Source: Saccoglossus kowalevskii | Lineage: Eukaryota; Hemichordata; Enteropneusta; Harrimaniidae | Length of the DNA: 43,132 nucleotides | Assembly: GCF_000003605.2 (NCBI RefSeq) | Contig: NW_003126883.1 | Coordinates: 1,243,611 to 1,286,742 of the forward strand | Reading direction: 5' to 3' | Shown: in pieces, positions 1 through 43,132 of the stretch | How positions within the stretch are numbered: the stretch's first letter is position 1 | Layout: every line of letters starts with the position of its first letter | Program-made: the position numbers and the translations under genes | Notes under the pieces: model-generated | The model's input: only the letters and a program-made list of their open reading frames with translations | Databases searched by the model: none | What the model was told of the DNA's origin: nothing

Positions 1-17
1 GGTATAATGTACACTAC

Positions 18-115
18 CTGTCCCATCCTATATCTTCTATCTGTTGTATAAGATGAGTGTATAATCTTGGCATCTCTCCTGTAGTGACCATGCTTTCAGA
101 CTCCAGCATTTTCTC
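18..115 (-). CDS. FANCL: FANCL coding exon 4 (last FANCL exon in window)
   Basis: 98 bp, residues 91-122 plus two bases of codon 123. The acceptor TTTTCAG has its AG at 117-116; the donor is GTAGTG (17-12). The peptide ends with a Y-x-x-LI-x-x-IE-x-x-GWD motif, corresponding to human FANCL FYSSLIEEIGTLGWDK, the link from the ELF domain into the central UBC/RWD-like (URD) domain. The rest of that domain and the C-terminal RING are expected beyond the left edge. The segment between ELK and this motif is poorly conserved, as in other FANCL proteins. Confidence 0.92.
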
Positions 116-238
116 CTGAAAATGAAAAGACAGGTCCCTCTTTTTTTAAAATCAAGTATACCGCTGAAAACAGGAACTAACTCGTACATTATGTTAATTT
201 AAGCCAGTTAACATTCCCTGTCAATCACAGACCATAAT

Positions 239-318
239 GTAATGAGTAGTGTTCCTGGGTTGGACATGTCCGAGATATGGTTCCATATGGGTGGACGGAG
301 CGCAAAATACTAGTCCCC
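239..318 (-). repeat. Degenerate head fragment of hairpin family H2
   Basis: On the minus strand this reads GGGGACTAGT, a GCGCTCCGTCCACCC tract, then ATCTCGGACATG. This is the same order of words as the intact H2 copies near 42113 and 42338 (GGGGACTTAT, CGTCCGTCC, ATCTCGAACATGC). The left half of the head hairpin is not recognisable, so it is a truncated relic. Confidence 0.5.
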
Positions 319-578
319 AATTTCTGACTAAAATTCTCAAGAAACAAGTTTCAGTCTGCCTGAACACTGCCTAATCCTCAGCTCATCTATATTCAACATG
401 TATTCATAGAGGGCAGTGTTTTAAAATTGCAGTAGAAATTATGACAGGTGTTCAAATGCTAATTGTCAGAAGTTCTTGCCATAACTATTTATAGCTTCCA
501 CAGTAAAAAAAAGAAAATGATCACCAGTCGGACCATTAACAAAAAAATAATGTGCCCCTGTAACATACTTTCCCGATC

Positions 579-632
579 ATAAGCCCAGGGGCCTCAACAC
601 CTAAAATCGGGGGAAGTAAAGGGTGGGCTTAT
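579..632. repeat. Inverted repeat ATAAGCCCA / TGGGCTTAT
   Basis: Perfect 9-bp inverted repeat (579-587 and 624-632) around a 36-nt centre. A CCCGAT tract just before the left arm also pairs roughly with ATCGGG in the centre. The words TTCCCGATCATAAGCCC recur at about 25532-25549 in GCH1 intron 1, so this is probably the terminus of a dispersed element. Confidence 0.5.
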
Positions 633-1759
633 ACCCAATGATTACCTCAGGTAAGATGATTTTTGTTGTTGGTTTAACATTGTAACCATCTTACCACTCA
701 TGAAAAAAATATCTAAATTACATCTTTCATTTGCCATGTAGAAAACAAATTGCAAAATTAGTAGTCATTGATTCCCGCAACACTTTTACAATGAAGAAAC
801 AAAAATGTTCATAAAAATACACACATTTTATAGCAATACGATTTTGGAAGGGTCTGTGAGAAAAACGAGAAGGCAAGATCTTTATCAATATCTTCGCTGT
901 GGGATGTAAACTCTCGATGCAAAATTATTTGACCTGAAACAACATCCATTGACCTAACAGGTCAAGTCTTTCATTAACCAATATGCTGTGTCCTATTGAC
1001 AAAATTTTTAGATTAACCACGATGTAAATTGTTTAAAGCAATCCGAAACTGAATTAACAAATGTTAAAAATGTGATCTTTTAGCACCAATTTTGACCAAA
1101 AAAAAAGTAATTTTTTCCCTAAAAACTGGTGATTCGCAATTTTTCAAAGGTAAAATGAATGTGGAGGTAGTATTTAACATCTTTCACGGTAAATAACATG
1201 TCACATACAAAAATAGTTTGCTCGTTCACACCCCATTCATGATTGTCTCAATGGACATGATTATTCAGAAAAGTAAAACTATGTTCAATGACCAGGTTTC
1301 ACGACTTGACGGACACATTTTTGGCATTTCAAAAGCTACCATTCAAAGAGATATGATTATTTCTGAGCTGAGCAAATAACAGTATAGAAAGGGTGCAAAC
1401 TTTGTTGCATACGTTCGTCATGCACTTTGAAATCATTACGAATTTTCCCATAAAAGCATGAACCGAACTACTCTACCAATCATGATTTTTATTCAATGAA
1501 ATACACTTTTTACATGCATATTTTAATACATGTCGTCATGTTTTTTTCATTACCAAGTTTGAAAAATTGGCAAAAAACATTGAGGACATTTTTGTGTTTT
1601 TTTCTTATTTTTTGGAACCAAAATGTTATCAATCCAAAACAAACTGATGCTTTAATGGCTTTTCAGCAACTTGGAACATATCATTTTGCTTTTGAACACG
1701 ACTCCAGTCAGAATATTAATACAAACAAATCTGCACGAGATTGAGAAAGATAGACTCAC

Positions 1760-1877
1760 AATGGTAATTTTCAATTCAACTAAAAATGTCTGTAAATCTG
1801 GACTCTGTTGAATTCTTTGACACACCACATCCTTGCATCCATGCAGAAGTTGCTGCAATTTCCAACCACATAATACT
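1760..1877 (-). CDS. FANCL: FANCL coding exon 3
   Basis: 118 bp: one base completing Arg51, then residues 52-90. The acceptor is TTTAG with AG at 1879-1878; the donor is GTGAGT (1759-1754), phase 0. The peptide has the core FANCL pattern: L-C-x-W-x-L near its start, then a Q-R-x-Q-x-SPDL stretch and F-x-x-ELK (residues 71-87), aligned with human QQRMQHSPDLMSFMMELK. It completes most of the ELF domain. The two flanking introns contain only repeats and AT-rich sequence. Confidence 0.93.
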
Positions 1878-3275
1878 CTAAACCAGACAAAAATAGACAG
1901 CATGGTTATAAGCAGAGGAGAAACATGCGATTTAGTGATTACAATGTAGGTAGAAATTAAAAACAAAACAAAAGCAACTTCAAGTCATATGATACATATT
2001 CTGGGGGTACCCTATATAAATGTTCATTGTATGTACTAAGATAGACAATAGCTGTCCATGTACAACCAAGATCTGGTCTAGAATGGCAGAAATGCTTGAA
2101 TTTGATGAATATTAACATTAAATTGGCTGCCATTCAGCCATCTTAGATCAGAACATGAAATGAATGGACATGCATTTGTATACCAAGATGTAAGATAGAT
2201 GTGTGAAGTTTGATCGGCCAGACATGTCCAAGATAGAGCTGTACACACACTCATGCAAACTGAAGTCAATCTATAAGTCCTCGTTTTTGAACTGTGTTCG
2301 AACGGGAACAAGTAAGTAAGTGTTATCTCTAAATGAAATTGTATATGGTTAACAATAAGTGCCCTTGCATATTTGCTATTAGTCAGAACAAATTCAATTG
2401 ACTACAGTAAATGAGATGGACAATATGCGACTTCCATACTTTTGCTATATATTGTGATTTCTGGGATGTCAATGACGTTTTTACCACATATGTCACATTG
2501 TAAGGTTTTGAATATTTATTTATTTATTCAAGTGACAGTATGCAACATATATTACAGAATACTGTAACAATATGGTAACATACACAATGTGCATTCAGTA
2601 AAATGACATGGCCTTATTTATAGTACTATAAGTCAACAAAAAGAATGTTTCCCACAAAAGTATTTAGACAAATGCACATACTGGGTGTTTGCATTAAATT
2701 TAGATTGAATAGCATGACATGAATAATTCCAAATTCTTGAATTGATAGTGTTTGTGAGTTTATCATTTATCATTTACACAAGGTCAAAAAAAGTGGACAG
2801 ATTTTGAGCAGTGCACTGCTTGTTCGTGTTTCTATATTGTGGTGTGCACAATCCCTTCAAATAAAAGTGCCATCATCTTTCAACTAACACGTACACCATT
2901 CTGCCCAAGCAACAAAAACTAGCATGGCTATAGAGTAATATTTTCATATTTTGGATGTACTATTTTGGGAGTTGAAAACCTACCGGTATATTACAGTCAT
3001 CTTTACTCCCCTTTTCACTTCATTTTATCTGCTAAAATCAATTTCTCAGCTGTCTTGTATAGTTTTAGCTATGCTTTTTATATGCTTTTTGTACCCACCA
3101 CACTCACTCTATTTTAAAAACTGTTTCAAAAATGCCACTACTTCTTCCGGTGTCTTTTGTTTTTTTATAGTTATGTCATACCCTCACCTGTAGATAGGGG
3201 TTAGGTATGCGCAAAAAGAATTACATCGCTTCTGACTATAATTCAGAATTCAGGAATTGAACCAAATCATCTTAC
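1878..3275 (-). other. FANCL intron 2
   Basis: 1,398 bp. Its only recognisable content is an old H2 copy at about 2075-2312. The remainder is AT-rich (for example a TTTA-type run near 2515). Confidence 0.85.
2075..2312 (-). repeat. Hairpin family H2 copy, minus orientation, decayed
   Basis: The head lies at 2275-2312: AGTCCTCGTT on one side and AACGGGAACAAGT on the other, degraded from the AGTCCCCGTT...AACGGGGACT stem seen at 42113. Reading leftward on the minus strand, the body follows the family order: a TCTATCTTGGACATGTC phrase, a TTCACACATC phrase and an AGATGGCTGAATGGCAGCC hairpin-like word near 2131-2150. The left boundary is uncertain. Confidence 0.6.
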
Positions 3276-3334
3276 CTTGCATTTTTGAGTTGTTTATTTG
3301 GAGGTAGTTCAACTTTGAGGTGAAAATCTCTTCC
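3276..3334 (-). CDS. FANCL: FANCL coding exon 2
   Basis: 59 bp, residues 32-50 plus two bases of codon 51. It has a strong polypyrimidine acceptor (TTTTTTTTGCAG) just before 3334 and a GTAAG donor at 3275-3271. The peptide begins GRDFHL and ends QLKNA(R), matching the human GRDFHLR...LQLKNAR block of the ELF domain with no length change. Joining exon 1 (phase 0) and exon 3 (which supplies the third base of Arg51) keeps one open frame. That shared phase is the best evidence that the three pieces belong to one gene. Confidence 0.93.
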
Positions 3335-5869
3335 CTGCAAAAAAAACCATATAAAAAAACAATCAAAGCTTAGAAATAAGTATGATTGAATGTAGACTGA
3401 AATAACTATGGTCATACAAGACCAAAATAATCTGCCAATTACGAATTGCAATACAACAGATCCCAAGAATGACAAAAACATGGATATTGTAAGTTTTTCT
3501 AAAATTAATCAAATCCTGATAATAATAATAATTCTACAAATGTATATTCAAACAAATGTCTGTATAATAAAAACTGTAAATGTTCTGTAGACTCAATAGA
3601 GAAGGAACACAATTTACAGTACACATCCAAAGAACAGAAAATCATGGCCCTCACAAAATATGTGATAAGTATTATCAATTTTTCAAATCATATTTATGAA
3701 ATTTTAACAATTCAGTAAAAACTATAGACTTTCGGTTTTTATGCAATAAACATAATTATATAGACATTTGGAAAGTTTGTCATTTGTCACCTAAATATTT
3801 GTTAATATTTTTTTCAAAATGTATTGACAAATATTTCAAGAGTCCATAGAAATACAGTATGCCAATCTGGATTTTAGGAAAATTGTTTAAAAATGTTAAT
3901 TATATCTTAATATGTCACTCCTTAACTGAATATTTTTTACTATAATTGATGTTTGATACTCCAAACAGTAGACAAAATCAGATTATCATTTATCATAAAC
4001 TAAATATGTTGCGTGACATTCAGTTTAAATAGTGTTTACTTATTGTAGGTTATAAACCATAAGCCGATTATTGTTCTATTAATTAAAACGAAACAGTATT
4101 TTATTATAATAGCTGTGTGGATGGGATTTCAGATCATTATTCATTATTTTTATTTGGGAACTATTTACTTGTGCCGGGAGCACTCCGCGGAGAAGACAAG
4201 AAGGCACGATTGGCGACACAATGTGTGAGAGTCATAGCCGAAAACTAGATGACAAATCAAGTCCGGGAGTCCACATATGTAGTACACCTGAAGTAATAGC
4301 GTTTTCAAGCTCACTTGGAAGAAGTTTCATCCTGTTTAAGAGATAACTAAAAGGAATCGTCATACATCCTGAAGTCAGTAACTGTGAATACAACTCTCCG
4401 TAGGTGAATGTCCCATGATGCATCGCGAGGAGAGCTAAACATGGCCGCCTCCATGCTACGCTAGCATGTTGTGCGATTGATTGAACTTGTCACGTAAATC
4501 ATTAAGCTGACGTCCTGTTCTTCGTTAATCAGGGATCACAAGCAACCTATTCTCGCCTAACAACTGACTGCTGTTTCTGATGCCTGTCAGTGAGTATGAT
4601 TAATGAAAGCCTTTGCGAATATCCATGAACGTGGAGCTACGCTAATTCATAGCAACCGAATCAAACCAAACCAACATATAGATACATGTTAGTAACATTG
4701 GCCTATCAACTCTGAATTCAGACGAGTCGTGAACACCGTTAGTCTGTGCCGTGAGCTACAATATCCAGTCGTGTGTCGTAACTGATCTATGACACGTGTG
4801 TGTTTCTTTCGTACTACTACTACGTTGTTTAGAACACCAAAGTGAAGCGTCGGTGAGCCTTCTATAACCAAAACACTGATTGAACTCTCTCTGTAATATC
4901 CCACCATGCAATTGTAATGAGTTATTACATTTATTTGTGTGATTTTTGTTTTGGATCTCTTGTATAATATTCAAGCTGATCAATACTGTGACCTTGTCAT
5001 TGAGTGATTATTGTATTGTTATCACTTTATAAGTTTAGCTAATATCTTTGTAGTGTGTTACCATGGCTGTAGGCCTGGGCAATTAATAAGGTGTAGCATT
5101 TATTGTAATTATATCACACTGCTAAGTGCTGATCATTTGAACCGGTTTGTGTAAATTACATAGGGTTTTGCTCCTTCTCATATTTTGACGTATTATCATT
5201 TGTTGGTACTCGCAAAGTACGGGTCAACTCAATTTGTACTGATTTTATTCATGCTCCCTTTGTCGAACGTGTGAGCAACCCTTACATGTATGTAGTTTGA
5301 AATCTTGCATGGTCTAACATTGCTATTCCTTAGCATTGACTATATCCAATTGTTAGTGCGCCCTCTATTATAATTGAGGAATTATTGTTATTCTCTGCCA
5401 GTGTATACTTGGGCATTGCATTCGTTATTGTGTAAAAGATAATACATTTGTTGAAGCGATAGATATCACTCTGCATCTTAATTTGTTGTATGTTGTGAGA
5501 CCGACGGGACATCTGGCAGACGTACCCCTGGTAAATTGTACTCGTGCTAGTCTATTTTGAGAGGGACTTATATTGTCGTTTCATTCTGACCTCTCTGTAA
5601 AATGGTAACATATGCACCAAAACATCCAATGCACATGCATATACGAGAATTTCATTGTTTCATCAAACAAATACACATATGTGTGCTACAAGAACTGTGA
5701 TTCAGTTCATCATAATCACAGTCTAATATATCCACCGGTATATAGAATATCAAATAAAACACTGAAAAATACATGTCCTCATCCACATTGCATCTTTAGT
5801 TTTCAGTAAAAAGAATACAATATAAGGTGCATGTAAAAAAATCATGTGATAGAGAAGACATAAACTTAC
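3335..5869 (-). other. FANCL intron 1
   Basis: 2,535 bp. The middle (about 4180-5520) is visibly less AT-rich and richer in CpG than its surroundings and is described separately; the rest is AT-rich. No coding exon is required here, because exons 1 and 2 join directly in frame and match the family without a gap. Confidence 0.8.
4183..4570. promoter_or_regulatory. CpG-richer island in FANCL intron 1 (candidate promoter/enhancer or relic exon)
   Basis: Contains CTCCGCGGAG (4183-4192, perfect palindrome), a GGCCGCC word next to an ATG on each strand (4441-4455), CATGCTA-CGC-TAGCATG (4452-4468, perfect inverted repeat) and a CRE-like TGACGTC (4508-4514). A 63-codon minus-strand ORF (4423-4232) starts from one of these ATGs but resembles no family I know. 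The composition contrasts sharply with the flanking AT-rich intron. Function is inference only; it could also be an old insertion. Confidence 0.3.
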
Positions 5870-5962
5870 AGACACCGTTATGAATCCTTCATATTGAGTT
5901 TTACATTTATCTTGTGGAATCAAGTGTGGACAAATAGACATTATACTTCTTGGAGTTACCAT
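5870..5962 (-). CDS. FANCL: FANCL coding exon 1 (start codon; E3 ubiquitin ligase FANCL, partial gene)
   Basis: Encodes residues 1-31. The peptide keeps the FANCL N-terminal signature: a CPxLIPQ segment, then K-T-x-YEGFI (residues 21-28), like the human N-terminus of nearly the same length (32 residues to this point). In known FANCL this is the start of the ELF (E2-like fold) domain; the protein is the RING-type E3 of the Fanconi core complex that, with UBE2T, monoubiquitinates FANCD2 and FANCI in the nucleus. The ATG at 5962-5960 is chosen because an in-frame TGA lies just upstream and the length fits the family. The exon ends with a consensus donor (GTAAGT, 5869-5864) in phase 0. Upstream, two possible 3' splice sites (exon beginning at 6001 or 5984) suggest a separate 5' UTR exon farther right. 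The gene runs leftward through exons 2-4 and leaves the window. Confidence 0.93.
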
Positions 5963-6462
5963 GATGATATAGTTTGGTGGTCAACTGACAAAATTTTCAT
6001 TCTAGTACAAAAAGAACAATAGTATAATTACGTGAAATGTTTCACACTTCAGAATATTGTAGCAGAGCATGAAAATATTTTTGATTCTGATAAAATCCAT
6101 GATAATGAGAAACATTGTTGATACCACTTGCTCAGAACATAAAATCTTAATTTGTTTTTATCTATTTTTTTGTTTTGCTTCAAAATTTTTATTCTGTGAA
6201 TCTTTTTGCCTCCATCAAAAGATAATACTTGATATAGAAATATTGCTGGGTATAATATTAAATGTATTAAGTGAAATCTAACTCTTTTACACAGCTTAAG
6301 TTACCTTCCCACTGCAAGCATGTATAACAAGCAGAACACCTTCCACTGATTATTGTGACAATGATGATAAATGATTTGAAGTACCTTGTAGATATTTACT
6401 ACCTTATACTAAAATATGTTTGGATATTTAGATATTCACCCAAAGAGTTCATAATATGTATA
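5963..6462 (-). other. FANCL 5' flank / 5' UTR region
   Basis: AT-rich, with no CpG-rich promoter and no TATA box that I would trust. Two plausible minus-strand 3' splice sites precede the start codon: CTTTTTGTACTAG (exon from 6001) and TTTTGTCAG (exon from 5984). The true transcription start may therefore lie farther right with a spliced 5' UTR. Confidence 0.4.
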
Positions 6463-7614
6463 AACAAGCAGCCTGTCGGCTGAGATAGCTCCGCTGTTAG
6501 CAATGCACATTTCAATTAAAGAACTGAAGATATCATTAGAAAATGAACAATATGTATAGTATCAAAGCAAAGGACCTTGCTGTTTTCAACAAGAATTCAA
6601 AAATATCACTTTTCACCAAAAATGACAAAAATAATCATCAAAATTAAGTAATTGAAGATATCACCACGAAATTAACAAGGTCCACATGTAATACCTATAT
6701 ATGTAATATAAAAGCAATCAGACTTGCGGTTTTTAACAAGAAGTCGAAAATCTCACTTTTTACCAAAAATGACAAAAATATTCACCAAAATTAAAGATAT
6801 CATTACAAAATGAACAAATCTGAGAGAGGTCCACATGTAGTACCTATGTATGTAATATAAAAGCATTTGGACTTGCGGTTTTCAACAAGAAGTTGAAAAT
6901 ATCACTTTTTACCAAAAATGACAAAAATATTCACCAAAATTAGAGAATTAAAGATATCATTACAAAATGAACAAATCTGAGACAGGTCCACTTGTAGTAC
7001 CTATGTATGTAATATCAAAGCAATTGGACTTGCGGTTTTTAACAAGAAGTTGAAAATATCACTTTTTACCAAAAATACCAAAAATATTTACCAAAATTAG
7101 AGAATTGAAGATATCATTACAAAATGAACAAATCTGAGAGAGGTCCACATGTAGTACCTATATATGTAATATCAAAGCAATTGAACTTGCGGTTTTTAAC
7201 AAGAAGTCGAAAATATCACTTTTTACCAAAAATATTCACCAAAACTAGAGAACTAAAGATATCATTACAAAATGAACAAATCTGAGAGAGTTCCACATGT
7301 AGTACCTATATATGTAATATCAAAGCAATTGGACTTGCGGTTTTTAACAAGAAGTCGAAAATATCACTTTTTACTAAAAATGACAAATATATTCACCAAA
7401 ATTAGAGAATTAAAGATATCATTACAAAATGAACAAATCTAAGAGAGGTCTACCCAAGGTACATATACACCAAGTATCAAAGCATTCAGGCTTGTAGTTT
7501 TCAAGAAGAAGTCAAAAAAGTAAAACATTGACACGAACGACGGACGCCAGACGACGCCGACGGACAATAACTCATATGATATGCTCCGCTCGACAAAGTC
7601 GACAGCGGAGCTAA
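6463..7614 (-). mobile_element. Helentron/DINE-1-like nonautonomous element, family H1 copy A
   Basis: Read on the minus strand. The 5' end (7614) starts TTAGCTCC and folds into a hairpin (outer arms AGCTCCGCT and AGCGGAGC, inner CGAC/GTCG, loop TTT). A GTCCGTCGGCGTCGTC tract follows, then about seven tandem units of roughly 157 bp (anchors GAAGATATCATT near 6525, 6654, 6787, 6950, 7107, 7254 and 7411). The 3' end has the subterminal ACAGCGGAGCT, the short palindrome CAGCCGACAGGCTG and a CTTGTT tail. Hairpin ends, short subterminal inverted repeats, a variable-copy tandem core and insertion beside T runs are the features described for nonautonomous Helentrons. No replication-helicase coding region is present, so the class is inferred from structure. 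Confidence 0.6.
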
Positions 7615-8004
7615 CAAAGTTGTTTTACAGATCTCAACAAATACTGAGATTTTAAGATCGATTTTTGATGTGAAAAATATTTGCTTTTAATTGAAGATAA
7701 TTCTGCACTATGCCAGCTTAGAACATCATCCCACAACTTTCGGGTTGAATCTGATCGTAAATTAAACATACAGAGGATTATGAGAATTGGTAAATTATGT
7801 AATTTAGGGTTGGTTGAGGATGTTTTCCATGTTATGAAAATCTTGGAAAAAAATATTCACCTATATTCTATCAGTCAAATCAGACATATAACGCAGTTTG
7901 ACAACTTATCTATAAGTTCAAATTTCAAAATTTGTATTCTTAGGTTCTAAACAGAGAAAATCCAGTTAACCAGTTGTGACTTGTAGGTTCAATGATTAAT
8001 TAAA
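7615..8004. other. Unassigned AT-rich spacer
   Basis: No gene, splice-flanked exon or recognisable repeat. A 270-nt open frame at 7681-7950 begins at TTG rather than ATG and shows no family resemblance. Confidence 0.7.
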
Positions 8005-9600
8005 GGACTCCCTCTGTATTTTTGATTTATTGTACCATAGGCCTGAGGTCATTGTACTGAATAAATTCATATCAAATCCCCACTTCCAGTCCAGTTAGAC
8101 TTAAAATACACCATGAATATTCACTTTTGAGATATAATTTTTAGTATGTGTTGGTTCTTGAATATTTCAGCTTCGTCGTTCTGTACTTCGTTCAGTAATT
8201 TAGAATCCCAAATTGCATAAAAATAGTTTTGCAATTTTGACATGGAAAATGCCTAGGGTAAATTATTTGCTGAGGGACGGCCGCTTAGGTATGTGCACTT
8301 GCAGCACATGAACCTAAAAGCGTTAGGTAATCAAACAAGAAAATGATGTTTACATAAAGTACGTTCAAGGTCTTCACTTTTTCATAGCATAAAAATGATT
8401 TACACCCTCGCTTATTGTGACACCCTAAAATCGAATCATTTCCATTTCCCTCAAAAGTCAACAATGGTTTAGTGCCCTATTTTACGCTACGTCTCAAAAC
8501 ACTTTTTTATGCTTCACATGTTTATTTGCCTTCAATTACGTTTTGGTGGTTGTCACTGTCATTCGTGGAATCTTGTCGATAACACTTTGGTTCCAATTCA
8601 CGTAGCTAAGGAAATTCAAAAAAATGAATTGCAAATTTTTACCTTTGTTGCCATGTTCACGATTCACTTCCCAGATCTTTGTTTCCCGAGCACCTCGAAT
8701 AATAATAAATCTAATAAAATAATCTAACCGCTGGGCTAAATTAATGACATAACCAAAAATTCATATCAGATTGGGGGAAAATCGTTCGTTTTTGGAACCG
8801 CAAGGGCGATAAGACTAGACTTTCAAAGATACAGGTCATTTCAAACCAACAGTTTCTTTTGTTTTGAGTTTGTTGTTAGCCAGGAACATAACCCACCATT
8901 TTGGTTAATATAGAACATGTTCTATTCATGGATTTTGATGTGCCAGCCCATAGACATGTATTTTTAAGGTCTATGGCCAATCGAGCAATTTTAACAATTT
9001 CTTAATGTAACATATCTTATATGAATATTTATACTACAATTTTATGTTTCTGAACAATCCGATATTTATGCTGGAGCATACAGTACAATGAACAGTCCTG
9101 GATACGATATATTACAAAATGCAAATAGAATACCTATTTAACCATTGTTGATTTTGCACGAAAGTCAACGAACACAAAACAAATGACTGACAACAATCGC
9201 CAAGCACACTACACAGTGTAGTCTAATCAGCAAAAAATAGATACTATGGACCCCATGAAAATGAAAATGTAAATATAAAATAAATGTCAGTGAATACAAT
9301 ATTTGTTTTTAAAAATACTGCATCACCATGGATCTCCGCCAGTTGTGAACTTTAAATCTCATTTTAATGATTACCGCATAAAGTTACACAGGGGAAATGC
9401 CTCATGGAATGGAAATATAATGCTTTCTTTTGTCCAGGTTATATGATAAATTTGTTGATTGTGTATGTATTAAAATATGCAATCATAGTACACATGCAAA
9501 GTAAACAAAATTGTGTGAATTTGTATTGGTTGTGGAATTTCCAAGCCAGTTCATAAAATTCTAAATAACGTTTTCTCATTCAGTGTGTATCATTTATGCA
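8005..9600 (+). repeat. Left arm of giant diverged inverted repeat
   Basis: Matches the reverse complement of the right arm in the same order over its whole length. Anchors: 8256-8323 with 14088-14172 (shared words TTATTTGCTGAGGGA, CGCTTAGGTATGTGCAC and GCAGCACATGAACCTAAAA); 8556-8600 with 13866-13915; 9237-9310 with 12627-12703 (shared AAATAAATGTCAGTGAATA); 9428-9456 with 12475-12505; 9515-9590 with 11055-11115. Identity looks roughly 70-80% in the good blocks by eye. No coding sequence is evident. Confidence 0.75.
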
Positions 9601-9725
9601 TATAATTACATATTTCATATACTTTGTATTATCTATGTTAATGTATTAATATTTAAATGCAGATCATTCCAAAAGTAATAAACAATATTTTGCATAATCC
9701 CTTTACAATCAGTCTAGTCTACATA

Positions 9726-10807
9726 GTATGAAAAGACAAGTTTCTGCCACTCACCGCAAAAGCCACTCACCGCGAAAGCTACAAGTGTGGCAAATAAAAT
9801 ATACCGGTATATTACATTTAGCCACATTAGATTTCAGATAGCACATTGGCTAGCCCAGGTTATGGGCAGCACTAACAATGGTTTGGCCATAAATCTTGAA
9901 ATATTAGAGCAATGCATCATCGCAAACCATGCCCTCTTTCAGCAACTGTTGGTTGCCTCCAACATCACAAACCTCGCCCACTTTCGGCAACTGATGGTTG
10001 TCTCTAAGAAAAGTGGGGCGAAAAAAATACTCTGGCGGGCAAGAATGCTTTGAGTGGGGCGGAAAAAAGAAAATGTAGCAATGAAGCTATAAGTACATGA
10101 TCATTTTTTTAGTGAAGTGACAGGGACGGATAGTTCTACTTAATGTGTCATTGATTTTCTGCAAATTATACATTGTTGAAATTCAACTTTCAGTTTTTAT
10201 ATTTTACATTTTTGTTGACACTACTGTATTATAAGCTTCTGTACTGATTTTGGATTACCGGTACCTACCGTATTATGTTAGTGTGTTTAGGCAATGAATA
10301 TCCACCACAGATGACGGGCTGTACTTCAGTGTAACTGCATTACTTCTGGGCTAAGAAAGTAACACTGTGGTCAGACCCCTTTCAGCGATAAAGGCAAAAA
10401 AAAAAACATATTATAAAAATTCATTTTAAGTTTTTATTCTGTTAACATAATACATTGGAGTGGTACACTCATGTACTTTTTTGTTTGTTGTTTCAAAAGA
10501 GATTTTTTGTCTTTGCTGTACTTTATCTTGAAAGGCATCAGTGCTCATATCTTATCAGCTGTGTGTAAAATACAAACAGATATCTTATTAGGAAGTGGCC
10601 CAACTCAAAACTATTTACCCTCAGTTCAGTTATGTTTGTTAATCCTGAGTATTAATGAGAATCATTCATGGGGTGTACACTGGGTAAACAAAAACTTGAA
10701 TATTTGTTTGCACACAAGAAAAAAACAGTTAACTTGTACAAAATTGTTTTTTTCAATAAATTAGTAGCTTCGCGATGAGTGGCTTTCGTGGTGAGTGGCT
10801 TTCATAC
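9726..10807. mobile_element. TA-flanked TIR transposon in the loop of the giant inverted repeat
   Basis: The left terminus GTATGAAA (9726) and right terminus TTTCATAC (ending 10807) are inverted repeats, each flanked by TA (9724-9725 and 10808-10809). The inverted match continues inward as CCACTCACCGCGAAAGCTAC on the left against GTAGCTTCGCGATGAGTGG on the right, with a 12-nt insertion in the left arm. The interior has a duplicated word pair (CTTTCAGCAACTGTTGGTTG near 9941 and CTTTCGGCAACTGATGGTTG near 9981). No transposase frame is seen. A TA duplication is typical of Tc1/mariner-type elements, but the superfamily is inferred. Confidence 0.7.
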
Positions 10808-11124
10808 TAACTGGTCCTTTTACCAGAGTTAAGAATTAATGTTGTATGTATATATGGTGCTAATTTGGGAATACCATCTTTGGAACTGTTAATTTGCCCT
10901 TATGTATAACTCATTGAGTAATGAAATAAAGAAATGTATACATGTATATATTTTAATTATTAATAAAACTGATTAAAATTGAAGGAAATTATAAAATAAA
11001 ATATTCCATCAGTGCCACTTCTCGATGGGTGTATTTCGCAGTCAGTGTTATTAAAGAAAATATTTGCTCACAATCTTATAAACTGACTTGGCAATTCCCA
11101 CTACCAATAAGATATGTGTACTTA

Positions 11125-12413
11125 CAATCAAACCTGTCTATAAAGGACAGTCAGTAGACTGAGCCAAACTGTCCGTTATAGACATGTGGTCTTTATATGG
11201 AGGTGGCCTAATTCATTCATTCAATCATGAATATTAATTAGGGCGGGGATTTTAAGGGAGATCATAAGCTAAACAAAAAAGCAAACCTACACATTGTACA
11301 ATAAATAGGTCTTTTTTATTAAAAGTCACTCATTTTCAACTGGATAATTAAACAGCTTTACTTTTTTTACTAATTTTTTACAAATTATATCATGTAAATT
11401 CACTGGAACCAAGTGATTCTGCCCATGGATTCATTCGTGTATTTAATGCACAAGAACGATTGTCAACGATCAGCCGCATTGCGTTCCAGCTCGGTCTTTC
11501 ACACTCATGACATGCAGTCTTATTCTCTTACACATACTACTATTCCATCCCAGGTGGTAATCAGTCCCATCGTTAGTAGTGTAGATTGTACACTGTGACA
11601 AAATGCAACGGCAAAGTCGCAGTGTTTGAAAAAACAAACCAATAAGCATTAAAAATGAAGAAGCATTGGTAATAAACAAAATTTACCAAACTTATAACGA
11701 TTGCTCCAACTCTCGGTGTTGAATCAAAAATTCAAACGAACCTGAAATGAACCACGAAGATCGTACACGCAATTTTACATTTATTTGTTGCAAGCATCGA
11801 CGTGTCAAAACTGCCCAAACAAAACGACTTTTTCCCGATTGCAAATTATTGATATTACCTTTTATAAGAAAGATGATCAAAATAGAAAATATCTTTCGTT
11901 GAGAATGACCCTGAGATGACCCCTCAGTAACAATACGTTTTGCCCATGCGCTAACATAATTTATAACAATCAACAACAAACAACATGGCGGCAAAGATAG
12001 GTCGGATCTTGTGATGAAAACAAAATAAACGAATGTTTTTTTATTTTGTTTGGATATTTCATGTCGACAAGGTAAATAAAACATCTCTCATTTAATAAAA
12101 CTGGTTCATTTTTCGATTAGCCCTAAAGATTGCACACTCGATAATCTGAACGTAACATGTGGCCACTTTCCTGTTAGCGATTCGCAAGAAGCTATTGACT
12201 TTTTGCTGAGAACGTCTGATGAAAATGTTGGTGGCCGTTATACAAAGGTTCAAGTGTGAATAGGTCTACAATAGGGTGGTCGCTGGTCGCGTTGGACAGG
12301 TGGTCGCTATATCCAGTGTCTTTATTGTGTAAATTGCGAAGGGACTGTACTAAGGTGGTCGCTATGAGCAGGTGGCCGCTCTGCACAGGTGGTCGTTAAC
12401 ACAGGTTTGACTG
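11125..12413. mobile_element. TA-flanked TIR transposon with GGTGGTCGC subterminal repeats
   Basis: Ends are CAATCAAACCTGT (11125) and ACAGGTTTGACTG (ending 12413): 13-bp inverted repeats with one mismatch, each bordered by TA. The right subterminal zone (12271-12400) has about five copies of GGTGG[TC]CG[CT]T; the left end has related GTGGTCTTTAT and GGAGGTGGCC words. It sits inside the right arm of the giant palindrome and has no counterpart in the left arm, so it inserted later. The interior holds a YY1-like AACATGGCGGC (about 11982-11992) and a 130-codon minus ORF (12084-11692) of no recognisable family. Confidence 0.65.
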
Positions 12414-12756
12414 TATTTTAATACATACAGGTACACTCACAAAAATGCACACAAAATATTAATTAGAGAATTTATTATATAACCTTGACAAAGAAAATCA
12501 TTATTTGTCCTTGCCATAATTATCTTATGTATTATTCCCAAACTTCATGTTCACAACTGGCGGTTTAGCAATATTGTCAACTTCATAGTGGCTGCAGGAT
12601 TTGAAAAAAAAATGAAGTGATTGAAAATATTGTATTCACTGACATTTATTTTGTCGTAACATTTTTATGTACATGTATACCATAGGTCCATAGTATCTTT
12701 TTCTTACTGATTTGACAACCGTAGAGACTGTTTGCCTGACCTAATTTGACACCCAC

Positions 12757-12951
12757 TGTTGTTGCCACACCCACAGTTCTTTCAACCAATCATTACTGTT
12801 AGTAGTTTGTTTGTTGTTTAATTGTAACTTGCTTGTAATCGAGTGAAGCAAATAAACAGTTGAGTTATTGTTGCCGTACGGTAAACTTGTCTTCTCGAGT
12901 TCTCTATTCCAGGTTTCTACCCGCAACTTACTCAACTTGCGCACAACAACA
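12757..12951. mobile_element. Probable solo LTR
   Basis: About 195 bp beginning TGTTGTTG and ending CAACAACA, the TG...CA inverted ends of a retrotransposon LTR, with an AATAAA signal inside (near 12850). The left arm of the giant inverted repeat has nothing equivalent, which supports a later insertion. Target duplication is ambiguous because the ends are repetitive: on the minus strand the flanks can be read as AGTGT and AGTGG. No internal retroelement sequence is attached, hence solo. Confidence 0.4.
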
Positions 12952-13503
12952 CTATGTACTTGACAGTTTCCAGTACTGTATGATGACACTATCTTCAGGG
13001 CCTACCTGTTAGTTCCATATTGAAGGGGCAATGGGGTAGCTGGAAATAAAATGGAAGTTCCATTTACAGTTAAAAAATAGGATACAGATAAAGCTAATTC
13101 AAAATTACTGATTACATTTTACACCTTGCCTATGTCTATGTCTATGAATTTATGGTTTTTATTTATTTAAATTACATTATTATGAAAATAAAAACGATTG
13201 AAAGCTAAAAGTCAGTTGCCTGTGCCGAGAGAGCCACGGAACTAAAACAATATGTCAGCCGTCACCATCCAAAAACGTTTTTTTTTAAACCATTTAATGC
13301 ACATGAATTTCAATGTTCTGGTAATCTCTGATGCGACTGCAGTCTTTGAAACAAACTTGAGGGACTCTAAAATGTAATTTATGGTACGCGACTTAAAAAG
13401 CGCAATTTAATGCACATGAATTTCCCAACATAGGTTTAAATGTTCTAGTTGTCTGTGGTGTCACATTGGTGTGGGAAGCAGTCGATGAAAAATCCCAGCA
13501 AAG

Positions 13504-13935
13504 GTCAAACGTATTGTTATGCTAATTTGATTTCCGGCATGTTAGTTTAAAAGAAATGAAAGATTTTTTTAATTTTCTCGGCGATAGCTACATTAATTGC
13601 AACCAAAAGGTTATCAGCAAGATTCCAGGGATGATAGTGACAACCACCAAAATGTAATTGAAGTCAAATAAACACAAACCGTTGTGAATTTTTATGGGGA
13701 ACATAGATTCATTTTTATTATAGATTCTAGGGAACAATTCTTCATGGTGTAATTCAATCTGGCATGGAAAAACGAAAAAGTCAGGATAATTAAAAATGGC
13801 GACAAAGGTCAAAAACCTTGTTACGCTAATTAATTTTTGCAATGGCAACGTTATTAAATTTTCTCGGCGATAGCTACATGAATTGGAACGAAGACGTTAT
13901 CGGCAAGATTCCAGGAACGACGTGTGAAGCATGAA
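13504..13935. repeat. Local tandem duplication within right arm
   Basis: The order GGTCAAA-x-TTGTTA-x-GCTAATT, then TTTCTCGGCGATAGCTACAT, then TTATC[AG]GCAAGATTCCAGG occurs twice: first at 13504-13630, second at 13806-13914, about 290-300 bp apart. The left arm has one copy (near 8556-8600), so the duplication postdates the inversion. A second short duplication (TTTAATGCACATGAATTT at about 13292 and 13407) lies just before. Confidence 0.65.
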
Positions 13936-14315
13936 GAACTGTTTTTAGTCGTAGCGTTAAATAGGGGACTAAACCATTGTTAACTTTTTAGGGGAATGGA
14001 AATGCAAGGGAGCAAATCGTTTTTATGCTATGAAAAAGAAGACCATGAACATACTTTATGTACAACATAATTTTTTGTTTGATTAAACATGTGCCTAACG
14101 TTTTTAGGTTCATGTGCTGCAAGTTGGAGTGCACATACCTAAGCGGTTATCCCTCAGCAAATAATTTAGCCTAGATTAAATGACTTCTCAAAAGTGAATT
14201 ATTCGTGGTGTATTTTAAATCTAACTGGACCGGAAGTAGAAATTTGTTACTACTCCTAGTATAAAGTATCGATAGTAATAAATAAATAAATACACCAACG
14301 TATGTAAGGGAGCTT

Positions 14316-14629
14316 TTCGTGTGATTTTCAAAACAAAATGTGAAAAGTGCCCAAAAAACTATCCTGCTCCCTTAAGCTTATCTTATAACGGCTAGACCCA
14401 ATTACCTTCATGCACAAAATTATGATTAGTCAGTACGTGAGTAACAAGGAAAGTGTAAATTTTAGTTCTACGGTTATAAATTAATTAAATTCAGTAAAAT
14501 GCAGATTGCGGAATAACGGGAAGTAGCACAGAATTTCATGATCGGTCCCCAGATGTGCTTGTGATGATTTTCATGTCGAGAATAGCATACAGAAATGAAT
14601 AGTTACAATGGCACTGGGGGTGCTCAGCC
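14316..14629. other. Unassigned spacer
   Basis: AT-rich sequence between the giant inverted repeat and the next element; I see no gene or repeat in it. Confidence 0.6.
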
Positions 14630-14878
14630 CGAGCTAAGCATTCACTCACACATTATTCACCCATATACAGTCCCTTTATATGGTAAATAGAGTCAGTGAC
14701 CAGGAGCTGTAATGATTACAGCTTCCTGCTGTGACTAAGCATCTGGACGGGATCTTAAAAATGGATCAGATTTAACCCATACCCAGCATTTCTTAGCCCG
14801 TGCTAAGTGTTCACGCACATGTTTTTAGCACAGGCTAACCTTTTTAATCTTTTGCTAAGAAGCTGTGCACAAACGCAA
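14630..14878. mobile_element. Truncated copy of the TTGCGT TIR element seen at 24348
   Basis: The right terminus reads (reverse complement) TTGCGTTTGTGCACAG followed by CTTCTTAGC, close to the TTGCGTTCACGCACAG-CTCCTTAGC terminus at 24348. The interior shares the TTAGCCCGTGCTAAG word (near 14791) and relatives. A matching left terminus was not found. At 14701-14728 a strong hairpin sits inside: CAGGAGCTGTAAT, one G, then ATTACAGCTTCCTG. Confidence 0.5.
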
Positions 14879-15675
14879 ATGTTACCTTCACATTTCTGTA
14901 AATACTGGTACCTATTTATAAATGTTAATTCAAATTAAAACAAAAGATTGTGATTTATGCTTGCAGCTGATTGGACGACACTAAGGTCATTTCAGAATTA
15001 TATTCATTTTCACCAGTGACAACTATTATTCATCAAACAGTTTTCAACTTCTTTTTCGAAATATTATTAGAATATTTATAAATTGATGCCCGCATTCCCT
15101 GGTAGTCCAAAATGACAACTTTCTATTTATAACATTATAGATTCTGACAATTGTACATATTATCAGTACAGCGGATTTACAAATACCAGCATAAAACAAG
15201 CGCCCAGTCAGAATAGCTTTGCTAAATTTTGTATATGTATTTTATATTGTGCTGTATTTTGTTTTGTTTTTGTATTTCTGCTATGCAACTATTTTAATTC
15301 CTCCTGGGGAATTTCCAGTGTTCTCAATAAACATGGTATTTTCTGAACATGAGATAAGGATAACAGTCAAGCTTAAAATGTTATTTGGATTATTATCTGA
15401 ATAATTTGAATGTGTGAATTGTGATACTAAACATCAAATTTTCATCCAAATGTTCATATTTTCCCCCAATAAAACTTTGAGAACAAGCCATGCATGGCAC
15501 AGTCCCCGCTAGTTATCAAATTTAAGATATATAGTTTTGTTTAAAGTAATATAAACATGTCAGAAGTATGGATCCAGAAGATAATGCATAACATTGAAAT
15601 GATTGACATCTTGTATCTGATCGTCTAACAAGTACTTGTCAATATTGAGAAATATTGGTCTGGAACAGCATTAAT
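14879..15675. other. Unassigned intergenic sequence
   Basis: About 800 bp of AT-rich DNA. One 61-codon frame (15219-15404) is hydrophobic and unlike any family I know. No splice-flanked exon or repeat boundary stands out. Confidence 0.65.
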
Positions 15676-16473
15676 TAAAACAAAATGGCCACCAGTCGAC
15701 CATTTTGAATACATCTATATACATGTATCTATAACATGACGTCAAACAAATATATAAAATATGATCATTATCAGTGTAAACTGAGAACAGACTTCTCATG
15801 GTAGAGTGAACCAAGTGAGTATTGGTCACCAAATCCAGGAAGAGAATAACACACTGGGGAGGAGCACTTGTAGCCAAGGTGTTTATTGCTCAACTGCTAG
15901 GCCTGGAACTGAGTTTAAATACTCATGAGATGTTCCATACAATGTATCAATATCATTATGCAAATAACTAAACTAAACGTCATAGCCTCAAATCATTACA
16001 ATCAGTCAAAGCAGGGCAGAGATATAGCACTAGAACTGTATTCATAAAACAAAATGGCTGCCAGTCGGCCATTTTAAATTGGATCTGAAAAATGAAATGA
16101 TGTGCATCAAGGTCCCATAATGTCCAACGTATGTATCAAGTTTGAACAAAATCCATCAATAAACGCCAAGATCCAGTTCAGGAATGCCAAATGGGATTTG
16201 ATGATTTTTTAGTGTAAAAACGGCTGCCATTTGGCCATTTTGAATCAGATAGTCAAACCAATATATCTATGTCATGATGTATAATGAATATATAAAATTT
16301 AAATTTAACCGAAAAATAAAATGATGTGCATCAAGGTCCCATAATGTCCAACGTATGTACCAAGTTTGAACAAAATCCATCCATAAATGCTTGATTTTGA
16401 TGATTTTTTTAGTACAAAAATGGCCACCATTCGCCATCTTGAATCAGATCGTGAAACAAATTGGTGTACATAT
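15676..16473 (-). repeat. GGCCATTTT array, body of an interrupted H2 copy
   Basis: Tandem, imperfect units carrying a hairpin word of type AAAATGGC...CCAGTCGGCCATTTT (about 15683, 16050, 16218 and 16421), and a long shared phrase at about 16090-16158 and 16312-16382 containing ATGTGCATCAAGGTCCCATA. The phrase is the reverse complement of GGACCTTGATGCACGTCATT in the array at 42390-43132. On the minus strand this block continues directly from the head at 19113 once the transposon 16478-18992 is removed. Confidence 0.75.
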
Positions 16474-16477
16474 GTAC

Positions 16478-18992
16478 CGTATTTATCTGGGTAAGAGCCC
16501 ATGCCCTGGCAAACGCCCACCCCCACTTTTGACACATTAAAGAAGTTGAGTTCATATTCTTTTTCTACACAAAAATAACAAAAAACTATTTTCTATTTGT
16601 TGACTGTGGTTTTATTAACAGTTGACATTCTTGCAGTCTGTTGTGATGCTTATAAACATTCTTTAAAAATAATTGTTAATTGCATAAAACAAGGGGTGAA
16701 CGTGAAATAGCTCAGGGCAGCAAGTTCACCGCTGATTTACATTTATTTTTCAAGATTTTTTTTTCAGAATCATAACAGTCAGCAAGTCTATAAAAATATA
16801 TATTAAAGCAGAAACGGTAGTTCCCTTTTTAGCTCCGCTGTCGACTTTGTCGAGCTGAGCTTATCATATGAGTGATTGTCCATCGGCGTTCGTTGTCTGT
16901 CGTCGTCCGTGTCAATGTTCAACTTTTTTGACTTCTTCTTGAAAACTACAAGTATCAATGCTTTGATACTTGGTGTATATGTACCTTGGGTAGACCTCTC
17001 TCAGATTTGTTCATTTCGTGATGATATCTTCAATTCTCTAATTTTGTGAATATTTTTGTCATTTTTGGTAAAAAGTGATATTTTCCACTTCTTGTTGAAA
17101 ACAAAAAGTCCAATTGCTTTGATATTACATATATAGGTACTACATGTAGACCTCTCTCAGATTTATTCATTTAGTGATGATATCTTCAATTCTCTAATTA
17201 TGGTGAATATTTTTGACATTTTTGGTAAAAAGTGATATTTTCGACTTCTTGTTAAAAACCAAAAGTCCGATAATTGCTTTGATGTAACATATATAGGTAC
17301 TACATGTGGGCATTTCCCAGATATGTTCATTTCATGATGATATCTTTAATTCTCTAATTTTGGTGAATATTTTTGTCATTTTTGGTAAAAAGTGATATTT
17401 TCGACTTCTTGTTAAAAACAAAAAATCCAATTGCTTTGATATTATATAAATAGGTACTACATGTAGACCTCTCTCAGATTTATTCATTTCGTGATGATAT
17501 CTTCAATTCTCTAATTTTGGTGAATATTTTTGACATTTTTGGTAAAAAGTGGTATTTTCGACTTCTTGTTAAAAACCGCAAGTCTGATTGCTTTAATATT
17601 ACATAAATAAGTACTACATGTGGACCTCTCTCAGATTTGTCCATTTTGTGATGATATCTTTAATTCTCTGATTTTGGTGAATATTTTTGTAATTTTTGGT
17701 AAAAAAGTATATTTTCGACTTTCGTAAGACTGCTTTTGCTATTATATATATAGGTACTACAGGTAGACCTCGCTCAGATTTGCTCATTTGATGATGATAT
17801 CTTCACTTATCTAATTTTAATGAATATTTCTGTCATTTTTGGTAAATAGTGATATTTTCGAATTCTTGTTTAAAACAGCAAGTCTGATTGATTTGATACT
17901 ATACATATTGTTCTATTTCTAATGATATCTTCAGTTCTTTATTTGTGCAATGTTCATTGCTAACAGCGGAGCTATCTCAGCCGACAGGCTGCTTGTTGAA
18001 ATTTGTCGTGGCCCTAAAAAGGGCCGGCCGTTTGGTTTGTGCTTCCTTAAAAACGCTTCAAGCAACTCGTATAAGGAGAGCCGCCAAGCATGTGTCACAC
18101 TCGGACGGCCGTAGCATCATCAACAATTAAACCAATGTTTCAATATTGTAGCAGTCCAATTTTTTTACCATTTTTCATCACTGCTATTGCATTTCTGTCA
18201 TGAAAACTATTCTTCTGTTGTTGGATAAAGAAAAAAAAAACTTCCTATTTCATGCCCACCGCGATATCCATATAGTGAGACCACCAGAACTTGCTGAATG
18301 ATAACTTTCACCATGATTGATAAGCATCTGATAAGAAAGCAATGTCACAATACGATTTGACCTTTATGATGAAACACTAGTAGTGATGTCATTCTTAGCC
18401 AATCAGTAAAGCAGATGCATAACGATCAAAGATGATTGCCAGACTGTAAACAAAAGCATTGTGTGCCATCGCAGCAGGGCAACCCCATTTTTCTTGTCTC
18501 TTTATTGTGATTAGACATGAATGAAAAGTGCCAAGCTGACAGACTGCAAAATCCGTGGATTAAAAGTGTCTAAATTGTGTGAGTAGATATCAACAAATTT
18601 CAGGGCAAATCTGTAGGGATTTTGTTCGACGGCAACAGTGAAGCCGACTTGGACTTGAGGGTTTTGAGTTTGACGAAGATGGCAATGAACGTACAAATAA
18701 AGATGTGAGAATTTTTTTCAAACAGCTATGAATTTTTATAATTTTTACTGTGTAAATTTGTAAATTTTTATTGATCTTGTATGACAGTTGATCCGCAATT
18801 TGTTAAGACCGGAAATAATTTTACGCAGTTTAACTCCTGACATTTTTGTTCATTTTGAGTTCGCGCAAATATAGGCCGTGTTTGTCGGTGAGGAAATCCC
18901 AATTCAAATTATTTTTTGCAGGGGATATCCGGGCAAACGCCCACCCTTATTTTTTGGAAATTTTCCATGTTCAGGACCCTAGGATAAATACG
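16478..18992. mobile_element. TIR transposon with 4-bp GTAC target duplication (copy 1)
   Basis: The ends CGTATTTATC and GATAAATACG are perfect 10-bp inverted repeats, flanked by GTAC on both sides (16474-16477 and 18993-18996). With the element and one GTAC removed, the flanks read CATATGTAC then AATATTATGTGTGATG. This aligns without a gap to the uninterrupted H2 sequence (reverse complement of about 42475-42499), which proves insertion into an H2 copy. A second, truncated copy lies at 41109-42092 and lacks the nested H1 element. The copies share a region that in copy 2 carries a 49-codon acidic ORF and in copy 1 is frameshifted. Superfamily not determined. Confidence 0.75.
16829..17997 (+). 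mobile_element. Helentron/DINE-1-like element, family H1 copy B (nested)
   Basis: The 5' end TTAGCTCC follows a T run. The head has AGCTCCGCTGT (16831-16841), whose inverted partner ACAGCGGAGCT lies at 17963-17973. The tandem core has anchors GATGATATCTTC near 17019, 17176, 17335, 17492, 17650, 17791 and 17920, a period of about 157-159 bp falling to about 130-140 in the last units. The 3' palindrome CAGCC-GACA-GGCTG is at 17978-17991, then CTTGTT. It lies inside the GTAC transposon and is absent from that transposon's second copy, so it is the youngest layer of the nest. It has no coding capacity. Confidence 0.65.
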
Positions 18993-18996
18993 GTAC

Positions 18997-19113
18997 AATA
19001 TTATGTGTGATGTATGTGTGAAGTTAGATTGTGATTGGTCCAGGCATGGACACATGGACGCAAAAAGGTCACAACATAAGTCCCTCTTTTTGGACTGCAT
19101 CCATACGGGGACT
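18997..19113 (-). repeat. Head of the interrupted H2 copy
   Basis: The minus strand starts AGTCCCCGTATGG (19113), forms a stem with AGAGGGACT (ending 19079), then runs TTATGTTGTGACC, GCGTCCATGTGTCCATG, CTTCACACATACATCACAC. This is the same word order as the intact head at 42338-42490. The downstream half of this copy is at 15676-16473, beyond the inserted transposon. Confidence 0.7.
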
Positions 19114-19152
19114 AGTGAATGATTACGGAGTGGAAGTTTAAAGCTGTATAGT

Positions 19153-19258
19153 TGCGAGGCGAGGCGAGGCGAGGCGTAGTGTAGTGTAGTGTAGTGTAGT
19201 GTAGTGTAGTGTAGTGTAGTGTAGTGTAGTGTAGTGTAGTATAGTATAGTATAGTATA
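19153..19258. repeat. Pentanucleotide microsatellite (GAGGC)n-(GTAGT)n-(ATAGT)n
   Basis: About four GAGGC units, then roughly fifteen GTAGT units, then a few ATAGT units, a stepwise-mutated pentamer array. It gives spurious open frames on the minus strand (LHYTT repeats) that should not be called genes. Confidence 0.95.
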
Positions 19259-19392
19259 TTTTATTTGACACAAAAAAATGCATGGAAAATACATAGTCTA
19301 TGGCCAATATACATTACTTACTTATACAACAAATAAACAAACACTGTAAAAATATAAAATAAATGTTAGAAAAAATGTTAAATATTAAAAGT

Positions 19393-19854
19393 TTAATTTT
19401 TGTTTTCTGTTAAAATATCATTGATGAATTTTCCCAGGCTGTTGGTAATGAAACCATCATTTGAACTTAAAATTTGTTTGAACATGTTTTGTTCTGATAA
19501 TGTTAGTAGACTATCATTATACAATGACAAAGTATTAATAAATTGTGTACGACTAGTTACCTTTACAATACAAACCAATAATGCATGTATTTCATCACCA
19601 ATAGCCTTGTCTTCACACAAATTACAAATTCTTTCCTCTGAAGGCATGCCTTTGTATCTTAACCTTTCAATTGGCAGTGTATGAGCAGAGATTCTAACTT
19701 TGGTTATACTTGTTCTATGACTAATATTTTTTACAAGTTCTAGATATGGCTCAAATTCATATTTTCATTTTAATGTCTTGTAAATGCGTAATTTATTATT
19801 TTCTGTTTTTTGGAAGGCTGGCAACCACTGGTATGTATGTCTTAGAATAAACAT
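19393..19854 (-). pseudogene. LINE (non-LTR retrotransposon) ORF2 C-terminal fragment
   Basis: Minus-strand translation gives the typical tail of a LINE reverse-transcriptase ORF: an NKLRIYKTLK word, one in-frame stop (TGA at 19767-19765), a YEFEPYLELV word, a KVRISAHTLPIERLRYKG-type word, then a CCHC-like motif (C-x2-C-x9-H-x4-C, near 19560-19635). The frame is open from the stop down to 19393 (TAA). Upstream coding is lost. The A+T-rich 3' side (19320-19392) may be its 3' UTR. The role in the LINE cycle is known only generally: the C-terminal region of the RT protein used in target-primed insertion. This copy cannot be active. Confidence 0.75.
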
Positions 19855-19916
19855 TTATCACCTAACTAGTGGCAGTGTAATCACCTCCTCAGAAAAAGAT
19901 AGAAAATAGACTTTCT

Positions 19917-20350
19917 AAGGCATGGTCAGCTCTAAACAGATTAGATGCTGTTTGGAAATAAAATCTACCAGATGATCTAAAGCGCCGCTTGTGTCGTAAC
20001 ATTGCTGAATCAATCTTGATGTATGGTGCAATTGCACCAAATCTCTAGAATCAAAACTAGATGATACTTACACAACTGTATGCTTGTGGATCTCTCTTCA
20101 GCATCTCAGGGAGAATGCACCCTACAAAAAAGCTATTATATGGTGATCTTGTAGCCATCATATCCTGCACTCAAAACAAGAGATAGCTAGCACTTTTACT
20201 TTGGATGCCTAGACCTAGTCACATGCGAGTGGGTTGTCCAGTAAAAACATATTTTGTCCAACCATGCTCAAATACCGAATGCCTCCTAAAAGACCTCCCA
20301 ATACTGATGCAGGACTGCGATGGATGGCGTTCTCGAGTCCTGGATGGCTG
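19917..20350 (+). pseudogene. Second, unrelated LINE ORF2 fragment, heavily decayed
   Basis: Plus-strand pieces in several frames match the 3' part of another LINE lineage. First AWSALNRLDAVW, a stop, then NLPDDLKRRLCRNIAESIL followed by MYGA (near 19920-20035). Then KKLLYGDL (near 20128). Then words resembling KTYFVQ...DLP...MQDCDGWRSRVLDG (near 20240-20346). The order is that of the C-terminal end of RT ORFs (KAW...LKRRLFR...ESVLLYGA...LYGDLP...GRP.KTY...DR..WR.RV). At least three stops or frameshifts are present. It faces the previous fragment tail to head, so two insertions are implied. Confidence 0.6.
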
Positions 20351-20493
20351 AGCTATCCAAGTCAAGTCAGAAATTTCTTGTTGAGTTGAGCTTATTCATA
20401 GATTATTTTGGAATTGCGTTCTCGGCATATTTGAATATCAAATCAATGAATAACGGAATATACAGGATTTTCTTTTTGTAGATATGAAGATGA

Positions 20494-20664
20494 TACAGCT
20501 CATTCAGCAACAGGATTTACATTGCAGCCAACGTGCTAGCTTTTCGCTCAGTGAACAGGCTTACTGACCATGAAAAGAAAGTGCTTAGTGCTGTATCTGA
20601 GGGAAGTGATGTGTTTGTTGCAACGAAGACCGGATTGGGCAAGTCGATATGTTATCAGTTTTGA
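20494..20664 (+). pseudogene. RecQ-like helicase N-terminal fragment (Walker A)
   Basis: An open frame between stops at 20491 and 20662 translates to a piece ending LTDHEKKVLSAVSEGSDVFV then ATKTGLGKSICYQF. This matches the start of RecQ-family helicases: a short alpha-helical lead, a G-x-DVFV strand and the P-loop TG-x-GKS followed by x-CYQ. Known RecQ proteins continue for several hundred residues with a DEAH box; here a stop follows at once. There is no ATG and no clear splice site, so it is a relic, perhaps captured by or belonging to a mobile element like its LINE neighbours. Beyond the stop, the minus strand of 20650-20800 shows a Cys-rich word (CGQ...KYLCKPSF) that I could not assign. 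Confidence 0.55.
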
Positions 20665-21363
20665 CAGTTTTGTTAGTTTACTAAAAGAAGGTTTGCACAA
20701 ATATTTAGACATTCCATCATCTTCATTCACTTGCCCACAAGCAATTTTCAAAGTTGGAATAACAAATTTTGAGAAAGTCCCAACGAATATAGATCTTCTG
20801 TTTTGATTCCTGGTGAATAAGCGCAAAGTCTACACTTCGCCATTGCAGTGAAATACAGTTTTTCCTAACACAACCACACACAGGTTCATGGGATGGTTAT
20901 GAATGGCCGGCTTTAGCGCAACCATGCAATTCGGACGATGATTGTAACTAATCATGTAGATAACTTCTACAACAAGAGGTGTTACCACTGTAGCACAAAG
21001 TGAGATTTGTTTTGTCTGAGGTACCTGAACTTATGTAAACATACTGTTAATTAACTGTTTCATCCTGTCCCTCATTACAAGGTCGAACGCCCACTTTATG
21101 GCATTTCTTTTGTATGGCATGGCAATTTATGAACACCTTTGCCCAATGATCACCAGTGGAAGTTTTGATGGGTGACCCTCTCCCCCTGCTCAATTTTTCT
21201 TTATTGTGTATTTTTCCAATAGTAGTTATTTCAATGTATGTATTTTATTTCCTCATTGCTGGCTTGTTTTAATAAATTGTCTTACTTATTAATCTCTTGT
21301 GCGTAGTGTCTTTATGTGACAGGTCAAATGCATTAACATTCTAAATAGCCTTGTAATTTACTT
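20665..21363. other. Intergenic spacer
   Basis: No coding exon or repeat recognised with confidence. A GTCGAACGCCCAC word near 21082 recalls the ends of the GTAC transposon (AACGCCCACC), but no terminal repeat is visible. Confidence 0.6.
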
Positions 21364-21375
21364 TGCGCATGCGCA
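21364..21375. promoter_or_regulatory. NRF1-type palindrome TGCGCATGCGCA
   Basis: Perfect 12-bp palindrome equal to the NRF1 (NRF-1/EWG/P3A2) consensus core GCGCATGCGC, a site usually found at CpG-type promoters. It lies about 2 kb upstream of the GCH1 start codon and just before a donor-ended candidate exon. Confidence 0.5.
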
Positions 21376-21507
21376 GTGGTGCTCAACTTGACATCCAGTC
21401 AGTTGGTCACTGAGATTTGCGGCGTGAGCATCGCTTTGAAACCACTGAGGGACGACAACCCGTGCAGTATTTCCCATCTACTTTCCACGTTTCTGAATTC
21501 ACTTTCG
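21376..21507 (+). other. Candidate noncoding first exon downstream of the NRF1 site
   Basis: Less AT-rich than its surroundings and ends in a consensus donor TTTCG|GTAAG (GT at 21508-21509). It contains no ATG-led frame. It could be a 5' UTR exon of GCH1 from an alternative promoter, or of a transcript not otherwise visible. One frame stays open to the donor (ending in a HVSEFTF-like peptide), but I do not recognise it. Confidence 0.25.
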
Positions 21508-22564
21508 GTAAGATGATAGCTAATATTTGAAACGTATTTTGTAACAAATTTAGTGTAAACATTGTGTATTTCATTAACTTGTAAAACACAAGTAGGAGCG
21601 TGTATGCCACGTGTACCCATTTTTTGCACGGAACAACGTTGAAAGCCCATTTCATCTGTTCATCGTGGTAATTAGTTATTCGGGATACATAAACTTATTA
21701 TGAATTGTTCACCTATGATTAAAACACACAATAAATGTTTCTAAAGGCCATAAATTTTAAAATTTAAACAAAGTGTCAGTGTTTGATGGTTGTGTGCGGG
21801 TTTATTTTGTACCGGCATGTCCCTTCCCAGCCAAGTCACTTTTGAGTACACAAGCATTGATGTTTACATGTTTTGTATATTCTACTAGAAACTTTTTTCT
21901 CAGTCACAGTTGCGATGCAGACACTGATGTTGAAAAATCTGTGTCACAAAATCAAAATTTGAATTGAAGAACTGCCCATTCATATTGGTCTACAATGTAC
22001 ACCAGACTAGTGATTTGTTGTCTGTACAGTCGTAGAGATATTTTTCTTTAAGTTGCTGCTCGTGCCACATCAGAACACCATCAAACATTGAACATTACAT
22101 AATTCTTAGGTAAGTTGTGTTTGGTGAGAGGAGGTTAGCACACATGACATTAAACCTATAATATCTGAATACTATCCGTGCAACAATAGAATTACCATTA
22201 TCTTTATAAATAGTTTACAATATTGATACAGAAATGAGAAGGTTTCTATTGGCCAATTGAATAATATCGAAATGTTTTCAAAAGACATTATTGCGCACTG
22301 TGCTTGTTGATTGGCTGTTTTTTTTTTTGTTTTTTTTTTGGCTGCATGATTGGATTCAACTGCAATTGAAAATATTATAAATATTTACAAAGATGAAAGT
22401 AGTGCCTTTGTTGCACTGAGAGTATAAATATATAGGATAGCTATCTGTGATTGGGTGATGATGTAACTGTTATAGTTCACTCAAATTGTAATCCTTCAAA
22501 TAATAGTGACATTAGCATGACTGTCCAATATAGCAAATTCACTCACATGATTTGAAGCAGGTAG

Positions 22565-22703
22565 GTCATCACCTGCGCACACGCGGGAATTGAGTCCCAA
22601 GCGACGATAACAACACGCGCTAAAAACGCAGAGGTTTATGCGTAGACGCTTGTTTGTAAACAATGACACGCTATGGCCAACTAACGCATTCGCAGGTGAC
22701 GAC
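22565..22703. repeat. Short TIR-like element, GTCATCACCTGCG / CGCAGGTGACGAC
   Basis: 13-bp inverted repeats with one mismatch (22565-22577 and 22691-22703) enclose a GC-richer 113-bp centre. Each arm contains an E-box CAGGTG/CACCTG. It is either a tiny MITE or a pair of regulatory sites about 0.6 kb upstream of the GCH1 TATA box. Confidence 0.4.
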
Positions 22704-23123
22704 TCCTCCCCTTTAACAATGTAAACAACATAAACTATGGTGTCCAAATATTCAATGGTGTAAACCCCTGAGATTACTAATAGGTATTGCCATACATATG
22801 TGCAAACTGCATATTTAAGTAAATGTGACACAAATATTTACCAAAAACATCAAACAGCTTGTAAGTTGTATAGCAAAGTGCGCCAACATTCGAATAATCC
22901 TGTCTTCTCCAAGTGACTCCCTAGCTAAGTGAAAAGTACGCCCTCTTCATTTATTATAAAATGTATGAATTTATTACTTGCTTCAATTTTCTACTAGTAA
23001 TTTGTCGTTTTCTTTCTTTATATAGAAATACAATATCACTTTGCAAAAATGAACTTTCTTTTAGATAAAATTACGAATCCCACATTTTCTTGTGTGTCTG
23101 GGAGGTCCGTTCTTGAGAAAACG

Positions 23124-23140
23124 TCTCGCATCTTGCGAGA
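23124..23140. promoter_or_regulatory. Inverted repeat TCTCGCA-TCT-TGCGAGA upstream of GCH1
   Basis: Perfect 7-bp arms with a 3-bp spacer, about 125 bp before the TATA box. It resembles a spaced version of the TCTCGCGAGA promoter element known from vertebrate promoters. A FOX-like TGTTTAC follows at 23183-23189. Regulatory role is inferred from position and symmetry only. Confidence 0.35.
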
Positions 23141-23264
23141 GCGGAAACTGTTCGAGAAATAAAACCGGCGTAAAACTTGATTTGTTTACATTCGATCACA
23201 CACACGCCGGGCGTTAGTATTGAGTGGCCGTGGCGTGCCTGTATGATCCTCACCGGGAGCAAAC

Positions 23265-23272
23265 TATAAATA
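23265..23272 (+). promoter_or_regulatory. GCH1 TATA box (TATAAATA)
   Basis: A canonical TATAAATA 75 bp upstream of the GCH1 ATG. Transcription would be expected to start about 30 bp downstream (around 23295-23300, in a pyrimidine-rich stretch), leaving a 5' leader of about 50 nt before the first ATG at 23347. A less ideal Inr-like CCCATTG lies at 23305-23311. Confidence 0.6.
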
Positions 23273-23346
23273 CAAGAGCCGATTATTCCTCCCTTCGCCC
23301 ACGCCCCATTGAACAGTTTAAATCGGCCAGTAGTGATTCGAACATC

Positions 23347-23704
23347 ATGAGTACCGAGGGCAAGCGAGGAGAGTACAACAGGCATTCGTCAGAGGTGGAC
23401 ACCAACAAGGTAGAGAAGGACTTGATCATTCAAGCGCGGAAATTGGTGCAATCCAAAAGTGGTGTTTTCGACCCTGACGAAGAAACGTACCGCGGTAGAT
23501 CACGATCTGTGGATCGCGATAAGGGGCTTCCCACTATACCGAGGCAAGATTCTGATGCCCAGATCCCAACCATGGAAGACAGCTATCGTTCATTATTAAA
23601 AAGTGTCGGCGAAGACCCGAACAGGCAAGGGCTACAGAAGACACCGGAAAGAGCGGCCAAGGCGCTGATGTTTTTCACCAAAGGTTACGAAGAAAAACTA
23701 CAAG
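23347..23704 (+). CDS. GCH1: GCH1 coding exon 1 (GTP cyclohydrolase I, partial gene)
   Basis: Encodes residues 1-119 and the first base of codon 120. GTP cyclohydrolase I converts GTP to 7,8-dihydroneopterin triphosphate, the first committed step of tetrahydrobiopterin synthesis, as a cytosolic homodecamer. Residues 1-75 are a polar, charged, variable tail (with an RGRSRS word that could be phosphorylated). The conserved core starts near residue 77: SYRSLLKSVGEDPNRQGLQ, then KTPERAA and FFTKGYEE, the standard GCH1 N-terminal helices. The start is the first ATG downstream of the TATA box; the same frame is open farther 5' to a GTG at 23224, but that lies before the TATA box. Donor GTATAT at 23705, phase 1. 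In animals the variable N-terminus meets the feedback partner GFRP region; whether that applies here is unknown. Confidence 0.95.
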
Positions 23705-24347
23705 GTATATGATTCTTTATTTATAATTTTATATGTAAAAGTTAATTTTACTTCATGCTCATAATAATAAATTTATTTAAAAAATAACACTTAGGTAAAT
23801 ACAACAGTAAAGTAGGAAAACAAAATTTAAAAACTTGAAATTAAATTGCTAAGTAAAATGATAAAAAACTATTATAGGGTCATACTTAATGAGAAAAAAA
23901 TAATTGCTTTTTATAGAAGTGAGCTTTGACTATACGAACGGCTCTTCAATTCAGTGATTTCTTTTTGTTCCACGCATAATAGATCACCATAAGTAAACCA
24001 TTCACACAATTGAAAAAAAAAATGTTTTCAATAAAAGCAGTCTAGCACGTTGATTATAATTTCTTTTTGTCTTCATCTTTGAAGGGTTTTATAGAATAGA
24101 ATATTTTGAATCAAAATAATTAGGATATTGATAAATGAGCATCTTCGCACAATGTCAAAAAACATAACAAAACATTAAAAACAAATTAAGGATTATATTA
24201 TTTATATGCCAGCAGGTACAATTGGTTTATAGTTCAACCAACTTTTCCAAACTATGAACAATGAACGCTGTGAGAGAAGAAATCAGTAGGTTTAATTTTT
24301 GTGTATTTGATGTTGCAGAGATATCAGATTACTAGTAGTGTTATTAG

Positions 24348-24966
24348 TTGCGTTCACGCACAGCTCCTTAGCACGGGCTAAGAGGTCAAACTCCTTAGCC
24401 TGTGCTAAGCAAACGTGCGTGAATGCTTAGCACGGGCTAAGGAATGCTAATTACGGATTAATTCCGAATTTAAGATGCAGTCTAGACCCTAGCACGGGCT
24501 AACGAAGTGTGCGCGAACGCTTAGCCCAGGGCTAAGCGCCCTCTGCAGCGATCTTTGGGTGTGAACATTATGCACGTGATCAAATATATCCAATTTTCTC
24601 AGTCCCAAAATGGCAACTGAGCTCAGTGTACACGCTTCCATACGGGTCGCTGTAGTAGAGCGTACAGCAGCTCCAATCGTAAACAAAATAAATTTGGTTC
24701 GCTGTCTACGACATGCATTAATAAAACTCTGTATTCTGTTACGCCGTTGTATACTGTTTCTGTGCATCCAAATAAGTTGGGTCCGTCTTCTCTCGCGTTC
24801 CTGTGCACGTCGCTTCAAAATTAGAACGAAACATGTCAGCAGCAGAAATAGAACCTCGCGCTTGTCATCCATTTTTCGTTCGTAAATAGCGGCTTGCCAA
24901 AGGTCACCGACTGATGGTGCCCCTTAGCCCGTGCTAACAACTGGTCCTCCCTGTGCGTGGACGCAA
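24348..24966. mobile_element. 619-bp TIR element with TTAG flanks and TTAGCACGGGCTAAG repeats
   Basis: Ends TTGCGTTCACGCACAG (24348) and CTGTGCGTGGACGCAA (ending 24966): 16-bp inverted repeats with one mismatch, with TTAG immediately outside each end (24344-24347 and 24967-24970). Inside are about six partly palindromic copies of CTTAGC[AC]CG[TG]GCTAAG in both orientations (near 24373, 24400, 24425, 24491, 24519 and 24926). Overlapping ORFs on both strands (minus 24872-24489; plus 24609-24885) are arginine-rich and unrecognised. The TTA/TTAG flank could fit a PIF/Harbinger-type element, but that is a guess. A truncated relative is at 14630-14878. Confidence 0.7.
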
Positions 24967-25522
24967 TTAGGTCAAGCCGAAATGCAAATATGCTAGATAA
25001 GCCTAAATCAGCTTAAATCTTAGCCCGTATTTCGGGAACACAACTATTGCCGGTCAGCAACTTTTTGTTGTGGTCGGAAATTCTGTCTACTGGGCACTAG
25101 TGGGTAGATTTCTGCACTACAGTATGTTTTAAGCATATGCAACATTTTTGAAACATTTTTTTTCATAAAAAATTAATATCAATTATCAGAATGTTCTTGA
25201 AAACTACATATCATTTTTTCCCATATTTAACCAAACAAAATGATATATAATGAAATGTTACCACAGGCACCAATAAGTTAAAGCAAACCTAAATGTGGCC
25301 TTAATTTATAGTTGTGTATATTCTAAACTGTATTTGAAATAATATTGCAGTGGTTTAATTTTGTTTTAATTATAACTGTAGCTTGGATAGGCATTTGAAG
25401 TGCCATTCATGGAGGGGAATAAATAATGAACGAACATATTTAACATCCGGGTACTTTTCAAAGCTATGATGTTTTAGTATCTGACCACAGTATTCTGAGA
25501 GTGGAAGCCCAATTGCGTTAAA

Positions 25523-25626
25523 GTACCGTACTTCCCCGATCGTAAGCCCTTCCTGAGTATGAAGCACATCCCTCTATTTTTACTAGGTATTTATCGAGTT
25601 AAGGGCATTCACGATTATGAGCCCAG
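25523..25626 (+). repeat. Terminal fragment of a TACCGTACTTCCCCGATCG family
   Basis: Begins TACCGTACTTCCCCGATCG then TAAGCCC; about 60 bp later a CACGATTATGAGCCC word follows. The words recur at about 568-590 in FANCL intron 3. The other end of the element was not found; it may lie in or beyond the gap at 26175. Confidence 0.4.
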
Positions 25627-26174
25627 AGTGTTTTTACTGGACGTCAACGATATTCTTTAAAATATGTCGTTGCGTGTAAAAAATGTGTTTCAGTTCATAA
25701 TAATCGTGGTTGGCATGGTAGTTTGGTTCATGCTTTTGTGAGAAAACTCGCATTAATTTCAGAATGCATGGCGAACGTACACAACGTGGTTCACATCCTT
25801 TCTATTCTGTCATTTACTCGAAAAGCCAAAAATGTGATCGTTAAGTCGTGTACCTGGTTATTGGGCATGGTTTACTTTGAGACTATCATGAAAGGCCTAG
25901 GGTTTATTTCACCATAAATTCAGACGGTATGTGAATTGTATTGTAATAAAATGTGTATGTTTTTTATGCATGTTTACATGTTTGTTTCTCCTTTGTAAGT
26001 GTTATGAAAAGTATTATTTTCCCGAGCCCGGCGTGGTGAACGAATAATTTTTTTGGATAATTTTTCATTGTTGGCAAGATGGTTACAGTGTTTAACCCCA
26101 AAACAAAATCATCTTTTCTGAGTTGGTCTTTGAGTATAAGTCATCCCTTACTTTTTCCCCTACGTGTTCATGCC

Positions 26175-26513
26175 NNNNNNNNNNNNNNNNNNNNNNNNNN
26201 NNNNNNNNNNNNNNNNNNNNNNNNNNNNNNNNNNNNNNNNNNNNNNNNNNNNNNNNNNNNNNNNNNNNNNNNNNNNNNNNNNNNNNNNNNNNNNNNNNNN
26301 NNNNNNNNNNNNNNNNNNNNNNNNNNNNNNNNNNNNNNNNNNNNNNNNNNNNNNNNNNNNNNNNNNNNNNNNNNNNNNNNNNNNNNNNNNNNNNNNNNNN
26401 NNNNNNNNNNNNNNNNNNNNNNNNNNNNNNNNNNNNNNNNNNNNNNNNNNNNNNNNNNNNNNNNNNNNNNNNNNNNNNNNNNNNNNNNNNNNNNNNNNNN
26501 NNNNNNNNNNNNN
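26175..26513. other. Assembly gap (339 N)
   Basis: A run of N inside GCH1 intron 1. Every open frame crossing it is an artefact of the unknown bases. Similar GGCAAGATGG words on both sides (about 26074 and 26516) hint that the gap spans a repeat that failed to assemble. Confidence 0.98.
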
Positions 26514-27142
26514 ATGGCAAGATGGCACAAACAGAAGTCCTTCGCAGGTTTATGGTTTCTCATTTAAATCATCATAACTCTGAAGATAATCATTTTTGGC
26601 CTAGGTAGTAATAATGGCCGACTATCTGGAGGAAAGACACTATGCAACAAAAGCATGTGTTTCATGGTGTAGTACATTGACTAGGAAATACTACAAAATC
26701 TACAAAAATCCCATCTTTTATGGCCAACAATAATTGGTTTCTGGTCAAGCAGTGTATGTGTTTTTTTCTGGTTCCTGTCAAAATTATTATAAAAATGTCA
26801 TCCATGGTCAAATGATATAAGTTTAGCGTTTAAATCCAGGAGTATACAAGAAAAAAAATGCATGTTGACCACATTTCAATATGCATCTTTTATTCATTGA
26901 TCAAAATGCATGGATAATTAAATTTGTCAGTCAAATCATGGAGGTAAAAAGAGAAGGAGTCACAGCCCAAATAATCCTCCTAAACTTCTTTTGTTTTAGT
27001 CAAGTTTAATCCCATAATTCCCTTTGTCTTATCGTCCTTTCACCCCAGGATCATCGCGTCATTTCTCCCAAGCGTTGCTGCGTACAGTACACATTCCAAG
27101 GTCTTGTTTTATGGTGTCGCAGTAAAAGCCAAAGGACATAAA

Positions 27143-27150
27143 GCATGCGC
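27143..27150. promoter_or_regulatory. NRF1-like site GCATGCGC
   Basis: GCATGCGCAG matches most of the NRF1 consensus and lies in a less AT-rich patch (about 27040-27200), some 450 bp upstream of the intronic ORF at 27595. Weak evidence alone. Confidence 0.3.
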
Positions 27151-27482
27151 AGATCTTTTATACGTAGAGGAATCGTGTTTGTGTGAACGGGAAAGTTGGA
27201 ATTTTGAAAATCGGAAAATTTCTTGTTAAGTTTATGTAATTTTTCGTTTTTCAGCACATTTCCCGTTGTATTTTTGAATCGATAGTATTGTAATGTTTCG
27301 AAACCTTGCTAGTACTGTTTTAAACGTTTTTATTTCAAGAAAAAAACGGCTTTTTAAAAAATAAAAAATAATTTACAATTAACAGAAATCCCGGGAATGT
27401 GCACTTCAGCTAAGCCCCTCTGAGCCAAAACAATAACATTTGTAATTAGCTTAATCCCGCAAATAAACATCGCGTGTACGTG

Positions 27483-27500
27483 TCCGGTCAAATGACCGGA
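27483..27500. promoter_or_regulatory. Perfect palindrome TCCGGTCA-AA-TGACCGGA
   Basis: 8-bp arms with a 2-bp spacer. Each arm holds a GGTCA half-site of the kind bound by nuclear receptors, arranged as an inverted repeat spaced by two. It lies 95 bp upstream of the ATG at 27595. Confidence 0.4.
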
Positions 27501-27594
27501 TACACTCACTCGTTGCTGAGAGTTCATCGCATCGCTTTTCTCTACTGTATATTACTGTTCATTTATTTTGTTTTGACCAAGTTTATTTTAAAAA

Positions 27595-27891
27595 ATGGCA
27601 CAGGGAAAAAATTGGAAAAAAAGTGTTCCAATGACAGGCGAAACCTGCAAGTTTCTGAATAGCAGAAACCGTATTTTTTACTACGAAACACAGTCCCTCT
27701 ACGAAACAAAGTCGGACGAGTCGACAACAGACAAGTCGAGTGAAAACCCAAGTGACATCTGCTCCACCGCACTGGAGACTGAAGACACCACCGTAACTAC
27801 CTCGAATGCTGACGATGAGGACACCACTATACTGTCACTGGAGGCTGACGACACAACATCAACATACAGGATGAGCATAATGTCGAAATGA
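27595..27891 (+). CDS. Unrecognised 98-codon acidic, Ser/Thr-rich ORF within GCH1 intron 1
   Basis: An ATG-led frame of 98 codons, same strand as GCH1. I do not recognise it. Residues 1-30 are basic/aromatic (NWKKS, NRIFYY); residues 38-90 are strongly acidic and rich in Ser/Thr. Residues 60-91 hold three imperfect 11-residue repeats centred on EDTT, EDTT and DDTT (33 nt in the DNA). Base composition (about half G+C over the acidic part) differs from the roughly one-third G+C around it, and codon use is mixed rather than repeat-like. There is no signal peptide and no poly(A) signal close behind. A palindrome and an NRF1-like word lie upstream. It could be a nested gene, a retrocopy or a transposon remnant. 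Confidence 0.35.
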   Translation: MAQGKNWKKSVPMTGETCKFLNSRNRIFYYETQSLYETKSDESTTDKSSENPSDICSTALETEDTTVTTSNADDEDTTILSLEADDTTSTYRMSIMSK

Positions 27892-28312
27892 AACGAACAT
27901 AGCACATGCACGCGGATTAGCTAAGAATACAAGGTAGTCAAAAATAGACTAATCAGGTCCATTGTGTCATGTGGTAGTACGATTTAAGCACAAGACAAGA
28001 AAAGCAAGTTATCTGAGTTTGACTTCACTTCACAAAGAATAGGGTCCGTGGTTTTAAAAAAACATGCAAAATGTCAAATGTTAATCACAGGTTTCTTGAT
28101 CCAAACTGTAAGAACACATCCTGATTTATGGTGTACACTTTAGCATATCCAGTAACATCTACATATGCTATGTTTACACGGCATCATTCTACAGGAGCCG
28201 AGCTTCTGCTTCTGCTTCTTCCCATTGATTAAAAGAATTAAAAACCTTTTGTTTTTGCTGATCACTCTTTTGTCTTTGTTTGCATTGTGTGAATAGATAT
28301 GCCAATGTCTTT

Positions 28313-29044
28313 TTAGCTCCGCTGTTGACTTTGTCGAGCGGAGCTTATCATATGAGTGATTGTCCGTCGTCGTCCGTGTCAATGTTTTACTTTTTCGACT
28401 TCTTCTTGAAAACTACAAGCCTGAATGTGTTGATACTTGGTGTACCTTGGGTAGACCTCTCTCAGATTTGTTCATTTCATGATCATATCTTCAATTCTCT
28501 AATTTTGGTGAATATTTTTGTCATTTTTGGTAAAAAGTGATATTTTCAACTTCTTGTTAAAAACCGCAAGTTCAATTGCTTTGATATTACATATATAGGT
28601 ACTACATGTGGATCTCTCTTAGATTTGTTCATTTTGTAATGATATCTTTAAGTTCTCTAATTTTGGTGAATATTTTTGTCATTTTTGGTAAAAAGTGATA
28701 TTTTCGACTTCTTGTCAAAAACCGCAAGTCCAATTGCTTTGATATTACATATATAGGTACTACATGTGGACCTCTCTCAGATTTGTTCATTTTGTAATGA
28801 TATCGTCAATTCTCTAATTTTGGTAAGTATTTTTGTCATTTTTGGTGAAAAGTGATATTTTCTTCTTGTTAAAAACCACAATCATTTATGGTGAAAAATG
28901 ATATTTTTGAATTCTTGTTGAAAACAGCAAGTCCCATTGCATTGATATCATGCATATTGTTCATTTTCTAATGATATCTTCTGTTCTTTAATTGAAATGT
29001 GCATCGCGAACAGCCGAGCTATCTCAGCCGAGAGGCTGTTTGTT
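28313..29044 (+). mobile_element. Helentron/DINE-1-like element, family H1 copy C
   Basis: Starts TTAGCTCCGCTG after a T run. It has the head hairpin, a GTCCGTCGTCGTCCGTGTC tract and four core anchors (28480, 28637, 28796 and 28970), so a shorter core than copies A and B. The end carries CAGCCGAGCT (a mutated ACAGCGGAGCT), the 3' palindrome CAGCCGAGAGGCTG and a TTTGTT tail. Confidence 0.62.
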
Positions 29045-29267
29045 TAGTGAAAATTGTTGAATATCATAACTACAATGCTGCTTCAACACCTTTTGTGATT
29101 TTGTAGTCTATGTTTTTATGTTGTAACCAGCTATGCATTACAGTGAATCATGTGTGAATCTATGTTTAGTATTTCATCTCTGCAAATGTCACACATACTC
29201 TCAATAATGATCAGACATGTTGTCAGGATATTTCACCTTCATCAGGCAAGTTACAAAATGTCAGTCT

Positions 29268-29632
29268 GTCGGCTGAGATAGCTCCGCTGTTACCAATGCA
29301 CATTACAATTAAAGAACTGAAGATATCGTTAGAAAATGAACAATATGTATACTATCAAAGCAATCGGACTTGCGGTTTTTAACAAGAAGTCGAAAATATC
29401 ACTTTTTACCAAAAATTACAAAAATATTCATCAAAATTAGATAATTGAAGATATCATCACGAAACGAACAAATCTGAGTTAGTTCTACTCAAGGTACATA
29501 CACACCAAGTATTAAAGTATTCAGGCTCGTAGTTTTCAAAGAGAAGTCAAAAAAGTAAAAAGTTGACACGGACGCCGATGGACAATCACTCATTTGATAA
29601 GCTCCGCTTGACTAAGTCGACAGTGGAGCTAA
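29268..29632 (-). mobile_element. Helentron/DINE-1-like element, family H1 copy D
   Basis: Minus orientation. The head begins TTTTTAGCTCCACTGTCGAC (ending near 29635). Only two core anchors are present (29447 and 29319). The 3' subterminal ACAGCGGAGCT and CAGCCGACAGACTG are at about 29272-29296. It is the shortest of the four copies and lies tail to tail with copy C, 223 bp away. Confidence 0.62.
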
Positions 29633-29882
29633 AAATGCCATCAATATGCTGCATTAATTATGTCAGTAGATATATACCGGCTTTTTTCTATCCTGGTATT
29701 ATTTATATTTTAGCAAGCGTGTAAACATGACAAATATAAATTACAAAATATAAATTACAGAACTTACGCTGGTTGCATGCAGTGACACTGTTAATAGAAT
29801 TTCTTTGCCATATTGGAGTGTAGACAACATACATTTCGTGCTCTTACATTAATATGGCATGACATGTATGTTGATTTTTTAT

Positions 29883-30043
29883 TACCGTAAAATCTGTATT
29901 AGAAGCCGCATCCCTAATAGAAGTCACACCCATTCATTTTGAATAATTGAGAACCAAAAATTCATCATTGCTCATATGTGTAGATGCTCTAATGGAAGCC
30001 GCATCCCCTCTGTTGCATTGTACCATTTTAATAGAAGCCGCGG
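29883..30043 (-). mobile_element. MITE (TACCGTAAAATCTG family), one end missing
   Basis: Starts TACCGTAAAATCTGTATTAG, then AAGCCGCATCCCTAATAGAAG; it aligns to the reverse complement of the complete copy at 40243-40426 but loses the far terminus after AAGCCGC. It shares an ACACCCATTC variant with the copy at 31245 and not with the one at 40243. These two may therefore be the long inverted ends of one 1.5-kb element. Confidence 0.55.
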
Positions 30044-31244
30044 ATGACATAGAATTCCAGGTGTTAACCAACCTATGTACAAAGGTCTGAAACTAAATGG
30101 AATTCATTGGTGCATTGGTGCGACCAACATAGTAGACTGTGGACAATGTGCATTAAGTGCTGTTGCATTAACAATTTTTGTTTTCTATGTGGATGACATT
30201 GAATCTCAGGTGTTAACCAACTTACCCCTGTGTCTTTATTACAACGCTCCTAACATAATTACGTTGGTCGAAGTCCCCTCTTGCAACACTAAATAGAATT
30301 TGTTGCTGCGATCACTAAGTTGGAATGCGGACAGCGTAAATTTCTTGCTGTAATGCCAATTTATGTACCTGGGAAAAGTCATTCCTTTTGTTGCATGCTT
30401 GAAAGCACAATCTTTTTCAGATCCCTTGACCTAAATAAACTGTCATCTACTTTAAAACAATAATGAAAATACTACCTATTATTCAATGCTAGGAATTTTT
30501 GTGATTCAATGATTTTGTGGCGTTTGTGAAGAAAAAAATTTGTTGCGAATGTCACTGACACACTTCACTTGCTCATATTCCACTTCACTAATGCCTAGCT
30601 ACGATGCTAGTAATATCTCATTATTATGCAGCCTGGAAACTATGTGGCATTCCACTATGCTTATACACCACTCTGCTAACACCTAGCTACAAAATTATCA
30701 TTATGATAATATAAATTATTGGTAATATCTAATTCTTACCATTCAGATTTATGCAAACAACACAGACGTCTCAAGAAATAATTATTGACCAATTAAAATG
30801 TTGTACATTGGGGAAATCTCCATGATCACATTATTTCTGGTGTATGTTAATTGACAACATATTCATTTGACCAGTAGCTGATTACTTTCCTCATTTATAC
30901 ACTCACATAATATTTTATTTTATTGGAAAATCGCCAAAAGACAAACAAGAGACTTTATGTAAGTCTACTAGAAAATTAGAGGTTATCATCATCGGTCACA
31001 AACTGAAATCTAAGCACAGTCGCTTGTAATGAACATTAACATTGTACATAAAATAAGTCTTGTGTATGAAATAGTTTTAAAAGAGTTATTTCTTCATTAC
31101 AACTATGATGACAAACCACAGTACAATGTACTTGTGAATAAATAGAAAAGCACTTCACTTTATAGTTCTGAAGAAGATTAAAACGTTGACAAACAAAATC
31201 AGTAATTTATATATTCCACTTTGTCACTCCGCAGAGCTATGATG

Positions 31245-31417
31245 TACTGTACAATCTGAATTAGAAGTCGCTGTCAGATGCAACAGTAGGGATGCGTCTT
31301 CTATTTGCGCACCTCTATACACATATGAGAAATGAAAAATGTTTAGTTCTCAATTTTTCAAAAAGAATGGGTGTGGCTTCTATTAGGAATGTAGCTTCTA
31401 ATACAGATTTCACAGTT
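31245..31417 (+). mobile_element. MITE (TACCGTAAAATCTG family), complete but diverged
   Basis: Begins TACTGTACAATCTGAATTAG and ends CTAATACAGATTTCACAG, the inverted terminal repeats of the family. The interior matches the 40243 copy (GTTCTCAATTTTTCAAAAAG, GGCTTCTATTAGG). Confidence 0.6.
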
Positions 31418-34400
31418 CTAGTATAAATCTGTAACATAGATCTTAACCAATATATCACAATTTTAACAATTTGTCTGTCTTCGTAGTGCGGTAGGGCCAA
31501 TCATAGATGTACGAATATGGCGTATTAATGGAATTATACATTTCATACATTCTTTTTGAAAATGTTTCCTACTGAAATTTTAAGTACAACCTTTAGGGCG
31601 ATATATAAAAGCAACTCTTGAGTGCAACAAATGTCAGTAAAGTTAAGTAACTATGACAACACTTCAGTGTCTCGAAGCATAAAGCCAACAAACTACTGCA
31701 TCATCAATTAAACTAAGCTTTTATTCACACAACTAATATGTTTGATAAGTCTTTGTAAGAGGCAGTCTCCATCAATGTTTTACTAACACTCTTAGAATGT
31801 TATATTAAGGGTTTGACGTCAGGGGAAGTAACCAAGTGAAGCTTTACTCCATTTGTAATAATTGTTGCTTCCTGGTTTTTCATTCATTCATTTCTCATCT
31901 GAAGGCCATTGCCTGAGTGAACTCGTTTATTTGGTTGGCAGAATCCTCATAGAAAGATTAGTTTTATTTTTAATATGTTTTACCTTTTCACCACCAGTTC
32001 TCTCTTTTCATTACAAATTCACAAAATAATCCAATTTATAGTCTGCTTTTTCTTTCAAAAATAGCAAACAAAATTTAGTAAAAACTAAAAAATTATTAAA
32101 GCTTTGTTAGTTCGTTCTAAAATTAGGGTTCATTTCAAGAAATATTGAAGAATATAAGAAAAAAAGGGCAAAATAATTTCGCAAGAAAGTCTGATGATGA
32201 AAAACTTAAATTTGATAATGAAATTCAATTTTAATAGTCAAAACATATGTATGGTAGTAGCATGTTTGTCCTATGTTTTGAATATGTTTTTTTTTTCCAG
32301 GAAATATATCTTTTTTCCCCCAATATTTTCTGCTACAAAAATCAGTATATGATTGTATAAAATACTGCCCTATCTGGTTTATCGAATTTCTTTAATTCTA
32401 TGAATATACTAATTTGATGCAGAACACATATTTGGTATTCCCATATGTGGTGCAGAACATAGTTGTCTGTTATGTAGTTATATTTTTACAATTTTGCCCA
32501 TTTTCTCATCCAGAATTATGGCTGCCCCATTAGAGTTTAACGCCATCCCTCACCACAAAGTCAATATTTCTATGGAAACAAGTTTACCTACACACAATTT
32601 TTATTCAATTTTTTTGTCATTTATAATTTGAGGAAATATAATTTATGTTTTCAATTTTACTGGATATTGAAACAAATTAATTTAAAATCATGATCTTAGA
32701 CATTTTACAGTATCATGACAGTTACAATCTGACTGATAAGATTCGTTAACTTTACCCGAGACCCGAGTGTAATTTATAGTACTTGCGACAGTAGCCTAAG
32801 TCAATATTACCGCATATAAAGTTTGCTAAAGTCTTTGCATTTAAAGGTTATTTAGAAGTGTCTGAGTTTGCGATACATTGTGTAATAAGGCAGCTACTTA
32901 AATTTCCTGTCTGAATAGAGCTAAAAAAAAACATTTATGTGTTTAGCCCAGAATGTAAGATATGATATGACAACAGAATAGAGGTCACACAGTAAACTGT
33001 TGTCATTTGAAGGGTTTCAGAGTATGCAATTATGGTATAATACAGTCAAATTTTATGTATAGTGACCACTTAAACAGAACCTCAACCAGCATAGAAATTC
33101 ATTTTTATAATAGGTTGTAATTTGACTCCATGACTCCTGAATTTCTCTGGCAATTTTAATGCATTTCAAATATATGATAATTTATTTTAAATTTAATTTT
33201 AAAAATCATAAATCCTTTTATTTAGCAACTATTTGATTCATATCTATTCATATTTTGATCATTTATTTGTCGGTACATGGTTATGATTGCTTATTTATTT
33301 CGATTTAGTTTAGCTAAACATTGTCTACCTTATTCATTCGGATTAAATGTCCCAAAAGTTATGATCCCTTTGATGAGCCCCAAATTAAATTAAATAATTG
33401 CCAAAATTTTGAAAAATATGCCTCTCAGTGAAAGTTGCCACAGTTGAGATGTATAATTATGTAGATGGACAAGGCTGTAATAGTTTCTCTATGTTTCTGG
33501 TTGCGACTATGCGTTTTATGGATCCCTACCCTTCAAAATCTTTAACAACATTTTTAGATTTTTTTTGATTAGATTTTTTTTATTGTGGCCCAGATCTCAA
33601 AGGTCAAAGAACATGTGACCTATTAATCAACAAAATAAAATTTTATAATTTTTCAAAAAATACATACCAAACCAACAACTTTTGGAAGGAAAATTATGCC
33701 ATTCAGAGGACTATAGAGCACCTGAGTACATGTACAGAAAAATGTGGGCGAGAAAGTCTGTTGGTCAAAATAACAGGCAAAATAGACCGGCCAAAATTAA
33801 AATTGTTGTGGAAATGAATTACAATGTATTGTAAAAGAGAAGATACATTTTAAAGAAAAATTGGATTATGTAACATTATATTATGTACTTTATTCAAAAT
33901 TCACTGTACATGATGTATTTGGTACATACGATAATGTCAGTTTATTTCCTCAATTTGTGTGAACACCATACCAGGTTGAGTGACGGACTGAAGACTAAGG
34001 ATTAAAAACATCTGACGTAAAAAACGAAACATGAATGAAAGTCACAGTGTTGTATGAGACCTCACTGACTGTATTTGTAACACAAATATGCTTGCAAGGT
34101 GACGTAATACTGTGTGTCATATCAATGTTGACACCTGTATTATTTCGTTTCAAAGTGCGACAATGATGCCGGGATTTTGAATTGCTTTATCACATGTTGT
34201 TTGTATTCTTTAAAGTGTCTATGTTGAATGACAATTTAAAAAATGTAATCGTGGTACAGTATACAATTCAAAAAATGCTCAAGAAAGTCTAAGCAGCCTA
34301 CACATTACGAATATCCCCTGCAATTCATAGGTCATTCATGTGATTTTTTTTGTCATTCGCGGCCTTAAAGACTGCTGTTCAGATTGCTTTTCAGACTACC

Positions 34401-34926
34401 ATTTAAATCTTATAATCTTTTTGCATTATATATTACTGTAGTTGGACCGCCTGATTTTTGATAACATAATCGTCCAGTAAATTGAACTCCATTGCACAAA
34501 ATGTTCACATTCAGAAGCTATAAATCCTCCATGATATTTCTTCTCATTTTTATACAAGAAATAAAACTTGATGCTTACCCCTTTCAGCTTTTTTACCTTA
34601 TGTGTATTTTGTTTCCAATGTTTGACATTTTGCAGTACTAAATTACATGTACTTTCATTGGCATTCAGATTCTCCAAACATGTGACTACTTACTCAAAAA
34701 ACCCTCTTACAATTTAAATTTTCATCATTGCAACCTCAAAAATAATTATTCTCGTTCACGGTCCAATTAAAGAAAGGATTAAAGTTCAATGGGACTAGGT
34801 TTAAAAATTCATTTAATTAGGAGAATGAGAAAAAAAAACTTGTATATTTAGATAGTCAAAAGTTACTAATGACACCAATTATCATCTAAAGTAACACTGG
34901 AAAATGGTGCATAAATTGTACACTGC
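31418..34926. other. Long AT-rich intron stretch without recognisable features
   Basis: About 3.5 kb with no convincing ORF, splice-flanked exon or repeat structure that I can read. Homopolymer T and A runs are common. Confidence 0.65.
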
Positions 34927-35009
34927 AACAGTTCCTCTGGCCTAATAATGTAATGTAATGCGTTTACGAAAGCATTTCAAGCGACAGCTGTAAGGCCCGA
35001 GGAACTGTT
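34927..35009. repeat. 83-bp hairpin/MITE, AACAGTTCCTC ends
   Basis: AACAGTTCCTC-T-GGCC (34927-34942) and GGCC-C-GAGGAACTGTT (34994-35009) form an imperfect inverted repeat around a 51-nt centre. A related AACAGTTCCTT recurs at about 35270. Confidence 0.5.
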
Positions 35010-35349
35010 ATAGGCTGAATGCACAGCTTTGCTATTAATTATGTATTCATCTGGATGATGTAATAAAAGATATAGGCAGAGCTCATCTGCATGCAAATGT
35101 AAAGACAGTGCAAGTCAATGTCAGTCCACTTTGGATGACAAAGATCTGGTCAAAGGTTCTCAGAACCCCTGTGATCTGTTATTGGTCAGTAATTTTATGA
35201 CGTCATTCGATCTGTTAATCACCTTGATACGCTACAGGTACGCTACAGAAGAATTTCTCTACAGTGGCGTAACAGTTCCTTGAACCTTATGACTCTCGCT
35301 TGGAATACTTTCGGCATTTCTCTAACACATTACAGCATTTATGGTTTTT

Positions 35350-35575
35350 GACTCCCGTGTGCAAAGCACAAAAAGGGAGTCTTTGCAGTTAGTGTGTCTG
35401 ACTGTGTGTCTGTGTGTGCGTCTGTTCCATCGATATCTCAAGAACCAATGTTCGGATTTCAATGAAACTTTGTATATAGCTTGTCTGGGGCAATGCACAG
35501 ATTTGATTAGTTTTTGGTTGACATCCATGCATATTAATGAGCTCATCTGCATAATAATGTGTGAATTTTAAGCTA
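35350..35575 (+). repeat. Hairpin-headed repeat, family H3
   Basis: The head pairs GACTCCC (35350-35356) with GGGAGTC (35375-35381) and inside has TGTGC-AAA-GCACA. A TCTG/TGTG-rich tract (about 35390-35425) follows, then ATCGATATCTCAAGAACC and a TTTCAATGAAACTTTG phrase. This is the same order (hairpin, pyrimidine/CGTC-like tract, ATCTC phrase, 'ATTTC-ATT-AAACTT' phrase) as family H2, but with different primary sequence in the hairpin. Confidence 0.55.
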
Positions 35576-37384
35576 TTTCAATTATATTTATCATTATTTT
35601 ATTTTATGTAAACTGACATTATAATTCATTTTGAGGGGTTAGAGTTTACCTCCTGTGTAGTGCGTTCCAGATTTTGTATTCAAACTCCAGGCCTAAAACG
35701 GACTCCATAAAACATGCGCCTAGATGTCAAGTCTATAGCGGTAATATCAACTGTACACATACATTTTCCTATCAAAAAAAATACAATGTTTTTAGTTGCA
35801 TTGCATTTACTTTCATTTATGAAACAAACGACATGCCCGGCAAAGGACAGACACAGGTACGTTGATTACATCACTTGTTCAATTTGAACGCTATGCTGCA
35901 ATGAATGTTCCTCATGGGCGTTTTCTCACAGAAAATGTACAGTACACTACCATTTTTGCCAATAATAATTAGGATTAGTACTTGTACCAGGTTTCCCTGT
36001 TTTAATCAATTGATCATATATCCAAAATCACTATGAACAGTGCTCACAGTCATACGATCTTGATTCAGTTAGATATTTAAGCCAGTTTATTCAGTTTTGG
36101 GACAGGATCATAGATCTTCCAGTGCCAGATATATAAGACCTTCCTTCAGCCAATCAGATTGCTGGATTCAGACTAACCATGTTATAATTCATAATGTTGA
36201 CTATTTTCCTTTTCTTTACACAAGGATTTTTAAACATATTAAAATGAAAGTGAAAATATTTAAATAAATGGGAAGAGAAAATAAAAATAGGCTATGTATT
36301 TTTTTATGAATAGAAACATATTTTGATATTTATTTATCCGAAGGCTGACAGAGGAAAGTCAACAAGTTTCAGCATGCATTGGGAGTGTATAATAAAGCCT
36401 GATCGATTCACAGCAAAAGACAGCAACTGTATAAAATAAAATGGTCTCAAGTTACTAAAAGGGCAAGTCATACATGGTTTTGATGAGGTCTTACCTAAAT
36501 CCAGAGTGACATTCATCGTTGAATGCTTTTGTTCGGCTAATAAGAATTTATTACTGTTGCTGTCACTGTGATTACCATTTCAATTTCCAGCGATTATGCA
36601 TTCAACACAAACACCACAGTGGCTCTGGTTACTAAGTTCTTTATTATTACCTGCATGAATGGATTCATTCTGTATATAAACACACACTTGGATATTTTTG
36701 TTAATAAAACCTTGAAATTTAATCATACCTTTCAAATTTCAAAAGCCCAACAGTTGCTTACTCACAGCATGTGTGCTGTAATGTTGTCGATCCAAATAAC
36801 TGCTTTGTCGTGATCATGAGGGAGAAAAAAATCCGAATAAATAATGTTATTGAGACGGGGATTATGATAACATATTTTTTTTTAATAACTGTAATTGAAT
36901 TCTTCAGAAACGGAGATGACTATTTTTACCCACAGAAGAGTGGAGTAAGATAATATTAAGTTGAAAGTCAAATATTCAAAAACATTAATTCATTTTTGCC
37001 TCTGCTTTTGTGCTATTTTTTGGGGGGGAATAAAGCTTTATTCTGAATATGTTATGATATAATTTAAACATGGAGAGTGTAAATGTCACCATATACTACG
37101 TATATAAACTAGCACAAATAGTTCAGTTTTTGGTTTGCTTAAAATCCAACCATAACTCATTTTTGTGTTGCACATACATTCCAATGGAAGTGCACATTTA
37201 ATAGAAGAAATACAGTAGTTTAGTTTATCATGGATATCAAAATATATACTGTATTTGATCTATTGTAGTAAGTACATGTGCTTTAAATAAATAACAGGTG
37301 TGTTCATGGTTAAAAGTAAATCATATTTTATTGACCCAGTGTACGATAAATGCCGTATTTGATGTGCAAATACGGTATATGAGG

Positions 37385-37441
37385 TGATCATTAATCTCTG
37401 TGATATTATTAATTAATTAATTAATTGATCATTAATCTCTG
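37385..37441. repeat. 16-bp direct repeat flanking a TTAA run
   Basis: TGATCATTAATCTCTG occurs at 37385-37400 and exactly again at 37426-37441, with an (ATTA)n run between. It looks like a slippage or double-strand-break-repair duplication rather than a transposon. Confidence 0.7.
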
Positions 37442-37629
37442 AGCCACTTTATCTAACATGTGACTATTTCATTAAAAATAAGAAGGAATGAACATGTGAT
37501 TTGGCAATCAAACTGAAAATCTGTTAATGCTTTCACTCCAAAATTTGGTTTCAAACTTTTTCAGAAATTTCAATGCCAAATTAATTGGAGATTTGTTTAT
37601 TCTCTTGTCTTTAGAAATGATTACCCCCT

Positions 37630-38400
37630 TTACAGTAGTTTTATAGTCTGTTCGAACATGTATGAACCAACTATTTCCCAGTCATGTCTTGACCGATTTC
37701 ATTCAAACCTGGTATTGACACCGATCATGGTTATTTTCTGATGCCTCCAAATGTACGATTGGTGACCGTTTGTTTTTGAAGTGTTCTGTCCATTTCTCAG
37801 AGATATTTTTTACAGAATTGGTTTGAAGTTGTTACAAAGACAAGATATAATGGGTTCAATGTTTTATTATTTGAAGGATTCAGACAAAATGTGTCTGACT
37901 AGCGGCCATTTTTATAAATAAAAAAAAGTCAACATGTCATCTACAAATTCTCACGTAGCCTGGCTTAATTTCAATCAAACTTGTCATAGATATCAGTCAT
38001 GGTTTTGGTTAGTGATCTGCACCAGTTTGTTTTGTGATTTGATTCAAAATGCTCACCTGGCGACAATGTATTATTTTCTTGTTTCCTTAACAATTTCTTG
38101 GACAATATAATGGCATACATTGGCAAATTGATTTTTTGTTTGTTTTGATGACCTTTGACAAACTGTTGGCTTTTTTTTTTGTCCCCCAAAACACCCAAAC
38201 AAATTTTATAAACCGTTTCTCAGGCATGCCTGGCCCACATTCACCCATTTATTTTGTAATTTGGTTCAGACAAATTGACTTGCGATCATGTTGGTTTTAT
38301 TTTAAGGTGTCCTTAACCACTTCTCAGACATTCATTAAACTGATTTTGAACAACACACCCAGTGTTTTGTTTTGTTATTTGATTCATAACGTCTAAACTG
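37630..38400 (+). repeat. Very degenerate H2-type array
   Basis: Repeated phrases of the H2 body: GACCGATTTCATTCAAACCTGG (about 37689), AATTTCAATCAAACTTG (about 37968), TTTCTCAG followed by ACAT/GCAT/AGAT (about 37795, 38217 and 38317), a GCGGCCATTTTT word (37902), and TTTTGT-ATTTG-TTCA words (about 38029, 38252 and 38366). No intact head. Confidence 0.5.
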
Positions 38401-39066
38401 CTTTACAAAATGTATGTTTGTATTATACCATTTTGTGAGATATGAGAATGATCTTATTCCATGGAGGTGTCACTTTGAACAAAACCTGATGAAGGTGTCA
38501 TTTGAAGTAACACCATATTTTTAACATGCTGAATACAGTTAATTATTGCATTGTGTATAATTAACACATTCATTAAAAACTTTTATAGACAATGACTTGT
38601 TTTTGTTTTTTTAATTTAAATACAATTATTACAATCAAACTAAATCAAGAAGCAGAAAAGTGTACAAATTTAAGGGTCACCTTGTCCAGTGATACTGGTA
38701 TGTTCTTTCCCTAAAATATAGAAATTTATAAAAGAGTGGATGGATGCTTCTGATAGAAATATGCAAACCAAGTATAAAAGATTGGGCATAACATTGTGAT
38801 CCCAATGTTTTTAATGGCTATGAGCTCAGTTCTAAACATAAGGACCCGTAATGTTTTTGTGTTATACAATCAATAGATTAAAATTGTTATTGGCATTATT
38901 TAAAAGCACTATAAATTCTTGATATAGATTATGATGACAAAAAGCAAATACTAGTATGACTTTGTGATTTCTCCCTGGCATTAAGCTCTTTATTCTGGCG
39001 GCCATTTTGAATTGAAAATTGCTTAAACTGCGTACAACTGAACTTCAAATAGCTAGCCACAATTAA

Positions 39067-39297
<231 letters not shown>

Positions 39298-39330
39298 TAA
39301 TTTTTATTAGCCTTCCGCCACTTTTCTTTG

Positions 39331-39345
39331 GTTGCCCAGGGCAAC
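39331..39345. promoter_or_regulatory. X-box-like palindrome GTTGCC-CAG-GGCAAC
   Basis: Perfect 6-bp arms with a 3-bp spacer, matching the RFX X-box pattern GTTGCC(N)0-3GGCAAC. It lies 46 bp inside GCH1 intron 2. Function not shown. Confidence 0.35.
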
Positions 39346-40242
39346 AGAAAATTCAACATCCTGTTTGTTCAGCGATGTAATGAATTGTATTTCGATGTCA
39401 GCTACTTGTACTCGTATGGGAACTCCAGTTTGGAATGTACAATGTAGTTAGCAATAGACGCGTGGGTTTTCATCAAATGAAAAAAATTATATACATGGTT
39501 AACTATTGAAATCTACAACAACGACAATGACAAATATTTTAATGTAGTGTAGGTTTAATTAACAGGTTAATCTTAATATGGTTTGTAAAACTGTGATCAT
39601 GGGGAAAATACATCGATGAATTCGGTGATTTTTCAAACCCATATCAGTAGTTGCATTAGAAAAGTGTTTAATTTCACATACCAGTACTGAAATTTTGAAA
39701 TTATTCAAAATGGTATACTATAACGTGCATACATTGTGGTATTTTCATGAAAACCTTATAAATAAACATGCTTGCAGTAATAATTTAGTAAAAGATGACA
39801 TCTCACAATAGCAACGAAAGATGTTTCATGCTGTTTGCGTTCAGTGACAGAATTCTATTTTCATCACATGTGTCTCAAGTAAACAACGGAAAAGTGTGAC
39901 CTAAAAATGATGCCCAGTTTCTAAATAAAATGTCAAACGTGTTCGTATCACTTTAGAACATGTCTGTACAGTGCTCTACAGGTGGGTAAATTAATGTCAG
40001 AGGTATAATAATTCTCATTATTTATGGAAGATGGCAAGTCACACTGAAAATTTAGTTGTTTTTATAAAGGCTATCTATCTATCAAATCATGACAATTTGT
40101 AGACACAAATATTGTTACAAATAACTGAGTAGATTGCGAAAAAAAAAAATTGTAGAGCATGACAGTAGAACCTTTACCTCTATTTTTATAACATAATTTG
40201 TACTACCAGAAAATGTATTCTCGTCATTATACTTTGATGGTT

Positions 40243-40426
40243 TACTGTAAAATCTGTATTAGAAACAGCGGCTTCTATTAAAATTGTACAATGCAACAGA
40301 GGGGATGCGGCTTCTATTAGAGCATCTGTACATATAAGATATAATGAATTTTTGGTTCTCAATTATTCAAAAAGAATGGTTGCGACTTCTATTAGGGATG
40401 CGGCTTCTAATACAGATTTTACGGTA
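40243..40426 (+). mobile_element. MITE (TACCGTAAAATCTG family), complete, 184 bp
   Basis: Ends TACTGTAAAATCTGTATTAG and CTAATACAGATTTTACGGTA: 20-bp inverted repeats with one mismatch. Internal CTTCTATTA words repeat (near 40270, 40311, 40387 and 40403). It has no coding capacity. Best preserved of three copies in the window. Confidence 0.75.
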
Positions 40427-40624
40427 CTAGTAAATTCTTGTCAGGACAGGATCAAGAGTTATGGCTAACATCATATCTAGTCATTAATTTTGGTGATTTA
40501 TCATTATAACCAGTGTTTTCACATGTCTGTCTAGTAATCACTAGGATCAAGCGATATAGAGAGCAAAAATATTAAATGAAGGATTTTTGTTTTTATTTAA
40601 CAAGATATTTATATTTTTTTCTAG

Positions 40625-40680
40625 GTTTCAATAGGATATATTCCAAACAAACGTGTCATCGGACTTAGTAAAGTAGCTCG
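40625..40680 (+). CDS. GCH1: GCH1 coding exon 3 (last GCH1 exon in window)
   Basis: 56 bp, again the human exon 3 length. Encodes residues 157-174 (VSIGYIPNKRVIGLSKVA) plus two bases of Arg175. The GYIPN and GLSK blocks are invariant-type positions near the GTP pocket in this family. Acceptor TTTTTTTCTAG, donor GTAAGT (40681). The next exon (starting IVEIYSRR in the family) is not present in 40681-43132, so at least two further exons lie beyond the right edge. Confidence 0.95.
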
Positions 40681-41108
40681 GTAAGTCAACCCAGTGTCCA
40701 ATCAATATCATAATGAATCTCCTGTTCAAAGTTATGGTAGTCAGACTGCTGTCAATACTGCTGAAGCAAAGCTCTGCCACATGTATGATTTTTTTCCACA
40801 TCATCGTGGTATTAACATTTTCCACATTTTTATGGATTCTATATAATTTCTGTGTTGATTTTGATTGAGTATTGTCAAGTATTTTATATGAAGATGTGAA
40901 ATTTATGAGTTTCTTGCTCAGGTCAATCATATTTTGAATGATGGGAACAATGCAGTGGAAGCTTGGACATGTTCAACTGTGTTTACAGAAATGTCCAAAT
41001 ACACATGTAATACATGGAGACTAGAAGAAACAGCCTGAGATGAGCCCTAACCAGTTTTATTACAGAATCTGGCATTTACATTACAGTAACTAGCTCTATT
41101 AGAAATAA

Positions 41109-42092
41109 CGTATTTATTGGGGTAAGCACCCAATTTTGATGCAATGAAGAAATTGAGGGCATGTCCAGGCATACGCCCAGGCGGTCTTTTCCTACATTTG
41201 TTTGTTGTATTAACAGTTGACTTTCTTTAGAAACGATTCAAGCAAAACTTACAGAAAGCATAGCAAGTGTTGTACTTGTTCGGCTTTAGCATCATCGAAA
41301 AATTGAAACCAATGTTGCAATATTGTAGCAACCCCTACCTGGGAGAGTGGTTGAAATCACAATATTTTGGCTTCATAAAACATTTGGTAGCAGCTTGTAA
41401 ATCTATAACTGGGGCCAGCAATTTTGCAATGTCATGCTGAAGACTTTTTTATCATCTTTCATCACCGCTATTGAATTTCTGACATGAAAATTATTCTTCT
41501 GTTGTTGAAAAAAAAAAATATTCCCATTTCAAGCGATATCCATATACTAGTAGTGAGACATTCCAACCGCCGGAACTTGCTGAATGATAACTTTCACCAT
41601 GATTGATGAGTGTCTAGTCTGATAAAAAAAGCAATGTTGACTTGTAGCAGAATTGTTTGTGGCAACCCCATTTTTCTTGTCTCTTTATTCTGATTGGACA
41701 TGAATTAAAAGTGCCAAGCTGAAAGACAGCAAAACCTGTCGATTAAATGTGCTAACTCCAAATTATGTACGACGACATCGACGAACTTCTGGACGAAGCT
41801 TTGGGGATTTTGTTCGGAGACAACAGTGACACCGACTTGAACTTTGATGGTTTTGACTTTTATGAAGATGGCAATGAATGTACAAATAGAGATCTGAGAA
41901 GTTTTTTCAAATAACAATGAACTTTTGTAATTTTGATTGTGTAAATTATTATTGACCTTGTGTGACTGTTGAATCGGTATTTGTCAAAACTGACAATAAT
42001 TTTACGCAGTTTACCCCCTGACATTTTAGTTCATTTTGAGTTCATTCGTATTGGGCATGTTTGTCAGTGGGGAAATTTTAATTCAAATGATT
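41109..42092. mobile_element. GTAC-transposon family, copy 2 (right end lost)
   Basis: Starts CGTATTTATTGGGGTAAGC, like the terminus at 16478, and follows copy 1 through shared words: TTGTAGCA near 41327, CTGACATGAAAATTATTCTTCTG near 41476, AAAGTGCCAAGCTGA near 41707, TTACGCAGTTTA near 42001 and TTTGTCAGTGGGGAAAT near 42059. It stops after TTCAAATGATT. It has no H1 insertion, so it shows the state before copy B inserted into copy 1. Confidence 0.7.
41765..41914 (+). pseudogene. 49-codon acidic ORF inside GTAC transposon copy 2
   Basis: ATG-led and stop-terminated, rich in Asp/Glu (DDIDELLDEALG near the start; TDLNFDGFDFYEDG in the middle). The homologous stretch in copy 1 (about 18590-18710) is frameshifted. 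Short acidic N-termini of this style are common in piggyBac-like and other transposases, so this may be the only surviving piece of the parent transposase. The 4-bp GTAC duplication does not fit piggyBac (TTAA), so assignment stays open. Confidence 0.35.
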
Positions 42093-42107
42093 CCTCACTG
42101 TCGAGTT

Positions 42108-42337
42108 TTATTAGTCCCCGTTCGGACGAAGTTCGAAAACGGGGACTTATAATTCGGTCTGCGTCTGTGCATCCGTTCGTCCGTCCGAGTTCATATCTCA
42201 GAATCCTTTGGACCGATTTCGTTCATTCGTTGCATGTGCCTAGTACTTTATGTGGGACATATGCACATGCAGTGGTTTAGCGATTTGATTCAAAATGGCC
42301 GACTGGCAGCCATCTTGTTTTTTGAAAATGTTTTATT
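42108..42337 (+). repeat. H2 copy with intact head hairpin (truncated or interrupted)
   Basis: The head stem AGTCCCCGTT (42113-42122) pairs with AACGGGGACT (42138-42147). CTTATAATTC, a CGTTCGTCCGTCCG tract, ATCTCAGAATCC and GGACCGATTTCGTTC follow, ending at an ATGGCCGACTGGCAGCCAT hairpin word (about 42295-42313) and a T-rich stretch where the next copy starts. Confidence 0.75.
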
Positions 42338-43132
42338 AGTCCCCGTTCGGACGCAGTCCGAAAACGGGGACTTATGTTTTGCCCTGTGTGCGTCCGTCCG
42401 TCCGTGCGTCCGTCCGTCCGTGATCACCTGTATCTCGAACATGCATGGACCGATTAAGTTCAAACTTCACTCATACATCACACATTATATGGGACATATG
42501 CACATGCATTTTTTTCATGATCCGATTAACGATAGCCGAATAGCGGCCATTTTAAGGCCGAAAATGCATCAAAATCGCACATTTTCACCATTCCGGACCC
42601 GGATTTTGTTCAAATTTGGTACATACATTAAACATAATAGGACCTTGATGCACGTCATTTTTTTTTTTGGATCGGGTTCGAAATGGCCGACTGGCGGCCA
42701 TTTTGTTTTAAAGAATTCAGTTCTGGATTCGTATCTGAGACATGCTTGGATTGTTCGAGTTCAAACTTCACACACACAAGGTACATCATGTCACAAATAT
42801 GTATGTACATTTGTTTCATGATCTCATTAACAATAGCCAAATGGCGGCCGCTTTAAGGCCGAAAATGCATTGAAATCGCACATTTTCACCATTCCGGACC
42901 CGGATCTCAGTTATGCATGGACGGATTTTGTTCAAATTTGGTACATACATTACACATAATAGGACCTTGATGCACGTCATTTTTTTTTGGGATCGGGTTC
43001 GAAATGGCCGACTGGCGGCCATTTTGTTTTAAAGAATTCAGTTCTGGATCCGTATCTGAGACATGCTTGATGATCGAGTTCAAACTTCACACACACAAGG
43101 TACATCATGTCACAAATATGTATGTGCATTTG
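42338..43132 (+). repeat. H2 copy: head hairpin plus tandem 300-320-bp array, cut by window end
   Basis: The head pairs AGTCCCCGTT (42338-42347) with AACGGGGACT (42363-42372); the inner stem is CGGAC/GTCCG with loop GCA. Next come a (CGTC)n tract (about 42390-42421), ATCTCGAACATGC and GACCGATTAAGTTCAAACTTC, then units repeated at about 300-321 bp (AAGGCCGAAAATGCAT at 42554 and 42855; ATCGGGTTCGAAATGGCCG at 42671 and 42992). ATGGCCG-ACTGG-CGGCCAT is a perfect 7-bp hairpin in each unit. Open frames across it (such as plus 42234-42821) are repeat artefacts. Confidence 0.8.

Follow-up and report, generated by a model that had tools for sequence, protein, structure and literature searches.

The closest described systems are the non-autonomous Helentrons, for which the portions of the literature drawn on here give a common blueprint in which a 5' subterminal inverted repeat (subTIR) and a short inverted repeat (IR) that completes its hairpin are followed by a GTCY microsatellite, an array of satellite-like central repeats, a 3' subTIR and a 3' palindrome, with insertion at TT (PMC2374699, PMC4067079, PMC7492417). 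Excerpts of PMC4067079 tie such elements to endonuclease-encoding Helentrons and name the non-autonomous forms HINEs (Helentron-associated interspersed elements), while those of PMC7492417 describe oyster elements with identical modules, GTCY/GTCC/GTCK tracts and satellite-like arrays. Passages of the same two papers attribute tandem, 3'-truncated copies of Helitrons to terminator bypass, and both the general architecture and the idea of a structure that outlasts its sequence are in print for DINE-1 (PMC2374699, in the sections used); further context for the class is given in parts of PMC7992393 and PMC5139131.

Our analysis of 43,132 nucleotides of the hemichordate Saccoglossus kowalevskii (contig NW_003126883.1, positions 1,243,611–1,286,742, forward strand; hereafter the window) indicates, with a probability of roughly 93%, that the repeats H1, H2 and probably H3 represent three non-autonomous Helentron families, H3 being a probable HINE member, short of proof. 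The original prediction had guessed at a rolling-circle, Helentron-like mechanism, and this guess was borne out, the combination of subTIR, hairpin, GTCY tract and repeat core being the published hallmark of the Helentron class. The subTIRs occur as reverse complements at both ends in all four H1 copies of the window, in 20 of 29 H2 copies from the genome and in one relative of H3; a complementary IR lies close to the 5' subTIR, as in the DINE-1 and oyster type, and is partly broken in decayed copies. A GTCY-type microsatellite is present in the 5' module of 6/9 window heads (three or more motifs) and is also seen in H2 loci, and a palindrome directly follows the 3' subTIR in 4/4 H1 copies (one mismatched) and 20/29 H2 copies.

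Hairpins were found at the places where they had been predicted, with the arms as described: at 42113–42147 and 42338–42372 in H2, at 7583–7612 (minus strand), 16831–16861, 28315–28345 and 29600–29630 (minus strand) in H1, and at 35350–35381 in H3. Their internal make-up also agreed, with an inner stem CGGAC/GTCCG, loop GCA and a 2-nt AA bulge in the H2 head at 42338; an inner stem CGAC/GTCG, loop TTT and a 2-nt GT bulge in the H1 head; and an outer stem GACTCCC/GGGAGTC, inner stem TGTGC/GCACA and loop AAA in the H3 head. The 2-nt bulge, however, is carried by the 5' arm in H1 but by the 3' arm in H2, and the hairpin blueprint is therefore common to the families in outline only. The T run reported upstream was confirmed (at least five T in the 10 nt before 8 of 9 heads, versus 22% of random windows); the downstream tract of GTCC, GTCT or GTCG motifs was recovered in part, with three or more motifs within the next 80 nt in 6/9 heads and 2, 2 and 1 in the others, against a background of 2.1% of random windows.

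Several searches bear on whether such heads could be chance foldbacks, or structured RNAs, within unrelated satellites. A strict two-stem scan of the window, which admits perfect Watson-Crick stems only, returned seven rows at four places, of which two were heads (7583 and 42338) and the sole GC-rich ones (four rows) and two were AT-rich; six dinucleotide shuffles gave 0–5 rows, 0–2 of them GC-rich. The remaining heads were missed because of wobbles or mismatches in their stems. The DNA fold z-score was −7.1 for the head at 42338, −4.3 for that at 42113 and −3.6 to −6.3 for three H1 heads; the weaker scores of H3 (−2.2), the fourth H1 head (−1.6) and the H2 copies at 19 kb (−2.6) and 2.3 kb (−0.15) are what a chance origin has in its favour. 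Against it, Rfam at gathering scores gave no match, and the heads recur at the element start in 7 H1 and 29 H2 copies; a matched 3' module accompanies 20 of these H2 heads. We regard a chance or RNA origin as extremely improbable overall, and for H1 and H2 it is refuted by the matched 3' ends together with the empty site described below.

A covariance model built from four H2 heads and run over the window and 29 loci retrieved H2 heads on both strands and a few weak others; it scored the H3 head at only 14.4 bits (E 0.21) and detected none of the H1 heads at E values up to 1. Scanning both strands for a hairpin plus GTCY motifs gave five places (28315, 42113 and 42338, which are heads, together with 42065 and, on the minus strand, 5608) and no new convincing family. 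Exact or degenerate patterns of the H1 and H2 heads, the H1 3' end and the H2 phrases had no match in viral_contigs, the H2 head pattern had none in genome_contigs, and the H2 stretch had none among phages and plasmids.

Four copies of H1 lie in the window, and in each of them the hairpin, the subTIR at either end and the 3' palindrome are present, in some with a single mismatch. Three of them are read as complete HINEs: H1a (6460–7617, minus strand; 5' hairpin 7583–7612, 3' subTIR 6486–6497), H1b (16826–17996, plus strand; hairpin 16831–16861, 157-bp repeats 16990–17908, 3' subTIR 17963–17974, palindrome 17978–17991) and H1c (28310–29045, plus strand; hairpin 28315–28345, repeats 28454–28881, 3' subTIR 29010–29021). 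The fourth, H1d, is read as a short HINE (29254–29635, minus strand; hairpin 29600–29630, 3' subTIR 29279–29290). The 3' subTIR, ACAGCGGAGCTA, is exact in three of the four and has one mismatch in H1c; the 5' subTIR, TAGCTCCGCTGT, is its reverse complement and has one mismatch in H1d, as does the CAGCC/GGCTG-type palindrome which follows the 3' subTIR in all four copies. CTTGTT was present at the 3' end of two of the four copies, and of five of seven when three further ends from other genome loci were included. Tandem Repeats Finder reported a 157–158-bp unit with 5.0, 5.9 and 2.7 copies in the arrays of H1a, H1b and H1c, respectively. A de novo search of the window for subTIR-IR-subTIR triples with a 3' palindrome recovered three of the four H1 copies and nothing else, and 10 single-strand shuffles gave one. 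The insertion sites of H1 have T-rich 5' flanks, and outside the element limits the flanks differ between window copies. A joined-flank search found no H1 empty site in the window. At one genome locus (L012, 2438 onward), an H1 head stands directly after CTGACTTTTT in an H2 body; at 18 other places (at most one mismatch) the H2 body around CTGACTTTTT reads on as GGCC without H1, and the H1 head is therefore terminal.

The window holds other features besides these families. Pfam searches of six of its ORFs found no Rep/helicase protein, two giving GTP cyclohydrolase I and four nothing; the GTP cyclohydrolase I matches (PF01227; 23224–23712 covering positions 2–43 and 39067–39300 covering positions 48–82, plus strand) are read as two exons, and H1c, H1d and H3 lie between them. 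A short dispersed repeat occurs at 29874–30041, 31278–31423 and 40268–40435 (82–92% identity between copies), and a (GTAGT)16 tandem array with 98% matches at 19176–19255. Just after H1b, at 18010–18025, lies the palindrome GGCCCTAAAAAGGGCC, which by eye we take to resemble a histone 3' stem-loop; it had no Rfam match at gathering score.

H2 is represented in the window by two tandem copies and two diverged heads. H2a (42109–42330, plus strand; hairpin 42113–42147, GTCY tract and about one central unit) is read as a 3'-truncated HINE standing directly before H2b, of which the 5' subTIR-IR hairpin (AGTCCCCGTT / AACGGGGACT) occupies 42338–42372, the CGTC (GTCC) microsatellite tract 42388–42422 and the central repeats, in units of about 150–170 nt, 42430–43132, all on the plus strand. 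H2b runs into an assembly gap of 1285 N that opens immediately after the last base of the window; beyond this gap lie two H2-type 3' modules, one of them diverged. The diverged heads, both on the minus strand, are at 19079–19113, where no 3' subTIR was seen, and at 2276–2310, with a body extending to about 2024. A dispersed repeat is shared by 18133–18913 and 41419–42092 (~76–80% identity in aligned blocks), and its second copy carries a palindrome (42065–42100) directly before H2a.

Comparison of the H2a stretch with the genome (572 Mb, 4830 contigs) gave at least 105 matching pieces, with 40 of 2589 first-look candidates scored. The sample analysed comprises the 30 best-scoring loci, whose copies are consequently near-identical and among which L001 is the window's own. 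In 29 loci a head could be read with the pattern; L020 was left out, although a head in it does score with the covariance model. A 3' module was found in 20 of these 29 copies, giving element lengths of 569–1626 bp, and consists, with substitutions in some, of the subTIR AACGGGGACT, GTCATT-TTC-AATGAC and CTTGTT. The terminus was CTTGTT in 19 of the 20 modules and CATGTT in one, a proportion biased upwards by the search pattern, which itself includes CTTGTT (up to five substitutions allowed overall). In the other nine copies no 3' module was found within about 1.6–1.8 kb, one of the nine being the window copy that runs into the assembly gap. The central units were mostly about 140–150 bp in the genome loci.

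The insertion sites of H2 are T-rich, with T at −4 and −1 in 20/20 copies and at −3 in 18/20, and none of the 20 flank pairs showed a match of 5–8 bp between the two sides; a 4-bp match was seen in three of 20, where shuffles averaged 1.5 and reached at most 3. At one locus (L004), the H2 copy (1506 onward) lies inside a 157-bp unit of H1, which provides a paralogous empty site: the joined flanks gave 23 alignment rows with intact H1 units across the junction, and the 15 that lie in the window reach identities of up to 92%. TT occurs once at the empty site and on both sides of the insert, so that both ends of H2 are fixed, save for the TT. H2 inserts at TT or T-rich sites without target-site duplication, a TT-only duplication being indistinguishable from a carried TT; the three 4-bp flank matches, together with the TT that borders the L004 insert at either end, mean that a short TT-type duplication may occur. 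Whether the heads are terminal or internal had been named beforehand as decisive for the original prediction; those of H2 are terminal by the empty site, and those of H1 by their divergent flanks and the single 5' junction. The two HINE families are reciprocally nested, H2 in an H1 unit (L004) and H1 in an H2 body (L012). The H2 copies of L006 and L014 have similar flanks near the insertion on both sides, perhaps reflecting a common host repeat or a duplicated insertion.

These ends and flanks also bear on a reading of the families as MITEs, which are short, carry terminal inverted repeats and move by cut and paste, and to which pearl-like elements and DINE-1 were once assigned. High copy number and inverted repeats at both ends would suit such elements; however, the 3' repeat is internal, about 22–23 nt from the end and with the palindrome after it, the 5–8 bp flank matches are absent from all 20 H2 copies and the target is TT, and we hold this reading to be very unlikely. 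The canonical Helitron (5' TC, 3' CTRR, a palindrome ~11 bp upstream and an AT target) was likewise rejected, the ends here being (T)TAG... and CTTGTT and the target of TT type.

The H3 family has one head in the window (35350–35381, plus strand; GACTCCC/GGGAGTC), which stands after TTTTT and is followed by a TCTG/GTGT tract; no 3' subTIR was recognisable in this copy. L008 contains a relative (76% over 192 nt) with the head, GACTCCCATGTGC, whose outer stem is partly broken, with the tract and with units repeated in tandem at intervals of about 160 bp; its array continues into L032, where it ends with GCACATGGGAGTTC. The exact 11-mer GCACATGGGAG is present at both ends of this relative (as the reverse complement in the head), and these are its only two occurrences in the 139 kb examined. 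In this single relative no palindrome of 5 bp or more was found after the 3' subTIR, and no CTTGTT lies near it. A third, weak H3-like head was seen in L028 (79% over 34 nt, E 0.067). The families had been predicted to be unrelated in sequence, which stands for the H1 and H2 units and is less clear for H2 and H3: these gave a profile match with E 1e-4, and 1 and 0 of 300 shuffles scored as well as their body alignments when the tract was included, but 3 to 189 of 200 did so without it.

The original prediction went further, proposing that hairpin shape and not sequence is what the replication machinery reads; in that case one replicase would recognise the fold irrespective of sequence and selection would keep both stems in all families. 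The occurrence of a hairpin head in families with different arms within one genome is in keeping with this, as is the suggestion, in the parts of PMC2374699 drawn on, that the DINE-1 3' stem is kept by compensatory changes and that inverted repeats keep their structure while the sequence changes. The compensatory-change test, however, did not support it. The seven H1 heads showed no compensated change and at least one broken pair in four, as decay would give. Among the 29 close H2 heads, nine differ from the most frequent form, each by one change only (eight substitutions, one insertion), and with at most one change per head none can be compensated; the near-identity of the best-scoring loci sampled weakens the test. 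Four diverged H2 heads had double-sided changes in two of 60 cells, both in the inner stem, which would favour selection on the fold were it not that 127 of 500 shuffles reached as many; slid-partner controls scored lower, a tendency expected when structure is read from the same sequences. Moreover, the bulge lies on opposite arms in H1 and H2, and the outer arm is repeated as the 3' subTIR, so that the arms can be accounted for just as well by a machinery that recognises the subTIR sequence, which predicts their conservation without any fold. A search of the literature on Helentrons with compensatory or conserved structure gave nothing relevant among the matches listed. From the few diverged copies available, we consider it unlikely that the fold itself is the conserved signal.

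Alternatively, one Helentron might move HINE families of unrelated subTIRs by reading the 5' foldback and a common 3' terminus (the palindrome, then CTTGTT), which would leave the subTIR free to drift while its three copies stay complementary. This possibility, to which we give little credence, draws on the palindrome followed by CTTGTT at the H1 (5/7) and H2 (19/20) ends and is opposed by the H3 3' end without CTTGTT and by the lack of compensated changes in close copies.

Non-autonomous Helentrons are the reading that we prefer. Each element begins after T-rich DNA with the subTIR and its partly complementary inverted repeat, forming the hairpin, and continues through a GTCY-type tract into satellite-like units of roughly 140–160 bp; in H1 and H2 the subTIR then returns as its reverse complement, and a short palindrome and, in most copies, CTTGTT close the element. 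By analogy with the class, a Rep/helicase/endonuclease from an autonomous Helentron elsewhere would nick the ends, rolling-circle replication would copy a single strand out, the 3' palindrome would serve as terminator and the copy would insert at TT; terminator bypass would account for the tandem, 3'-truncated H2a ahead of H2b. Points that weigh against this reading are the absence of a Rep/helicase protein among the six window ORFs scanned, the nine H2 copies in which no 3' module was found, the possible short TT-type duplication, and H3, with its single relative and no 3' palindrome found. The rolling-circle transposon class is already known, and H1, H2 and probably H3 fall inside it and are explained in kind. 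The families themselves may be new, as may the CTTGTT 3' terminus common to H1 and H2, which has no mention in those portions of the published HINE descriptions that were drawn on here. A CTTGTT end common to two families with different subTIRs would fit a shared autonomous partner, and if it marks one, the features by which a Helentron transposase recognises its ends could be addressed. To the known HINEs our data add families from one animal genome whose cores are satellite-like, and the clean cross-family insertions are useful for dating and for calling boundaries.

Among known systems, mite HINEs (PMC2374699, PMC4067079, in the parts consulted, which treat a group of Drosophila, mite and Culex elements) are unlike the families described here in having palindromic subTIRs and no IR. 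The bivalve elements CvA and DTC84, of the pearl family, are mentioned in PMC5139131. Pearl-family elements are similarly modular with internal satellite-like tandem repeats; in a narrow test, the two BIV160 primers printed in PMC5139131 had no match at four mismatches, and at six bivR alone had four matches, none in an H1 array. Likewise by description, and within the sections of PMC7492417 used, Cg_HINE of Crassostrea gigas resembles the present families in its 5' subTIR (normally 11–12 bp) with a complementary IR 1–12 bp away, a GTCY/GTCC/GTCK microsatellite in several elements, a satellite-like central array, a 3' subTIR and palindrome, and T-rich or TT insertion without target-site duplication. 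DINE-1, in the accounts excerpted from PMC2374699 and PMC4067079, shares the partial inverted repeat beside the 5' subTIR, the GTCY tract, variable central repeats, a 3' stem-loop and the TT target, with a subTIR of 13 bp versus about 10 (H2), 12 (H1) and 11–13 bp (H3) here; in D. willistoni, the same excerpts divide DINE-1 into three subtypes that differ in their subTIRs and repeats, much as the families of this genome differ from one another.
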